From positions 558,001 through 622,000 of the forward strand of contig JAUICM010000002.1 in the NCBI GenBank assembly GCA_030427885.1: a stretch of DNA of 64,000 nucleotides. Direction: 5' to 3'. Shown here in pieces: positions 1 to 64,000 of this stretch; position 1 is the first letter of the stretch; the number at the start of each line of letters is the position of its first letter. Source of the stretch: Rhodothermia bacterium (lineage in GTDB: Bacteria > Bacteroidota > Rhodothermia > Balneolales > Balneolaceae). The notes below the pieces were generated by a model that was not told where the DNA came from, ran no database searches, and saw only the letters and a list, made by a program, of their open reading frames with translations. Made by a program: the position numbers and the translations under genes.

Positions 1-1
1 A

Positions 2-1048
2 GCTCTGAATATGCTGCAGGAGGCTGACGATATCTCCCTGGTGCTATCCGATATCAATATGCCTAAAATGGACGGGCTCACCTTTTTATCCGAAGCTCAG
101 AAACTCAACAACCCGATCCTGAAAACCGTGATCGTCTCCGCCTACGGCGATATGGATAACATCAGGACCGCCATGAACCGCGGTGCTTTCGACTTCGTTA
201 CCAAACCCATCGACTTTAAAGACCTCGAGACCACCATCGAGAAAAGCCTGTCTGAGATCCAGTATATTTTTGAGGCGCAATCACAGATGAAAGCCTTCAA
301 GATGGTGCAAAGCGATCTGGAAACCGCTGCACGCATCCAGCAGAAGATCCTGCCGCAGGACTTCCCGCCTTTCCCCCACCGCACTGAATTCGATCTGTAC
401 GGGGAGATGCACACCGCCAAAGAAGTGGGCGGTGATTTCTACGACTTCTTTATGCTGGACGAGCACCGCGTTGGTTTTGTGATTGGTGATGTATCCGGTA
501 AAGGCGTTCCAGCTTCCATCTATATGGCCGTTTCCCGAACCATGCTTAAAGCCATTGCCTCCCAAATTGACGACCCGGCCACCTGCCTCTCCACTGTGAA
601 CACCATGCTGATCCCGGAAAGTGACCTCACTACTTTTGTGACCATTTTCTATGGCGTACTCGACACCCGGACCGGCAAAGTACGCTACTGCAACGGCGGA
701 CATAATCTCCCTTATGTGGTTTCTCCTGACGGTACGGTTACCGAGGTTCCGAATACCTCCGGCCTGCTGCTCGGTAAGATCGAGCCGATAGAATACGAGA
801 CCAAGGAACTCACACTCAGGCCCGGTGATAAGATCATGATGTTCACGGATGGTGTAACGGAAGCCATGGACATCAACGAAGATATGTACGAAGAACCCCG
901 CCTCGAAGCCTTCCTCGAGAAACATGCAGCCGATGATATCACCAAGATGGTTCGCAACCTGCTGGTGGATGTGCTTAAATTCGTGGGCAAAGCTGAGCAG
1001 TCCGACGACATCACCATTCTCTCCCTCGAATACAAAGGGCAGGGATAA
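2..1048 (+). CDS. Response regulator with PP2C (RsbU/SpoIIE-type) phosphatase output, 5' partial
   Basis: The reading frame is open to the left edge, so the start lies outside the window. The visible protein begins inside a receiver domain: the LVLSDINMPKMDG segment carries the phospho-acceptor Asp, followed by the Ser/Thr (VSAYGD) and Lys (TKPIDF) positions. A short linker leads to a PP2C-type serine phosphatase domain (GDFYDFF, IGDVSGKGVPAS, MMFTDGVTEAM, QSDDITIL), which holds the metal-binding aspartates. Such proteins dephosphorylate anti-sigma-factor antagonists in partner-switching stress pathways; the partner is not visible here. Codon third positions are much richer in G and C than in the genes that follow, consistent with this being host backbone. 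Its last 299 bases recur at 51188-51486. Confidence 0.93.
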   Translation, partial: ALNMLQEADDISLVLSDINMPKMDGLTFLSEAQKLNNPILKTVIVSAYGDMDNIRTAMNRGAFDFVTKPIDFKDLETTIEKSLSEIQYIFEAQSQMKAFKMVQSDLETAARIQQKILPQDFPPFPHRTEFDLYGEMHTAKEVGGDFYDFFMLDEHRVGFVIGDVSGKGVPASIYMAVSRTMLKAIASQIDDPATCLSTVNTMLIPESDLTTFVTIFYGVLDTRTGKVRYCNGGHNLPYVVSPDGTVTEVPNTSGLLLGKIEPIEYETKELTLRPGDKIMMFTDGVTEAMDINEDMYEEPRLEAFLEKHAADDITKMVRNLLVDVLKFVGKAEQSDDITILSLEYKGQG

Positions 1049-1050
1049 GC
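752..1050 (+). repeat. Direct repeat, left copy (3' end of the PP2C gene)
   Basis: These 299 bases align without gaps to 51188-51486. By eye about 20 positions differ. Most differences lie in the first 85 bases, about 135 bases around 829-960 are identical, and a few differences follow. The repeat ends just past the stop codon of the phosphatase gene. It bounds about 50 kb of AT-richer sequence. Confidence 0.9.
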
Positions 1051-1168
1051 ACATCTTATAAAAAAGAACTTCATTTAAAAAACGAAGGAAAAACTATCTT
1101 TGTTAACCTGAGAACTATGTCTTAATTCAAAGCAAAATTAGTTCATTTTGGTTTGAAGACTTACAGAG

Positions 1169-1918
1169 CTACCAGTTATAAGAGGGGAAATAACTTAAAT
1201 CAACGGACTCCATTTGAGTGGCGAAAGCCGATTTAAATCCATGTTTCGTCTCAATATTGTGGACATACCAATTACCATAATTTTGTCTATTTGGGACCTC
1301 CCAAAGTACTTTCCCATTGCAGTTGGTAACATCGAACTCTTGAAGCGGAATGCTCAATCCTTTTCCGATCCCTTTTATCAAAGATTCTTTTTTAGTCCAT
1401 ATTTCAAAAAACGCTTCGATTCTTTCAGGCTCCGTACAACTCATTATTTTTTGAAATTCAATCTCAGAGAAATGACGTTTCCCAACTCTTTCTATATCAA
1501 CCGCAGGATTATTCCACTCAATATCTACGCCAATTTCCGATTTTGAGAAACCCAGAAGCAACTGGTCTCCGGAGTGAGAGATATTAAAAAAAAGATCTGA
1601 GTCACATTTCGGTTTACCAAATGAATCGGGTATAATTTTCACGTTTTCAGGAGTGCACCCATTGTAATAAGCAAGCAATATTCTGGTGATGTACCTTCCA
1701 ATCACAAACATATCATGCTGTTTCCGAAACCGGAATCTCCGTGCCCGGTTTTGTTCATCCTCATTCAACACATATTCCGAACAGCTTTTTAGATCATTAT
1801 ACATACTCCTGCTTATTCCCCAAATTTGCACCTCCTTATCTCCAGGCTTTTCAAGCTTAGTTGATAACATAAGTGAACTGAATATATTTACTGGATTATG
1901 ATGATATCTTGTAAGCAT
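1169..1918 (-). CDS. 4'-phosphopantetheinyl transferase, Sfp type
   Basis: 249 residues, the usual size for Sfp/Gsp-type transferases, which move phosphopantetheine from CoA to the serine of carrier proteins. Visible signatures are ISHSGDQLLLGF, then IGVDIEW with the metal-binding Asp and Glu, then EIWTKKESLIKGIGKGL with the KES motif. It is the last gene of a leftward operon, 11 bases after the PKS gene. It would activate the ACP domains of the two upstream proteins and possibly the free ACP at 44.4 kb. A later Met at residue 17 is a possible alternative start. Confidence 0.93.
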   Translation of the reverse strand: MLTRYHHNPVNIFSSLMLSTKLEKPGDKEVQIWGISRSMYNDLKSCSEYVLNEDEQNRARRFRFRKQHDMFVIGRYITRILLAYYNGCTPENVKIIPDSFGKPKCDSDLFFNISHSGDQLLLGFSKSEIGVDIEWNNPAVDIERVGKRHFSEIEFQKIMSCTEPERIEAFFEIWTKKESLIKGIGKGLSIPLQEFDVTNCNGKVLWEVPNRQNYGNWYVHNIETKHGFKSAFATQMESVDLSYFPSYNW

Positions 1919-1928
1919 GTACTCAGGA

Positions 1929-4900
1929 TTACGTTGCTATATTTTCCAGTTGCCTCTGCTTTTCAAACTCCACAACTGAAGATGTATCCTTGTCCGGTAT
2001 TTCAGGCGGTACTTCCCAGACAGATCGCAGTACCTTAGCCGTACCGTGCACATAGGGTTCTTTAAACATCCCGCCGCTCATTATGATACCATCGTCTTCG
2101 ATCAGATGAATATTCATGTGTCCTTTTGTGAATCCTTCCCAGTCAGACATTGGGTCCGTTGAAAATTTTGCCGTGGCTTTTTTGGATAACAACAGTTCAA
2201 CATCTGCTTTAAAATCGCTTCTGAGTTCTGATGCATAATTATCATGAGCGACCCTGTTTGCAAGTTCAACATCTCTGAAGGCGGTAGGCATACTCATGGG
2301 TATAACATCCTTAATTATCAGGTACCCGTTGAACGCTTTAATTTTAGAAATAAATGTTAACCTGCCTATCATTTTCCTCCAAAAATACCTGACGGAATGA
2401 ATAATCGATTGGGTTTTAAGCAGCGACTCCTGATTATCCTTCCATTGGTTGTACGAAAAATCTTTGAACGATCTAACTACTTCTTTTGCCAACACATTCG
2501 AATACGCTGGCGGCTGCGGATCCATCATTACAACAGGATCATATGCTTCGCCCATCTCATCCAGTTTTTTTGCAATCTCCCTTGAAACAAGCGCACCATA
2601 ACAGTAGCCTCCAAAAGAATATGGCCCAACAGGCTGAACTTCTTTCATCTCTTGTATGATTCGTTCAGCCATTGCTTCAATACTGGTTAAAGGATCTTCT
2701 TCGCCGGACAAACCGACAGACTGAACACCATAGAACGGACGGTTTTTACCAACTAATTTGGCCAGTTCATTTAAAAATAACACATTCCCGAAATGCCCAT
2801 GAATACAATAAAAAGGCCTTTCATTGTTTTCACTATGAATTTTTACCAGTACAGATGAATGATTGATTCCGGGTTGAACCACTTTTACTTCTTCAACCTC
2901 TGGTTTTATTAACTCAGCAATTTGTTCAATGGTAGGAGCTTTAAACAAGGTCGATAGCGGCAACCGAATGCCCATCTTCTGGTTTAACTCGTCAAAGAGT
3001 TGTACAGCAACCAGTGAATTTCCACCAAGATCAAAGAAATTATCGCTCTTGTTGATTTGCTCGACTCCAAGAAATTCCTCCCAGATCGCCGTCAGTTCAT
3101 CTATTATATTTCTTTCTCCTGACCTATGAGTATCAGCTTCATCAATAGACTGTTCCTTTTCTATATGTTTTGGATGAAAATCAGATCCAGATATCTCCGG
3201 ATCGATCCAGCATCTTATTCTTTGAAAGGCATATGTTGGAAGCGGAATTTTATGCACCGGATTTTCTTTATAAATCCTCGCCCATTGCACCGGGTAACCA
3301 CAAGACCATAATCTCCCAAGGGTTTCCATTGCAAAACTATGGTCGTCTTGCAGATGCTTAGGGTGCCTCATTGATTGGACTAATACCTGGTTTGGCGGTA
3401 TTTCAGGATGTTGTTTTGCCAGGGTAGTGAGTGTATTGCGAGGCCCGACTTCAAGTAAGATCCACTCCGGCCTGTCAAATAACTTCTCAACGGCATCGGC
3501 AAAACGTACAGGCTGTCTGATATTATCCACCCAGTAATCAGGTTTTACGAGCTCTTCCTCAGAAGCCCAATCAGCACTGACGGTAGATAACACAGGGATT
3601 ACGGGCTTTGAAAAAGTCATAGCAGATACAAAATCACGATATTTTTCCAGCACCGGATCCATCATATGTGAATGAAAAGCATGAGAGGTTTCAAGCAAAA
3701 GGGTGTATACACCCTTTGCATCAAAAACTTTTTTAATGGCTTCGATAGCTTCTTTATCTCCGGAAATAACACAGGATGAAGGGGTATTGATTACAGAAAT
3801 CGACAGCCTGTCATTCAGATAATTTTCAACCTCTGATGGGGGCAGCATCACGGTCATCATAGATCCCCGCTCAAGCTCCTGCATAATACTGCCTCTTCTG
3901 GCAATCAATTTAAGTCCGGTTTCCAGGTCAAATACTCCGGCTATGCATGCAGCAGTAAACTCACCCATACTATGGCCAAGCACAGCCACCGGCTTTATTC
4001 CGAGGTCCATCCAGAGCATTGCCAGCGAATACTCAATGGAAAAAATTGCAGGCTGAGTATATACTGTATTTTGCAACTGGTGAGCGGCCTCTTCTTCATG
4101 CCCGGGTGCAGGAAATAGTACTTCACGGATATCCGCATTCAGAATAGGTTTTAGTATCTCAGCACAAAGATTGAGATACTTTCTGAATACAGAATTAGAC
4201 CTGTACAGATCCAGCCCCATATTTACATATTGAGAAGCCTGGCCCGGAAACAAGAACACCACTACCCTCCCATCTGCATGATCTGAAAAAGTTTTAACCG
4301 AGGCTGCGGGAAGTTTTTCAAGCTTTTCAATGGCCTCCTCCCGGTTTTCAGCAATAAGAAATCGTTTAAACTGAAACTCTTTTCTTCCTGTTTGAAGGGT
4401 ATAAGCTACATTTGGAAGGCTTGTGTTTGGAGATGCTTTTAAGAATTCAGCGAGTTTTGCAGAGTAGTCATCCAATGCAGATTCTTTCTTTGCTGAGTAG
4501 GTTAAAAGCAGAGGCCACTGATCGTCAACGAATGGCTTTTCAATGACCGGTGCTTCCTGGAGAATAACATGTGCATTGGTACCTCCCATGCCCAGACTGG
4601 TTATCCCGGCAAGTAACAGAGCCCCATCCTTCGATTCCCATTTTTTCAGGCGGTTATTGACGTAAAAGGGGCTGTTTTCAAAATCTATGGCGGGATTAGG
4701 TTCGTCGAAATGGATGCTTGGAGGAATCATCTTATGCTTCAAAGCCATCACTGTTTTTATCAGTCCGGCAGCTCCTGCACCCGCATCAAGATGTCCGATA
4801 TTAGGTTTTACCGAACCAATGCCACAATAGCCCTTACGGTCAGTAAACGCCCTGTAGGCTTTTGTAAGTGCTCTGATCTCAATTGGATCGCCAATGAATG

Positions 4901-5855
4901 TCCCGGTTCCATGGGTTTCCACATAAGATATATCCTCCGCACTGACTCCTGAATTGGCGAGTGCCGCCACAACTACTTCTGCCTGACCATCTACACTTGG
5001 AGCTGTATAATCTGTTTTCTTGGATCCATCATTATTTATAGCAGAACCCTTTATGACTGCATAAATAGTATCTGTGTCGTTTACAGCATCTTCATATCGT
5101 TTAAGAAGAACAACTCCCGCGCCACTACCGAAGATGGTGCCGGTTGCTTTGGCATCAAATGCCCTGCAATGTCCGTCCTTTGTAAAAACGCTGCCTTCCT
5201 TATACAGATGCCCCGCTTCGTGGGGAGCCCATACGGCAACGCCGCCTGCAAGTGCCATACTACATTCTCCGTTCAAAAGACTCTGCATTGCTAAATGAAC
5301 TGAAACCATGCTGGAGGAACAGGCGGTCTGAACCGTAACAGCGGGTCCGTTCAAATTCAGCTGATAAGACACCCTGTTTGCCAGGAAGCTGTTATCGTTG
5401 CCTACAACAGATGGAAGAAATTCGGTATAAAACCGATGATGGACTCCGCTGAAGATCATGTAGGTGTTAATAGCAGATCCTCCATACACCCCAACCGGTT
5501 CTTCGTACCCATGTGGATTATATCCTGCGTCTTCGAAAGCTTCCCAACAACATTCCAGGAATAGTCGTTGTTGTGGATCCATCATCGATGCTTCCCTGGG
5601 AGTATATCCAAAAAATTGGGCATCAAACTTGTCATAATCATCCAGGATTGGAGAAACTTTTACATAATCAGGGTCCTTTAACAGGTCCGGATTCACTCCT
5701 GAAGCAATGATCTGTTCATCATTCAACGGGGTAAAACACTCCTTTCCGTTTTTCAGATTCTCCCAGTATTCATGGATATTCTTAGCCTTTGGAAAACGCC
5801 CGGACATTCCAATGATGGCAATATCAAATACATTTTTTGCAGATTCATTTTTCAA
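1929..5855 (-). CDS. Type I polyketide synthase, KS-AT-ACP-TE
   Basis: 1308 residues in one module. The ketosynthase covers about 9-435, with Cys179 in TACSSS, His315 in ETHGTGT and His355 in NIGHLDA. The acyltransferase covers about 535-830, with Ser629 in GHSMG and HAFH at 725-728, the pattern typical of malonyl-CoA specificity. The ACP is at about 915-985 with phosphopantetheine Ser947 in LGGNSL. A thioesterase follows from about 1010. There is no ketoreductase, dehydratase or enoylreductase. The thioesterase nucleophile elbow reads GYCYG, so Cys1085 replaces the usual serine. Middle gene of an FkbH-like/PKS/PPTase operon; one extension by a malonyl unit with release by the TE is inferred. 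The product is unknown. Confidence 0.94.
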   Translation of the reverse strand: MKNESAKNVFDIAIIGMSGRFPKAKNIHEYWENLKNGKECFTPLNDEQIIASGVNPDLLKDPDYVKVSPILDDYDKFDAQFFGYTPREASMMDPQQRLFLECCWEAFEDAGYNPHGYEEPVGVYGGSAINTYMIFSGVHHRFYTEFLPSVVGNDNSFLANRVSYQLNLNGPAVTVQTACSSSMVSVHLAMQSLLNGECSMALAGGVAVWAPHEAGHLYKEGSVFTKDGHCRAFDAKATGTIFGSGAGVVLLKRYEDAVNDTDTIYAVIKGSAINNDGSKKTDYTAPSVDGQAEVVVAALANSGVSAEDISYVETHGTGTFIGDPIEIRALTKAYRAFTDRKGYCGIGSVKPNIGHLDAGAGAAGLIKTVMALKHKMIPPSIHFDEPNPAIDFENSPFYVNNRLKKWESKDGALLLAGITSLGMGGTNAHVILQEAPVIEKPFVDDQWPLLLTYSAKKESALDDYSAKLAEFLKASPNTSLPNVAYTLQTGRKEFQFKRFLIAENREEAIEKLEKLPAASVKTFSDHADGRVVVFLFPGQASQYVNMGLDLYRSNSVFRKYLNLCAEILKPILNADIREVLFPAPGHEEEAAHQLQNTVYTQPAIFSIEYSLAMLWMDLGIKPVAVLGHSMGEFTAACIAGVFDLETGLKLIARRGSIMQELERGSMMTVMLPPSEVENYLNDRLSISVINTPSSCVISGDKEAIEAIKKVFDAKGVYTLLLETSHAFHSHMMDPVLEKYRDFVSAMTFSKPVIPVLSTVSADWASEEELVKPDYWVDNIRQPVRFADAVEKLFDRPEWILLEVGPRNTLTTLAKQHPEIPPNQVLVQSMRHPKHLQDDHSFAMETLGRLWSCGYPVQWARIYKENPVHKIPLPTYAFQRIRCWIDPEISGSDFHPKHIEKEQSIDEADTHRSGERNIIDELTAIWEEFLGVEQINKSDNFFDLGGNSLVAVQLFDELNQKMGIRLPLSTLFKAPTIEQIAELIKPEVEEVKVVQPGINHSSVLVKIHSENNERPFYCIHGHFGNVLFLNELAKLVGKNRPFYGVQSVGLSGEEDPLTSIEAMAERIIQEMKEVQPVGPYSFGGYCYGALVSREIAKKLDEMGEAYDPVVMMDPQPPAYSNVLAKEVVRSFKDFSYNQWKDNQESLLKTQSIIHSVRYFWRKMIGRLTFISKIKAFNGYLIIKDVIPMSMPTAFRDVELANRVAHDNYASELRSDFKADVELLLSKKATAKFSTDPMSDWEGFTKGHMNIHLIEDDGIIMSGGMFKEPYVHGTAKVLRSVWEVPPEIPDKDTSSVVEFEKQRQLENIAT

Positions 5856-5892
5856 AATTCACCATATACCTCATATGTTGCATTAACGTGCT

Positions 5893-8025
5893 TCAATTTC
5901 TTTGCCTGAACCGATCTTTTCTGGATGCTGCTATCTCTTTGATTTTATTGAACTCAGTGTTTTCAGCAGGTATGTCCTGAACAAGATCTGCCAGAGATTG
6001 AATGGTGGAATGCTCAAAAAGACTGACGATCGTCAGGTTCTTGTTGAACCGTTCATTCAATTGTGAGAGTACCTCAACAGCTTTTAATGAAGTGCCCCCT
6101 TCATTAAAAAAGTGTTGTTGTGGCCCGATATCTGTAGTTCCCAGAATATTTTCCCAAATCTCTGTTATGATTTGAACGGCATCTTTTCCTGCATCTGGTG
6201 AGGATCCTGTTTCTTGAGAAGTCGGTGAATATCGGTATGAAGGCAGCCGTTGAGTGATCTTCAAAGCACTATTCAATTCTTTTGCTATCTGCTCAAAAAG
6301 GATGCTTTTATTTTTTCCAGGGGTATTTAGTGAAGATTTCAATACCTCTCCGTTAGTGGTATTATAAACAGGCCGATTCTTATCGGGATCATAGCTCAGC
6401 TTGCTAACGTGAGTGGAAGAGATCAGATATCCATTTTCCGTTGGAAAAAAATCCTCAAATACGGACTGTAAGAAGTTCAAAGCTGGCTGGTTTTTTTCGG
6501 TCTTAATAAAGTTTATCTGAACGGAATCTATTCCCATTCCTAAAGCCTCCTCCCCAACCGATTTTAACATTTCATGTTCAACTCCCCGCCCAAGAATTCT
6601 GCAGCTCAGCATAAAAGAATCGAGTACAATCCGATTCGACAACTCATGATACAGCATCACACCAACCAATCCATAATCTCCAAAGCGATCCTTTACTCTG
6701 CAAATTTTGCAGGTAAAACCATCCTTATTAAGCATATTTTTAATTTCTTCCTCAGATCTCCTTAGGGTTGTGAAATTGAACTGGTTGGTACGATAGCTAA
6801 GTTGAGATATTCTACTGAGGTCTTCCGGCCCGGCATTTTTTAAACAAATGTCGAGGTCTAAGCCTTTAATAAATTCCTTCAGTGATGAATGGACATTCTC
6901 GTAATCAGATCTCTTGATATTGTCTTTATAAAGCTTCGTTCTTTGCTGATCCTCGTTGGTCTTTTTTAAAAAGTCAAACGGCCAGGCATGCTCCAGAAAG
7001 GAGGTAATTTCTTCCGGTCTGTCGGGCAGGTTGAGGGTTAATACTTCCGGACAATTAGCCCTCATTTCGGCACACTCTAGAGGATTATCGTCCAGAAAAA
7101 TAAAACTGTCCAGCCCCAGGCCCAGCTCTTCAGAAAGCTCTTTAATATTTTGAAATTTGGGTTGCCAGTTAATTTTGGAACTAACAATATCCTGTTCTTT
7201 AATTATCATATTATAGTTTTCAGAAAAAACTCTATCAACATCCTGTTGCACATTTTTACTACAGAGGCAGAAAATCCTGCCACTTTTCATTTGCCGCAGC
7301 ATGAACGACTGCAGATTTCTATATGGTTCAGATAGCCGGATTCCATTGGGCCCAACCTCACCACATACGCCACTCCACAGAGTGTTATCACAATCCAGTA
7401 CAATAACTTTATATGGGTTGCTTTTACTGGCAAGTATTTTTCTAAAAACGAATGTTCCCAATCCTGTAAAATATTCAAGTCTGTATGGGATATGACCAAG
7501 CTGATCTCGCTGTACATCATAGTATTCATCATCCACAGGGTACTTCGTATCTACTTCGCTGGAAGTAGTGATATAAATATTCGAGTTCACTGAAAGATGG
7601 TCCCTTATGAGTTTTTCATATATCAATTGCTTATCTGGCTTGATACATGAATCTCTTGAATTTCGGGCAATGGTCAGAAACAAAGGCGACTTCACAAAAG
7701 AAGCGGATATTGCAGCATATTCACTAAGAAACCGAATGTTAGATACTATATGTGAGTGGAGGGACGATTCCTCTTCCTTCGACAGGTTTCGTGTCCAATC
7801 GTCGAACTTCACAATCACGATTCTTGCATCATTATCAGGTTGATTAAGCGAAGAATGCCGGTTTAATAATTCCTGGAAAACCTGATCGTAAGGAGAAAAA
7901 CAAACCCTGGTTTTGAATCCAAATACTTCACCCCAAAATTTGAACGCTTCTTCAATTGGATTGCAGGTAAAGGTCGAAGCTATTGAAAGCCTCATTGGCA
8001 ACGAATTAGCCTCTTCATTTTCCAT
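5893..8025 (-). CDS. FkbH-like HAD-family protein with C-terminal carrier domain
   Basis: 710 residues. The N-terminal part (about 1-200) resembles the SGNH-like leader of long FkbH proteins. A HAD domain follows with Asp211 and Asp213 in LDCDNTLWSG, then a GNAT-like region around 400-540. A carrier-protein domain closes the protein; its phosphopantetheine serine lies in FNEGGTSL. FkbH enzymes load a glyceryl group from 1,3-bisphosphoglycerate onto an ACP, so this protein may supply a glycerate-derived starter to the PKS encoded 37 bases downstream. It is the first gene of the operon and has a -24/-12 promoter 85 bases upstream. Confidence 0.9.
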   Translation of the reverse strand: MENEEANSLPMRLSIASTFTCNPIEEAFKFWGEVFGFKTRVCFSPYDQVFQELLNRHSSLNQPDNDARIVIVKFDDWTRNLSKEEESSLHSHIVSNIRFLSEYAAISASFVKSPLFLTIARNSRDSCIKPDKQLIYEKLIRDHLSVNSNIYITTSSEVDTKYPVDDEYYDVQRDQLGHIPYRLEYFTGLGTFVFRKILASKSNPYKVIVLDCDNTLWSGVCGEVGPNGIRLSEPYRNLQSFMLRQMKSGRIFCLCSKNVQQDVDRVFSENYNMIIKEQDIVSSKINWQPKFQNIKELSEELGLGLDSFIFLDDNPLECAEMRANCPEVLTLNLPDRPEEITSFLEHAWPFDFLKKTNEDQQRTKLYKDNIKRSDYENVHSSLKEFIKGLDLDICLKNAGPEDLSRISQLSYRTNQFNFTTLRRSEEEIKNMLNKDGFTCKICRVKDRFGDYGLVGVMLYHELSNRIVLDSFMLSCRILGRGVEHEMLKSVGEEALGMGIDSVQINFIKTEKNQPALNFLQSVFEDFFPTENGYLISSTHVSKLSYDPDKNRPVYNTTNGEVLKSSLNTPGKNKSILFEQIAKELNSALKITQRLPSYRYSPTSQETGSSPDAGKDAVQIITEIWENILGTTDIGPQQHFFNEGGTSLKAVEVLSQLNERFNKNLTIVSLFEHSTIQSLADLVQDIPAENTEFNKIKEIAASRKDRFRQRN

Positions 8026-8109
8026 TTAGAATTGGTTCATTAGTGATAGTGATGAATTCAAAAACCAGTAGGTGTAATTTTATAGATTAAAGAATCTCTC
8101 ATTCAGCAT

Positions 8110-8124
8110 ACAATATTGATGCCA
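8110..8124 (-). promoter_or_regulatory. Sigma-54 promoter for the FkbH/PKS operon
   Basis: On the minus strand the bases read TGGCAT, five bases, TTGT, close to the TGGCAC-N5-TTGC consensus with exact -24/-12 spacing. It lies 85 bases before the ATG at 8025. The surrounding gap 8026-8339 holds no other gene that I can see. Confidence 0.7.
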
Positions 8125-8339
8125 ATACAGATTTTCATAAGATCTATTCTACTCTGTTTTTGAAAAACCGCCTTTATGAGGTCAAAAATAGGGTTTTTGA
8201 AAAAATCATTGCTCGAGTACAAGATAAAGATCAGGCTAAGACATCACTTATTTTGCTGGGGAAGGTTCACTGGAAGTAATATTTACACACCTTACATAGC
8301 CATTTTTTTACAATGTCTTTTGGAATTGTTTAGATGCCA

Positions 8340-8543
8340 TTACCTACTTTTCGATCGATAGATTGCCAATCCGGCAATAAGGACAATAGCAGAAAATATG
8401 ATCGGCACATAATCCCCTGTACTTACTGCTACATCTGCTCCCAATAATTCAAACGTTTCAGAATCATTGAAATATTGATAGCTGAAAAAGATTACACCGA
8501 TTAATCCGGCTATACTAAATATACTCCCTATAGTTGTTTTCAT
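8340..8543 (-). CDS. Small two-helix membrane protein
   Basis: 67 residues. Two hydrophobic segments (about 5-23 and 46-62) are separated by a polar loop, and the C-terminus is basic (YRSKSR). No family recognised. It lies 11 bases downstream of the gene ending at 8555 on the same strand, so it could be co-transcribed with the caspase-like gene. Confidence 0.6.
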   Translation of the reverse strand: MKTTIGSIFSIAGLIGVIFFSYQYFNDSETFELLGADVAVSTGDYVPIIFSAIVLIAGLAIYRSKSR

Positions 8544-8554
8544 GCTGTTTCCTT

Positions 8555-9643
8555 TTAGTTTATGTTGTATGAAGTGAAAGAATTGTTTTCTGTGATATTC
8601 TGAAATAGCTCACACCCCCATCCAGAATGTGAAAAAGTGGACGCCCTTCTCCCAAATTGTGCCGTTCGATACCAAGTGTGTACTCCCGTTGAATAGTCAA
8701 AATCATTGAAAAAAGGTAGCTTAGCACAATCTATATTTTCATTTGGGTCTTTTGGATTGGAGTTTGACAGGTAGCTGCGGTAAGCCGTAAATATTTGTTC
8801 ATTGTTGGGATTTATCAATCCCAGCTCGTACACTGATAGTGAAATTTCTGTTTGTACCGATTCTGACAATCGTTGGAATGTATCTTGCGCCATTGCATAT
8901 GCTATCTCTCGCGCCTTTGCATTAGTCTCATATTCAATCAATGAAATGGCTTTGGTAGCAATATATGAAAGGTGGAGATCCTGAGGGGATGCAAGTAGTA
9001 CATCTGCTATGGGGCGAAGCATGTTTACCATGGTAGGTGTACCATTATTGCAGGTCGATAAAACGATCAGTTTAAATTTTTCAGAGCTATCCAATAGAAA
9101 CGAACGTAACCCCTCGGCAACTGTTACAGCATCTACTGCAACAGAAGGACGTGAACGATCATAACTTTGCCCATTTTGGCGTGGAATTTGATGTCCAAAA
9201 TAAAACAGGTATTGTATCGTGCTTTTTTTGGAATGATCGTAATTTCTGAACAATTCTGATTCTGCTGAAAATGTCACCCTATCCTTGTGGGGAGAATATT
9301 TTTGGTTATCTGTTAATTTCCCATTTCGGTAATACCACATCCGGCGGTCTTTTCTGGGAATCACCCACAGCCATTTTTTTTCAGGTCGTTGGTGAAAAAT
9401 AAAAACTTCACCACTGATCATTTTCTCAGCAATTGTTTGGGCCTCTTTCAAAGCGTTCTCATCTGCCCGAATACTTTTACCGTTTTCATCATAATACATA
9501 TAGTCTGCATCACCATGAATAAGGTAAATTATTGAATACAAGACCTTGCTTTGATCTTGAACAATAGCGTCTTTTGTTGTACAGAAGGATATCCCTATCC
9601 ACAAAAGTATAAGGGGGGAAAAGCTATTTACAGAAAGTTTCAT
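8555..9643 (-). CDS. Caspase-fold (clostripain-like) secreted protein
   Basis: The open frame begins at 9745, but I choose the ATG at 9643 because it opens a signal peptide ending near SFC (possible lipobox). That gives 362 residues. The core matches the clostripain/caspase-like peptidase fold: a candidate catalytic His in LFYFGHQIP and a candidate Cys in LIVLSTCNNG, each after a hydrophobic strand. Predicted to act outside the cytoplasm, perhaps processing an envelope protein. Substrate unknown. The upstream gene (9720-10160) lies 77 bases away. Confidence 0.72.
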   Translation of the reverse strand: MKLSVNSFSPLILLWIGISFCTTKDAIVQDQSKVLYSIIYLIHGDADYMYYDENGKSIRADENALKEAQTIAEKMISGEVFIFHQRPEKKWLWVIPRKDRRMWYYRNGKLTDNQKYSPHKDRVTFSAESELFRNYDHSKKSTIQYLFYFGHQIPRQNGQSYDRSRPSVAVDAVTVAEGLRSFLLDSSEKFKLIVLSTCNNGTPTMVNMLRPIADVLLASPQDLHLSYIATKAISLIEYETNAKAREIAYAMAQDTFQRLSESVQTEISLSVYELGLINPNNEQIFTAYRSYLSNSNPKDPNENIDCAKLPFFNDFDYSTGVHTWYRTAQFGRRASTFSHSGWGCELFQNITENNSFTSYNIN

Positions 9644-9719
9644 GGATCTATGTTGGAATTTTCCGGGTTCTGCAAAAAAAATAGGTCCCTCTTTTAATTG
9701 GACCTTACTTTTACCTTTG

Positions 9720-10160
9720 CTACAGCATAAGAAGTATAAGAGCAATCAATAGAGCTGTAGTCACACCTATCACAATGGTTCCACTGGCTTGCTCAAAGTC
9801 ATCCTGTACATATTGTGAAAAATAATTGAGATTGAAATCTTCCACGCGTTTAAACCCTTGCTCTCCGTTCAGTTCATTTCGTTTTTCCAAAATGTTTGCT
9901 CTCAATAATATTATGGCTTTTGCATCATTTTCCGGGATATTCCTTTCTGATACCTTATCTAATACAGTGATAATCTTATCGAATGATTCATTGAGTAAGA
10001 CTCTTTTTTGGATAACATCCTGCTCGTTTTCAACAGCCTGAACTGTACTATTTATATATTTTTTAATTCTTTGGGTATCATTACTGTTTTGGGCTGAAGC
10101 AACTGATTGAAATGCAATACCTATTATGATTGTGATGAAAACTGAATACATTGGTTTCAT
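9720..10160 (-). CDS. Secreted/membrane protein with C-terminal anchor, unknown
   Basis: 146 residues. A signal peptide ends after VASAQ, followed by a helical charged region and a C-terminal hydrophobic segment (about 127-146, TIVIGVTTALLIALILLML). No family recognised. The arrangement suggests a periplasmic helical domain held in a membrane. It precedes the caspase-like gene on the same strand and may be its partner (inference from adjacency). Confidence 0.65.
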   Translation of the reverse strand: MKPMYSVFITIIIGIAFQSVASAQNSNDTQRIKKYINSTVQAVENEQDVIQKRVLLNESFDKIITVLDKVSERNIPENDAKAIILLRANILEKRNELNGEQGFKRVEDFNLNYFSQYVQDDFEQASGTIVIGVTTALLIALILLML

Positions 10161-10320
10161 TTGTAAACTCCTCTCTTGTCTGAATATTTATTAATGATCT
10201 TGAAAAATAATGTAGTATATCCTTCCCGATTTCTGTTATACATTTCCATTTAAAATGTATATAAATCATAGATTTTTTTGCTTTTACCTCTTGAACTGAT
10301 CTGGGTTTAGACTAAATCCT

Positions 10321-12162
10321 CTACTCAACCGTGACGCTTTTAGCCAGATTTCTTGGTTGGTCTACATCACAACCTCTGTTTACAGCGATGTAATATGATA
10401 GAAGCTGTAATGGAATAACGGTGAGAATGGGAGATAAACAATCTTCTATTGGAGGTATGATGCAGTAAAATTCAGAAAGAGCAATAACCTCTTTGTTTTC
10501 TTCCCCGGTAATTGAAATAATCCGGCCCCGGCGTGCTCTCACTTCTTCTATGTTGCTGATCATTTTTTGATTGGTGTGCTTAGTATGCGCAATAACAACT
10601 ACGGGCATCATCTGATCAATTAAAGCGATTGGTCCGTGCTTCATTTCGGCGGCCGGATATCCCTCTGCATGGATATAGGATATTTCTTTTAATTTGAGTG
10701 CACCCTCCAAAGCAACCGGAAAATTGTAGCTCCTGCCCAAATAAAGGAAGTTTGGAGCATAGGTAAACATTTGAGCAATCTCTTTTATTTGTTCGCTGTT
10801 CTCAAATATTTGTTGAATCTTGTCAGGAATTGTACGCAATGACTTAATCAGCCGGGTAGCGTAATCCGGTTCTATCGTTTTCTTTTTTTGAGCAATCAAG
10901 ATTGCCATCATTGCCAGAACAGCCACTTGTGTCGTAAAGGCTTTGGTTGATGCAACTCCAATTTCCGGTCCGGCGTGATTATATACTCCGGCATCTGTTT
11001 CTCTGGCTATGGTTGATCCTACAACATTGCAAATTCCCAGCACTAACGCTCCTCTTTCTTTGGCCATGCGTAAAGCAGCTAGTGTATCCGCCGTTTCCCC
11101 ACTTTGTGAAATAGCAATGATAACATCATCGCTATCGATTACTGGTTCCCTGTACCTGAATTCAGAAGCATATTCAACTTCAACCCGCATTTTAGTTAAA
11201 TGTTCAAACAGATACTCCCCAACTAATCCTGCGTGCCAACTTGTTCCACAGCCAGTGATGATGAGTCTTTTTGCTTTCACAATCCGGTCCATCACATCAA
11301 CTAACCCACCCAGGTGAATTTGTTGATTTTTACTATCTAACCGCCCTCTAAGGCAGTTGGCCAAAGAATGTGGTTGTTCAAAAATCTCTTTCTGCATGAA
11401 GTGATCAAACCCTCCTTTTTGAATTTCTTCAAGGTTGAAGGTCAGTTCATGGATCTCCTTGGTTAGTGATACATCATCAATAGTAGTTATACTGTAATCA
11501 TGTTTTGTGATTACAGCCATTTCACCATCGTTTAAATAGATCACTTTTTTGGTATGTTCAATGATCGGTGATGCATCAGAGGCTATAAACATTTCTCCAA
11601 CCCCTATTCCAAGAAGCAATGGTGAACCCTTCTTGGCTACAATAAGCTGATTGGGCTCTTCAATATTAACGATGGCGAGACCATACGTTCCTTCTATTTG
11701 TTTGAGAGCTATTTGTACCGCACTTTTGAAAGAAACAGAGCCTTTTGCACTTTCATAAATTTCTTCAATTAACTGGGCTATTATTTCCGTATCCGTTTCT
11801 GTATAGAACGTCCGCCCTTTCTTTTCGAGCTCTTGTTTTAGCAGCACGTAGTTCTCAATAATTCCATTATGTACCAGTGCTATCTTACCTGATTGACTTA
11901 CATGCGGATGTGAATTAATATCGTTTGGAAGACCATGAGTAGCCCAACGGGTGTGTCCGATCCCAACACTTCCGGCCATTATCTTTGCCCCAATACGTGC
12001 TCTCAAAGCTCCAACTTTACCCCTGCCTTTTTCAATGTCAAGCCTGCCATTTACCAAAGCAATTCCGGCTGAGTCATAGCCCCTGTACTCGAGCCTTTCC
12101 AAACCCTTGATCAGTATTTCCTTGATGTCGTTATCACCAATGTATCCTACAATCCCACACAT
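10321..12162 (-). CDS. glmS: Glutamine-fructose-6-phosphate aminotransferase (isomerizing)
   Basis: 613 residues, the usual GlmS length. It starts MCGIVGYIG with the N-terminal nucleophile Cys2 of the glutaminase domain, followed by the HTRWATHG motif. Two SIS domains follow (ITGCGTSWHAG, AISQSGETADT, LEGALKLKEISY), and the protein ends in the conserved KSVTVE. It makes glucosamine-6-phosphate, the first step to UDP-GlcNAc, for peptidoglycan and for the amino-sugar polymer encoded further right. A weak -24/-12-like site is upstream at 12199-12213. Confidence 0.97.
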   Translation of the reverse strand: MCGIVGYIGDNDIKEILIKGLERLEYRGYDSAGIALVNGRLDIEKGRGKVGALRARIGAKIMAGSVGIGHTRWATHGLPNDINSHPHVSQSGKIALVHNGIIENYVLLKQELEKKGRTFYTETDTEIIAQLIEEIYESAKGSVSFKSAVQIALKQIEGTYGLAIVNIEEPNQLIVAKKGSPLLLGIGVGEMFIASDASPIIEHTKKVIYLNDGEMAVITKHDYSITTIDDVSLTKEIHELTFNLEEIQKGGFDHFMQKEIFEQPHSLANCLRGRLDSKNQQIHLGGLVDVMDRIVKAKRLIITGCGTSWHAGLVGEYLFEHLTKMRVEVEYASEFRYREPVIDSDDVIIAISQSGETADTLAALRMAKERGALVLGICNVVGSTIARETDAGVYNHAGPEIGVASTKAFTTQVAVLAMMAILIAQKKKTIEPDYATRLIKSLRTIPDKIQQIFENSEQIKEIAQMFTYAPNFLYLGRSYNFPVALEGALKLKEISYIHAEGYPAAEMKHGPIALIDQMMPVVVIAHTKHTNQKMISNIEEVRARRGRIISITGEENKEVIALSEFYCIIPPIEDCLSPILTVIPLQLLSYYIAVNRGCDVDQPRNLAKSVTVE

Positions 12163-12198
12163 ATTGATCCTTTATTAGTTAATCTTTTCGGCGAGAAT

Positions 12199-12213
12199 TC
12201 AAATAACATGCCA
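12199..12213 (-). promoter_or_regulatory. Weak sigma-54-like promoter before glmS
   Basis: Minus strand TGGCAT, five bases, TTGA. The -12 element lacks the usual GC, so this is weaker than the other sites. It lies 37 bases from the glmS start. The rest of the 380-base gap 12163-12543 shows no gene or riboswitch/ribozyme that I can recognise. Confidence 0.35.
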
Positions 12214-12543
12214 AACCACAAAACAAACTGAATTCTCATTTTCACTGGTTTAATTCATCTTCAGGATCACTTTTATATAGGCTCCGTAAAATCTTACGGG
12301 TAATTAATTAACACAAGTAACCTTTTTATACAGCCTGGCCTAGTGTAAGATTAGCCATAAATCGGAACTTAGCCCGGTAGTTTTACTCCTTTTATACCAA
12401 AAAAAAGATCATTAAAGCTTTTGAAGCTTGTATTCCTCAAAATTAAAGTGGGGCCTGATTCGGGTGAATACATTAAGATTTTAGATAGGTCTCTTAATTA
12501 TTCAGAGTCTATAATAAGCTCTCCCTTTCCATGCTTCTGTTAT

Positions 12544-12876
12544 TTAGTTAGCAGCCCCTTGTAGTTTCTGCTTTTGGCTAATCAATTTCGAAATAAAAGC
12601 GTTGATTTCGTTGTCAATGATCATTCCATATCCAATAAACAATAGCCCTTTTATACTATATCTTTTTGATGAAATTGCATAAAGTTCGGAGTGCTCTTCA
12701 GGCTGAGATTCAATTAGAAATCTATACTCCAGATCAAGACTAAAATCTTCGGGAGACAGTGCTCCTCCTTTTGGGTGTAACAGCATGCCGCTATACCGGT
12801 AATTAAAATCAACGGTATATCCTTTCTTTTTTAAATCATATATGGCATCTAATAATTCGTAATTAATTTTATTCAT
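12544..12876 (-). CDS. Conserved hypothetical protein
   Basis: 110 residues. It resembles the small soluble proteins of Bacteroidota often mislabelled phosphoribosylpyrophosphate synthetase (pattern: YDLKKKGYTVDFN, then LSPEDFSLDLEYRF, then YAISS). It carries no PRPP synthetase motif, so I do not accept that function. It lies 13 bases downstream of the Dps gene on the same strand, suggesting co-expression under stress. Confidence 0.7.
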   Translation of the reverse strand: MNKINYELLDAIYDLKKKGYTVDFNYRYSGMLLHPKGGALSPEDFSLDLEYRFLIESQPEEHSELYAISSKRYSIKGLLFIGYGMIIDNEINAFISKLISQKQKLQGAAN

Positions 12877-12889
12877 TAGGTATGCCTCT

Positions 12890-13363
12890 TCAGCTCAGAT
12901 ATCTTCTCAGCACCCAGGCTGTTGATTCATGTTGTTCCATTATTTTTGTAAGTAAATCTGCTGTTACTGCATCTTTACCATCCTCACCGCATATTTCAAT
13001 ATCCCTCCTTAAACCAACTACCAGGGATTCATGATCAGCTAATAATTCTTGCATCATTACTTTTTGGCTGGGAAATTGAGCGGGCTTTTCATTAAGACGT
13101 GTGTGTTCAAGAAATTCTTTCATAGTACCAATAGCCTTGCCGCCAAGTTTGCTGATACGCTCTGCTACCAAATCAATTGTTTTTTCCTGTTCGCTGTATT
13201 GCCCTTCAAATAGTTTATGCAGCTCCATAAAACTATTACCGATTACGTTCCAGTGCGATTTTCTTGTTTTCACATACAGCATCATTTCATCAGCTAAGAT
13301 CACACCGAGAACTGAAATGGTAGTGTCTAAATGTTTCTCTGTTATTCCAATTTCTGGTTTCAT
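12890..13363 (-). CDS. dps: Dps-family ferritin-like DNA-binding protein
   Basis: 157 residues, the normal Dps length. The ferroxidase pattern is visible: KTRKSHWNVIGNSFMELHKLFEGQY, read as SHWN followed by HxxFExQY with conserved His, Asp/Glu and Gln. The four-helix bundle continues to RRDIE and HESTAWVLRRYL. Such dodecamers oxidise and store iron and shield DNA from peroxide. It is followed closely by a small conserved hypothetical gene. Confidence 0.93.
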   Translation of the reverse strand: MKPEIGITEKHLDTTISVLGVILADEMMLYVKTRKSHWNVIGNSFMELHKLFEGQYSEQEKTIDLVAERISKLGGKAIGTMKEFLEHTRLNEKPAQFPSQKVMMQELLADHESLVVGLRRDIEICGEDGKDAVTADLLTKIMEQHESTAWVLRRYLS

Positions 13364-13448
13364 CGTATCTCTCTGTTTTAACTAAAAATTTTATTTTCCA
13401 AAATTCATGGCTTAATGTTCTGAATAGCAATGCCCTTTAAAATTCTCT

Positions 13449-13494
13449 AAAAAAAGAACCAGATCATTTTAGAATTTCTAAATGGATCTGGTTC
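13449..13494 (-). terminator. Rho-independent terminator of the YceI-like gene
   Basis: A long inverted repeat (GAACCAGATC ... GATCTGGTTC with near-complete pairing through the middle) is followed on the minus strand by seven Ts. It sits between the end of the gene at 13536 and the Dps gene. Confidence 0.75.
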
Positions 13495-13535
13495 AATTCC
13501 AGAGAAAACATCACCAGGCTTCCTATGCCTGAACT

Positions 13536-14180
13536 TTAATTCTGGGACTTCTTGCTCTCTGGTGTTATTGCAGACCGGTTTAACATATAATGCAGATTAT
13601 ACTTTAATGAAGCATCATTCTTTAGTGCTTCTTTGTCTGAGCTAGTTGAGACCGATTCCACTTTATAGTCTGACATGACTATGCCTTGTGAACCAGAACA
13701 GATTACAATCGATTCATCATCGTTTGCCTTGCAAAGTAATTCCAGAGAAACGTTTCGGGTAACACCTGCAAAAGTGAGATTTCCTTGGGATTTAATCAGG
13801 TAACTGCCGACTTTTCCTTCTGATGGTTGAGACGAAGTTTGCACATAGCTTATGCTTTCCTTCTCTGCATTTTTTTCAACTTTACTGGCCTTCTGAACCA
13901 TTTCCATATCGTCCCGCTCTGAATATGAAACATTCACTGCAAATGTCAGAGAGTCTAATGAAGCAAGTTTAGCCGAATCATTGGAAGTAAATTCAAACTG
14001 TGCTTTTCCAATAAATTCCTGGGACTTCCTTCCCCGATCATTGGGAGCAGGGGAGTTTGTTAATTCCAGAACATTATTTTTTGAGTCTGATAATTTGTAC
14101 TGTGTTTGCGCTGAAAGAATCTGCGGAAATCCTATCAGAATAAACACGCATACAAGTGTTGTTGTAATAATATTTTTCAT
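13536..14180 (-). CDS. YceI-like secreted protein
   Basis: The frame opens at 14198, but the ATG at 14180 begins a clean signal peptide (MKNIITTTLV...LSAQ), so I take it as the start, giving 214 residues. The body has the GNLTFAGVTRNVSLEL pattern seen in YceI-like lipocalin-fold proteins, which bind isoprenoid-like lipids in the periplasm. The rest is divergent, so ligand binding is not assured. It is a single gene ending at a strong terminator. Confidence 0.65.
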   Translation of the reverse strand: MKNIITTTLVCVFILIGFPQILSAQTQYKLSDSKNNVLELTNSPAPNDRGRKSQEFIGKAQFEFTSNDSAKLASLDSLTFAVNVSYSERDDMEMVQKASKVEKNAEKESISYVQTSSQPSEGKVGSYLIKSQGNLTFAGVTRNVSLELLCKANDDESIVICSGSQGIVMSDYKVESVSTSSDKEALKNDASLKYNLHYMLNRSAITPESKKSQN

Positions 14181-14198
14181 TTTCTTATACCTATACAT

Positions 14199-14886
14199 GT
14201 TGATATTTAATAGGCTTTAAGATTCACCCTTTACCAATGCATAGTGTTACACACTTAAAAGTTTTTGTTATATATGTCACGCTTTTTATAGGTTAAATAG
14301 TGTTTGAACCCAATTGCACGGGACAACAAGAGCTTTTTAGCGATTAAGAAATCAGGTTGATAACCATTCAGATAAGGAGCCCGGCTATTTTAGTTTGTGC
14401 CACTATATATATAAAGGATCCATGGAATATTGTTTTCCTTGAAATAAGGAGTATCAGAAAACTGTAGGCTCCCAGTTCATGCATCATCGTTATACTTATT
14501 AAGCCTCGATTACTTTTTTTTATTACTGATATGAATTTTACTTACTCTTCTGGGCGACATCGAATGGGTAAATAATTAGTTTGAAGTCTGATTTAGAAAT
14601 AAAACAGTGACATATGTAAACATTTACCGCCATTGTGTAACATTTTATTAGGAATATTTACCATATTTCCATTCTGTACTCAATACCCACTTTCGAATAT
14701 CAAAAATTTCTTTACATATCAATGTAATACGAATAAAACCTATCTACTCACTGTCGGGTTAATAAGTAAGATTTTTAATAGAGTACTCTGAGTCGGTTTG
14801 TTAATAAACAAAAAGAGTTGGGAAAATATGCTGCCACCCCTTGTTAATGTATTTAACGGATTTACTGTCTTTAAAAAAAGTTGAGC
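14199..14886. other. Intergenic region, no gene seen
   Basis: About 690 AT-rich bases between divergent genes. The longest start-to-stop frames I found are under 20 codons. It must hold the promoters of both flanking genes, but I see no strong consensus site. Confidence 0.5.
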
Positions 14887-15447
14887 ATGAAATTATACAT
14901 CAAATATATGGTAAGCTTACGATGTAAAATGATGGTTAAGGATGAGCTCAAAAAAATTGGCCTGAAATATGCCTCTGTAGAACTTGGTACGGTTGAGATT
15001 TTGGAGGATATTACTGAAAAACAGCGGAAAGATTTTAAAGCCAATCTCAAGAGAATTGGCTTGGAATTACTGGACGATAAGAAGAATATTCTGGTTGAAA
15101 AGATTAAATCCGTAATTGTTGAAATGATTCATTATGCAGACGAATTACCTGTTATAAACGACTCTGATTATATAAGCAATAAATTAGGGTATGATTATAC
15201 TTATCTGTCGAACATCTTCTCAGAGGTAAAAGGAACAACCATACAACAATACATTATTCAGCATAAAATTGAAAAAGTTAAAGAATTGTTGCTGTACGAT
15301 GAACTCAATCTTACTGAAATTTCCTATAAATTAAATTACAGCAGCGTAGCCCACCTATCCAACCAGTTTAAAAAAGTTACCGGCCTTACCCCAAGTTTCT
15401 ATAAAAAAATTAAGAAGCAACGAGATAAAAACCTGGAGAACCTGTAA
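14887..15447 (+). CDS. Short AraC-type transcriptional regulator (paralogue 1)
   Basis: 186 residues from the ATG at 14887; the frame also contains a TTG six bases earlier. An N-terminal alpha/beta domain of about 75 residues (MKLYIKYMVSLRCKMMVKDELKK) is followed by an AraC DNA-binding domain with two helix-turn-helix motifs (LSNIFSEVKGTTIQQYI and LTEISYKLNYSSVAHLSNQF) and the closing GLTPSFYKKI. It has the same layout as the protein at 18329. It faces a run of stress-like envelope genes that it probably controls. Confidence 0.85.
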   Translation: MKLYIKYMVSLRCKMMVKDELKKIGLKYASVELGTVEILEDITEKQRKDFKANLKRIGLELLDDKKNILVEKIKSVIVEMIHYADELPVINDSDYISNKLGYDYTYLSNIFSEVKGTTIQQYIIQHKIEKVKELLLYDELNLTEISYKLNYSSVAHLSNQFKKVTGLTPSFYKKIKKQRDKNLENL

Positions 15448-15565
15448 AACTTACAACACTTATCACTTTGTTTATAACACAAATCTGAGATTAGATAGTA
15501 AAATTGAGTCTGTGAAAATCAATTCACCACTTTCCCACAAGTTGTGGGATTAAACAGTTACTATC

Positions 15566-16213
15566 ATGAAATTTCACACCACCATTATATCCAATTCAGC
15601 CCTTCTTCTTTTAGCCATTAATCTGGGCCTTACTAATTGCTCCTCTACAGGAATGCAACGCTCGAATGAAGCTAACATCACCATGGAAACCATGGATAAT
15701 GAAATTACCCTGGCTATTGTTCAAATAGATGCAATAGGGGCTTCCCTTGAAGAACTTACAAGAACCGGACAATCTGATGTAAAACAGGCTTTCAACGTTT
15801 ATTCTGATAATATTTCTAAAATCAAAGACATGGATAAGAAGTTTGCCAGGCATTCAGATGAAATGAATGCTCGTGGTAAAGAATATTTTCAAGAATGGAA
15901 GAAAGAGGGTAGTGAATATAAAAATCCCCGAATTCAAGAGTTAAGCAATGAGCGCAGGATTGAGCTTGAGAATATCTACAATAAGATAGCTCAGAATAGT
16001 ATTGGCGTAAAAAATGCCTTTAAAATGTATGTGACCGATGTAGAAGAAATTCGAGCTTTTTTATCCAATGATCTTACCACAAGTGGTATTAACGCAATCC
16101 TCCCCACGACCATCAGAACTAAAAATGACGGTGAGGAACTAAAACATTCGTTAACCGATATTAAAAGCGCCATTGAAAACGCAAGAGCTGAGATGACCTT
16201 AAATGGCAAGTAG
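15566..16213 (+). CDS. DUF2959-like lipoprotein
   Basis: 215 residues. A lipoprotein signal (LGLTNCSS) gives Cys25-26 as the likely lipidation site. The remainder is almost all helix and contains FARHSDEMNARGKEYFQEW, the pattern of DUF2959 proteins. Function unknown; probably an envelope-associated coiled-coil protein. It stands downstream of the AraC-like regulator and upstream of another helical lipoprotein. Confidence 0.75.
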   Translation: MKFHTTIISNSALLLLAINLGLTNCSSTGMQRSNEANITMETMDNEITLAIVQIDAIGASLEELTRTGQSDVKQAFNVYSDNISKIKDMDKKFARHSDEMNARGKEYFQEWKKEGSEYKNPRIQELSNERRIELENIYNKIAQNSIGVKNAFKMYVTDVEEIRAFLSNDLTTSGINAILPTTIRTKNDGEELKHSLTDIKSAIENARAEMTLNGK

Positions 16214-16386
16214 ATTGTCAGGGAATTCTTTTTTTACTCTTCACAAGTAATGAACTGAGATCAAAAGAGGCAGGCTATTTAGTTTTGCCTCGTTTCACCT
16301 CCTCTCTCTCTAAACAGACACTTTTTTAAATACCTGATTGCATGAGTCCGATCAGAATAAAACAAAACAATTAAACCCGAATAAAA

Positions 16387-16827
16387 ATGAAAAATTCAAT
16401 AATACTGCTAAGTGTACTCACCTTTTTACCCGCCTCATTTATGGTGAATTGCGACACCCCACGCCAAAAACTAGAACGTGAAGAAGCTAATGTTTCTGAG
16501 GCGAAGAAAGACCTGGCACAAGCCAAACTTGAGTACCAAAAAGAAATGGCTACTTACAAATTGGAGGCAAACAAAATGATCAAATCAAACAGGGAGAAGA
16601 TAAATACCTTCAAGGATAGAATTAAAAATGAAAAAGAAGATCTCAAGACAAATTTAACTTCAAAAGTTGAGCTACTTGAAGAAAAAAATGATCAGATGAA
16701 AGAGAAACTTTCAGAGTATAAAGATTCTGGAGAAGAAAATTGGAATCAGTTCAAGAAGAACTTTAATGATGAGATGAAGAGTTTTAGTGATTCTTTAAAT
16801 CACTTCTTTGATGATGTCACCAGCTGA
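16387..16827 (+). CDS. Coiled-coil lipoprotein, stress-response-like
   Basis: 146 residues. A signal peptide with Cys at MVNCDTP is followed by a continuous charged coiled coil (about 30-140) rich in Lys and Glu. It resembles small coiled-coil stress lipoproteins in general composition, but I cannot name a family. It is probably expressed with the two tiny membrane-protein genes after it. Confidence 0.65.
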   Translation: MKNSIILLSVLTFLPASFMVNCDTPRQKLEREEANVSEAKKDLAQAKLEYQKEMATYKLEANKMIKSNREKINTFKDRIKNEKEDLKTNLTSKVELLEEKNDQMKEKLSEYKDSGEENWNQFKKNFNDEMKSFSDSLNHFFDDVTS

Positions 16828-16864
16828 AACAACAAATCCTAATTACTCTTAAGGCTTATTTACT

Positions 16865-17020
16865 ATGAGGAATATACTTTACTTAATAGCTGTAGTGCTG
16901 ATTATTGCCTGGGCAATCGGGTTTATAGGTTATAGCGCCGGTGGCATAATACATGTCCTTTTAATTTTAGCCGGTGTAGCAATTGTCCTGCGGATTATGG
17001 ATGAGAGAAGGCCCCTATAA
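16865..17020 (+). CDS. Lmo0937-like small membrane protein
   Basis: 51 residues, two hydrophobic segments: MRNILYLIAVVLIIAWAIG, and IIHVLLILAGVAIVLRI. The motif YSAGGIIHVLL followed by a basic tail is typical of the Lmo0937 family of 45-55 residue membrane proteins found near stress genes. Function unknown. Confidence 0.8.
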   Translation: MRNILYLIAVVLIIAWAIGFIGYSAGGIIHVLLILAGVAIVLRIMDERRPL

Positions 17021-17064
17021 ATTTCGTTCAGACCACTAAATACATACCATTTATTCAAATCAAT

Positions 17065-17271
17065 ATGGAAAAATCAAAAAAACCATTATTCATCTTAGCC
17101 GGTATAGGCTTATCATTTGCAGTAAGTTTTTTCTTAACCATATACGGAAAACCGTATTTGGAAAATAGATCTCTTAAGAAGAAAAAAACCAATAATGATG
17201 ATAGATTGGTTACAAAAATTGATGGCCTTCTGAACGACGCATCCAACCTGCTTACCAAAGCAAAAGCATAA
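17065..17271 (+). CDS. Small single-pass membrane protein
   Basis: 68 residues. One N-terminal transmembrane helix (about 8-27) is followed by a basic stretch (SLKKKKTNN) and a short helix ending TKAKA. The layout recalls YtxH-like small membrane proteins, but it is too short for a firm assignment. Last rightward gene before a bidirectional terminator. Confidence 0.6.
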   Translation: MEKSKKPLFILAGIGLSFAVSFFLTIYGKPYLENRSLKKKKTNNDDRLVTKIDGLLNDASNLLTKAKA

Positions 17272-17390
17272 AGTGAAAAATAATACACTTGCCTCTAAAG
17301 CAGAGGCAGGCCAGTGATGTATCAACAGCCTGATCCGGACGTGGAATATCAATCCTAAATTAGTAGAGCCTAACAGTTTTTAGCAAAAAA

Positions 17391-17422
17391 AAACGGACCC
17401 TTGAGTTATCAAAGGTCCGTTT
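17391..17422. terminator. Bidirectional terminator
   Basis: Inverted repeat AAACGGACC ... GGTCCGTTT, preceded by a run of As and ending in Ts. It separates the rightward genes ending at 17271 from the leftward 38-codon gene ending at 17440. Confidence 0.7.
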
Positions 17423-17439
17423 GCGGTTAAGAAGCTACA

Positions 17440-17556
17440 TCACTTTTTACTGTGCTGATCACCTGATCTTCCGTCTTTTGGTTTTCCTGCTCCAGGTTTA
17501 TTTTCTGTAGAATCAGGTTTTCTTTTCTCGTCGATACCTTTGTTTTTGTCATCCAT
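17440..17556 (-). CDS. Very small hydrophilic protein
   Basis: 38 residues, MDDKNKGIDEKRKPD at the start and GDQHSKK at the end. It is rich in Lys, Asp, Gly and Pro, with no hydrophobic core, so probably disordered. An AGAAATATT-like leader precedes the ATG; the terminator at 17391-17422 follows. No family recognised; existence as a gene is plausible but unproven. Confidence 0.45.
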   Translation of the reverse strand: MDDKNKGIDEKRKPDSTENKPGAGKPKDGRSGDQHSKK

Positions 17557-17798
17557 AATATTTCTCTTTAATTAAATTGTTAAATGTTTAACAAGAAGAA
17601 GATGACTTTAATTTGTATTACAAGTATTACATAAAATCATTTATAATTTATACTTATCACACTTGTCTATGCTCTTGCCATTTTCTGATTCAAACAAATA
17701 AACTGTGAAATATGTAACTATCTGTTGGATGGTTATAACACTTTATCTGTCTAAAGTTTTCAAATTGTATCCTAAATCTGACACCTAAAACAATTCCT

Positions 17799-18008
17799 AT
17801 GACTGCTAAAAAAACAGACCTGGATACTTCTCTTAAACTATCCGGAAATTTAAAGAATACACATAGTAAGTCTTCCCATTTAGGAACTTTGGAAATTAGT
17901 TATGAGATGCAATCAGATGATGAATTACTTAACAGAATTAACAACTTAATTAAGAAGAAATTGAGCAATCAATCACAGAAATCTGATTCAGATCTTTTTG
18001 GTAAATAA
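17799..18008 (+). CDS. Small hypothetical protein
   Basis: 69 residues, polar, with a C-terminal helix DELLNRINNLIKKKL. No recognised family. A clear rho-independent terminator lies 27 bases after its stop codon, which supports it as a transcribed unit. Confidence 0.5.
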   Translation: MTAKKTDLDTSLKLSGNLKNTHSKSSHLGTLEISYEMQSDDELLNRINNLIKKKLSNQSQKSDSDLFGK

Positions 18009-18034
18009 TGCACGTTTGTGTTAAGAGAGAAAAA

Positions 18035-18066
18035 GGGCAGGTTTAAGAGAGCCTGTCCTTTTTTTG
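18035..18066 (+). terminator. Rho-independent terminator
   Basis: GGGCAGG pairs with CCTGTCC around a nine-base loop, followed by seven Ts on the plus strand. Confidence 0.75.
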
Positions 18067-18328
18067 CTATACACGATGAATTCATTAAAACGCCTTCCAA
18101 AAAAGAAAACTGTAAACACTAATTATGGTGGAGATTATTGACTACATTCTCAATTAAGCGACTATTAAAAAAGACTATGTGAAAAGTATCGGGAAATATT
18201 TCTGTGGTATACTTAAGAAAAGATTAACTGTATTTGATTGCTAAATACAGAACATAAATGGCATACTGAAATACTAATTGGTGAAGCCCTGAATAAGTGG
18301 GTAATAACTTTTTTGGCACTAAAATAAA

Positions 18329-18877
18329 ATGAAACTATACATAAAATATCTGGTAAGTATTCGTTGCAAAAATTTTGTTAAGGAAGAACTTAAAAAGCTT
18401 GGTATAGTCTATTACAGGGTAGAATCTGGCTTCGTTGAAATAGCTGATGAACTACCCAAAAAACAGCGCCTTCAGCTTGAGCAGAGATTACTCACCACAG
18501 GAATGGTATTGCTAGAGGCAGAGAAAAATAATTTGGTTGAAAACACCAAAAAAATACTCACCGAATTGATTAATAGTTTCGACCCTTTATTGGAAAAAAG
18601 TTATACTAAAATAATCAGCAGCAGGCTTTCTGTAGATTTTGCAGCTCTGTCTAACCAATTTGCTGAAGTGAACGGGTATTCTATTGAACACTATATTAGC
18701 CTGCAAAAGATTGAAGCCGTAAAGGAGCTGCTATTATATGAGAACCTTACCGTTTCCCAGATTGCGGAAAAATTTCACTACCCCCATGTAAATCTTTTGA
18801 CCGCCCATTTCAAAAAAACTACCGGTCTTCCACCTTCTTTTTTTATCAAGTTAAGAAAGAAGCGCTTTCAGGTCTGA
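18329..18877 (+). CDS. Short AraC-type transcriptional regulator (paralogue 2)
   Basis: 182 residues, same plan as the protein at 14887: N-terminal MKLYIKYLVSIRCKNFVKEELKK domain, linker, then two helix-turn-helix motifs (LSNQFAEVNGYSIEHYI and VSQIAEKFHYPHVNLLTAHF) and GLPPSFFIKL. The two proteins are clearly paralogues and bracket the group of small envelope genes between them. The effector is unknown. Confidence 0.85.
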   Translation: MKLYIKYLVSIRCKNFVKEELKKLGIVYYRVESGFVEIADELPKKQRLQLEQRLLTTGMVLLEAEKNNLVENTKKILTELINSFDPLLEKSYTKIISSRLSVDFAALSNQFAEVNGYSIEHYISLQKIEAVKELLLYENLTVSQIAEKFHYPHVNLLTAHFKKTTGLPPSFFIKLRKKRFQV

Positions 18878-19229
18878 AAAAAATGGAGGGGAAACCGCCT
18901 CTCTTCCCCCTTTAACTCTCCGATTATTTTCTCTTTCTTTTTTGAAGTAGGAGCCCTTGGAATCTGATTCATTTTCTATAATGAAAATTTATGCTTTGAT
19001 CATGGCCTATCTGTGCTTTATGTAAGGTTTAGTAGTAATTATGTAACATGATTCTTTATTAAATATTTAAGTTTGTTCTATTAACAACATACTTATTGGC
19101 AATAGTTAGTAGTCGATATTCACTCATATTAAGAATAGCATAAAATTCTTTTTCCGAGCTTAACGAAAAAACTTTCATTAATCATTGTTGCTGAAATCGA
19201 GAGATAAAACTTAAAAATAGGGGCCAATT
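18878..19229 (+). other. Intergenic region before the sigma-54 activator gene
   Basis: About 350 AT-rich bases. A pyrimidine-rich tract (18898-18945) follows the AraC-like gene. I see no gene, hairpin terminator or recognisable promoter motif. Confidence 0.4.
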
Positions 19230-20261
19230 ATGGACTATTCTAAACATGAAAGAGAACGAACAATTATTAATAACAAGCAGTTAATCGTGGCTAAGCCAGT
19301 ATTTATAACGCAAAGTCCTGTGATGTTGGATTTATATCGAAAAGTCAGACTGATTGCACGAACGAAGGCTACCGTTTTAATTACCGGAGAAAATGGAACC
19401 GGTAAAGAAGTATTTGCTCAGTTGTTGCATTATCACAGTTCAAAAAGGTCCAATCCGATGGTCACAATAAACTGTGGCGCGATACCAGGTGAATTGGTAG
19501 AAAGTGAACTTTTAGGACATGAGAAAGGGGCGTTCACCGGGGCTGTTTCACAAAAGAAAGGATGCTTTGAGATGGCTGATAAGGGAACGCTATTTTTAGA
19601 TGAGATCGGTGAAATGTCACTTAATGCACAGGTTAAATTATTACGTGCTGTTGAGTTAGGTGCATTCCGGAGAGTTGGAGGGAAAGAGGAAATACAAGTG
19701 GACGTAACGTTAGTTTCTGCTACCAATAAAATTCTCAGTGACCAGGTAAAATCAGGGAGTTTCAGGGAGGATTTGTTTTATCGATTGAATGTTGTTGAGC
19801 TCTATGTACCCCCACTCCGGCATCGCAGAGAAGATATTCCTCTGCTCGTTGAGTTTTATAAAAACCACTATTCCAATATTTACCAATTATTTGATGTTGA
19901 GTTTAGCCCGGAATGCCTTGAGATTCTGTCAGCATATGATTGGCCGGGAAATGTCCGTGAACTTAAAAATACAATAGAGCGCTGTATTGTGCTATTTGAG
20001 GGAGGTGAAATTGGAGCAGATAAATTACCAGCTTCTATTACTAAAACTGAATCGATGTATTCCAATTCTTCAAATGGTGGCGCAGATGGATATTTACATA
20101 TTGAAGTTGGCACCAGCTTAGATGAGATAGAACGTGAGGTTATAAATCAGACCTTGCTTTCAGTTGGTAATAACAAAACCGAAGCTGCTCGGCTTTTGGG
20201 CTTTGCCAGGAAAACACTCCATAATAAATTAGATAAATATGGCAGCGAGAAATACAGCTAA
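19230..20261 (+). CDS. Sigma-54-dependent transcriptional activator (AAA+, Fis HTH), no sensor domain
   Basis: 343 residues. The AAA+ domain begins almost at the N-terminus: Walker A GENGTGKE at 53-60, the sigma-54-contacting GAFTGA loop at 100-105, Walker B LFLDEIGEM, the REDLFYRLNV arginine-finger region and WPGNVRELKN. A Fis-type helix-turn-helix ends the protein (NNKTEAARLLGFARKTLHNKL). There is no receiver or GAF domain, so it may be controlled by its level or by a partner protein. It is the only complete enhancer-binding protein in the window and the best candidate to drive the six -24/-12 promoters found here. Confidence 0.93.
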   Translation: MDYSKHERERTIINNKQLIVAKPVFITQSPVMLDLYRKVRLIARTKATVLITGENGTGKEVFAQLLHYHSSKRSNPMVTINCGAIPGELVESELLGHEKGAFTGAVSQKKGCFEMADKGTLFLDEIGEMSLNAQVKLLRAVELGAFRRVGGKEEIQVDVTLVSATNKILSDQVKSGSFREDLFYRLNVVELYVPPLRHRREDIPLLVEFYKNHYSNIYQLFDVEFSPECLEILSAYDWPGNVRELKNTIERCIVLFEGGEIGADKLPASITKTESMYSNSSNGGADGYLHIEVGTSLDEIEREVINQTLLSVGNNKTEAARLLGFARKTLHNKLDKYGSEKYS

Positions 20262-20263
20262 AA

Positions 20264-20290
20264 AAAGAACCCGGTAATTCCGGGTTCTTT
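20264..20290. terminator. Bidirectional terminator between convergent genes
   Basis: Perfect inverted repeat AAAGAACCCGG/CCGGGTTCTTT around a five-base loop. Poly-A lies before it and Ts after, so it works for both the activator gene and the leftward GH5-like gene. Confidence 0.85.
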
Positions 20291-20305
20291 GGATCAATCA
20301 ACACC

Positions 20306-22732
20306 CTATTTTAAGTTCCTCATATAAGTAACATGCTGCTTAAATCTGTTATACAAGTCGATATCAGCGCGTCCTTCGGGGTAACAGATATTCCCACCAT
20401 ATTCCCAGCATTTTGTGCCATCAGCAGTAAGTTGCCACAACAAGTCTCCGTCCAGACCTATGGTTTCTGATTGTTCATAGAAAGTATTATACATAAGAAC
20501 TTCATTGGCATTGCCCCATCCCGGGTAGCCAAACTCACCAATAATAAATGGCTTACCTACACTCTCAGCAATCGTTTTATGGTCTTTTATCCATGCATAT
20601 TGTGCCGTTAACATTGCTTCATTTACTGGTGTGCCAAAACCAAACTCTGTCGGATACCAGTGTGCTCCGCCGAAGTCAATTTCGGGAATTGAGGTGTTTT
20701 GGATATAGCTGGTGCCTTCGTTTGCACGCAATGTATACGTATTACTGTATTCACTAACAGAATAGACTGTTGGAGTTCCCTCATCAAAACCCTCTTCTCC
20801 GGTCGAAACCAAATGATTCGAATCTATGGATTTGATGTATTGGGCAATTTCCTGGTACCAATCCCGCATTACCTGGGCATCTTTTCCACGATTCCTTCCT
20901 TCATTCATAATTTCCCAGCCAAAAATTGCCGGCTCGTTTTTATAGGCAACCCCGGTAACAGTATTCACCCGGTTAAGCAACATGGAAATGTACTCTTTAT
21001 ACCATTTCTGGGTTTGAGTATTGGAAAGAAAGAACTCCATATTGGTGGAGGGATTTGAAGCCCCTGCCCAGATGTTGTACTGGCAAACTCCACCCAGTTC
21101 ATCCCAAAAATTGATAAATGGAATAAGAAACATGATACCTCGATCTTTTCCAGAAGCTATCACCTGGTCTAAATCTTTAAGAGCATCCTCGCTGTATACG
21201 CCTGGAGCAGTCTGGATTACATTTTCTGTAGCATCAGTTTTGCTATAACCACAATCATATCCATCATAAAATCCCCACATGCGAACTACTTTGATGCCCG
21301 TATCCTGAAAAAGATCAAGCGCTCTTTCAACTACGGCCGAATTCACTTTTTGGTAATTAGGCAGATAGTAGGCATTGGTTCCTGAAAACCGGAACACCTC
21401 ACTCCCATTTACGAAATCACTGTTTTGGACTGCTATGAAAGAACCTTGTGATGGCGGTGGTGGAGAAGTATATAATTCGTCTATCGTTTTAAAAGTGCGA
21501 ACATCAGACCAAGCAAAGTCTCCGTTTGCTGCCGTTGCTTTTACCTTCCAGTAATACCTGTGATTGTATATCAGGTTTCCAGCTTGATAAGAAGTTGTAG
21601 TTACTACTTCATCGACTATATAAGATTTAAAATTAATATCATCAGATATCATTATTTCGTAGTCATCCGACTTATCATTTTCCATCCATGTAAATAAAAG
21701 ATCCGTAGAGACTTTATCAGCATTATCCTCAGGTAATAGTAATTCTGTTCCCAATATAATTGATGGAACGTAGGGTTCAGGTTCGGTCTGAAAACTAAAC
21801 ACTGTTGACCAACCAATAGACCCATTTACTGCGGTTCCTTTTATTCTCCAGTAAAATGTACTTCCATAATCCAGGTCCACCGCCTGGTAAATAGTATCCT
21901 GTACAATTTTACTTAAAAACATCTCAGAAAATTCAGCATTTCTGGATATTTGAAGCTCATAATTATCTATGTTTTCAATTGAGCTCCATTTAAGTTGGGT
22001 TTGTATTGAAACATTTAAGGCTTGGTTTTGCGGTAAAAGTAGTTCTGAAATATGAGTGAAGGGAGCCTCTTTCAATACTACCTTCCTTACTTCTGACCAG
22101 CTTGCCGGTTTTTCTTTCATAATTGGAAAAACACGCCAGATATATTCTTTTTCGGGTTCTAAATTTTCAATTTCAATGGCTGAAGAAGAGATAAGTGTGT
22201 CTGTGTACAATTGTAAAAAATCTGAACTATCAGAAATCTGATAATAATACCCAGAAACACTATCCAGGGGTTCCCACTTAAACTCAACAACAGGGTCATA
22301 TATTTGCTCTCCATTTTCGGGGGCAACAAGTGCAACTTTTACCGGTTCTATTACTTCGGCTGCGGTAGTGAAACTCCAAACTTCAGACCATTCCCCCGCT
22401 TCTGTTTCCTGTATAGGAATGACTCTCCAATAATAGGTTTTTCCTTGTGTTGATAAGGAAATTTCCACTGTATTGTTAATTACTGTGGTATCGATTATAG
22501 TGCTTCCAAAATCGGCCACTTCGGAAACGTTAACTTCATAATTCGTTACTTCCTTTATCAGCTTCCATTGAAGTTCAATTTTTGAGGATTGATTTAAAGC
22601 ACTGTCTTCAGGGGCTACAAGCTGAATTTGTTCAATAGCTTCATCAATTTCAGAATGCGATGCAGAAGTACATTGTTCAAGAACAAAGAGCAAAAGTATG
22701 ATTTGCATAAAAAATATAAGTTGATTTTTCAT
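20306..22732 (-). CDS. Lipoprotein with four Fn3-like repeats and a GH5-like beta-mannanase domain
   Basis: 808 residues. The signal peptide has Cys at VLEQCTSAS. Four repeats of about 95 residues follow; each has the pattern 'LLxPEDxA, LxWxxxxxxxxYExxISxD, YYWRVxA, WSxVxxFxT', similar to SusE/Fn3 modules. A glycoside hydrolase domain covers roughly 430-808: VVRMWGFYDG, then IFGWEIMNE with the acid/base Glu, then GGAHWYPTEFG, then IIGEFGYPGW with the nucleophile Glu. This matches GH5 endo-beta-mannanase-like enzymes. It probably trims or turns over polysaccharide at the cell surface. No -24/-12 site found upstream. Confidence 0.88.
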   Translation of the reverse strand: MKNQLIFFMQIILLLFVLEQCTSASHSEIDEAIEQIQLVAPEDSALNQSSKIELQWKLIKEVTNYEVNVSEVADFGSTIIDTTVINNTVEISLSTQGKTYYWRVIPIQETEAGEWSEVWSFTTAAEVIEPVKVALVAPENGEQIYDPVVEFKWEPLDSVSGYYYQISDSSDFLQLYTDTLISSSAIEIENLEPEKEYIWRVFPIMKEKPASWSEVRKVVLKEAPFTHISELLLPQNQALNVSIQTQLKWSSIENIDNYELQISRNAEFSEMFLSKIVQDTIYQAVDLDYGSTFYWRIKGTAVNGSIGWSTVFSFQTEPEPYVPSIILGTELLLPEDNADKVSTDLLFTWMENDKSDDYEIMISDDINFKSYIVDEVVTTTSYQAGNLIYNHRYYWKVKATAANGDFAWSDVRTFKTIDELYTSPPPPSQGSFIAVQNSDFVNGSEVFRFSGTNAYYLPNYQKVNSAVVERALDLFQDTGIKVVRMWGFYDGYDCGYSKTDATENVIQTAPGVYSEDALKDLDQVIASGKDRGIMFLIPFINFWDELGGVCQYNIWAGASNPSTNMEFFLSNTQTQKWYKEYISMLLNRVNTVTGVAYKNEPAIFGWEIMNEGRNRGKDAQVMRDWYQEIAQYIKSIDSNHLVSTGEEGFDEGTPTVYSVSEYSNTYTLRANEGTSYIQNTSIPEIDFGGAHWYPTEFGFGTPVNEAMLTAQYAWIKDHKTIAESVGKPFIIGEFGYPGWGNANEVLMYNTFYEQSETIGLDGDLLWQLTADGTKCWEYGGNICYPEGRADIDLYNRFKQHVTYMRNLK

Positions 22733-23175
22733 TGTAGTAAGAATAAGAGAGTTTTATCGCGTTAAGTTTTGGCAACAGTTTTTAGAAGAGAATTTTTTAA
22801 GTACTCCAGACTATTTTAAGGATTAGAAATGCTGTTCATGTGTAATACACACTGTATTCGCTTATACTCGGCGGGACGTTCAGATAAGCTTCATTAGGCT
22901 TCCATAGTATGAGCCATTACCCCTGATTAAGTTCCATAGTATTTTTAGAAACGAGATAAACCAGTAGTTTTTTTACACAGAAATAACAGAAAACCTTGAC
23001 TTAAAGAGGCAGGAAAAAGTAGCGCGATTTCCATAATTCAAGGTGATTTATTCTAATGTTTGACTTTTTTATTCATTTCTGGCCTTCCACTCAGGCTAAA
23101 AAAAAGCTGACCCTTTCCAGGAGCCAGCCCTTATTATTTTTGGCACAACAAAAACGTTTGTTTGCTTTCCCGTAT
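22733..23175. other. Intergenic region with one terminator
   Basis: About 440 bases between the GH5-like gene (leftward) and the end of the leftward export operon. Apart from the terminator at 23097-23130 I see no gene; the upstream part should contain the GH5-like promoter. Confidence 0.4.
23097..23130 (-). terminator. Terminator of the leftward export operon
   Basis: On the minus strand GGCTGGCTC pairs with GGTCAGC (with G-U pairs) and is followed by a run of eight to nine Ts. It lies about 45 bases past the stop codon at 23176. Confidence 0.6.
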
Positions 23176-23964
23176 TTATACTTCTTCTACTACCTTGCGC
23201 GACCCATTTAGCCGGTGTTTAATTTCTTCTGTCTTTTTTTTCTGGATCTTCTCTCTTGTATCACGATAATATGTTTCAAGTAACTTCTTGGGAATTGAAT
23301 GAAAAGAGATCTTCCTTTGAAATAAGAACCACCTATCTTTTCGCAAAATAAAGGGGGTAAACCCAGAACGTTTGCATCCTTTAAGAGAAGCAATATTAGT
23401 AACGTTTACATAGGTTTTAATCCATCTTGCGCTTATTGTAATTCCCTTTTCGGCAATCTGCGCCATAGCTGAAGGCATGATACCTAAACCACGAAATTCG
23501 GGTTTACTGAAGGCTCCTTCCAACAACGCTTCCCCTTTATTCAATCGCGGGAAAATACCTCCAAAATGTTCCAAAAGTTTTTCATTTTCGCTATATCCAA
23601 TTAGCCATTGTAAGTAGCATGGTTCTTCATCTATATTCTCTACTACATAACAACTCTTGAAATTAGCATTTACCATCGTACGTTGATTGGTAGTAATCCG
23701 TGGATTAATCGGGTTTTCGGGAGTGCTTTCTAAGATTTTGTCAACATCTTCTCTTCTAAGAGACCGGATAGAGATTCTGATTCGTGCTTTTGGGGCTTCA
23801 AAATGAGTATCTAGATCTCTTTGCAATCCGAAGGATAATGATTCTGAATAAACCCTTTTTAAAAACTCTTCAATAAAGATTGAGTAGTATCCTCCTTTAA
23901 GTAAGTTAAAGGCGTTACTAAATCGATTGGATATTTGGGTTGTTTGTTGTTGTTGTTGTGGCAT
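23176..23964 (-). CDS. GNAT-like N-acyltransferase
   Basis: 262 residues. The acetyl-CoA-binding pattern of GNAT proteins is visible at KPEFRGLGIMPSAMAQIAEKG, followed by VNVTNIASLKGCKRSGF, the usual helix-strand of the fold. The long N-terminal part is unassigned and begins with a run of Gln. Last gene of the leftward operon that also holds export and WecA-like genes, so an acylation step on the polysaccharide or a precursor is likely (inference). Confidence 0.7.
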   Translation of the reverse strand: MPQQQQQTTQISNRFSNAFNLLKGGYYSIFIEEFLKRVYSESLSFGLQRDLDTHFEAPKARIRISIRSLRREDVDKILESTPENPINPRITTNQRTMVNANFKSCYVVENIDEEPCYLQWLIGYSENEKLLEHFGGIFPRLNKGEALLEGAFSKPEFRGLGIMPSAMAQIAEKGITISARWIKTYVNVTNIASLKGCKRSGFTPFILRKDRWFLFQRKISFHSIPKKLLETYYRDTREKIQKKKTEEIKHRLNGSRKVVEEV

Positions 23965-23973
23965 AATATGCTA

Positions 23974-25221
23974 TTAATTAAGGTGACTCTTTATTGCCTG
24001 TAGAAGAGGATCTTTTGGGGTTTTCTTTTCTGAGAAACCTCCTCCCAGTTCCCAGATCATTACACCCCCTAAACGATTTACTTTGGCATAATTCATTTTT
24101 TCAGCAATGGATCTTTCATTTTCAAAACTTATAAAAAGCTTTGGTTCTGAGAGGTTTAGATAGGAAGCTTTAGAACTATTATCCCATTCATACTCTAAAA
24201 GATTATAGGACTCATTAAGCCATGAATAAGGTTTGGTATCAAAAATCGACATATCCTGGGTAGGCCAGGCTTCCCATTTATCAAGGAGGTGCACGTCCGA
24301 CCAAACGGACCCATAAAAATTAATAGCGATCCCGATCTTGCTACGGTCAATGCCTGCTAATATCCATTCATTCACTTTTTCATTAACAGAAGGAAGCCTT
24401 TGATCCCCGGAATTTTCGAAGACAACTTCCGCATTTAATAGAGCCGAATTATGCCAGGTGATCCAACCTCTCCAGGGCTGAGCCATATCAAATGTCAGAA
24501 TGTTCATTTGGTCAAAGTATTGTTGCAGGCTGGCATAAAAATCACTAATGCCTTCTGTTTTAAGAGCTGCCAGAGTTAATAATGGACGCTTTTTCCGACC
24601 AGTTTTTAAAGTATCGAAACACGTACTAAGCTCTTTAACAAAGGCACTATAATTAGAGTAATCCGTTACTTCAATCGGAGTCATATTCAGATTGACCCCA
24701 TCAAATCCATATTCTGTGATAAACATAGAAATGGTGTTAATGAATTGTCTTCTGTTCCCCTCATTAATGGCAGCGCTGAAGCCGTCATAATTTCCGCCAC
24801 CGCCTACACTAAAGATAATGTCTACGTTATGAGCATGAGCTGCGGGAACGATATTCTTCAACCGATCGGAATTGAAATTGTACCTTAGGTTAGGGTCTAA
24901 ACTTAATGATGGAGTTCCGTCACCTGAAATGTGTAAGGAGAAATATGTAAGATGAGTAAAGGCTTCCCAATCAATGTCATCGGTTTTAATGGTGCCGCTA
25001 TTAATTAATTCTGTTTCGGGATTATGTTGCCAGGATGCGAGGTATGCATTCACCCAAATATCTTCATTAACCGGCACACCGGAATTATTATCAAAGAGTG
25101 AACAAGAAAACAAGAGAATGAACAGTAATCCTATTAAGATTCTGCCTTTGATTTTGACTTGGCTAAGAAAATTTATTCCCAATATCCGGGGTTTGTAATT
25201 TAGATTCTGTTTCAAGTTCAT
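23974..25221 (-). CDS. GH18-like lipoprotein with degenerate catalytic motif
   Basis: 415 residues. A hydrophobic signal with Cys at LLFSCSLFD suggests a lipoprotein. The fold signatures of GH18 chitinase-like proteins are present (FTHLTYFSLHI, VDIIFSVGGGG, GGVMIWELGGG). At the active-site strand, however, the sequence is FDGVNLNMTPIE instead of DGxDxDxE, so both later aspartates and the catalytic Glu are replaced. It may bind rather than cut polysaccharide. It overlaps the upstream WecA-like gene by four bases. Confidence 0.8.
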   Translation of the reverse strand: MNLKQNLNYKPRILGINFLSQVKIKGRILIGLLFILLFSCSLFDNNSGVPVNEDIWVNAYLASWQHNPETELINSGTIKTDDIDWEAFTHLTYFSLHISGDGTPSLSLDPNLRYNFNSDRLKNIVPAAHAHNVDIIFSVGGGGNYDGFSAAINEGNRRQFINTISMFITEYGFDGVNLNMTPIEVTDYSNYSAFVKELSTCFDTLKTGRKKRPLLTLAALKTEGISDFYASLQQYFDQMNILTFDMAQPWRGWITWHNSALLNAEVVFENSGDQRLPSVNEKVNEWILAGIDRSKIGIAINFYGSVWSDVHLLDKWEAWPTQDMSIFDTKPYSWLNESYNLLEYEWDNSSKASYLNLSEPKLFISFENERSIAEKMNYAKVNRLGGVMIWELGGGFSEKKTPKDPLLQAIKSHLN

Positions 25222-27185
25222 AACTCCGTATATACTTTGTCTGCGTGGGAATTGGCCGAAACAGGGGTGCTAATCATGTTCTTTTTTGAGGGCAATTGAT
25301 CATCTGGTTTTATCTTAATTTCATGAAGGCTTACTTCCATTTTTTTGATCTTGATCCCTTTTTTTTGTGCCATCAGTCTCAGTCTTTTCAAATTCTCACT
25401 CTTGATATCATTGTCACATATGAAAATGGAGTCTACTTTTTGATTATTGTGTGTTTTACTCAATTTCCAATGGCCTCCTAAAATGGGATACCCGTAAATC
25501 AATTTACCTTCTAAATCGGGGTCGTCATCCAGAAAACCCAGTACTTTTATTGAGTTGTTGCGGGAGTTTATAATTTTATGGAGAATGGTAGTTCCGTTTT
25601 CTCTGGCTCCATAGATTAAGATGCTCTCTCCGGTTTTTTTATCTCGATTAAACCAAAAACTGAGTGCCTGATAGATCATCCTGAACCCTAAGGTAAACGT
25701 GAGGAGGAAATAAAAATCCAATATGAGAAACTGAACTCCTACCATAACAAGCAGTTCTTTTTCAAGAGACAGTACAAATGCACTAGCACCAACAGTATAA
25801 AACACTGTTGTAGTAATATGTAAGGCATTCCCGATACCAAGTTGATCCATTTTTTCACGGTACAACCCGGTTACCCAAAACATTACGATCTGTACTAAGA
25901 GTAACAGGAATAAGGTATTTTCAAATTTCAAAAAGTCTGTTACCGTAGGGTACAGATTCTCTACTAATGCATAACTGAAGGAGTAGGAAATGGTTATAAA
26001 AATCAGATCCGCCAGGCCCATGAACGCGGTACGATTCAATATCCACTTTTCATAAAAAGGCATCATCAACCCGTTATTAAAAATGGCTATTTCGTGATAT
26101 CTCAGGTTCTTAATACAAAGCACAAGTATAAAGGCGAGTAACAGTGTTATTGTGATGGAACCCTGAACGGTTTCAATTTGAGTAAACAAGAATGCACCAA
26201 ATGCAAAAATTCCCGAAATAAAGTAGAGAAGCAGCACTGTATTTCTATGGGATATACCAAATGAAAGAATTTGATGATGAATGTGAGATTTATCAGGTTT
26301 GAACATTCCATAAATCCGACGGGGCAATGATGATGATTTCCCACCTGGATTTCGATACAGAAAACTTCCGATAAGCCTTCTGATCATAGAAATGAGCGTG
26401 TCGGTAATCGGCAGAGCCAGAACCAAAATGGGAAATAATAAAGCAAACCCTGTAGAAATCTTTGCAGTACTCTGAATAGAAAGTAGTGCAAGGCTGAAAC
26501 CAATAATCAGACTTCCGGAATCTCCCAGAAATATCCGTGCAGGTTTGAAATTGTATCTCAAAAAACCAACTAACGCCCCGGCAATCATCAACGATGTAAG
26601 AGCCGCCCCAATTTGTCCCGACATTGCAGAAACTGTAAAAATGGAAATACATGCTATGGTGCCTACACCTGATGCCAGACCGTCTAACCCATCAATAAGG
26701 TTAAATGCATTAGTAATACCTACAACCCAAAGTATAGTTAGAGGAAAGTCGATAAATTGTACATCCAGCATCCCCTCACCTAAAGGATTGGTAATATTTG
26801 ATATCTTAAACCCCGCGAAGTAAACCAGGACGGCAATTAAAAACTGGATCCCAAATTTAATTTCCGGGGAAAGAGGTTTAAGATCGTCCCAAAAGCCTAA
26901 AGCAAAAATCGACACGAAACAAAGCGCGAGAACCCCCCATTTCCACAAATCTGTTTTTAGGTGTTCAAAAAATTCAGGATATATCATTGCTACAACAAAG
27001 AAGGAGGCCGCAATGCTAATGAAAATCGCCAGGCCTCCGATCCGAGGCATTATGGTATGATGAATCTTACGCTCGTCGGGGGCATCGGTAGCTTTAACCT
27101 TGATCGCTAATTTTATTACCTGAGGGGTGGCAATCAGAGATATGGCAACAGCCAACAAAAAAGAAAAAATAAATGGTACGATCAT
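25218..27185 (-). CDS. WecA/MraY-like phosphoglycosyltransferase fused to a CapD-like Rossmann domain
   Basis: 655 residues. Residues 1-350 are a polyprenyl-phosphate HexNAc-1-phosphate transferase with many membrane helices: DAPDERKIHH, NAFNLIDGLDGLASG, ARIFLGDSGSL and DKSHIHH are the catalytic landmarks. Four more membrane helices follow (about 385-510), then a soluble nucleotide-binding domain starting ILIYGARENGTTIL and containing VLGFLDDDPDLEG. That second half resembles the N-terminal region of CapD/WbpM-type proteins without the epimerase core. It should start polymer synthesis by loading the first sugar on the lipid carrier. The fusion is unusual. Confidence 0.88.
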   Translation of the reverse strand: MIVPFIFSFLLAVAISLIATPQVIKLAIKVKATDAPDERKIHHTIMPRIGGLAIFISIAASFFVVAMIYPEFFEHLKTDLWKWGVLALCFVSIFALGFWDDLKPLSPEIKFGIQFLIAVLVYFAGFKISNITNPLGEGMLDVQFIDFPLTILWVVGITNAFNLIDGLDGLASGVGTIACISIFTVSAMSGQIGAALTSLMIAGALVGFLRYNFKPARIFLGDSGSLIIGFSLALLSIQSTAKISTGFALLFPILVLALPITDTLISMIRRLIGSFLYRNPGGKSSSLPRRIYGMFKPDKSHIHHQILSFGISHRNTVLLLYFISGIFAFGAFLFTQIETVQGSITITLLLAFILVLCIKNLRYHEIAIFNNGLMMPFYEKWILNRTAFMGLADLIFITISYSFSYALVENLYPTVTDFLKFENTLFLLLLVQIVMFWVTGLYREKMDQLGIGNALHITTTVFYTVGASAFVLSLEKELLVMVGVQFLILDFYFLLTFTLGFRMIYQALSFWFNRDKKTGESILIYGARENGTTILHKIINSRNNSIKVLGFLDDDPDLEGKLIYGYPILGGHWKLSKTHNNQKVDSIFICDNDIKSENLKRLRLMAQKKGIKIKKMEVSLHEIKIKPDDQLPSKKNMISTPVSANSHADKVYTEL

Positions 27186-27193
27186 AACTCTGC

Positions 27194-28054
27194 CTACCTT
27201 GAGTTTCGTTTAGTGGTAGTTCGGTGTTCGTCAGGCTTATAAGGCAGCTTCCAGCTCATAGAGAAGGGCAAGTGGCAGCACTTAATTGTTTCCCCACGCG
27301 AGAGCACGGCCCCCTGCATAATGGCGTTTTTAAGCTGCCTTATATTTCCAGGCCATTCATATCCTAAACATTCCGCAACAGCCTCTGCAGATATACTTAG
27401 TTGTTTCCATTCAGGATCGGCTATTCTTCCCTCGGCTAAAAAAATGTTGATCAGCTCAGGGATATCCTCTTTTCGTTCACGAAGAGGGGGTATAGCAATT
27501 GAAATGGGATTTAAATCTCTGAGCAGCCTCTCCCAAACTTTGGTATTGTTAAGCCTGCGGTATGATTCTTGTGTAATGGATAAAATAAGCCTCGGTGACG
27601 ACGTTGGGTTATACCGAAATGTTTGGTTACATCCCCGCACATACGACTCAACTACATTGAGTATATATTCATCAGTTAATTCTGAAAACTGATCCAGATA
27701 AATTGTTCCGTTGCTTGCCTTTTCAAGCAGACTGTATTTGAGATGTACATGCTCATCCTGAAAATAAATATGCTCCCAAAATGCTTCCTTGAACTCATTA
27801 TCATTAACGTCAATGCAATAAAATGAGTGGAAAGGACCTTTAGCTCTTTTGCTGTGTTTATGAATTATCTGTGCCAGTCTTTTTTTGCCGACGCCAATTT
27901 CTCCGATTAGAACTATATGTTTTTCAAGCCAGGCTATGGACAGGATTTTTCTAAAAATATCCTGCATGAGTACACTCCCGGAATCGAAATCATGACCTGG
28001 ATTTATCGGATAACTTTCAGGGCTTGAGTATTTTAGACTGGATGAGCTAATCAT
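27194..28054 (-). CDS. Degenerate sigma-54 activator-like AAA+ protein without GAFTGA or HTH
   Basis: 286 residues. The order of a sigma-54 activator AAA+ domain is kept: IGEIGVGKKRLAQ (Walker A with Lys), NGTIYLDQFSEL at Walker B where Glu is replaced by Gln, PPLRERKEDIPELI, and WPGNIRQLKNA. The GAFTGA loop is absent and the Fis-type HTH is missing. It therefore cannot contact sigma-54 in the usual way or bind DNA through a Fis domain. It lies inside the export operon, between the PorV-like and WecA-like genes, so a role as inhibitor or co-regulator of the island's activator is an attractive inference. Confidence 0.8.
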   Translation of the reverse strand: MISSSSLKYSSPESYPINPGHDFDSGSVLMQDIFRKILSIAWLEKHIVLIGEIGVGKKRLAQIIHKHSKRAKGPFHSFYCIDVNDNEFKEAFWEHIYFQDEHVHLKYSLLEKASNGTIYLDQFSELTDEYILNVVESYVRGCNQTFRYNPTSSPRLILSITQESYRRLNNTKVWERLLRDLNPISIAIPPLRERKEDIPELINIFLAEGRIADPEWKQLSISAEAVAECLGYEWPGNIRQLKNAIMQGAVLSRGETIKCCHLPFSMSWKLPYKPDEHRTTTKRNSR

Positions 28055-28058
28055 AACA

Positions 28059-29030
28059 TCAAAATTGTATGGTTAAACCCATTTGGTGAAAGTGCTCCCC
28101 AAGCAAATCATTAGGAGCAATCACATAGTCCACCCGAACGGTATGCATATTTATTCCAATGCCAAACCGGGGAATAAATATTGAATCATCAAGTTGCGCG
28201 AGTACTCCTGCTCTCAATGATAGTACAGAGATTGGAAGAATCTCGATTCCTCCTTTATACCAAAGGCCTTCTTCTGTAAAGCGTTTTTGGTTGGATAATG
28301 AAATTGAAAGGAATGTTCTATCTTCAATCGGGTAGTGGATAGTTGCACCTATTTCAAGGCTTTTAGTTGAGGTACCTGATCCCAAAGTTGTTTGCCCGGT
28401 TTCAATAATCTCATAGTTCAGTGTTCGTCCGATTCCACGAAAAACCATTCCATATGAGACGTATCCCTGAGGGGCATAAACCAGTCCCAGGTCGGCGATG
28501 TATGTTAAATACTGAGATTCTTCATTTTTTATAAAAGACACACTTTGTAACACACCAACACTAAACACATCGCTCAGAGCAAGGGAATAGGCCACATCAG
28601 CCTGGTACATACTAACGTCCGGCTCAGGCCGGGTTGACGTGCCTAAATAATTGATCTCATCATAGCCATTATTAAGAAAGCTAAGCCTGGCAGTAATATG
28701 ATGGGGGCCCATAGTAATTGTGGGTAAAGTCAGTCCATATTGAATCAAATTAGTGTCCCAGTTATGGTATGTGTCCAGTTGAAAAAAGAGATCGTTCTTA
28801 TAAAGTCCGGGTAATGCAGCATTCACTCCCATGGATACGTTGCCGAACAGATCAGCTATTGTTGCACTTCCCATAGCTAACGACCTGGTATCGAAGGATT
28901 GGCTTTGAGTTCTTATGATCCCCTTGTTCTCCTCTGCATTATATATCTGTGCTAATGCAGGAATCTGGGTGTTCAGAACTATAATTCCAGTAAAACAAAC
29001 GCCAATGATTTTTTTAAGCACTTTTTCCAT
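28059..29030 (-). CDS. PorV/PorQ-like outer-membrane beta-barrel protein
   Basis: 323 residues. A signal peptide ends near PALAQ. The mature part begins SFDTRSLAMGSATIADLFGNVSMGVNAALPG, the lead-in typical of FadL-like/PorV-like barrels of Bacteroidota, and continues as alternating strands to a C-terminal QF. It is encoded next to the polysaccharide export lipoprotein and may help form the outer-membrane exit for the polymer (inference). Confidence 0.65.
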   Translation of the reverse strand: MEKVLKKIIGVCFTGIIVLNTQIPALAQIYNAEENKGIIRTQSQSFDTRSLAMGSATIADLFGNVSMGVNAALPGLYKNDLFFQLDTYHNWDTNLIQYGLTLPTITMGPHHITARLSFLNNGYDEINYLGTSTRPEPDVSMYQADVAYSLALSDVFSVGVLQSVSFIKNEESQYLTYIADLGLVYAPQGYVSYGMVFRGIGRTLNYEIIETGQTTLGSGTSTKSLEIGATIHYPIEDRTFLSISLSNQKRFTEEGLWYKGGIEILPISVLSLRAGVLAQLDDSIFIPRFGIGINMHTVRVDYVIAPNDLLGEHFHQMGLTIQF

Positions 29031-29747
29031 TCAATTAAATATTCTAAAGATTCCGAACAGGATGATGACATCCCGTAAAAATTCTGACATCTCACGAACC
29101 ACATTTTCCTGCTCAGGTACGAAAATTATATCTCCGGGACGCACTACAATGATTGGGGAATTCATTTGACCACTCTCTAAATAATCGACCAAATTTAAAG
29201 TCAGGTAGTTTTCAGGACCTTCTCTTCTATATAGTTTTACTTTATTAAGATTGGCATTTTCGGTGGGACCACCTGCGGTAGCCAGAACTCTAAAAATGGA
29301 GACCTGGTCCACAACCGGGTAGTTATCAGGTTTACTGATCATACCCAGAACAGAAACCATCATATTATCTATGTTTCTGATCGAAATAGTGAGGTTGATG
29401 TCCCCCCGAATATACTCTGATAGCTTACGCTTGAGATCCCTGCTTAGCTCTTCTTTTGTTAACCCAGTAACCTGAAGTTCCCCGATAAGAGGTATTGCAA
29501 TGGTTCCACTACTTGAAACAACGGTAAGCGTATTAAAACTTGGTTGTTCCCAAACAAGTATCTCCATTTCATCTCCAGGACGAATTCTATACGCATTTTC
29601 AGAACCTGTGGGCTGCTCCGTTACATTGGGCTTAACCTGTTGCCTTTGTGACGTGATTGTTTCCCTGCTGGACGAACACCCGGAAACCATTACTATTAAA
29701 ATGATAAACCATAAAAGGTGCGAGTAGGTTGTAAATTTGATGTTCAT
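29031..29747 (-). CDS. Wza-like polysaccharide export outer-membrane lipoprotein
   Basis: 238 residues. The signal peptide carries a lipobox at VSGCSSS. The export domain begins YRIRPGDEMEILVWEQPSFN and continues IPLIGELQVTGLTKEEL, followed by an SLBB-type domain (VSVLGMISKPDNYPV) and a C-terminal helix ending ILFGIFRIFN. It is the first gene of the leftward operon 29747 to 23176, behind a -24/-12 promoter, and pairs with the Wzz-like protein encoded divergently. Confidence 0.92.
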   Translation of the reverse strand: MNIKFTTYSHLLWFIILIVMVSGCSSSRETITSQRQQVKPNVTEQPTGSENAYRIRPGDEMEILVWEQPSFNTLTVVSSSGTIAIPLIGELQVTGLTKEELSRDLKRKLSEYIRGDINLTISIRNIDNMMVSVLGMISKPDNYPVVDQVSIFRVLATAGGPTENANLNKVKLYRREGPENYLTLNLVDYLESGQMNSPIIVVRPGDIIFVPEQENVVREMSEFLRDVIILFGIFRIFN

Positions 29748-29796
29748 CGGTTGAGGGGGCTAATAATTGGATGGCCTGATTTCCCTGAACCCGTTT

Positions 29797-29811
29797 ACAA
29801 CAAATGTGCCA
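29797..29811 (-). promoter_or_regulatory. Sigma-54 promoter of the leftward export operon
   Basis: Minus strand TGGCAC, five bases, TTGT; 50 bases from the ATG at 29747. Together with the site at 30086 it makes the 29748-30154 gap a divergent sigma-54 control region. I did not find a clear activator-binding palindrome there. Confidence 0.75.
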
Positions 29812-30085
29812 AACTAAAACTTCCCCGATTTATATACTTATTAAGTATTGTATAATTAGTGTCTTAATAAATATTACAGGAACAAAAAATTCTCTGTGAA
29901 TCAGATTTTAGAAATTGCATTGTGAACTAACTATACATCTTAAAGCAACACTGTGTAATTATTTTTCTTTTTATGCGGCTTCCTAAAATTCGGAAGCCTG
30001 CTTTAGATAATTACATTTCTAATAAAGCCCCTAATAGCCTGCTTAGGAACGGTTTTAATCAAGTTTCTCCCTGCACTTTTAATCT

Positions 30086-30100
30086 TGGCATAGCAATTGC
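30086..30100 (+). promoter_or_regulatory. Sigma-54 promoter of the rightward EPS operon
   Basis: TGGCAT, AGCAA, TTGC: full -24/-12 spacing and a perfect -12 element, 55 bases before the ATG at 30155. Confidence 0.82.
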
Positions 30101-30154
30101 CATGGTCCTGGTAATGTATTTCACCTCCCCCATGTTCATTAAATAATTATAGTC

Positions 30155-31483
30155 ATGTATGAGATAAAAGATGTTGTTCAGGATATCAAAGCTGCTGCTA
30201 AACGAAGAAAACTATTATTGATTATAACCCCCCTTCTTTTTCTGTCGGCAGGGGTAATAGCGCTTTATTTTATAGAACCAAAGTATCAGTCATACACGTC
30301 AATTTTGGTTCAGAAAGATGAGACTCTCAACCCATTGGTGTTGTATGAAATGGCAGTAAATATTGCTTCCGAAGATCGGCTGAAATCATTTAACGAAATT
30401 ATTTTCAGCAGATCGGCTATGGAAATACTCATTGATAGCCTTCAATTAGATACGAATGTGAAAACTGATGCAGAGAAGCAGTTATTGATTGCTGAAACCC
30501 GTAAGAATATTAAGACAAGTTCCCGGGCTTCTGACTCATTCGATATAAGTTACATAAATACAGATCCTGTGAACACCCGGGATGGCGTTGAACTACTTGC
30601 CAATTATTTTATCGACAAAAGACTTAGGATGGAAAGTCGTAAACAGGATGAAACGGTTACTTTTTTTAGTAACAAACTAGATGAGCTGGAAGTGATTGTT
30701 ACCGCTCAAAGAAATCAGGCCGTAAATACTACCGAGGATCGACTTAAAGAACTACCCAGTGACGCAGCCGTTCTTCAAGAACGGTTACAATCATTTAATG
30801 AGCAGCTTGATAGCGCTGAATGGAAAATTATACAAGAGGAACAAAAACTTTCAATCCTTAAGCAATTTCAGAATAACTCAAATCAAGCGGACGGCATAAA
30901 ACTATTGTACAGCCTTCCTCTTTCCGAAACCCAGTTCGGAGATGAGCTGGAAGTACTTTTAAAAGAGTATGATGTTCTGAAACAACAGTTCACTGAAAGT
31001 TATCCAAAGCTAAAGTTACTATCCGTACAAATCGTACAAACGGCAAACCGCATTCCACCTACCATACAAGCGAATATTGTCCGGTATAATTCTCAGAAGA
31101 AGGATCTGGTTCTCCAAAAGGCAAAGGTTATTAATGAAATGCAACGATCCTATGTAGCCACTCAGCGAGCCGGCTCACAACTTTCAGATTTTAGTATTTA
31201 TGAAGGATTACTTAACGAGATGAAGGTGAAACTGGAGCAGGCAAAGATCTCCAGGGATATAGGTAAGCGTGGCGCTGAACAGTTCATTGTATTAGATGCT
31301 CCGTTTATTCCGGGAAAACCGATCAGCCCCAACAAAAAGGTCGTACTAAGCATTAGTTTAGTTATCGGCATAATTATGGGTATCGCTGGCAGCGCATTAG
31401 CAGAAGTCATGGATACTTCCATGCGCGATGAAAAAGATCTGCCCTACGATAAACCTATCATCGCTTATATAAGTCAGGGCTAA
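30155..31483 (+). CDS. Wzz/GumC-like chain-length determinant
   Basis: 442 residues. Transmembrane helices stand near the N-terminus (about 20-40) and C-terminus (KKVVLSISLVIGIIMGIAGSALAEVMD), with a long periplasmic coiled coil between (about 160-330). The C-terminal segment preceded by ISPNKK is the usual Wzz-type anchor. It is encoded directly before the BY-kinase domain protein, as in split Wzc systems, and it regulates polymer length and links the inner membrane to the export lipoprotein. Confidence 0.88.
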   Translation: MYEIKDVVQDIKAAAKRRKLLLIITPLLFLSAGVIALYFIEPKYQSYTSILVQKDETLNPLVLYEMAVNIASEDRLKSFNEIIFSRSAMEILIDSLQLDTNVKTDAEKQLLIAETRKNIKTSSRASDSFDISYINTDPVNTRDGVELLANYFIDKRLRMESRKQDETVTFFSNKLDELEVIVTAQRNQAVNTTEDRLKELPSDAAVLQERLQSFNEQLDSAEWKIIQEEQKLSILKQFQNNSNQADGIKLLYSLPLSETQFGDELEVLLKEYDVLKQQFTESYPKLKLLSVQIVQTANRIPPTIQANIVRYNSQKKDLVLQKAKVINEMQRSYVATQRAGSQLSDFSIYEGLLNEMKVKLEQAKISRDIGKRGAEQFIVLDAPFIPGKPISPNKKVVLSISLVIGIIMGIAGSALAEVMDTSMRDEKDLPYDKPIIAYISQG

Positions 31484-31499
31484 ATAGCTGGAACCACCT

Positions 31500-32225
31500 A
31501 TGACTAGCATAAAAATATTTGATAAGAAAGAAATTAACTCAGAAGAAGTCAGTACAGACGGAAAGGTGGCTGTCGGTGACTCTTCTCTTTTACCGATAAG
31601 CATTACCGTACCAGCACTAAAAAAAGCGAATCCAAAAGTGATCGCTCCCAAGTACTTCAACAGTTTCAACTTTTCTAAGCTTGCAGCAGCATTTGGCAAT
31701 TCGAAAATGTCTATCGGTATCACAAGTGCAAACAGGAATGATGGCAAAACGCTGGTTGCTGCAAACATGGCGGTTTCACTTGCCAGCGGGTACAAACAAA
31801 AAACCTTATTGGTGGATATGAATTTCAAGCGCCCGAAACTGCATACCATTTTTGGTACAGAGCTTACCCCCGGGATCTCTGAAGCATTAGCTTTTAAAAA
31901 AATGCGAGTAGTTCCAACCAGCATTGACAACCTCTTTTTGATGACCGCAGGAGATAGCAAAGTGATAGTTCCGGGCATTGAGCACACCCTTGTTCTCAGG
32001 CAGGTTTTTTATGCACTCAAAATGAAATTTGATTTTGTGATCATAGATATGAGTTCCATTCTTCCTATCGATGACTTTCCCATTCACTTTATTAATGAGA
32101 TTGACGGGCTTGTAAGTGTGATCGACAGCAATAGAACAAAAAAAGCAGAATTCAAGAAAATATTTAAGCACCTCGACGAAGCACAATTCATCGGCTACAT
32201 ATTTAATCGGGTTACCAAGGCATGA
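31500..32225 (+). CDS. CpsD-like BY-kinase / MinD-like ATPase of exopolysaccharide synthesis
   Basis: 241 residues. Walker A-type SANRNDGKTLVAANMA and Walker A' LLVDMNFKRP are visible, and the domain order fits the cytoplasmic BY-kinase partner of the Wzz-like protein 17 bases upstream. The Walker A motif is atypical (NDGKT in place of GxGKS/T). The C-terminus ends IFNRVTKA without a tyrosine cluster, so autophosphorylation may be absent or altered. It overlaps the next small gene by four bases. Confidence 0.82.
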   Translation: MTSIKIFDKKEINSEEVSTDGKVAVGDSSLLPISITVPALKKANPKVIAPKYFNSFNFSKLAAAFGNSKMSIGITSANRNDGKTLVAANMAVSLASGYKQKTLLVDMNFKRPKLHTIFGTELTPGISEALAFKKMRVVPTSIDNLFLMTAGDSKVIVPGIEHTLVLRQVFYALKMKFDFVIIDMSSILPIDDFPIHFINEIDGLVSVIDSNRTKKAEFKKIFKHLDEAQFIGYIFNRVTKA

Positions 32226-32386
32226 AAATTTTACTTGTCATTATATTCTTTCACCTGGCGGTAATGTACCGAGCAAAGCAAACTGAGAATGACGGTATCC
32301 CCTACTTATCTGTTTTTTTTATTACAATTCTGCTGGTTGGCTTTGTAATGATTATAATGTTCAGATGGGAGTTTCCAGAAACCTGA
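32222..32386 (+). CDS. Small membrane protein of the EPS operon
   Basis: 54 residues, two hydrophobic segments (MKILLVIIFFHLAVMY and LSVFFITILLVGFVMIIMF). Its ATG overlaps the stop of the kinase-like gene (ATGA type), and it is 17 bases before the Wzy gene, so it is translated within the operon. No family recognised. Confidence 0.7.
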   Translation: MKILLVIIFFHLAVMYRAKQTENDGIPYLSVFFITILLVGFVMIIMFRWEFPET

Positions 32387-32402
32387 TTATGGAAAAACGC
32401 CC

Positions 32403-33935
32403 ATGAAGACAACTCAAAATTTTAGCGTCGGCTGGCTTTATCAAAAAATGCTGCTCTTCCCATTGGGCTTAGATAAAGAGAACGCTCTGGTTCTGCCTAT
32501 TATAATCACCTTAGCAGCCATTATGTGTGGCTCATTCTATTATTTTGATGGGAACGTCCATCTTGCTGTTGGTATAGTTTATTTATGCGTTGTACTAGTG
32601 CTAAGCCTGCTTAGCTTAGATTTGAGCCTGTATTTGTTCATGTTCACTGTAATCCTCTTTGAGCAGTATGAGATCCCCAGCTTCCCGGCACTTACCGACT
32701 CTGTGTACTTCTTCCGTAATCTCAAGGAAATCCCTTATGTCCCTTATTTTGATGAGGGTGTAATAGCCCCTTTTGAAATTCATATTCTTTTTCTTTGCCT
32801 TGGTCTTTTTATACATGCATGTATCAAAAAAGACTTCTTTTTTAAACCCCTGTCAGTTTGGGGTTCCTTTTTACTTTTCTTTGGGTTCCTTCTTTTTGGA
32901 TTCTTCTATGGCTTAAAAAACGGGGGTGATTTTCTCGTCGCCTTGTGGGAAGTTCGGGCCCTGTTCTATCTGTGCCTTATGTATATCATCGTTCCCCAAA
33001 TCTTAGATACCAAAAAACAAATAAGCATTCTTTTTTGGTTATTCATCATTGGCGTAACAATTAAAGCCATTCAGGGGGTGCTAAGATTCATAGACCTTGG
33101 TTTTACTACCGGCGGGTATGCGTTGCTTACAAACCATGAAGACCCCGTATTTATGGTCACTCTTTTTGTTTTGTTGATTGGGTTCCTTGTTTTTAATACC
33201 GGTAAATGGCAACTCAGATCCTTACTGATGTTACTTCTGCCGCTCGGTCTGGGGTTTTACGTAGCACAGCGCCGTGCTTCTTACGCGTCTTTAATGGTTA
33301 GCCTGTCAGCGTTGGTTGTAATTCTACCGGCGTTGATAAGGATCAAGTTTTTAACCTATTTCTTACCCGTTCTGCTAGTAATTATTATCTATGGGGCTGC
33401 CTTCTGGAATAATACAGGCACGCTAGGAAGACCGGTACAAATGATCAAATCCGGGATAGAAAAGCCTGATAAAGAAACCAATTTCCAGGATTATTCTTCG
33501 AATCTGTACCGGGCTTTTGAAAATTATGACCTTTCGCAAACCATCATTAAAAAACCGATTCTTGGTACCGGGTTTGGAGTAAAGTACGACCAGCCGATTC
33601 CATTAGTCAGAATTCCATTTCCCCTTCAGGATTACATTCCACATAACGAAATCATTTGGGTATTAGTAAAATTAGGGGCTACCGGCTTTTTTGCCTTTTG
33701 GTATTTCTTTAACTGCTTTGTTGCAAAGGGAACTCAAATCTTTGTGCGCCTGAAAGATCCCTACCTGAAAGTTATAACACTGGTTATAGTACTGGCTGTA
33801 ATTAACCAAATGGTGGTTTCCTTCTTCGACCTGCAACTCACTTATTATAGAAATATGCTGTACCTGGGATGTTTGATGGGGCTGCTACCTGTTATAGATC
33901 GTTTGAAATCAGAAAACGGTACAGTGAGTGAGTAA
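32403..33935 (+). CDS. O-antigen ligase / Wzy-type polysaccharide polymerase
   Basis: 510 residues with about twelve membrane helices and one large periplasmic loop (about 350-420) before ILGTGFG and PHNEIIWVLVKLG. That combination is the hallmark of the WaaL/Wzy superfamily (PF04932). It would join repeat units outside the inner membrane. It overlaps the next gene by eight bases. Confidence 0.87.
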   Translation: MKTTQNFSVGWLYQKMLLFPLGLDKENALVLPIIITLAAIMCGSFYYFDGNVHLAVGIVYLCVVLVLSLLSLDLSLYLFMFTVILFEQYEIPSFPALTDSVYFFRNLKEIPYVPYFDEGVIAPFEIHILFLCLGLFIHACIKKDFFFKPLSVWGSFLLFFGFLLFGFFYGLKNGGDFLVALWEVRALFYLCLMYIIVPQILDTKKQISILFWLFIIGVTIKAIQGVLRFIDLGFTTGGYALLTNHEDPVFMVTLFVLLIGFLVFNTGKWQLRSLLMLLLPLGLGFYVAQRRASYASLMVSLSALVVILPALIRIKFLTYFLPVLLVIIIYGAAFWNNTGTLGRPVQMIKSGIEKPDKETNFQDYSSNLYRAFENYDLSQTIIKKPILGTGFGVKYDQPIPLVRIPFPLQDYIPHNEIIWVLVKLGATGFFAFWYFFNCFVAKGTQIFVRLKDPYLKVITLVIVLAVINQMVVSFFDLQLTYYRNMLYLGCLMGLLPVIDRLKSENGTVSE

Positions 33936-35427
33936 TACCAACACCAATACCGAAATAGGGAAATCCGTAGCCCGTAATGTTTCTGTAATATTCGGTGCTC
34001 AGGTAGTAACCTGGGGCTCAAGCCTTGTATTGCTTTATTTCTTACCCCGATATCTGGGTAGTGCTGATTTCGGCCGGCTTTACCTTGCTTTATCAATACG
34101 AATGATGCTCGGACTTTTTATAGACTTTGGCGGGAACTATCTAATTACGAAAGAAGTAGCTCGCTCCGAGGAAACTGGTGTTAAAATTTTAGGAACCTAT
34201 ATACTTATTAGAGTTGCGCTTTGGGTATTCTCCATTGGTCTTATTCTGGGCTTCTCCAGGGTTCTTGGCTACTCGGAGCATGTACATTTCTTAATTCTGA
34301 TTCTGGCTATTGGCAAGCTTTGGGAAGGTGGTTCTACCGCTTTAAGTGCTTACTTCCAGGGGGTAGAAAAAATGAAATACCCCTCGATAGGCAACATCGC
34401 TGAAAAATTCTTTGTTGCCTCAATCGCGATTCTGGTGCTTTTGCTTGGTGCCACCTCCACCGCTGTTGCAATTGTTATGAGCGTGGGTGCTTTTTTAAAC
34501 CTGGCCGTTGTTTTCTGGTTTTCCCGAAAAATCATTCACCTTAGCTACCGCTTTGATCGGGAAATATTTACCCTGCTCCGTTCAGGTATGCCCTTTTTTC
34601 TCTTCTCGTTATTTTCGGTGATCTACTACCGAATTGATGCCGTAATGCTGAACTCGCTTACTTCAGAACAGGTAACTGGCTGGTATGGTGGTGCTTTTCG
34701 TTTTTTCGACATCGTGATGGTTCTTCCGATCATATACAAAACAGCGATATTCCCTGTTTTTTCAAAATTATGGGATAATAAAGATGGGGTTTTGGAGAAT
34801 ACAATAGGCCAGAGCTTGAGGCTAATGCTCATTTTAGGAATTCCAGTTTCATTTCTCATCTTTTTATTCTCAACATCTATCGTTCAATTTTTTATGGGTC
34901 TGGAAGAATTTACCCCTTCAGTGATCGTGCTCCGAATCTTCGCCGTAAGTATTCCCTTTATTTATATAGATATCATTTTAGGAAGTGCAATAATGGGGGC
35001 TGCTAACAAACAAAAAGCATGGGCAGTGACCGGGTTTGCAGCCATAGCCATTAATATAATCATCAATTACTTACTCATTCCTTATACACAAAATATGTAT
35101 GATAATGGAGGGATAGGTGCCGCTATTGCTACCCTTTTTACAGAACTATTTGTGATGGGCTCCGCATTTTTCCTGCTTCCTAAAGAATACCTGCAGACAT
35201 TCAAAAGCTCCTTTATTTATAAACCAATAGCAGCAAGCATTCTTATGGGTTTTCTGGTGCTGCTTCTTTTTTCAACCAGGATGTACTGGATGCTGAGTTT
35301 TATCATCGCAGGTTTTTTCTATGTAACGGTATTGCTGCTGCTTAAAACATTTGATCACATCGAATTGGACGAGATGAAACGATTTATCTCATCCGGCCAT
35401 CGAAAGTTAATCTCATACCTCAAATAA
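33928..35427 (+). CDS. Wzx-type oligosaccharide flippase
   Basis: 499 residues, GTG start inside the end of the Wzy gene. About fourteen membrane helices are spread along the whole length, with MATE/PST signatures: RNVSVIFGAQVVTWGSSLVLLYFLPRYLGSADFG near the N-terminus. It moves the lipid-linked repeat unit across the inner membrane. Translationally coupled to its neighbours. Confidence 0.88.
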   Translation: MSNTNTNTEIGKSVARNVSVIFGAQVVTWGSSLVLLYFLPRYLGSADFGRLYLALSIRMMLGLFIDFGGNYLITKEVARSEETGVKILGTYILIRVALWVFSIGLILGFSRVLGYSEHVHFLILILAIGKLWEGGSTALSAYFQGVEKMKYPSIGNIAEKFFVASIAILVLLLGATSTAVAIVMSVGAFLNLAVVFWFSRKIIHLSYRFDREIFTLLRSGMPFFLFSLFSVIYYRIDAVMLNSLTSEQVTGWYGGAFRFFDIVMVLPIIYKTAIFPVFSKLWDNKDGVLENTIGQSLRLMLILGIPVSFLIFLFSTSIVQFFMGLEEFTPSVIVLRIFAVSIPFIYIDIILGSAIMGAANKQKAWAVTGFAAIAINIIINYLLIPYTQNMYDNGGIGAAIATLFTELFVMGSAFFLLPKEYLQTFKSSFIYKPIAASILMGFLVLLLFSTRMYWMLSFIIAGFFYVTVLLLLKTFDHIELDEMKRFISSGHRKLISYLK

Positions 35428-35436
35428 TTGAACCGA

Positions 35437-36714
35437 ATGAAAATCTTATACCTAATGCCATATAACCCGGTTAAACCTACTTTTGGCGGAGCTTTGCGCA
35501 TCTATCATATTTTAGTTCATTTATTAAAACATCATGATGTTACAGTTGCAGGTTTCAGTAGCAAAAAAGATGAGAATTTGCTGGTAGAGAGATTTCCTTT
35601 ACTTAAGGGCCGAACTCATTTTGTTGACCATCCATATCCCGAAAAATTAAAACGGTGGTCACTTTTAGCTTCCCTATTCTCGTCACATAGCCATTGGTAT
35701 AAACTTTCGCAGTCAAAACCACTCCAAAAGGAACTGGATATTCTTTTAAGTCGTGAACAGTTCGATATCATCCAAAGTGAGTTCCCGGTATTGGCTATGA
35801 ACCGGCTCAATAGTAACGCCTTGAAAATAATTGATTGCCACAATGTTGAATATGATAACTTCAGACGGATGGCTATTGTAAAGAACTCGTTCAGAAAGCT
35901 TTTCTATTATTATGAATCTTATAAGTTTTCGAGAGAAGAAATTGGGATTTGCAGGAAGCAGGACGCTCTTTTTGTTACCAGCGACCGAGACATTGCACTC
36001 TTAAATACTTCTGTTCTTAATACCCCAAAATACCTCGTCCCTAATGGAGTGGATGCGAACTATTTTCATCCTCTCAAATTAAAACCTAACCCGCATTCTT
36101 TGGTTTTTGTGGGAATGATGAAGTATCTGCCCAACTCGGATGGCATGCTTTACTTTCTGGACGAAGTCTTCCCAAAAATATTGAATCAGTATCCTGATAC
36201 AACCATCACCATTATTGGTAAAGATCCTTCAGATGCTTTATTGCGCAGAGCGAATAAGCATATCATTGTAACTGGTTTTGTGGAAGATACCCGGCCTTAT
36301 ATCCAAAAAGCAGCGGTGTATGTAGTGCCTCTGAGGATGGGCGGAGGTACCCGCCTCAAAATTGTGGAAGCTCTTGCCTTGAAGAAACCTATAGTCACAA
36401 CATCTATTGGGTGTGAAGGTATTGATGTAGAAAACCGAAAGTCCGTACTCATTGGAGATACTTCCCAAGAATTTGCTGAAGCAGTGATGGAACTCTTTTC
36501 GAACAATGAACTTTCAAAAAGCCTGGTCGATAACGGATATGATTTAGTAATAAATAAATACCGCTGGCCCAACATAGGAAAGTTAATTGACAAAGCTTAT
36601 GAAGAATTACTGGGTCTTAAATCACCCCTGAAGATACATGAAGAAGCGGTTGAACGCATGGATAACGAAAGTAATAGCTTCCAACCAGAACATGAGGCAG
36701 GTACACATCTATGA
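35437..36714 (+). CDS. Glycosyltransferase family 4
   Basis: 425 residues from the ATG at 35437; a TTG nine bases earlier directly follows the previous stop and is less likely. GT-B fold: N-terminal GGALRIYHILVHLLKHH. The C-terminal domain has LVFVGMMKYLPNSDGMLYFLDEV, VTGFVEDTRPYI and the sugar-nucleotide site MGGGTRLKIVEALALKKPIV (E-x7-E type). Cytoplasmic; adds one sugar of the repeat unit. It overlaps the next gene by four bases. Confidence 0.88.
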   Translation: MKILYLMPYNPVKPTFGGALRIYHILVHLLKHHDVTVAGFSSKKDENLLVERFPLLKGRTHFVDHPYPEKLKRWSLLASLFSSHSHWYKLSQSKPLQKELDILLSREQFDIIQSEFPVLAMNRLNSNALKIIDCHNVEYDNFRRMAIVKNSFRKLFYYYESYKFSREEIGICRKQDALFVTSDRDIALLNTSVLNTPKYLVPNGVDANYFHPLKLKPNPHSLVFVGMMKYLPNSDGMLYFLDEVFPKILNQYPDTTITIIGKDPSDALLRRANKHIIVTGFVEDTRPYIQKAAVYVVPLRMGGGTRLKIVEALALKKPIVTTSIGCEGIDVENRKSVLIGDTSQEFAEAVMELFSNNELSKSLVDNGYDLVINKYRWPNIGKLIDKAYEELLGLKSPLKIHEEAVERMDNESNSFQPEHEAGTHL

Positions 36715-38063
36715 TCCTACCCCGAACCCAACTGGCTGCCAAACCACAGCTTCTGATTGATAGCGAAGTACCGAAATTAAGGGTAAGAGTACATACCCGG
36801 GAAAAAGTATTCACAGAATTCGGAAAAGAATGGTCTGCATTGGCTGAAAAATCTGCACAAACGTTGTGCATGTCACCGGAATGGGCTATTTGCTGGTGGA
36901 GACATTTTGGACAGAATAAGCATCGATCTCTATATGTTGTCACAATTCATGACGGAGCTAAACTGGTAGCTATTTTCCCATTTTATAAAGGGGTAACTAT
37001 TTTTACAGGGAAAATTATTGATCAGCGTCTTCAACTTATAGGCAGCGGAGGAAGTAAAAATGAAGCGATTGGTTTCCTGGATGATTATGGCATCAGTGAT
37101 TTTATGGACTTACTGGTTGATCCAGACTACCACGAAGCAGTGGTAAAAGTTTTTTTCTCACTGATCCAACACCCGAACTTCTCTGACTGCGTGATCAAAT
37201 TTCATGAAGTCAGGGAGGATAGCTTTGTTAAGCGATTCCTGTACCCCAGACTTTTGACATTGAACTGGCCGGTAAAAATAGAACCTTCATCTGTCTGTCC
37301 AATTATTAATGTTAGTGAATCAAACTCTATTGATACATTCATTAAGCAATCCAAATCAAATGCAAGACGTCGATTCAGGCAGACACTAAGAGCAATAGGC
37401 ACTTCAAACGGATATAAGATAGAAGAAGCGACCACTCTTGAAGAAGTGTTCGAGATGGTGGACAACCTTAGCCGACTTCATCAGGAACGTTGGAACAGAT
37501 TAGGGTTCCCCGGTACTTTCCATGACCCCCGTTTTGTTCGGTTTTTCAATGATATTGTACGTATCAGCTACCCAAAAAATCAGCTTTGGATAAAGCAGGC
37601 GGTGGATAGCTCAGGAGTATGTGCCGTGCGAATGTTGCTGAAATATAATGGTGCATATTATGATTACATGAGTGGGTTTAATGAGAACAGTCCCTCTTCT
37701 AAATACCGCCCCGGTATTGGGTTACTCCTGAACCTTATTGAAGATTGCTTTAGCCAATCTATAGAACATATTGAGTTATTAAGAGGGGAAGAAAGTTATA
37801 AGTATGATTTTACGGAGGGGAAGCTGCAAAACTGGAAAATTTCAATTCCTGCTCAAACATACAGGCACGGTTTTGGGAAACTTTCTGTGAAAGCACTTTA
37901 TCTGGTTGCCAGCTTTTACAAGCACATAAAAAAAGAGTTTCTTCTGCTGAATGTGCAATTTCAAAAGGCTGGTTTTTTTGTACCATTAGCTAATTATCTG
38001 GAATTTCGAAGCACCACCATAAAGGCTAAAATTGGTAAATGGATTCCAAAAAGGTGGTCGTAA
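36711..38063 (+). CDS. GNAT/FemAB-like acyltransferase (BioF2-type)
   Basis: 450 residues. The core FIKQSKSNARRRFRQTLRAI followed by LHQERWNRLGFPG, then MLLKYNGAYYDYMSGFNEN and KYRPGIGLLLNLIEDCF, is typical of the Acetyltransf_6 group often found in exopolysaccharide clusters. Probably decorates a sugar or lipid-linked intermediate with an acyl or aminoacyl group. Last gene of the first EPS transcription unit. Confidence 0.8.
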   Translation: MILPRTQLAAKPQLLIDSEVPKLRVRVHTREKVFTEFGKEWSALAEKSAQTLCMSPEWAICWWRHFGQNKHRSLYVVTIHDGAKLVAIFPFYKGVTIFTGKIIDQRLQLIGSGGSKNEAIGFLDDYGISDFMDLLVDPDYHEAVVKVFFSLIQHPNFSDCVIKFHEVREDSFVKRFLYPRLLTLNWPVKIEPSSVCPIINVSESNSIDTFIKQSKSNARRRFRQTLRAIGTSNGYKIEEATTLEEVFEMVDNLSRLHQERWNRLGFPGTFHDPRFVRFFNDIVRISYPKNQLWIKQAVDSSGVCAVRMLLKYNGAYYDYMSGFNENSPSSKYRPGIGLLLNLIEDCFSQSIEHIELLRGEESYKYDFTEGKLQNWKISIPAQTYRHGFGKLSVKALYLVASFYKHIKKEFLLLNVQFQKAGFFVPLANYLEFRSTTIKAKIGKWIPKRWS

Positions 38064-38187
38064 AGTTATTACACAATACTGTGTTATTGAGCATTAATTC
38101 CACACCCAAAAAATAGAAAGAGAACCTGGATACGCTGTTTTTGCTGCTCTGAGAGCATTTAAAGAAAAGTCGGTAAAAAATTGACGG

Positions 38188-38202
38188 TGGCACGTTTGTT
38201 GC
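38188..38202 (+). promoter_or_regulatory. Sigma-54 promoter, perfect consensus
   Basis: TGGCAC, GTTTG, TTGC matches the consensus at every defined position, 58 bases before the ATG at 38260. It starts a second unit inside the EPS locus. Confidence 0.85.
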
Positions 38203-38259
38203 CATTTGAGAATCAAATCTCAGGACATCCAGTATTGAGAGTAATCATTAACACCGGCT

Positions 38260-39126
38260 ATGGAAAAATCAAAGAGGTTATCAAATATTAAAGTATTGAT
38301 GTACCACCGGGTAATTGAAAGCAAGCCCCGAATTCAAACGCATTGGCACTATGTAAGCATTGTTCAGTTCAGAACACAAATGAAGATCATAGACAAGCTT
38401 GGCTTTACCCCCATTACTTTTTCTGATTACCAGCTTTATCAGGAAGAAAAACTAACGCTCCCTAAAAAGCCCATCATTATAACCTTTGATGATGGTTATC
38501 TCGACACCTTTCAAAATGCCATACCTATTCTTCAGGAATTTGATATGAAAGCAGTCATTTTTGTAATGGGGAACCGAAGATTGAATCGTGCCCGATGGGA
38601 TGAACTGGATCAGGAAGATGTGTGCGAATTAATGACCGACGAGCAAATAAGAATGGCTAAAAACCTTGAGTTCGAAATTGGTGCTCATTCTCTAAACCAT
38701 ATTAGCCTGGTCGGGTTGTCGGATAAGGAAGTTGAATTCGAGATCCAGCAATCCAAATATCAGATCGAATCTATTCTCAATACCCCGATTCATACCTTTG
38801 CTTACCCTTATGGAATTCTGGATAACAGAGTAAGCGGGATTGTATCTGAATCGGGATTTTCATTTGCATGTGGAGTGTATTCCGGATCACCAAAATATGG
38901 AGAGACAAAGTATGATATCCGGAGATTAGCTATAAACCACAATACTTCTATGCTCGGTTTTATAGCCAAACTACTGCTTCCATACCAATACGTGGAATGG
39001 CTATATCATCGTGCCAAATCAGGACGGGAAACACAGAAAAAATATAGTTCAAAGAGAGCTTCTACTAATGGCCAGGCCAAGAAAAATGCCTCATATACTA
39101 ATCCGGTTTTTGAAAAATATAACTAA
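38260..39126 (+). CDS. Polysaccharide deacetylase (NodB/CE4)
   Basis: 288 residues. NodB motifs are in order: IITFDDGYLDT (metal and base Asp), FEIGAHSLNHISL (HxxxH metal site), FAYPYG. No signal peptide, so it may act on a cytoplasmic-side intermediate. It removes N- or O-acetyl groups from the polymer or its precursor. First gene of the unit behind the 38188 promoter. Confidence 0.9.
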   Translation: MEKSKRLSNIKVLMYHRVIESKPRIQTHWHYVSIVQFRTQMKIIDKLGFTPITFSDYQLYQEEKLTLPKKPIIITFDDGYLDTFQNAIPILQEFDMKAVIFVMGNRRLNRARWDELDQEDVCELMTDEQIRMAKNLEFEIGAHSLNHISLVGLSDKEVEFEIQQSKYQIESILNTPIHTFAYPYGILDNRVSGIVSESGFSFACGVYSGSPKYGETKYDIRRLAINHNTSMLGFIAKLLLPYQYVEWLYHRAKSGRETQKKYSSKRASTNGQAKKNASYTNPVFEKYN

Positions 39127-39139
39127 GTAACCCATATAA

Positions 39140-40258
39140 ATGAAGACACTTTATATCATATCAAAAGGGATGAATAAACTTTCTGACAAAGAGATGAGTC
39201 AGCTCGAAAAGAAGAACCTGATCCCTCGGTCCACTCTTCTCGACCATGCTATTTCTGCGGAAGTTTTGGATGAGAGATATCTTAAAGAGAGCCCACCTTC
39301 AACCCGAAAATTCATATACAGCTTTCTCCCGGTGAGTCTGGCTGAAATCATTGAAGCTTTATTCATTCTGAAAAACTACGATGCGATCCTCTCTCATTCT
39401 GAAAAGGTAGGGCTGCCTCTGGCCATGATCATGAAATACCTGAAAATAAAAACACCCCATTTAGTAGTTATTTCCCGCATTACCTCAGTTGATCAAAAAA
39501 AATCAAGGTGGAAAATGTGGTTTTTAAAAAAGACCAAAGATTCAATCAGCAGGTTTTTGATCTGGTCATCTATGCAACGTGATATAGCTATCAACAGGCT
39601 TAGTGTAGACTCAGAGAAACTTATTTTACTAAAGCGGGGAATAGATCAGCAGTTTTGGAAGCCCCAAACCACCCCCACCGATATGATTTGCTCAGTGGGG
39701 ATGGAGGCAAGGGACTACGTTACTTTGGTAGAGGCCCTCCGCCCGCTAAGTATTCCCTGCCATATTGCAGCTGGTGATTCAAGAGGACAGATATTCAGTA
39801 CAATTAAAAGTTTATATGATATCAAGGACTTACCTTCCACCATTACTGTTGGCAAAAAAAAACCAGCTTCTCTGCGAAACTTATATGCCCGGTCAAAATT
39901 TGTTGTTATCCCCCTTTTGCCAACCGATTCGGATAATGGCCTAACATGTATTCTTGAAGCTATGGCTATGGGAAAAGCCGTGATTTGTACGAAAGCGGAT
40001 GGGCAGATCGATGTGATACAGGACGGAATTACTGGTATCTATGTGCCCCAGGGTGATCCGGATGCTATGCGGAAAGTAATTTTAGAATTATGGAATGATC
40101 CGAAAAAATGCGAGGAAATAGGCGTCCGTGCCCGAAAATATATTGAAGACCACCATAACATAGAGCAATTTGTTGATTCAATTAAAAGTGAACTCATGAG
40201 TTCAATCAATGAATTTGAATCCCGGAAAACTTATCAACTCGAACAAATTGAAATTTAA
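39140..40258 (+). CDS. Glycosyltransferase, GT-B fold (family 4-like)
   Basis: 372 residues. The N-terminal half is divergent. The C-terminal half shows ICSVGMEARDYVTLVEAL, then SLRNLYARSKFVVIPLLPTDSDNGLTCILEAMAMGKAV and GVRARKYIEDHHN, the nucleotide-sugar-binding region of family 4 enzymes. Thirteen bases after the deacetylase gene; its end overlaps the start of the GH9 gene by 50 bases. Confidence 0.85.
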   Translation: MKTLYIISKGMNKLSDKEMSQLEKKNLIPRSTLLDHAISAEVLDERYLKESPPSTRKFIYSFLPVSLAEIIEALFILKNYDAILSHSEKVGLPLAMIMKYLKIKTPHLVVISRITSVDQKKSRWKMWFLKKTKDSISRFLIWSSMQRDIAINRLSVDSEKLILLKRGIDQQFWKPQTTPTDMICSVGMEARDYVTLVEALRPLSIPCHIAAGDSRGQIFSTIKSLYDIKDLPSTITVGKKKPASLRNLYARSKFVVIPLLPTDSDNGLTCILEAMAMGKAVICTKADGQIDVIQDGITGIYVPQGDPDAMRKVILELWNDPKKCEEIGVRARKYIEDHHNIEQFVDSIKSELMSSINEFESRKTYQLEQIEI

Positions 40259-41996
40259 TACAAGCTTTTTTATTGGGTTGATGCTCTTACATTGTATCGG
40301 GTGTTCAAAACCAGTCTCTAAGCAAATGATAGCTGTAGATATGGTAGGATATAAAACGAATACCCCTAAACAAGCCTATCTGGTAAATACGGAAGCTGAA
40401 GAATTCGCCCTTATTCGAACAAAAGATTCGGTCGTTGTTTATGAGGGTTTTATGGGAATTAAAAAAAGACCCGATGTTGCAACAGGAGATAGTGTAACCA
40501 TTATCGACTTTTCTGATTTTAACGAGCCAGGCGAATACCAGATCAGAACAAATGGAAGTACAAAACTAAATTCCCGGCCTTTCTTTATTGGATCAGAAGT
40601 ATACAACACTGCTTTAAACACCATTATTGAAAGCTTTTACTACCATAGATGCGGAACCGTAGTTAATACCAGCTCGCCATGGGGTCACAAGATTTGCCAC
40701 CTTGATGATGCTCCTTTTTACAAAAATAATAACATGTATGCGGATCTGACTGGTGGATGGCATGATGCCGGTGATTATAATAAGTTTTCCGTAAATACTG
40801 CCCTGACCGCCGGATTGCTGTTATACTCTTATGAAGAAAATCCAAACTATTTCAAAGATAACCAATTGGATATCCCTGAGTCAGGAAATGGCATCCCGGA
40901 TATCCTGGATGAGGTACATTGGGGATTACAATGGTTGCTTAAAATGCAGCGCCCTGATGGAGGAGTGTATCACAAAGTATCACAGGAGAAGTGGATCGGA
41001 GAGTTTCTTCCCGACCAGGACCCCTCTGAGAGATACCTTTTTGGTATAAGCAGCGCTGCTACCGCTTCGTTCGCTGCCACGGCTGCATTAGGCTCCCGGT
41101 TACTGAAGGAATTTGATCCGATTTTTTCTTCTCAACTTTCAAAAGCTTCTATTAAGGCTTGGAAATTTCTTAATGAAAACCCTGCCAATATCCCGCTGGG
41201 GGGATTCAAAAATCCTGCTGGGGTTACCGGAGGAGAATATGGCGATCCAATAGAACTGGATGAACGCCTCTGGGCTTCCATAGAACTCTATAAACTTACC
41301 GGGGACAGCCAGTATTTAATTTATTTCATTCAAAACTATCGAAGACTAAATATAACTTCAATCCCCCCACTCAGTTGGAGAGATGCACATATGCTGGCTT
41401 TACAGGCTTTCTTATCGGCTGATACAAAGGGTATGTATGTATTGAATAAAGAAGAAATTAAAACAATGGTGGTACAGCAGGGTGATGCATTATTAAGCAC
41501 TCAAAAAAACAATAACTACCAAAATCTGCTCCGACAAAGCCAGTATTATTGGGGATCAAACAGTGTTGCATTAGCATATGCTTTCAACCTGATCCATGCT
41601 TATAAGATCACAAAAAATGTAAAGTACTCGCAGGCCGCACTCGATCAGTTGCACTATATATTTGGAAGAAATCCTTTTGCCCTTTCTCAGGTAACAGGAG
41701 TTGGTTCGGCATCAGTACTGCATCCGTATCATCAATTTTCTGAGCTTAACCTGTTTTCAACTCCGGTTCCCGGGATGTTGGTTGGAGGGCCGAATAATTT
41801 CACGTCACTAAAAGGAACACCCATTTCTGAATACCCCGGTAAAAACTATGAAGACAAATTTGCAAACTACCTGGTAAACGAACCCGCTATTAACTATACC
41901 GCCATCCTTGCATATGTAACCACATTTTTTTGCTTTCCTTCGGATTCATTAACCGCTATTTCACGATCTAAAGAGATATTAAAGGGAATAAAATGA
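40209..41996 (+). CDS. Glycoside hydrolase family 9 lipoprotein (endoglucanase-like)
   Basis: 595 residues. Lipoprotein signal with Cys at LLHCIGCSKP. An Ig-like CelD N-terminal domain (about 40-125) precedes the (alpha/alpha)6 catalytic domain. DLTGGWHDAGDYNKF gives the catalytic base Asp pair, and VNEPAINYTA near the C-terminus holds the acid Glu. Such enzymes cut beta-1,4-glucan; within an EPS operon it probably edits or releases the polymer, as BcsZ does for cellulose. It overlaps both neighbours. Confidence 0.9.
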   Translation: MNLNPGKLINSNKLKFNTSFFIGLMLLHCIGCSKPVSKQMIAVDMVGYKTNTPKQAYLVNTEAEEFALIRTKDSVVVYEGFMGIKKRPDVATGDSVTIIDFSDFNEPGEYQIRTNGSTKLNSRPFFIGSEVYNTALNTIIESFYYHRCGTVVNTSSPWGHKICHLDDAPFYKNNNMYADLTGGWHDAGDYNKFSVNTALTAGLLLYSYEENPNYFKDNQLDIPESGNGIPDILDEVHWGLQWLLKMQRPDGGVYHKVSQEKWIGEFLPDQDPSERYLFGISSAATASFAATAALGSRLLKEFDPIFSSQLSKASIKAWKFLNENPANIPLGGFKNPAGVTGGEYGDPIELDERLWASIELYKLTGDSQYLIYFIQNYRRLNITSIPPLSWRDAHMLALQAFLSADTKGMYVLNKEEIKTMVVQQGDALLSTQKNNNYQNLLRQSQYYWGSNSVALAYAFNLIHAYKITKNVKYSQAALDQLHYIFGRNPFALSQVTGVGSASVLHPYHQFSELNLFSTPVPGMLVGGPNNFTSLKGTPISEYPGKNYEDKFANYLVNEPAINYTAILAYVTTFFCFPSDSLTAISRSKEILKGIK

Positions 41997-43192
41997 ATGC
42001 TCTTGAATATGTATTTGCTTTCCTGTTTTTTGCTTTTGCTCCATTACTGTGTTATCAGCTTTTTTTAGCTGTGATGGCACTAAAAGCAAAGATACAGGTA
42101 TTCTTTGAAGCAGATACATTCAGAAAATTTGCTTTCATCATTCCCGCCCATAATGAAGAGAAAATTATTGCTAAAACTATTTATAGTCTTTCCGGGCTTA
42201 TATATCCTAAAAATTTATATGATGTTTTTGTTATAGCTGATAACTGCACAGATAGCACAGCTTCCCTGGCACGGTCTCTGGGAGTAACGGTACTGGAGCG
42301 CACGAATAATACCGAAAAAGGTAAAGGGTATGCTCTACGCTGGGCATTTGATCAGGTCTTAGCTTCCAAAAAAGATTACAATGCAGTTATTGTAGTAGAT
42401 GCGGACAGCCTTATTTCCGGTAATTATCTTGAAGTGATGAACTACTATCTGGAGCATGGCTCCCGGGTTATTCAAAGCAGTGACCTGGTACTGCCAGAAC
42501 CAGGAAACTGGAGTGTGGAAGCCACCAGGATCGGGTTTCTGCTTTTCAACTATGTAAAACCCCTTGGCCGCAAAGTGCTCCATTTCAATATGGGACTTCG
42601 GGGGAATGGTATGTGTTTTGATACCCGTATCTTAAAAGAAATTCCCTGGCAGGCATGGTCATTAACCGAGGATGTGGAGTATGGACTAATTCTGATTTTC
42701 CATGGAATTAAAATCGCTTTTGCACCGGAAGCTACTGTATTGGCACAAATGCCTATTGATGCGTCAAACGCGGAGTCACAACGCTCGAGATGGGAAATCG
42801 GACGCTTTCAAATTATCAGAGCATATGCATCAAAATTCTTTTTTGAATCTTTCAGAAAGGGCTCCATTTCGCACTTCGATACTTTTATTGATTTGATAAC
42901 TCCCCCTTTCGTCAACATGATGTTTATTATCTCCTCCATATTTATGGTAAGTCTTCTCTTTTGGTTAGTTGGCTTTATTTCTATCGAATTGTTCCTGCTT
43001 TGGGGAACATTGGTAGCGTTGGGAATTGCCTACCTGTTTCTGGGGCTCTACATCGCGAAAGCTGAAAAGTCTTTGTATAGATCCCTCCTGCATTTACCCG
43101 TATATGCTTTTTGGAAGCTGAAGGTATATATGAAAGCGCTAAAGAATGGAAAAGAGGTAAAGTGGATCAAAACCGAGAGAGATAAACTCTGA
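41993..43192 (+). CDS. Membrane glycosyltransferase family 2, processive type
   Basis: 399 residues. One N-terminal helix, then a GT-A domain: FIIPAHNEEKII, VVDADS (DxD), LTEDVEYG and QRSRWEIGRF (QxxRW), the set seen in processive beta-glycosyltransferases such as cellulose or hyaluronan synthases. C-terminal helices follow (about 300-365). Its partner GH9 gene overlaps it by four bases, suggesting that this enzyme makes a beta-1,4-type glucan or related polymer (inference). Confidence 0.88.
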   Translation: MNALEYVFAFLFFAFAPLLCYQLFLAVMALKAKIQVFFEADTFRKFAFIIPAHNEEKIIAKTIYSLSGLIYPKNLYDVFVIADNCTDSTASLARSLGVTVLERTNNTEKGKGYALRWAFDQVLASKKDYNAVIVVDADSLISGNYLEVMNYYLEHGSRVIQSSDLVLPEPGNWSVEATRIGFLLFNYVKPLGRKVLHFNMGLRGNGMCFDTRILKEIPWQAWSLTEDVEYGLILIFHGIKIAFAPEATVLAQMPIDASNAESQRSRWEIGRFQIIRAYASKFFFESFRKGSISHFDTFIDLITPPFVNMMFIISSIFMVSLLFWLVGFISIELFLLWGTLVALGIAYLFLGLYIAKAEKSLYRSLLHLPVYAFWKLKVYMKALKNGKEVKWIKTERDKL

Positions 43193-43207
43193 TTCAGGCA
43201 AAAGCTC

Positions 43208-44368
43208 TCAAAGCAACCAAAGATCCCCTTCAAGCCGGCTTAAGAAAGCATTTCCTGTTTGAATCTCAAGTTTCAATTCAGGATCAGAGCTATGAACTAA
43301 GGTCCACATTCTTCCTGGTATACTGATCGTTTTACTAGTGAAGGATGACCGTATATGACCAGGCATTAACCTTCCGGAGAGCTCAATCCCACCCTGATCA
43401 AATGCATGCCAGGTGAGCGTATCGAACAAAACATCTTCTTTACCGGAAATGCTTACGGCCTGAATAACCTCACAAATTCCTCTTTTTTTAGCATAGTATA
43501 TAAACCAACCAACGATACCTTCCTGGTCATCTACAAGTGCCAGTTTATGCAGTGCGCCATACCTTTGCTCTCTGCCAAGCAAATGAAAAAGTTGTGTTAG
43601 TTTAAGCTTATTGTGAAGTGGAAAAACCGAGAAATTATTTTTTACGAGATGTAATGCTTCCAGTAATAGCTCAGGAGTTAAAGGCAGCAAACTTACCATT
43701 GGCTTATTCCGGTTAAAACCGGGTATTCGGGATATTTTCGCGACAAGATCCAAGGCTCCTGAAAAACTGCCGAGAACCTTGCTGGCGATTCGGGGTACGC
43801 GATTCTCTGCCATTCTGGAAGCGAACGAAAACGGGCGAAGCGGAACTTTATAATATATACAGTTAGAGATTGAAGGCGAGCCACCCAGCCTTTCCCAAAG
43901 TAATTTGCTTGACTCAACAGATCCATCAGCAAAAGAAAAGTCCTGAGAACCGGAAAGAAACTGCTGAAGAATACGCATGGGAACTAACATAGAACGTCCT
44001 TTCTCGGTAGCCATCAAATGATGGCTATGGGCCGCTACCATTTTCTCATCTTTATAGAGAAAACTGCTTGGTGTCACACCAAGAAACCCATTTATAGAGC
44101 CGTCAGCGGATCTGCTAACCAGTGAAGAGACCTCAGGAGTGGTGTTCTCGTGTGTAAAATAGAGGAGCTTTATTGTTTCAATCAAATACTCCAGAGAAAC
44201 ATTTTTACTGCCTGGGAAATAGATCTGAGACATTGCTGCAACCTCTTCAATGTCACTTTCCTGAATGGCGGTTATTTTGCTTCGCCCTGATTTTTTAGGA
44301 GTTTCAGTACTCTGAGCCTCTGATTTCGAATCGGTTTTATTTAGTTTTAATGTTGATCTATCACCCAT
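43208..44368 (-). CDS. GNAT-like acyltransferase of the ACP operon
   Basis: 386 residues. Residues 30-170 resemble a GNAT domain (ITAIQESDIEEVAAMSQIYFP, GFLGVTPSSFLYKDEKMVAAHSHHLM). The rest repeats a similar fold more loosely. Its start overlaps the end of the ACP gene by eight bases. A transfer of an acyl group from the ACP to a sugar or amine is a reasonable guess from context. It ends 15 bases from the convergent GT2 gene, with no obvious terminator in between. Confidence 0.68.
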   Translation of the reverse strand: MGDRSTLKLNKTDSKSEAQSTETPKKSGRSKITAIQESDIEEVAAMSQIYFPGSKNVSLEYLIETIKLLYFTHENTTPEVSSLVSRSADGSINGFLGVTPSSFLYKDEKMVAAHSHHLMATEKGRSMLVPMRILQQFLSGSQDFSFADGSVESSKLLWERLGGSPSISNCIYYKVPLRPFSFASRMAENRVPRIASKVLGSFSGALDLVAKISRIPGFNRNKPMVSLLPLTPELLLEALHLVKNNFSVFPLHNKLKLTQLFHLLGREQRYGALHKLALVDDQEGIVGWFIYYAKKRGICEVIQAVSISGKEDVLFDTLTWHAFDQGGIELSGRLMPGHIRSSFTSKTISIPGRMWTLVHSSDPELKLEIQTGNAFLSRLEGDLWLL

Positions 44369-44645
44369 TTTTCATCCATCCGAAATCACTAAACATGGAT
44401 GTTAATGCAGCTCGGTTGATCATCTCAGACATGGCTTGAACCGATTTATAGTCTTCCAGGTCTAGTTCATCAGGAGAAATTGTAACCTCAAACTCCTCTT
44501 CTATAGCTACCATTAACTGAACAAGTGATAATGAATCAAGCAATCCCATATCAAACAGATCTTCTTCAATATCAATGCTCTCAATGGTTAGCGTCTTGCA
44601 AACAATAAGACTGATTTTTTGTTGAACATATATTTTTGACTTCAT
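44361..44645 (-). CDS. Acyl/peptidyl carrier protein
   Basis: 94 residues. Carrier-protein signature DLFDMGLLDSLSLVQLMVAIEEEF with the phosphopantetheine serine in DSLS. It sits between the adenylation enzyme and the GNAT gene and is the likely acceptor of the adenylated substrate. Modified by the PPTase at 1169 if no other is present. Confidence 0.92.
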   Translation of the reverse strand: MKSKIYVQQKISLIVCKTLTIESIDIEEDLFDMGLLDSLSLVQLMVAIEEEFEVTISPDELDLEDYKSVQAMSEMINRAALTSMFSDFGWMKNG

Positions 44646-44695
44646 AAAACAATAATTAAAGGTGACGCTATTACAGGAGAAAGCTAATTAGCCAT

Positions 44696-46282
44696 TTACA
44701 ATTCAAAATTTTCGGAAAGCTTTTTCCGGTCGATTTTTCCGTTTCCGTTTCTGGGCAGTTTATCATACTCCTTCCAATATTGAGGCATCATATAAGCCGG
44801 GACTTTATGACTTAGCTTTTGCTTTAATTGAGGAGCCAGCTCTCCGTTACTCAGATTTAAACCCACAAAAGCACATCCAATGGAAGTACCTTCAAATCCA
44901 TTCTTTTTCACGGGAACCACGGCATATTCCCTTAAAAGATCGTTTTGGCCCAATGCTACTTCAATTTCACCCAGCTCAATTCTATACCCTCTGCTCTTGA
45001 TCTGATAATCTGATCTTCCATGAAAAAATACGAATCCGTCCCCGCTTAATGAGGCTATATCACCCGTTTTATAGATTCTCACCCAATCACCTTCCTCGTT
45101 AGTGTACCAAATAAAGGCCGCATTTGTCTTAGCCTGATCCAGCCAATAGCCCGGGCTTAACCCTGAACCAGCAATATACAAATTACCGACCTCCCCGTAT
45201 TTCACCTGGTGTAAATTTTCATTCAGAATCAGGAGTTTTTCCCCACCACATGCTTTCCCTATTGGAATTTCAGTGTCCAGCTCAGGGATTTCCGAAACGT
45301 CATAGTAGCTGCTGGCAATAGTCGCCTCAGTTGGACCATAAAGATTGGTGAACTTTACTCCGGGCAATTTCTTCATCCAATACTGTAACGCGGGCAAAGG
45401 AAAAACCTCCCCACACCAAAGCAGTCTTTTTAGCGTTGGAAATCCTTCTTTGGGAATGGCGTTAAAACGAGCCAGATAACTGAGGGCAGAGGGAACTGAA
45501 AACCACTGATGTAATTCATTGTCCCTGATAAAGGCGACCATTTTTTTAGGGTTCGCACTTATTTCAGCGGGTACAAGATGGAGGTGACAACCTGCTGCAA
45601 ATGCTCCATAAATATCAAATGTCGAAAGATCAAAATGCAAAGGAGAGTGGCAGGAGGTATTTTCTCCAGGCTTCATATCAAAAAAGGGAACCGCCCATTC
45701 AATAAAAGAGCAGATATTTTTATGGGTAATTACCACTCCTTTTGGATCCCCGGTTGAACCAGAAGTAAATAAAATATGGGCCGGGGAATATTCTGCATTT
45801 CTTACCTGATGGGGATAGTCAGCTTCTTTTTTGATATCAGAAAACATGAAGCCCGGTTTTGAATCATCGGCATATTCCATCTCATTTTCTGACCACCACA
45901 CCCATGGAATATCCCCCAGCGATGAATCGACCTGTATAAGTGACTGGAAAAGATGAATTGAAATATGATCCAACAATAATAAAGAAGGACTCGCCGATTT
46001 AATGATCTTGATTAATCGTTCAGCCGGGCTATGAATATCCAGCGGAACATACACTCCACCTGCTTTGCTGATTCCAAGCATCGCGATAATAGTCTTAGGA
46101 GTTTTCTCCATGAATAGGCAAACCCGGCTGCTTGTTTCAAGCCCGTTTACCAGCAGCCTTCCTGCTAACTGATTGCTTTGTGATTCAAGCGTGCCGTAGC
46201 TTACATGTTCACCAGATAACGAAATGGCTATCTGATCGCCATTTTTTTTGGCTTGTTCCCGGGACCAATCATAGATCATCAT
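44696..46282 (-). CDS. Amino-acid/acyl adenylation enzyme (DltA-like, stand-alone)
   Basis: 528 residues, the size of a free adenylation domain. Core motifs are ILFTSGSTGDPKGVVITHKN, FTNLYGPTEATI, VRIYKTGD, and the C-terminal catalytic Lys region NGNGKIDRKKL. It activates a carboxylic acid, probably an amino acid, as AMP ester and passes it to the ACP encoded 50 bases downstream. Substrate not predictable by eye. It overlaps the LLM gene by four bases. Confidence 0.92.
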   Translation of the reverse strand: MMIYDWSREQAKKNGDQIAISLSGEHVSYGTLESQSNQLAGRLLVNGLETSSRVCLFMEKTPKTIIAMLGISKAGGVYVPLDIHSPAERLIKIIKSASPSLLLLDHISIHLFQSLIQVDSSLGDIPWVWWSENEMEYADDSKPGFMFSDIKKEADYPHQVRNAEYSPAHILFTSGSTGDPKGVVITHKNICSFIEWAVPFFDMKPGENTSCHSPLHFDLSTFDIYGAFAAGCHLHLVPAEISANPKKMVAFIRDNELHQWFSVPSALSYLARFNAIPKEGFPTLKRLLWCGEVFPLPALQYWMKKLPGVKFTNLYGPTEATIASSYYDVSEIPELDTEIPIGKACGGEKLLILNENLHQVKYGEVGNLYIAGSGLSPGYWLDQAKTNAAFIWYTNEEGDWVRIYKTGDIASLSGDGFVFFHGRSDYQIKSRGYRIELGEIEVALGQNDLLREYAVVPVKKNGFEGTSIGCAFVGLNLSNGELAPQLKQKLSHKVPAYMMPQYWKEYDKLPRNGNGKIDRKKLSENFEL

Positions 46283-47301
46283 AATTCCACAGCCTGCAAG
46301 TGTGCCTGGTTAAAAACTCTCAGCGTATTCTGAAGTTCTAATTCTGAAACAGGGATATCGAGTATACAGGTAACACAGCCTGTTTTTATATAGCTGGAAA
46401 GTTCTGAGGCCACTTCTTCAAAATCCCCCACCAGATACGGACAAAAAGTTTGATAATGCTTGAAAGGCCCCAACCAATAGACCGGCTCATTGGCATCACC
46501 ATTTCCATTCTGATGCTGATTTGAAAGTTTTTCATGCCATTCAGAATCTGAGGTCTTTTTTGCTAATTCATGGGAAAGTTCTCCGATCCTTGTTTCCGGA
46601 AACCGTTCCCTGGCATCACTCCAGGCTTTCTCGTGCGTGTGTCTCGCTAAGATTCCAATCCTTATCCCTTTCACCAAATAGTCTTTGTTCTCATGCGAGT
46701 TTGAGTACGCATCAAAAGGCTCCGGATATTCAATGAGCTGGGCACATAACCTGGCGGCAGTTTCTTTAGCTTTTTGTGAGGATCCTGAGATGTAATACGA
46801 TGGTTGGAGTGATTCAGGAAGAGGAGGCTCCAATTTAAGATTCTCGATCCGGTAATACTCGCCCTCGTAAGTTACCCCCAGCTTAGATTTCAGAAGTTGT
46901 TGAATGATATCCGTGTATTCAATTAGCCGATCATACCTTTTGTTATGTTCTGTTTGATCGCCAAGAGCTTTAAGATCATTCACAAACCCTCCGGCAATCA
47001 GATTTAATGCTATTGGTCGATTATACATCAATGCGAGCGTAGAAATCATCTTTGCTACGGTATAAGGATGATTGTATACCGGTTGCAGGGCGATCATCGG
47101 TAACAGCTTTTCGGTTTCCGACAGGATAAAGCCTGCGGTCATCCATGGATCAGCTAAGCGGTTATTGCTGTAAATTAAAATGCCTTTATACCCATGTTTT
47201 TCGCTTTCAAGGGCAATTCTTTTTAACTCACACAGATATCCATCCCTTTCCAGTGAAGTAGATTCCGGAGCAGTCGTAAATAGTTCAATATTCATATACA
47301 C
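46279..47301 (-). CDS. LLM-class flavin-dependent oxidoreductase (luciferase-like)
   Basis: 340 residues. Bacterial-luciferase-like TIM barrel: GYKGILIYSNNRLADPWMTAGFILSETEKLLPMIALQPVYNHPYTVAKMISTLALMYN, and LNLIAGGF, which binds the flavin phosphate. Similar enzymes occur in NRPS/PKS clusters as tailoring monooxygenases. First gene of the leftward operon with the adenylation enzyme and ACP; it could hydroxylate the carrier-bound residue. Confidence 0.88.
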   Translation of the reverse strand: MYMNIELFTTAPESTSLERDGYLCELKRIALESEKHGYKGILIYSNNRLADPWMTAGFILSETEKLLPMIALQPVYNHPYTVAKMISTLALMYNRPIALNLIAGGFVNDLKALGDQTEHNKRYDRLIEYTDIIQQLLKSKLGVTYEGEYYRIENLKLEPPLPESLQPSYYISGSSQKAKETAARLCAQLIEYPEPFDAYSNSHENKDYLVKGIRIGILARHTHEKAWSDARERFPETRIGELSHELAKKTSDSEWHEKLSNQHQNGNGDANEPVYWLGPFKHYQTFCPYLVGDFEEVASELSSYIKTGCVTCILDIPVSELELQNTLRVFNQAHLQAVEL

Positions 47302-47406
47302 AGAGTTAGGTTTGCCTGGTGTTTACTTCAAATATGCTCCGGTCAGAATTTAGTCTCACAGCTGACCATGAGTTAATGATACATGCCTCAGGCTGGCCTC
47401 AACGTT

Positions 47407-47421
47407 ACAATTGATATGCCA
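47407..47421 (-). promoter_or_regulatory. Sigma-54 promoter of the LLM/adenylation/ACP operon
   Basis: Minus strand TGGCAT, ATCAA, TTGT, 106 bases before the ATG at 47301. The remainder of the 47302-47794 gap holds no gene that I can see. Confidence 0.7.
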
Positions 47422-47794
47422 AAGAGTAATTGGTACAGAAAAAAACTATTGAAACATCCGTTAGAGCTAATTGGAACATGGTTTTTCTAATGTGATCCAA
47501 TTTCTATAGAAAAGCAGGAAGCAGAATAGGCACATAGTTACACAAGCATTGTAGAAATAATTCACACATCTCTATGGTCTCCATTCATCTAGTTTCAGCT
47601 AAAAAAATGATCGCCTTTCCGGTAAAATGGACCCTGGAAATGAATGAATAATGCCTCATAGGGTCCCTTCCTTTAGAAAACCTTTTTATTCCGGCACTTT
47701 GTTTTAAATAAGAGATTTTGACCTGGAACACTGGTTATAAAACAGGCACTGCTTTTGCAATAGAAGCTGCAGATCAAACAAACTTATAAAAGCA

Positions 47795-48376
47795 ATGAAA
47801 TCACCATTCACCGTTAGCCGGATCATTTCCAGATTAAAAAAATATCCGTTCAGGGAATATCTTTCCGGATGGATATTATCGCGTAAATTTTCCCGGCATG
47901 GAATATTAATTGCAACAGGTGGGCGGCCTTTTCCTAAAGTAATAAACAAAGGCGGGAAGCTAACAGCAGGTAATTGCCAATTCTATTCGGGAGTGAGGTT
48001 GGAAATAGGTAAACAGGGATATCTCGAAATTGGAAATGGATCCTATTTAAATAGAAATACACTTATAGTATGTGAAGAAAGTGTATCCATAGGCAAAAAC
48101 TGCAAAATAGCCTGGGATGTAATTATTATGGACTCGGATCTTCACCCCATAGCCTCTTCCCCAATTCTGCATAAGCCGGTTCAAATAAAAGATGAGGTTT
48201 GGATCGGATGCAGATGCATTATCCTCAAAGGAGTAACTATCGGGCAGGGAGCGGTAATAGCAGCGGGGTCGGTAGTTACAAAAAATATACCTCCTTTTAC
48301 TATTTGGGGAGGAGCTCCAGCCAAATTTATCGCCAATGTTAATACGGTTGAAAGTCCTTTCTTTGCATTACAATAG
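47795..48376 (+). CDS. Left-handed beta-helix acyltransferase
   Basis: 193 residues. Hexapeptide-repeat protein: [44 protein letters not shown] and [45 protein letters not shown]. This is the classic NodL/LacA/WbbJ pattern, and the D-x-H active-site loop is present (DSDLH). It O-acetylates a sugar of the polymer. An upstream candidate promoter was too weak to call. Confidence 0.9.
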
Positions 48377-48498
48377 TTATTGCCTGCGGGGAAAAATTAC
48401 CCAGTTCTGGTATACATGGCGGGTAGTATGGTAACACCTCTTTTTCTTAGCTGATTGATTACAGGCCAGAAGTACCGTTCTGAGCCATTTTCTTTTGT

Positions 48499-48513
48499 TG
48501 GCATATGAATTGC
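48499..48513 (+). promoter_or_regulatory. Sigma-54 promoter that fixes the WecG start
   Basis: TGGCAT, ATGAA, TTGC: exact -24/-12 form. It overlaps the first codons of the longest frame (48505), so translation must begin downstream, at the ATG at 48553. Confidence 0.82.
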
Positions 48514-48552
48514 AATTACAAAAAATATGCTATCAAAAATCAAGAGAACACT

Positions 48553-49368
48553 ATGACCTCCACCCTCAAAGAAAAAGACTCCTATCAAGTGCTTGGCGTC
48601 GACATTTCTCCCTATTCAATTCAGGAATTTTATTTACTGGTGGAAGAACGCTTAAAAGATAACCGGTCAACTTCCCCCCCCCTTTTCGTGGTTACCGTGA
48701 ATCCTGAAATCGCTATTCATTCTATTATTGATAACGACTTCAAAGAGGTGTTAAAAACTTCCAGTATTAACACAGCTGACGGTGTGGGGATCAGCTGGGC
48801 CATCAGCTATTTGTATAATGAACATATTGAACGTATAACAGGCTCCGATTCAATGGAATTAATTTGCACACATGCAGCAAAGTATTCTCAATCGGTTTAT
48901 TTCTTTGGAGCCGCGCCGGGTATTGCTCTTCAGGCATCTGCAATGCTTAAGAAGCGGATAAATCACTTAATAGTGGAAGGGACTTATTCGCCCGATAAGC
49001 CAGACCTGAAATTCGAACAACTTCCCATAAGAGTTCAATACGACCTTCAAAAAGCTTCGGTCATCTTTGTGGCTCTTGGTGCTCCTTCACAAGAAAAGTG
49101 GATCCATGAGAACCTTAAAAATTTACCTCACTGTAAATTAATAATTGGAATAGGTGGTGGTCTGGATTTTATCGCAGGAAGAGTGAAACGGGCTCCCGTG
49201 ATTCTTCAAAAGAGTGGCCTGGAATGGATATATCGCTTATTCCTGAACCCTTCAAGGTGGCGAAGAATGATAAAGCTTCCACTTTTTGCACTCAATGTGA
49301 TGCTTCTTAAGCCACATATGAAATCCCTGGAAAAACCTTCACTCCCTGAAGCAAGAGGACAATTATGA
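48553..49368 (+). CDS. WecG/TagA/CpsF family glycosyltransferase
   Basis: 271 residues from the ATG at 48553, chosen because the longer frame begins inside the -24/-12 promoter. GT26 landmarks are NTADGVGISWAISYL, FFGAAPGIALQASAML and VALGAPSQEKWI. This family adds ManNAc or similar sugars to the lipid-linked HexNAc made by WecA-like enzymes, so it probably performs the second step after the enzyme at 25218. It overlaps the epimerase gene by four bases. Confidence 0.9.
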   Translation: MTSTLKEKDSYQVLGVDISPYSIQEFYLLVEERLKDNRSTSPPLFVVTVNPEIAIHSIIDNDFKEVLKTSSINTADGVGISWAISYLYNEHIERITGSDSMELICTHAAKYSQSVYFFGAAPGIALQASAMLKKRINHLIVEGTYSPDKPDLKFEQLPIRVQYDLQKASVIFVALGAPSQEKWIHENLKNLPHCKLIIGIGGGLDFIAGRVKRAPVILQKSGLEWIYRLFLNPSRWRRMIKLPLFALNVMLLKPHMKSLEKPSLPEARGQL

Positions 49369-50501
49369 AAGTTCTGGTCACAGGTGCTGCAGGTTTTATC
49401 GGGTTTCACCTTTCAAAACGATTACTTAGCGAGAACTTTGAAGTGATAGGCCTGGACAATATGAATGACTATTACAGTTTAAACCTTAAGTATGCCAGGC
49501 TTGATCAATTGGGAATAAATACGACGGGCATTGGTTCATATAATGTGCTCACTAAAAGCGATAGCTTTGAGAATTTCTCCTTTATTCAAGCTGACTTACG
49601 CAACCAAATGCAAATAATGGATCTGTTTACCCGGGAACATTTTGATGTTGTGGTTCATCTCGCAGGTCAGGCAGGAGTTCGGTACAGTATTGATAAACCG
49701 CATGAGTACATTACTTCAAATGTAGAGGGGTTTCTGAATATTCTTGAAGGTTGCCGGCAGAATATACCTGCGCATCTCATTTTTGCTTCCTCCAGTTCGG
49801 TATATGGGTCAAATACAGAAATGCCCTATAAAACCTCTGATAAAGTGGACAAGCCAATAAGTTTATACGCCGCAACTAAAAAAGCCAATGAATTGATGGC
49901 ATATAGCTATGCTCATTTATTTAAAATCCCGGTAACAGGGCTTCGGTTTTTTACCGTATATGGACCATGGGGACGACCGGATATGGCCTATTATAAATTT
50001 GCCAACCTTATGAATAAGGGAAAGTCAATCGATGTATACAACCATGGTAAAATGGCCAGAGATTTTACTTACATCGATGATATTATTGAAAGCATCTTCC
50101 GGCTTATTCCTAAACCTCCTCAAAGTGATGCAAAAAAATCTACTTTGGATCCCGAACATAATGGTAATGGGCAAAATGGAGCTCCAGGGCATGCGCAGGT
50201 ACCCTACCATTTATTCAATATTGGGAATGGGTCTCCTGTAAACCTGTTGAGTTTTATACAGCTTCTTGAAGAAGAGCTGGAAATTGAATCCGTAAAAAAT
50301 TATTTACCAATGCAGCCGGGAGATGTGGAAAAAACCTGGGCCGATGTTTCTGAGCTATACGAATACATCAGCTATAAGCCCCAAATCAATATAAAAGAAG
50401 GAATACATCATTTTGCTGACTGGTATCAGGGGTATTATGGAGCAACCTCACAGAATAGGTTAAAAGCTCTGCAAAAAGAATTATCTGCCTTTTTCATATG
50501 A
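49365..50501 (+). CDS. NAD-dependent sugar epimerase (UDP-glucuronate 4-epimerase-like)
   Basis: 378 residues. SDR-extended fold: GAAGFIGFHLSKRLL at the N-terminus, HLAGQAGVRYSIDKPHEY, FASSSSVYGSN, and the catalytic YAATKKANE. The GVRYSIDKP and RFFTVYGPWGRPDMA motifs fit UDP-glucuronate 4-epimerases. A Gly/Asn-rich insertion at about 262-285 is unusual. It supplies a nucleotide sugar for the polymer. Confidence 0.9.
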   Translation: MKVLVTGAAGFIGFHLSKRLLSENFEVIGLDNMNDYYSLNLKYARLDQLGINTTGIGSYNVLTKSDSFENFSFIQADLRNQMQIMDLFTREHFDVVVHLAGQAGVRYSIDKPHEYITSNVEGFLNILEGCRQNIPAHLIFASSSSVYGSNTEMPYKTSDKVDKPISLYAATKKANELMAYSYAHLFKIPVTGLRFFTVYGPWGRPDMAYYKFANLMNKGKSIDVYNHGKMARDFTYIDDIIESIFRLIPKPPQSDAKKSTLDPEHNGNGQNGAPGHAQVPYHLFNIGNGSPVNLLSFIQLLEEELEIESVKNYLPMQPGDVEKTWADVSELYEYISYKPQINIKEGIHHFADWYQGYYGATSQNRLKALQKELSAFFI

Positions 50502-50640
50502 CAGATTTTTATGCCCCTCCTTATTTATTGCAAAATGTGTAAAAAAGCATGTAATACTTATGTAACACTTTATAGCCAAAAAGGTTGTACCATGCAGTAA
50601 GGAATTGTTTTAAATAAAATTAAACAGGTCAGAGCAGAAA

Positions 50641-51012
50641 ATGGAAGAATCAAAAAAAGAGACCCCAAAAAATTTAGAATTAGATAAAGGGAAGATCTTT
50701 ATAGTAGTTGAAATTATTGAATATGTACCAAATTCAGTACTCATAAAGACGATCATCAAGAAATCAACGGGTAATATTACCGCGGTTTCATTTGATTCCG
50801 GGGAAGCTTTAGCAGAAAAGATTTCCCCTTTCGATACTTTTCTTCAAATCATTGACGGAAAAGCTGAGATTCTAATAGATAGTGTATCCCATCTGTTAAG
50901 TGTTGGCGAGTCTATTATCATTCCCGCACATGCACGAAATACTATTGTTGCTAAAGTCCGGTTTAAAATGATCTCAACCATTATAAAAAGCGGATACGAA
51001 GATGTGAGCTAA
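50641..51012 (+). CDS. Small cupin-domain protein
   Basis: 123 residues. Cupin pattern in the C-terminal two thirds: FDTFLQIIDGKAEILIDSVSHLLSVGESIIIPAHARNTIVAK. The first metal-binding motif lacks its usual histidines, so metal binding is doubtful. Alone between the epimerase and the right-hand repeat. Function unknown. Confidence 0.75.
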   Translation: MEESKKETPKNLELDKGKIFIVVEIIEYVPNSVLIKTIIKKSTGNITAVSFDSGEALAEKISPFDTFLQIIDGKAEILIDSVSHLLSVGESIIIPAHARNTIVAKVRFKMISTIIKSGYEDVS

Positions 51013-51187
51013 GGCATCTGATAGTTATCAGATCCATTATAAAGACAAATCTCTCTGTCTTTATGCCCTATCACATAACGGATAGCTGAATCATATCCCG
51101 ATACCCTGTTTACTTTCTCACAAACTGAATTTTCAATTCTCTCCCATCTTCTTTCACAGTGATGACCCAAAGATTGAATGAAGTTTG

Positions 51188-51486
51188 AACACCTCTGGCC
51201 TGCTGCTTGGCAAGATCGAACCTATTGAATTCGAGACCAAAGAACTGAGCCTCGCCCCCGGCGATAAGATCATGATGTTCACGGATGGTGTAACGGAAGC
51301 CATGGACATCAACGAAGATATGTACGAAGAACCCCGCCTCGAAGCCTTCCTCGAGAAACATGCAGCCGATGATATCACCAAGATGGTTCGCAACCTGTTG
51401 GTAGATGTACTTAAATTCGTGGGCAAAGCTGAGCAGTCCGACGACATCACCATTCTCTCCCTGGAATACAAAGGGCAGGGATAAGC
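51188..51486 (+). pseudogene. Truncated 3' copy of the PP2C phosphatase gene (right direct repeat)
   Basis: An open frame of about 99 codons equals the last part of the phosphatase domain encoded at 2-1048, ending with the same QSDDITILSLEYKGQG and stop. The receiver and the first half of the phosphatase are missing; upstream bases show no similarity to them. It is visibly GC-richer than its surroundings, like the left copy. The simplest reading is a displaced gene end left when a 50-kb island entered, with the left gene now carrying a different allele of the 3' end. Confidence 0.85.
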
Positions 51487-51581
51487 TTCAAAAAGATATT
51501 GCCCTCAGTGTAATAAGTCCTTATCTTTGGGGCTCTCTGGAATTGGGTATCCCGATACATGAGAAATTTTACTGAAGAAAT

Positions 51582-51636
51582 GCACCCGTAGCTCAGTCCC
51601 GGTATTCCGGGAAGTACCTGACTACAAATCAGTATG
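51582..51636 (+). pseudogene. Partial, damaged tRNA-Arg copy
   Basis: The first half of the tRNA at 51661 is repeated: GCACCCGTAGCTCA, then a rearranged D-arm (CCCGGTATTCCGGG, a new hairpin), then an anticodon arm CTGACTACAAATCAG with loop CTACAAA in place of CTACGAA. There is no variable loop, T-arm or 3' acceptor strand. Probably a recombination scar at an integration site. Confidence 0.7.
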
Positions 51637-51660
51637 CTTCAGTATACATATTGAAAACAT

Positions 51661-51734
51661 GCACCCGTAGCTCAACTGGATAGAGTACCTGACTACGAAT
51701 CAGGCGGTTACAAGTTCGAATCTTGTCGGGTGTA
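51661..51734 (+). tRNA. tRNA-Arg (ACG)
   Basis: A complete cloverleaf: acceptor GCACCCG/CGGGTGT, D-arm GCTC...GAGT, anticodon stem CCTGA/TCAGG with loop CTACGAA (anticodon ACG), T-arm ACAAG-TTCGAAT-CTTGT, discriminator A. CCA is not encoded. tRNA-Arg genes are common targets of tyrosine integrases, and integrase remnants lie 6-9 kb to the right. Confidence 0.95.
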
Positions 51735-51791
51735 CTTAATAATTAACAGCAATTTATAGTAAATATTTATACAAGCTATTTATCGCTGTTT

Positions 51792-52673
51792 ATGTTTGGG
51801 GACCACATAGGGACTACAAATCTATCTAGTATTACTTTTCTTTTACTCATATTCGCTAGATATTCAAGGGTGGACAAATCTTTAAAAATAGATAAAATCA
51901 TAAAGATTTTAGGTGATCGAGTTGATAATCAATTCGAATACATAACAACAAACCTATCTCTTAAAGAAAGAGTTGTGAATCCATATCATCGTTTTAATGA
52001 TGATATTTTGGGTGATCAACAAGATCCACAACAAATCAATTTTTATACTTCGAATGGTTTTTTTAATTACAGCAATAATCTAACAAAAAACACATTACTC
52101 GAGATTTCTGTGCCTGCAGGTTACAAATTAAGTCAAATTAAAACTGACCTGCGATTCGTCACATATTTTATTCTTTTAAATAAACCGAATAAAAAAAATC
52201 GCCTTCGCTATATATACCATACCTCAATCGATCAAATATTTGATTTATCTGGTTATTTAGTTGAAGACTATAATAACCAACTTTATTCTGAAATAAGAGT
52301 TGCATCAACTGATGCAAAAAAAAGGCTTGATATAGCTTTTCAACACCATTCATTTCAAAAAAATCTATCCAATGCTAAGCCTAAAAAAACAACAGAGGTA
52401 AGGACTAGATACAAAGAATTTTTTAGGGATATAATTACCAAGAAAATTAAATCTAATTCTGCATTTAGTATGTCTTTAGAGAAGATTAACGGAACTGAAC
52501 TGGATAAAGAAGTAAAAATATTTAGCGCTGGCAAGGTTTTTATACCTTCTCATATTTTTAAAATCTGTAGCTCCACCTATTGTGGCGATTTTCCTTTTAT
52601 ACATGAAGATACATTTAGGGATATTTTTGATGAAGTATCCGCTGAAATAGCTAGGGAAAAAAGGGGGAAATAA
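51792..52673 (+). CDS. Hypothetical protein of the accessory region
   Basis: 293 residues, no recognised domain. The first ten residues (MFGDHIGTTN) come from a tRNA-proximal tract with the partly repeated GGGGACCACATAGGGACTAC, so the true start may be later; a GTG near 51868 is possible. The protein is rich in Lys, Asn and Ile and lacks Trp and membrane segments. First rightward gene after the tRNA. Confidence 0.55.
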   Translation: MFGDHIGTTNLSSITFLLLIFARYSRVDKSLKIDKIIKILGDRVDNQFEYITTNLSLKERVVNPYHRFNDDILGDQQDPQQINFYTSNGFFNYSNNLTKNTLLEISVPAGYKLSQIKTDLRFVTYFILLNKPNKKNRLRYIYHTSIDQIFDLSGYLVEDYNNQLYSEIRVASTDAKKRLDIAFQHHSFQKNLSNAKPKKTTEVRTRYKEFFRDIITKKIKSNSAFSMSLEKINGTELDKEVKIFSAGKVFIPSHIFKICSSTYCGDFPFIHEDTFRDIFDEVSAEIAREKRGK

Positions 52674-52757
52674 AAGGGAATAATCCCACCCTTTTCTGTA
52701 GCCCTCCTTAGAATACACCCCGACCTTTGTTGTGTAAATTTTAACGAGCAAAGGTAT

Positions 52758-52958
52758 ATGCCAATCTTAAAGACCAGAATCATTCGACCTAAGGAACTCA
52801 GCGAAATTCTCGGAGTTTCCAGAACAACTCTCTGGAGAATGCAGAATAGAGGTAATCTTCCTAACTGCATTCGTATATCAGCTGGAGCTGTAGGGTGGAT
52901 TGAGTCTGATATAGAAAATTGGCTTAAAGCAAAAAAGGCTGGAAAGTCCAGCTTTTAG
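52758..52958 (+). CDS. AlpA-like excisionase/regulator
   Basis: 66 residues. MerR-like winged helix: RPKELSEILGVSRTTLWRMQNRGNLPNCIRIS, ending VGWIESDIENWLKAKK. This is the form of phage AlpA/Cox-type regulators that act in excision or integrase control in satellites and islands. All its Trp codons are TGG and its stop is TAG, so it is not part of the recoded module. Confidence 0.88.
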   Translation: MPILKTRIIRPKELSEILGVSRTTLWRMQNRGNLPNCIRISAGAVGWIESDIENWLKAKKAGKSSF

Positions 52959-52984
52959 CTTTGCTCACAACATGGAGCTATTAT

Positions 52985-53356
52985 ATGCCCCGAATTGAAA
53001 ACATTACATATAAAACTGTAACTAAAGTCTTTTTACGCACAAAAGACTCAGAAATGGCTGATGAACATCTTGCTACAATTACTGTAGATGTTCCCGATCC
53101 AGAAAAATATCACTTTGATATTATTGAGTGGTTCCATCATGAACTAAAACGAAAGTTTCCAGAACAAATTCAAGAAATCTCTCTGGAAGATATAGATGAA
53201 AACGAGCTTTACTACCAATCTGAACATTTAGCAATCGTAGAACGTGAGGATAGTAAAGAACTAATTTATTTGGACGGGCGATTTACAGGAAATCTACAAA
53301 AACTCGAACAGAACAAATGGATGGAGGCCTTAGAAGAACGGAGTAATACTCAATAA
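52985..53356 (+). CDS. Hypothetical accessory protein
   Basis: 123 residues from the ATG at 52985, preceded by GGAG at a suitable distance; the frame extends to a TTG at 52961. Acidic and Glu/Leu-rich, with DIIEWFHHELKRKFPEQIQEI and a strand-rich C-terminal part. No family recognised. It lies 26 bases after the AlpA-like gene and uses normal TGG codons. Confidence 0.6.
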   Translation: MPRIENITYKTVTKVFLRTKDSEMADEHLATITVDVPDPEKYHFDIIEWFHHELKRKFPEQIQEISLEDIDENELYYQSEHLAIVEREDSKELIYLDGRFTGNLQKLEQNKWMEALEERSNTQ

Positions 53357-53366
53357 AAATTAACTT

Positions 53367-53674
53367 ATGATAAAAAAAACAAATACATTGAAAAAGTATT
53401 AGAAGAACTAAGAAACGTAATTTATGACCATGAAGAAGTGATTATGCACCGGCTTAAAATTCATCTCAGACATGATGCAGAAGTCAATAATTGGAATGAT
53501 GAGTTTTCATTAGCCGTAGCCACTGGTGGTTGTACTTTTGATAAGTTAGAACAACATACAGCATTAGTTAATAAGTCCAGGCTTTACTTACCTGACGAAA
53601 TGATAACAGATGCTATCAAAACTGAAATCATGATATATCTACATGATTATGGCTTTGAATTAACTGGAATATAA
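53367..53674 (+). CDS. Small hypothetical protein needing a -1 frameshift at an A8 run
   Basis: The ATG at 53367 opens a frame that stops after 11 codons. A -1 step within ATAAAAAAAAC joins it to an open frame that continues KNKYIEKVLEELRNVIYDHEEV to the TAA at 53674, about 102 residues. The joined frame has no start upstream; inside it the first ATG is at 53438, which would give 78 residues. Either a one-base deletion, slippage on the A run, or use of the internal start explains this. No family recognised. Confidence 0.5.
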
Positions 53675-53706
53675 AATCGTGACTGCAAATTAAATATTAA
53701 CTGTAG

Positions 53707-53734
53707 AGTTCAAGGATAGCATGCACCTTGGACT
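53707..53734 (+). terminator. Possible terminator hairpin
   Basis: AGTTCAAGG pairs with CCTTGGACT around a ten-base loop. Only a short T run follows, so termination is uncertain. It lies 33 bases after the stop at 53674. Confidence 0.4.
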
Positions 53735-54063
53735 TTACAAAAGCAATTTTATTAAAATTACTATTTCTTTTTTAAAAAAATAATACTGAATAAATATACA
53801 CAGGCGACTCCATAGTTTAGCTTTATCATAAAAGTATTGGGTCTGGGACGATTAAAAGTAAAGCTGAACTTGCAAAAAAGTTGCGAGAGTTTGCAGAGCG
53901 TTTATTGTAAAAAGTGCTTCATTAAGTTTATTTGCTTTCTGTAAATATTATCAGCGCTGCACGAACTTACGCCTCCTCATCAGAATTAAATCTTAAAAAT
54001 AGGTCAGCACTTTAATTTTGCAGTACACAGACTAATATTTCGTCTGTAAGATTACTGCTCATG
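53735..54063. other. Gene-poor stretch with a coding remnant
   Basis: About 330 AT-rich bases. A frame at 53821-53910 reads GSGTIKSKAELAKKLREFAERLL before a TAA and looks like the tail of a lost protein; a TAG directly upstream and no start codon make it a remnant. Nothing else recognised. Confidence 0.4.
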
Positions 54064-54528
54064 CTATGAGGTTATTTTCGGATTCATTGTAATAGGTTTA
54101 AAAAACATTATCAATTCGTCCAACCTATTTTCTGAAATACCTTCCCCATTATAAAATCTGTCTTTCATTACTAATTCCACTGGTAAATAGTTCTGAATAC
54201 ACTTCTGAAATTCGTTAAACACTTTATCTTCGGATTGAATAGCTAAAAATTCGTTACAGTACTTCCCGATTTCTGAAGGAAGTATAGATGAATTCATCAG
54301 TCAATCCTTATCGATATTAAAAGTACTACCTAAAGAATGTAGGAATTCGTACTTCGGATTATATATTCGGCCCAGGTGATAGATCTCCGATATATACCCT
54401 TTCACCACTCCTAAGCTTTTTGCAAATTTTTGGTTATTGCAACCCACCAAATAATGGATGAGAATCACCTTCTTTTGAAGACAGATTGAAGGTCAGGTTA
54501 GTTTTTTTAAGTTAATTATTGTTGCCAT
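54064..54528 (-). CDS. XRE-type regulator with two in-frame TGA codons
   Basis: From the ATG at 54528 (AGGA about four bases upstream) the frame runs 154 codons to a TAG at 54064, interrupted only by TGA at codons 12 and 76. Residues 24-78 resemble an XRE helix-turn-helix: FAKSLGVVKGYISEI, then NPKYEFLHSLGSTFNI, then D-TGA-L-M. XRE proteins very often have DWL at exactly that place, so the second TGA stands for Trp. The recognition region has one extra residue (YHLGRIYNP), so some decay is possible. It is divergent from the primase-helicase gene and probably represses it. Read with the standard code this would be a pseudogene. Confidence 0.6.
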
Positions 54529-54575
54529 GATATCCTATTGTTTTGTATTACTTTATTCTATTAATAATCTTCGGT

Positions 54576-54619
54576 TTAGTCAAATTATTTGAACGTTTTT
54601 TGAAGATTCCCTTGACTAA
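54576..54619. promoter_or_regulatory. Operator-like inverted repeat in the divergent region
   Basis: TTAGTCAA (54576-54583) and TTGACTAA (54612-54619) are perfect inverted copies separated by 28 bases, midway between the divergent XRE-like and primase-helicase genes. Position and symmetry fit a binding site for the XRE-like protein. Confidence 0.45.
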
Positions 54620-54687
54620 GTTCTCTATAATGAATAGAGTATAAGTAGGTTATAAATAATGGTACCCTTTCATCAAAAAAGTTAAAA

Positions 54688-57168
54688 ATGAAATTCGAAT
54701 TCTCCCTTCACCCCCAATCTTTTTCTGAAAAACCTAGTGGCTCCTGAGTCGCTACAATCAGCAAAAACCTGCGTACCGTAGAAGCGGATTCCCCAGCCGA
54801 TCTACTTAATGCTGTAGAGCAGGGGCAATCCTGATCTCCCGCCGTTTTTAACGGCACCCGAAATAATACCAACTGAGTTAAGCAGTCGAACTTAGCCTTA
54901 GATTTTGACTGCGGAATTACTCCATATGAAGTTATTCAACGATTAAAAAGCTACGGCATAATACCGACTTGCTGATATCCTACCTTTAGCGATACTCCAA
55001 GAAAACGAAAATTTAGACTGGTGTTATTTTTAGATACAGAGATCACGGACTTGCCCACCCGTAATTTTTTAATGAACGGGTTAATTGCGCTGTTCCCCGA
55101 AGTAGATAAAGCCTGTAAAGACCCAGCTCGCTTATTTTATGGCACTAATAAAAAAGGGGAACTTCTTAACCCAACTCCAATCTCTGTTGAGTTGCTTACC
55201 AGCGTACTCGAAAGTGATAAGTTAAAAGGTGGAGGCCGGTTACGCAAGATTAACCCCAAAACCCCCGGTGCAATAGGAGCTCGAAAACATGGCTTTTCAG
55301 CGGCTTCCTATAGTATATATATAGAAGACCGCTCAAAAGCCACAAATCAGCAAAAGCTTGCCTACTATGAGATGCTTAAACGCAATAAAAGGAACAAATG
55401 CGTTGATAGAAAAAAACTGGCTTCCCGAGTCCGGATCTTTGATGAGTTTCTCCATGGCAATAAGCGATGTACGTATGCACAGCTTCTTGGAATCGCTCAG
55501 AATCTAGCATGAATGCAAGGCGGTCAGCAGCTTTATGAGCAGCGACTGAAGGAGTTCAATCGCCATCATAAAGGTACGAATCCTTATCCCAACGATGGAC
55601 GGTTTGAGCTGATGAGGGTGATTAGTAAGTATAATGCTCAGGTGGAAACCGCTTACTTTCCTCAGCGCTTACTGCTGTTTTCACCATACCCAGAGGATCA
55701 CCGCTACCATAATCTTCTCACTGCAGAGCGGGATATTTTTCAAGGGGTGGAGGTCCTCAACCCTCCTGCTCCCATTTCTTTAACCAATGCTGAGCAGCTT
55801 TTTGATTATGAGTTTAACAACGCCTTAGACTGCCTCAGCGATGACATCTTTATCTTTAAGCTTCCCACTGGAATTGGAAAGTCTCGACGCATTAAAGAGC
55901 TGGATGAGGTCCTGCTTGCCTTTCCTACCAATGAGCTAAAGCTAGAGCAATTTCAGAGCAGAACCGAACATAACAATGCACATTTGACTCCCCCGTTCCC
56001 GGTATTTCAGGATGCACAGCTTAATGAATCGTTAGAAAGGTTGTTAAAAGCTGGATTTATAAAACAGGTCCATAGCATACTTTGAGACCTAAATAATGGG
56101 GCCTGTGGTGGCGTGATAGATCAGCTAAGAGCCCAAGACTATGTCCGCAAGATCCAGCAGATCAAAAAAAAGTATGAAACGGTGTTTACAACCCATAGCC
56201 GAGCTATCCATACCCAGTTTGAGCATGATACTGTGATCTTTGATGAGGACCCACTAGCCTTGCTTAACGATGTAGATACCCTAAGAATTGCTGACCTGAA
56301 AAAGATCGGAAATCAGAGTATTTCCAGCATGTTTGCAAACACATCAACCACATTGCTAACGCTTCAGCGTTATTTAGAGGGAGTACCTGCAGGTCAGGTA
56401 TATACCCTTCCAGAAACGTACCGCACTGATATTTCATCTGAGGCTTACACTGTAATGCATACCGAAGGGGTGGATAGCAATATCGTTAAGTTTCTGGGTT
56501 CCAACTACTTCTATAAAGATGAAAATAACCGTGATTTAATTCATTTTGTGAAGGCCGAAGACTTACCGGCAGACAAAAAGATCATTATTATGAGCGCAAC
56601 GGTTCCTGCTGATATCTATAAGAAATTATACGGGGACAGGGTCCAGATTATTGACATTACAGAGGTGTCTCATGCGGGTAGGATCACCCAACATACCAAG
56701 TATTCTTACTCACGAAATTCTCTCGCAAAACATACCGATGAATTAAATCAGAAACTTTCGCCCTACCCTACTATTACTTTTAAAAGCTTCAACAAACAGA
56801 TAAAAGGAGCAGCGCCTGACATGTGATTTGGGAATTGCTCGGGGTATAACCAGTACACTGGAAAATCAATTAATGTAGTAGGGACTCCTCACCGTCACAA
56901 CGCCCAGTATTTATTGCTCGCTCAGGTCATGGGGATTGATATCAATCAGGTAGACAAGACTTTTACCATGCAAACGGTAGAATGGAATGGATTCAGGTTT
57001 AGCTTTAATACCTTCTCTGAGGAATCTCTTCGTGAGATTCAGTTAAGCTTAATCGAAAGTGATTTAATTCAAGCTGCTGGTAGAGCCCGGGCACTGCGGG
57101 AAGATGTTGAAGTTCATATTTATTCTAACCTGCCACTCAGAATCTCACAGCAGTTTATCAATGATTAA
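54688..57168 (+). CDS. Primase/SF2-helicase-like replication protein with seven in-frame TGA codons
   Basis: One frame of 826 codons runs from ATG 54688 to TAA 57166-57168 with no frameshift. Its only interruptions are seven TGA codons, at residues 20, 49, 63, 96, 275, 466 and 713. Only one TGG occurs (residue 766). Read as Trp, the TGAs give a normal Trp content (8 in 826). The N-terminal part has LALDFD at 70-74 and YPTFSDT...KFRLVLFLD, like plasmid/phage primases with an acidic catalytic pair. The C-terminal part is an SF2 helicase: LPTGIGKS (392-399, Walker A), VIFDEDP (Walker B), MSAT (635-638), QAAGRAR (795-801). No TAA or TAG falls inside. A standard-code pipeline would split it into fragments. 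Confidence 0.8.
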
Positions 57169-57233
57169 TCACAGGAATATCAAACATCAATGCTTACTTC
57201 AAGCAAACAAATTTTTAACTAAAACAAAAACTA

Positions 57234-57779
57234 ATGGAGAAAACCATGCAAACTAGAATTGTAAAATTTAAACCAACAACTAATACCATACTTAACAATA
57301 CCCCTTACTATCGGGATCTGTTAGACCAAGACTATCTCGGTATATTTGTATATGCTTCCCCACAACTATTGGATATAGGAGGTATGCATACTCCTACGCA
57401 TTCATTTTACAGCTGATATCCAATCGCCAGTAATACCTACGATTTCAAGAATTATAAATCGTACTTACAGGAAAAGCTACCTTTAAATAATGATGGAAGA
57501 GTAAAACGATGCATCAACAAACTTAATGAAGCTCACCTGAATAGGTTTTACGTTACAGGAGAGATTACTGACATCATTCAACGTAGCGGGCAGATTATAG
57601 CTGTTGAAGCGTATATCGAAGACATAGGAAGCGTTGCTTTGATCAATCAATCTAACAGTCTCGTTCGTACGTTTGCTGGGAACCAACTATACAAACCATC
57701 TATTATCGGTCACGCCAGTAACGGTTGGTGTAAACTAAAAGATGCTCAGCATATGATCTATCAATTCACCGATAAATAA
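57234..57779 (+). CDS. Unknown protein with one in-frame TGA codon
   Basis: From ATG 57234 the frame runs 181 codons to TAA at 57777-57779. A second ATG at 57246 has GGAGA five bases ahead and may be the real start. One TGA interrupts it at codon 61 (HSFYS-TGA-YPIAS); the frame continues unshifted for 120 more codons and has one TGG (GWCKLKD). The second half, with FYVTGEITDIIQRSGQIIAVEAYIEDIGSVALI, looks like a folded beta-rich domain. No family recognised. It follows the primase-helicase gene by 65 bases. Confidence 0.65.
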
Positions 57780-57782
57780 ATT

Positions 57783-57806
57783 ATAAGCCCCTGAGATGGG
57801 GCTTAT
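57783..57806. terminator. Terminator hairpin after the recoded module
   Basis: ATAAGCCCC/GGGGCTTAT form a nine-base-pair stem around a six-base loop, beginning four bases past the TAA at 57779. It could serve the leftward small gene as well. Confidence 0.65.
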
Positions 57807-57834
57807 ATGTTCCTTTTAAAATCTCACTCTTAAT

Positions 57835-57966
57835 TCAATCCCCTTTTTTATGCTTGTGAGGTTTTAACGTCTTAGTATTACCGGGCGTCTTTTTATTGTC
57901 ACGTTGACGACGATCTGGTTTTCCGGTTGATTTTGCTTTCCTTTTGGGTCCTGGTTTAATTCCCAT
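57835..57966 (-). CDS. Small very basic protein
   Basis: 43 residues, MGIKPGPKRKAKSTGKPDRR to KPHKHKKGD, with about one third Lys/Arg/His and no hydrophobic core. Its ATG follows a purine-rich GGAGAAAAGT leader. It ends in TGA; if that TGA were read as Trp the frame would run through the terminator hairpin, so stop use is more likely here. Possibly nucleic-acid binding (inference from composition only). Confidence 0.45.
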   Translation of the reverse strand: MGIKPGPKRKAKSTGKPDRRQRDNKKTPGNTKTLKPHKHKKGD

Positions 57967-58079
57967 ACTTTTCTCCATTATTGGTTAACTAAATAGTAAG
58001 ACCGGTGAGATATACATTCCTTACAATTTTTTTGTTAAGCAGCCCATTTCTAGGAGGCAGTAAATATTAGGCCCTAATC

Positions 58080-58165
58080 AACAACAACATATAGTTAAAA
58101 AGACTACTAAGCGCTATGCAGATTTGCTGAATATGGATATTAGTGAGCAGGTGGGAGAGCTTTGA
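58080..58165 (+). pseudogene. Tyrosine-integrase C-terminal remnant 1
   Basis: The frame reads KKTTKRYADLLNMDISEQVGEL then TGA. KTTxRYADL holds the catalytic Tyr of tyrosine recombinases. There is no upstream catalytic domain. Nearly the same tail recurs at 60627-60788. Confidence 0.75.
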
Positions 58166-58205
58166 TTTGACTAACTCTATTAGATTAGCAAGGGTAGGTT
58201 GGTCT

Positions 58206-59135
58206 TCAGTTGGAACCTGATACATGTATAGAGACTACTTTTGCATACAAAGAATTCATTACACCAATTTGTTGATTTATCTGAAGTAAAGTACGCTTAA
58301 TATTTTGTAGTTCAGAGTTTGCTTCTCTCAATCGTATCAGGGCTTTTTTCAACTCAGCTTTTTTTTCATCTAATTCATATTCCTCATAAACACGAACATT
58401 ACTTGTGAAGCCATTATTTAACTTCATTGGAATTTCATTCTTGAAATTTACTGGTAATTCGAAATCCTGTTGTCTTGTGAAACGTCCTCTCCGAGTGACC
58501 AATATTGCAGGTTCGTATGTGCGATTGTTCTGAACCTCATAGCTACTTTTATCAGTGGTTGATATAATCTCTTTTACAACAACAGCCCAAAGGTATTTTA
58601 CAGTATCAATTTCAACAGCTAGCTGAATTGCTCGAATGCTGTTCTCCTGTAATGCTATCCTGGTTGAATAATTAAGCTGCTTATCGATTTGGTTAATACG
58701 AGCTTTTAGACTATCTAAAACAATTACTAAGCCTGAATCTGTTGCAAATGTTTTCGAAAACCTTGTCAGCTTCTGACGATGCCCAACCCCACTGAAAGTG
58801 AATGAGTTTGAGATTCGTTGAGTGATTGCAGCTGGTTCAGTTTCTGGAATTTTCTGAGATAAAATTGAATCACTTATATTAATGATGAACGATACATCCT
58901 TAATTTTTTCTTCTATCTCATCACTTAGTTGTTCAACGTACAGTTTAGCTTCTTGTTCTGACATTATCTTAGGAATCTCAGCACGTTTTTCAATCTCAGT
59001 AGCTCTATTTGGTTTGATACTTATATATGGCCAAATAAAAAACAGCACTAATAGAGTAATAGAAGTAGCCAGGAAAAGCGTGTCATAGCGAACTGATTTT
59101 TTCTTTTTTTCTTCTTTTCTTCCATTATCTCCCAC
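58206..59135 (-). CDS. Membrane-anchored coiled-coil protein, unknown
   Basis: 309 residues from a GTG at 59135 that overlaps the TAG of the upstream gene by one base; the frame itself extends to a TTG at 59165. A Lys/Glu-rich cytoplasmic leader is followed by one transmembrane helix (TLFLATSITLLVLFFIWPYISI). The large external part has helical segments and a C-terminal coiled coil (EYELDEKKAELKKALIRLREANSELQNIKRTL). No family recognised. Coupled to the zinc-ribbon gene before it, so the two probably form a membrane complex. Confidence 0.65.
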   Translation of the reverse strand: MGDNGRKEEKKKKSVRYDTLFLATSITLLVLFFIWPYISIKPNRATEIEKRAEIPKIMSEQEAKLYVEQLSDEIEEKIKDVSFIINISDSILSQKIPETEPAAITQRISNSFTFSGVGHRQKLTRFSKTFATDSGLVIVLDSLKARINQIDKQLNYSTRIALQENSIRAIQLAVEIDTVKYLWAVVVKEIISTTDKSSYEVQNNRTYEPAILVTRRGRFTRQQDFELPVNFKNEIPMKLNNGFTSNVRVYEEYELDEKKAELKKALIRLREANSELQNIKRTLLQINQQIGVMNSLYAKVVSIHVSGSN

Positions 59136-59341
59136 TAAATTCGCTCCACCCAAGTTGAGCCACAATTATTGCATGTATATGATACTTTCCCTTTGTGCCT
59201 TTGCTGAAGTTCACCCACCCCTTCAGAACATCTGAGACATTTACTGGTTTTTATCGATTCCTCTCTGTTATTCATATGTGGACTTAATAGTCCAATAGAA
59301 ACCAATAATCCAGCTCCGAGTGTTAATAGATACCTTAACAT
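59135..59341 (-). CDS. Small membrane protein with zinc ribbon
   Basis: 68 residues. An N-terminal hydrophobic helix (YLLTLGAGLLVSIGLL) is followed by a zinc-ribbon-like module, CLRC and CNNC separated by about 20 residues, ending GSTWVERI. It is translationally coupled to the following coiled-coil gene. Function unknown. Confidence 0.65.
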   Translation of the reverse strand: MLRYLLTLGAGLLVSIGLLSPHMNNREESIKTSKCLRCSEGVGELQQRHKGKVSYTCNNCGSTWVERI

Positions 59342-59415
59342 TACAGTTACTTTTTACCTTAAATCTGCACAATATATTGTGCTAAGTCAAGATAAGAATA
59401 GCTGCATCATGCAGC

Positions 59416-59649
59416 ATGAAAACAAAAGAAGAGATTCAGAAGATTATTGGGCTAAATCTGAAGCGTGAGAGAGATAACGCAGGGATCTCGCAATTTGATT
59501 TAGCAATCAGGGCTGAGCTCCATAGAAATATGATCGATCTAATAGAACGCGGTAAAACTATGCCTACTGTTTATACCCTGCTTAAGATTGCTGACTCTTT
59601 AGAAATTGAAGTTAATGTATTACTGAGTTCACTGAATAAGTCTCTGTAA
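59416..59649 (+). CDS. XRE-family HTH regulator
   Basis: 77 residues, almost all helix-turn-helix: IIGLNLKRERDNAGISQFDLAIRAELHRNMIDLIERGKTMPTVYTLLKIADSLEI. A clean XRE/Cro-type DNA-binding domain with no extra part. It is convergent with the 233-residue unknown gene (59696-60397) and divergent from the zinc-ribbon gene, which it may control. Confidence 0.9.
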   Translation: MKTKEEIQKIIGLNLKRERDNAGISQFDLAIRAELHRNMIDLIERGKTMPTVYTLLKIADSLEIEVNVLLSSLNKSL

Positions 59650-59695
59650 TACATCATTGTCACGGTAATGCGCAATATTTTATATACCCTTTCTA

Positions 59696-60397
59696 CTACA
59701 TATGCGGCCACATAATGTTTATCTCTTCGCAAGCTGCTTTCACATCTTTCAGTCGTTGTTTGAATGCTTTCGGGGTAGTAAAAATCTTTCCATTGAAAAC
59801 ATCCAATACGAAGGTTAATTCGTTAGGTGTGTTACATTTCTGAATTTTAAGATTATTTTTTACCCACTGATGGGTTATGGTCGTAATATAGTCTCCCATC
59901 TCTTCATCGAGCGGATTGTTCTTACTAAAAAATAGCTTTATTACACCAATATCATCATGGTTTGTACTCTTTGAAGTGAGTATCACTTCAGGTCTAACAC
60001 TTATTTTCACACCTGCTATTTCCAGCTTTTCAACATCTGTATTTCCTCTTGTAATTGAATAATCCTCCAGATTAATTATCTCATCAATTGTGTTCGAGAA
60101 ATTTTTCAGGGCAAGTATGTTTGAATCATTTCTCTTTTTCTGATAATCGCTTAAATTTCGAAGGGATCTGAGGTGCTTTATTTCAGTATCGATTATAGAA
60201 TTGTTCCTCCCTCCCGAAACAAAGTAGTTTATAATCGTATTTTCAGCGGGTTGATAGTATGCTGTCTTAAATGGTTTCGGATGTTTCTGATCTTTGATAA
60301 TAGTTTTACGTGAATGAGCTGTACTTATCAAATAATCACTCAGTTTATTTACTGAGATACGTGCCAACTTCCTAACTCTTGACTTTGTAGTTTTCAT
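59696..60397 (-). CDS. Unknown protein of the accessory region
   Basis: 233 residues. Basic N-terminus (KTTKSRVRKLARISVNKLSDYLIS), a central helical part, and a C-terminal alpha/beta part containing GVIKLFFSKNNPLDEEMGDYITTITHQWV and VFNGKIFTTPKAFKQRLKDVKAACEEI. No recognised catalytic motif. It starts next to DnaA-box-like sequences and faces an XRE gene, an arrangement seen in many defence islands. Trp codons are TGG. Confidence 0.6.
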   Translation of the reverse strand: MKTTKSRVRKLARISVNKLSDYLISTAHSRKTIIKDQKHPKPFKTAYYQPAENTIINYFVSGGRNNSIIDTEIKHLRSLRNLSDYQKKRNDSNILALKNFSNTIDEIINLEDYSITRGNTDVEKLEIAGVKISVRPEVILTSKSTNHDDIGVIKLFFSKNNPLDEEMGDYITTITHQWVKNNLKIQKCNTPNELTFVLDVFNGKIFTTPKAFKQRLKDVKAACEEINIMWPHM

Positions 60398-60480
60398 AGG
60401 ATGTAATATTTGTTAATAATTGATACACATAATTTATACACATTAATCTACTTAATTTTAAATACCCTATCTCAGTTTCT

Positions 60481-60511
60481 TTTCCACAACCTTTCCACTA
60501 GTTATCCACAG
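60481..60511. promoter_or_regulatory. Cluster of DnaA-box-like sites
   Basis: TTATCCACA at 60503-60511 is a perfect DnaA-box consensus. TTTTCCACA at 60481-60489 is a one-mismatch form, and CTTTCCACT lies between. Could be an element replication or regulatory site. Confidence 0.4.
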
Positions 60512-60626
60512 TACGTATGAACCTTACCTCACTTTAAAACAGAAAATACTTAGTCAATTTCACGCATCAACCGATCTGTCCCATAATGGCTAAAATGATT
60601 TTTAATAATGGAGAATTTCCTAATAA

Positions 60627-60788
60627 ATGATACTAGGTCGAAGCAGAGTACCAATTTATACTGTTCAACGCTGGCTACGACATGCAGATGTTAAGACTAC
60701 TCAGCGATATGCGGACTTGCTGAACATGGATATTAGTGAGCAAATTGGGAGGGTATTTAGAAATTTTGAATCCAATTCATTTTCTTGA
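60627..60788 (+). pseudogene. Tyrosine-integrase C-terminal remnant 2
   Basis: An ATG-started frame of 53 codons encodes VQRWLRHADVKTTQRYADLLNMDISEQIGRVF and ends in TGA. RHADVKTTQRYADLL contains the last catalytic His and the Tyr of tyrosine recombinases; the rest of the enzyme is absent. It shares YADLLNMDISEQ with remnant 1, so the two come from closely related integrases. Confidence 0.8.
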
Positions 60789-60820
60789 ATTATCATCATT
60801 TCGATTTAACCACATCTGCT

Positions 60821-61216
60821 TTACACCTCTATATTTTTTGGAGAAGTACCAGTATCGGAACACCAAACAACCAATCCATTTTTAACCCAAAAATGACTTT
60901 TGCACCCTTTATTCTGCCATACTGATGGAAATAAAGTTGGCCTATTGTTCTTTGATACTTCAATTGTCCAATTTGGATACTTATCCTTAGTCATCGGTAG
61001 AGATATAACTGTATTACATCCACATGGACATTTAAAGAGAGCCCAATAAGGTTCTCCTTCATAAATCACAATGTAAAAACGCTTTCTTTGTATTTTGTCG
61101 TTTTTTGGTGTGATACCGACAAAATGGGTTTTTTTGTAATAGACCTTCCTCTGCTTATTTCTACCAAAAAGTGAATGAAGCTTACTCCTAATCTGATGAA
61201 AAAAATTAACTAACAT
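60821..61216 (-). CDS. DUF6527-like protein of the ubiquitination-like operon (BubE-like)
   Basis: 131 residues. Two Cys-rich motifs, KCPCGCNTVISL and NKGCKSHFWVKNGLVVWCSD, with PTLFPSV between, match my recollection of the DUF6527 family found at the end of bacterial Ubl-E2-E1 operons. In that work such proteins were reported as serine proteases acting on Ubl conjugates with a Ser-His dyad; here SHFW is the obvious candidate pair. It overlaps the E1-like gene by 11 bases. It may remove the ubiquitin-like protein from targets. Confidence 0.75.
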   Translation of the reverse strand: MLVNFFHQIRSKLHSLFGRNKQRKVYYKKTHFVGITPKNDKIQRKRFYIVIYEGEPYWALFKCPCGCNTVISLPMTKDKYPNWTIEVSKNNRPTLFPSVWQNKGCKSHFWVKNGLVVWCSDTGTSPKNIEV

Positions 61217-62669
61217 TTTGAGGTATCTTCCCTAATTGAGGGATACCTAAACGGTAGGTTTGTTCCCCTTTTTCTAATAGTATATTTGACCCACAATATA
61301 GGCAGTCTTTGTCCTGTACTGGCATATTGCTATGTATGTGAAGATGAATAAAATCAATCCATATATTATCCTGCCTCAAGTCAGAAGGGACCTTTCGAAA
61401 ACAGTTAATTAGGTTCATCAAAGTTGCTACAGCATTATTAGCAGTGATACTCGTGAATGGACCTATTCCAGGTGATTGAACGGTCCCTCCAATTATATAA
61501 TACTCTTCTTCTAGTACTTTGGAATCCAATTCTAACAACTCTGGATTTTCTTTCAATGTTGTTTCGTTATAAAGCTTCTGATCTGTTATTACTCTTTGAC
61601 ATCTTAAACAGGCTCCGCTTTCTGGAAGTATGCAACTCACCCTTCCTTTCTGACTTCTTAACTCTGGGTTGCCTTCCACATTTTCTTCGACGTTACCAGC
61701 CATACCCGAATCAATTAGTACCTGAGAATAATATGAATAAGCCTGGTTTAAATAATCTCTACCCTGAACATCATCAGTACAACCAAAAACAACATCAGCA
61801 CTTGATAACGCATCAATAGATAAACTAGATTCACCTAAGTATTCAGGAATTGGATATACAATAACATTCAATCCTAAACTATTAATATAATGGGCTAATG
61901 CTTCAGCTTTTTTCTTTCCAATGTCATTTTCAGTATACCCATGCACACGATTCATATTTGTTTTATCGAGCGCGTCCCCATCAATAATTATTAACTCTCC
62001 TATCCCAGTTCTCGCCAACATAGTTGCCGTGGGAGATCCTGTTCCGCCCAAGCCTACAACAGCAACTCTAAGTGACTGCAATTTTTCATTGAATGGTTTT
62101 CCAAAAGCAACTTCTTGTCTCTTAAGGGACTCCTGAGTTTCATCATGTGTTTCAAATCCATAGATTTCTATTTTATCAGAAAGAACACTTACATGCCTTA
62201 TTTTTTGAAATCTTTCAGGGTCTTTTCCGTGTCTAATTCTTGCTAGCCAATTTTCATCAACAAGAATCATGGAAATCAAAAAAGAGTTAATTCCATTGCA
62301 CCTACTTAGACCATGTAATATGTTTTGCTCATTTACATCATCCCGTACTGAGAATTCATTAATCCCACTCGGATGATTATGTACAAATCCTAATTCTAGT
62401 CCCTCTTGTTCACATCGAAAATAAATCTTAGGAAACTTTCGCATATTAATTTTGAAGTGGGTCTTTGAGCTTTCCAAAACCCAATCCTTATTCATTTCAA
62501 TAATATCGACAGCAAGAAATCTATCGGATCTTTCTAAATTTTTGATACTTCTAGATATTCTTCGAAAAAGTATAATTGCACCTCGTTCATGGCTATCCGG
62601 GTGACCTAAAAGCCAATCTTTGAGCCTTTTTGCATGGCTCCCAAGTAATGTAATCCGAGGGCCTCTCAT
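61206..62669 (-). CDS. JAB-E1 fusion: deubiquitinase-like metalloprotease plus ThiF-type E1
   Basis: 487 residues. Residues 1-170 are a JAB/JAMM metalloprotease with Glu28, HNHPSG (His97, His99, Ser101) and Asp110/111. Residues 195-400 are an E1/ThiF adenylation domain with VVGLGGTGSP (from 205), IIDGD (229-232) and NMNR (238-241). Two CxxC pairs (CLRC and CLYC) could bind zinc. The enzyme should adenylate the C-terminus of the Ubl encoded upstream, and its JAB part could process or reverse conjugates. Its ATG overlaps the E2-like stop codon (ATGA). Confidence 0.92.
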   Translation of the reverse strand: MRGPRITLLGSHAKRLKDWLLGHPDSHERGAIILFRRISRSIKNLERSDRFLAVDIIEMNKDWVLESSKTHFKINMRKFPKIYFRCEQEGLELGFVHNHPSGINEFSVRDDVNEQNILHGLSRCNGINSFLISMILVDENWLARIRHGKDPERFQKIRHVSVLSDKIEIYGFETHDETQESLKRQEVAFGKPFNEKLQSLRVAVVGLGGTGSPTATMLARTGIGELIIIDGDALDKTNMNRVHGYTENDIGKKKAEALAHYINSLGLNVIVYPIPEYLGESSLSIDALSSADVVFGCTDDVQGRDYLNQAYSYYSQVLIDSGMAGNVEENVEGNPELRSQKGRVSCILPESGACLRCQRVITDQKLYNETTLKENPELLELDSKVLEEEYYIIGGTVQSPGIGPFTSITANNAVATLMNLINCFRKVPSDLRQDNIWIDFIHLHIHSNMPVQDKDCLYCGSNILLEKGEQTYRLGIPQLGKIPQNVS

Positions 62670-63082
62670 TTATTTGAGTCCGGGTTTTTCAATGACCATT
62701 CCACTCGGTCGAGAATTTTCTGAACATTATCTACTTTGGCTTTCCAAGAATTTGTCGCATAATGACGTGACCATCTACAAAATTCTTTTCCCTCATAATT
62801 TATAACGTATTTGCATCCCAATTCTCCACCCCGTGGTATAGGTTTACCATCGGATCGTTTTAATACTGGGAATGTCCAGAACATATTATTTCCAGCTGTA
62901 TTGTAGTTATTTGGTATTTTTACCAATATTTCTACTTCAGACAATGTTTTATTATCGTATTCATAAAAACCTTTTTTCAATGGAAAGTTTTTTATAATCA
63001 AAAATTTTTTCTCTTCATCCTCTGAATATTCTAAACCGGAATCTCGAAGAATATCATAATCCTCATCAAGTAATAAAGCCAT
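62666..63082 (-). CDS. E2-like ubiquitin-conjugating protein, prokaryotic family E
   Basis: 138 residues. Matches the Prok-E2_E pattern: LEYSEDEEKKFLIIKNFPL, VEILVKIPNNYNTAGNNMFWTFPVL, then EFCRWSRHYATNSWKAKVDNVQKILDRVEWSL. The FCRWSRH stretch is the likely active site. Bub-type E2 proteins have been proposed to use an oxyester (serine) rather than a thioester intermediate, so the Ser in CRWSRH is a candidate. Overlaps both the Ubl and E1 genes, showing tight coupling. Confidence 0.85.
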   Translation of the reverse strand: MALLLDEDYDILRDSGLEYSEDEEKKFLIIKNFPLKKGFYEYDNKTLSEVEILVKIPNNYNTAGNNMFWTFPVLKRSDGKPIPRGGELGCKYVINYEGKEFCRWSRHYATNSWKAKVDNVQKILDRVEWSLKNPDSNK

Positions 63083-63315
63083 CAGCCTGGAGTTGAGTCT
63101 GCTTGTTGGTAGTAAAACCGTTCTATGCCTTTTTCACTTAAATCAATCGTATCGCTATCTGCCACTAGTTCGCCTGGACTCCCTTTACGCTTAATAAATA
63201 AGTCCATATTCTCCGGAATACCAGGAGGAATAGCTCTCACTTGTGCTCCAGTAATAAACTGCTCTTCCCAAATATGCGTTTGGTTTTCAATTTTAAAAGT
63301 ATATTTCTTAGCCAT
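63082..63315 (-). CDS. Ubiquitin-like protein (multiubiquitin-domain family, BubA-like)
   Basis: 77 residues, one beta-grasp domain. KKYTFKIENQTHIWEEQFITGAQVRAIPPG, MDLFIKRKG and DTIDLSEKGIERFYY follow the Multiubiquitin pattern (ITGxxxR, then the VDLSxxGxExF ending). The C-terminus is STPG, so it ends in a glycine that E1 could activate without processing. Only one copy of the domain is present. TGA is its stop, overlapping the ATG of the E2-like gene. Confidence 0.88.
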   Translation of the reverse strand: MAKKYTFKIENQTHIWEEQFITGAQVRAIPPGIPENMDLFIKRKGSPGELVADSDTIDLSEKGIERFYYQQADSTPG

Positions 63316-63347
63316 AATTTTCTGTTTTATAGATTAAAATTTAAATT

Positions 63348-63518
63348 TCATCTCTCTTTTCGTACGCCTTTAAAAGGTTTATTGTCGGATTTTTGATCCA
63401 TAAATTTCCCATCTGGACCACGTTTAGTCCAACGGTCATTTTGAGGATTATAAGTTTGACTTCTTTGGCGAACAGCACCATTTCGATGCCCATCACCTTT
63501 AGGTGGATTAGTTGCCAT
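63348..63518 (-). CDS. Small basic protein in the ubiquitination-like operon
   Basis: 56 residues, MATNPPKGDGHRNGAVRQRS to KPFKGVRKER. Gly, Arg, Lys and Asn rich, with no hydrophobic core; probably disordered or nucleic-acid binding. Small proteins with an NPPKGDGHRNGAV-like beginning are widespread in accessory regions as I recall, but no function is known to me. It lies 32 bases before the Ubl gene. Confidence 0.6.
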   Translation of the reverse strand: MATNPPKGDGHRNGAVRQRSQTYNPQNDRWTKRGPDGKFMDQKSDNKPFKGVRKER

Positions 63519-63528
63519 GATTAGCTCC

Positions 63529-63930
63529 TTATCGTTTTTGAGTTAGTGTTAACAGTAGTCCCGTGCCAACAAGTAAAGCTGTTGACCAACTAGCAAGTTG
63601 GGGACTCTGCGGTTTTAATGAAAAAGCATCTGTTACAAGGTGTTCGCAGTTATACTTCGTCAATTGGTATGGTTTACCTAGTCGAGAGTATGCTTTCTGA
63701 ACAGCTCTGTAACCATCCATATAAGTCTGGGGTACGGATTCTACCTTGAATTCTTTACCCCCACAAAAATCTTCCAATGTATGTTCAACCACGCGACCGT
63801 ACTTTGGAGTATTTGAGATTATGGTAGGTTGTCCTTGGTGGTAATTTCCAGTGACAATCCCAACATGCTTAATGAAGGTTTTGGGAACTGAAATGACTGT
63901 TCCTAAATGAAATTCATTAATGTTTGCCAT
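63529..63930 (-). CDS. LRAT/NlpC-P60-like protein with C-terminal membrane helix
   Basis: 133 residues. KHVGIVTGNY places a conserved His at 22, and KYNCEHLVTDAF places Cys95 in the NCEH motif; together they define the LRAT-like permuted papain fold, which acts on acyl groups of lipids or proteins. A C-terminal hydrophobic helix (STALLVGTGLLLTLTQ) suggests membrane anchoring. First gene of the leftward ubiquitination-like operon as far as the window shows; it could be an effector. Its start (63930) is 70 bases from the window edge. Confidence 0.8.
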   Translation of the reverse strand: MANINEFHLGTVISVPKTFIKHVGIVTGNYHQGQPTIISNTPKYGRVVEHTLEDFCGGKEFKVESVPQTYMDGYRAVQKAYSRLGKPYQLTKYNCEHLVTDAFSLKPQSPQLASWSTALLVGTGLLLTLTQKR

Positions 63931-64000
63931 AATTCTTCCTTAATTATAGTTTCAAATTGAGTTTTATAAGGAAGAAACGACATCACCGCGCATTGTACTT

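Follow-up and report, generated by a model that had tools for sequence, protein, structure and literature searches.

Recoded bacteriophages that use code 15 or code 4 have been described (PMC10879173, citing Borges et al., 2022): in hosts with the standard code, these phages translate a stop codon as an amino acid, for the most part in only some of their genes, and a function in timing has been proposed for this. They encode their own suppressor tRNAs and it is chiefly their structural and lysis genes that are recoded. The elements of Balneolales considered here differ from them in being small and integrated, in having a recoded replication operon and in the lack of any suppressor tRNA found in cis or in the host. 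Another route, the decoding of UGA by a tRNA-Trp(CCA) with a 4-bp stem (PMC13092985), likewise yields UGA as tryptophan without a UCA tRNA. In organisms with genome-wide table 4 (Mycoplasma, Zinderia and others) UGA also means tryptophan, as it appears to in the Balneolales elements, whereas the Balneolales host and many of the element genes end with UGA, RF2 is present and no UCA tRNA was found. P4- and PICI-like satellites and integrative elements are small and integrated and carry an integrase, an AlpA-type regulator, a primase and recombination genes. The Balneolales elements hold, piecewise, the same kinds of genes, with virion genes unrecognised, and their dependence on a helper is unproven; to our knowledge, the trigger in known satellites is a helper protein and not an altered codon meaning. 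One of the two primases concerned shares a VapE-like_dom and an NrS-1 HBD with NrS-1-type primase-polymerase/VapE proteins and differs from them by its three to six in-frame TGA codons, the phage relatives examined outside the order being in standard code. In the one literature library that was searched, no paper joins Balneola to genetic code and stop codon, or joins phage satellite to stop codon and to suppressor tRNA.

The locus lies in a window of 64,000 nucleotides (the whole stretch of DNA that was analysed) from a Balneolales genome, in which the following features were recognised:

51661..51735, + strand: tRNA-Arg(ACG), possible integration site
51792..52673, + strand: unknown gene adjoining the tRNA, standard code (cluster c15; common to two other recoded elements)
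52758..52958, + strand: AlpA/excisionase-type regulator, standard code (Phage_AlpA, 1e-10)
52961..53356, + strand: unknown gene, standard code (cluster c16; in the same two elements as the c15 gene)
54064..54528, - strand: divergent repressor-like HTH gene with two in-frame TGA (weak HTH_19 match, E 0.0037)
54612..54640, + strand: inferred sigma70-like promoter TTGACT-17-TAGAGT upstream of PRIM1, read from sequence
54688..57168, + strand: PRIM1, primase-helicase-like replication gene of 826 codons with seven in-frame TGA, ending in TAA
54832..54834, + strand: putative lock codon, codon 49 of PRIM1 (alignment column 52), TGA in 8/8 full-length copies
57234..57779, + strand: orfC, 181 codons, one in-frame TGA at 57414, next gene after PRIM1
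58100..58165, + strand: tyrosine recombinase tail (KTTKRYADLLNMDISEQVGEL), read from sequence

Just upstream of the tRNA-Arg(ACG), at about 51582-51632, lies a decayed partial copy of the same tRNA, perhaps the trace of an earlier integration. The recombinase tail at 58100-58165 is probably an old element end, and it is nearly identical to a second tyrosine recombinase C-terminal tail on the + strand (60627-60760), which suggests two old element ends in tandem; of an integrase, the window element holds only such recombinase remnants. Further along, on the minus strand, 61206-63315 is a bacterial ubiquitin-type operon, possibly with a role in defence: it encodes a ThiF-like E1 whose N-terminus is JAB-like, together with a small partner and what by eye is a ubiquitin-like protein, and it has PADLOC E1-E2 matches. 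A small protein encoded at 63529-63930 (minus strand) has, by eye, the appearance of an LRAT/NlpC-type papain-like fold.

A sequence-only reading of this DNA had described seven in-frame stops in PRIM1, all TGA, without TAA, TAG or frameshift, and translation of 54688-57168 agrees: the TGA codons are numbers 20, 49, 63, 96, 275, 466 and 713 (positions 54745, 54832, 54874, 54973, 55510, 56083 and 56824), and no internal TAA, TAG or frameshift was met. The motifs LPTGIGKS, DEDP, SAT and QAAGRARA do stay in one frame across the breaks, as that reading had it, and the helicase motifs, recognised by eye, are of SF2 type. The N-terminus matches PHROG primases (phrog_25531, 2.6e-20; phrog_9765, 1.1e-5), a Pfam scan of PRIM1 gave no match, and an AlphaFold model was poor (pLDDT 45) and was set aside. 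A TTGAC/TAGAnT arrangement similar to that of the presumed PRIM1 promoter can also be read ahead of the recoded primase in several other elements. The proposal that recoding is confined to one module holds in so far as a mobile module sits in a standard-code host, but the recoding is wider than PRIM1, because 57234-57779 and 54064-54528 also carry in-frame TGA. In the latter gene, whose HTH_19 match fails Pfam's cut-off, the TGAs are codon 12 (54495-54493) and codon 76 (54303-54301); codon 76 sits inside NIDKD-U-LMN, at a site where Trp is usual in XRE-type repressors.

A search of 129 Balneolales genomes found seven more full-length copies of PRIM1, 46-61% identical, in six further genomes, with 5, 4, 3 (plus one TAG, in G044), 2, 2, 2 and 1 in-frame TGA; every full-length copy within the order carries in-frame TGA, and the homologues found outside it carry none. 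The codon alignment of these copies bears on what the TGAs encode. TGA and TGG exchange at Trp columns 66, 99, 278, 470, 725 and 779, and five of the seven TGA sites in the window fall at columns with TGG in relatives. Of the other two, 54832 is TGA in all copies and 54745 (codon 20) stands in a Glu/Gln column, so the earlier suggestion that the TGA sites are Trp sites applies to the Trp columns, and the TGA of codon 20 is not at a conserved Trp. In all-against-all frame comparisons, the residues aligned to TGA were TGA itself (384), Trp (236), Phe (50) and Tyr (43), others being rarer; a selenoprotein reading (UGA as Cys/Sec) was rejected, since the aligned residues are Trp and Cys is rare. 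In the second primase, four TGA columns hold Trp in 35/36 cells of nine standard-code phage homologues; this outside test is restricted to the second primase, the outside homologues of PRIM1 being too distant for it. From these comparisons of sequences there is hardly room for doubt that UGA means tryptophan in the recoded operons (primase, HTH protein and small accessory genes), as the first reading of PRIM1 had supposed from the sequence alone.

The same data leave almost nothing for the view that these are ordinary pseudogenes, to which the TAG in G044 and the recombinase remnants of the window element might point. The internal stops of the 35 recoded gene copies are all TGA except that one TAG and lie mostly at Trp columns, at least five families of genes are affected across 14 genomes, and the comparison of PRIM1 between the window and L010 (dN 0.31, dS saturated) indicates purifying selection in every section, including those after the TGAs. 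A pseudogene is thereby practically ruled out, and the argument against random decay made for the window copy is strengthened by eight TGA-bearing copies with TGA/TGG exchange. Of the marks of a pseudogene (mixed stops, frameshifts and relaxed selection), the copies showed none beyond the TAG of G044. TGAs outside Trp columns do occur (codon 20 in the window, one in L061 and some in L100) and, together with that TAG, they mean that some copies may be decaying. Editing of the mRNA had been offered as another alternative: A-to-I editing would turn UGA into UGI, read as UGG, and predicts exactly the TGA/TGG exchange at Trp that is seen. It is not excluded, but it fits the codon contexts poorly, as the contexts of the 111 sites vary and, apart from the constant 5' G, have no motif in common, and the element proteins that were scanned included no recognisable deaminase; we regard it as scarcely credible.

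Recoding is limited to certain genes. TGA terminates 40/159 neighbouring ORFs, TGG occurs 676 times in 123 neighbouring genes that were called with the standard code, and RF2 is present in 9/9 hosts tested, which bears out the statement that nearby genes use TGA as a stop. In the prfB genes (L181-L189) the frame is open over the region of the programmed frameshift of E. coli, and these hosts may be without RF2 autoregulation. Within the elements, the genes for the AAA protein, RadC, DUF932, the NGO0469-family replication protein and the integrase are often TGA-terminated; recoding is seen in the replication genes and not in the RadC, DUF932, YqaJ, integrase and helicase genes. As far as the sequences alone can tell, the recoding is thus gene-specific, with UGA meaning Trp in the replication operon and stop in the element's other genes and in the host. 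Genome-wide code 4 was rejected, UGA still being used as a stop, with RF2 present and no UCA tRNA found. Low-level reading of UGA by tRNA-Trp is known from other bacteria (PMC7918605), and several copies have just one or two TGA, so weak natural readthrough by tRNA-Trp(CCA) could be imagined as an attenuator. Up to seven TGA per gene would nevertheless leave practically no product, and the base following TGA is A at 53, G at 29, T at 19 and C at 10 of the 111 sites, so that the leaky C is not favoured; readthrough is for us a very unlikely explanation.

Recoded modules were found in 14/129 Balneolales genomes, which belong to nine genera and three families of the order, and they lie in integrated elements and comprise at least five recoded gene families, two of which are primases unrelated to each other and one an HTH gene. 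The HTH protein orfA (about 200 codons, one to three TGA) adjoins the primase in four PRIM1 elements, and a profile search found further orfA relatives in the order, most of which are shorter and carry exactly two TGA each, located at one and the same pair of Trp columns. Beside these further relatives lies the second recoded primase, unrelated to PRIM1, mostly about 670 aa long, with a VapE-like_dom match of about 1e-36. Relatives of orfC have three and four TGA (in G024 and G030), and in some elements TGA also interrupts a small gene that lies downstream of orfA. Outside Balneolales, recoding was not seen in homologues of orfA or of either primase, and it is likewise absent from viral-contig relatives of both primases, at about 25-42% identity; a search for the second primase elsewhere in the class found none. 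No relatives of the HTH gene were found in viral contigs, for which search alignment A3 was too variable to serve for a scan. A codon-usage score did not discriminate as a detector of recoded frames.

The elements are of two types. Type I elements carry a tyrosine integrase, a RepA-like helicase or an AAA/unknown pair, and the recoded primase with orfA, besides RadC, DUF932, a YqaJ/RecE-like exonuclease, an NGO0469-family protein and an HTH regulator. Type II elements, including that of the window, carry AlpA (in the window), two unknown genes, the primase and orfC. Beyond the recoded genes, no protein gene common to both types was seen. Integrase, AlpA-type/HTH regulators, primase, RecE-like protein and RadC are found piecewise across the elements, and the scan of element proteins revealed nothing recognisable as a virion structural or conjugation gene (element borders are unmapped); such a gene set fits a satellite-like life. 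Several Type I elements have iteron-like repeats in the primase-orfA gap (L094, 8640-8877, with five copies of TACACCCACCTA; L096, 2054-2470), which are possible replication origins, and orfA may therefore, by inference, be an origin-binding protein. On the contig that bears the most diverged primase copy (G011), group II intron RNA domains were seen at L055 9479-9766.

The position of the TGAs suggests a function for them as stops. Column 52 is TGA in all eight PRIM1 copies and is the sole TGA of copy L015, whereas a single codon is shared by all eight at only 4/88 other invariant two-fold columns, and the agreement of synonymous codons falls to about 0.5 against the most distant copy. Permutation of TGA among the Trp codons of each copy gave P = 2.6e-4 for column 52; this test ignores the kinship of the copies, which synonymous saturation covers only partly. 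Over all families, the first 65 codons include a TGA in 32/35 recoded copies, where 26.4 would be expected (P = 0.005), and two of the three misses (L013 and L014) were trimmed by the script to a later Met and have the column-52 TGA. Since column 52 has stayed TGA with synonymous sites saturated, it has probably been kept as a lock, and retention of an early stop where TGG would do suggests its importance as a stop. It is likely, if not secure, that the early UGA is maintained by selection as a putative lock, though the signal could partly be shared ancestry of related copies. The expression switch that the sequence-only reading had listed as an alternative gains support from this conservation and is compatible with UGA as Trp. 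Without a lock, TGA would merely drift in genes expressed only in UGA-decoding settings; in the two primases and the HTH gene, 36-52% of the Trp codons are TGA, and the A-ending share of Lys, Glu and Gln codons in the same genes is somewhat higher (55-70%), a usage that drift could give. The invariance of column 52 and the N-terminal placing of the TGAs speak against drift alone, which we hold to be improbable.

A decoder for these codons was not identified, nor was a helper phage. The proposed tRNA-Trp(UCA) did not appear in the host or its relatives by ARAGORN, Rfam and motif searches. All 39 tRNA matches in the genome of the window are accounted for with ARAGORN and none has a UCA anticodon; the sole tRNA-Trp found has CCA, a 5-bp anticodon stem (CTGGT/ACCAG) and no A24, and decoding by a 4-bp-stem tRNA-Trp(CCA) was rejected for the window host. 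No UCA-anticodon tRNA was found in eight genomes with a looser motif pattern (a subset of matches inspected) or in 129 genomes with a tighter one (the inspected matches were not tRNAs). Nor did the element flanks yield a UCA tRNA when scanned with ARAGORN and Rfam, and an Rfam scan of the elements at permissive thresholds gave known or chance matches only. These searches are blind to oddly shaped tRNAs and to plasmids or phages missing from the assemblies. UCA-anticodon tRNAs do occur in environmental IMG/VR phage contigs (L222, L225-L228), possibly UGA-recoding phages, and no link between these and Balneolales was found.

A native but unrecognised decoder would also make UGA tryptophan, be it a non-canonical UCA tRNA, a tRNA-Trp(CCA) with a chemical or C-to-U modification of its anticodon, or a tRNA formed at the junction of an excised circle. 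The restriction of recoding to one host order, with TGA-free homologues outside, suggests a cell trait of Balneolales and keeps such a decoder in consideration. It is the chief rival, which we nonetheless find doubtful: the 5-bp stem without A24, the intact RF2 and the use of TGA as a stop do not favour it, the two element types share no protein gene seen beyond the recoded ones, and no attachment-site repeat from which a junction tRNA could be rebuilt was found within the 20-40 kb examined. With no UCA tRNA found and outside homologues not recoded, the simplest view is of a decoder that the cell contains only at times. Whether it is supplied in trans, by a helper phage or the like, is to us an open wager, inferred without expression data. 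The best explanation that we can offer, at roughly even chances, is a replication operon in which UGA means Trp and which remains silent until something in trans provides a decoder. PRIM1 is one gene of such a recoded operon, on mobile elements that are integrated in Balneolales chromosomes. With the host code, ribosomes would stop before more than a few dozen codons had been read, which would lock the replication module; the lock would open once a UGA-decoding Trp-tRNA arrives in trans, its likeliest source being a helper phage or another invading element with a UCA suppressor tRNA, on which replication of the element would thereby come to depend. It remains a tentative idea, somewhat short of an even chance, that codon meaning itself acts in trans as a lock, so that an invader is sensed through the genetic code (with a phage or an unknown host state supplying the tRNA), or else that UGA is decoded here in a new way without a UCA tRNA.

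Previously known recoding concerns whole genomes, or phages that bring their own suppressor tRNA. Here the recoding is limited to the replication operon of integrated elements in one host order, with an early UGA that is apparently under selection and a decoder that is not visible. Standard annotation fragments the recoded replication genes, and such elements are therefore missed. Two questions become testable: whether recoding serves as a lock for regulation, and by what means a cell with the standard code reads UGA as Trp only at certain times. If the lock reading is true, these elements would gain competence for replication only once an invader or a host state supplies a UGA-decoding tRNA.
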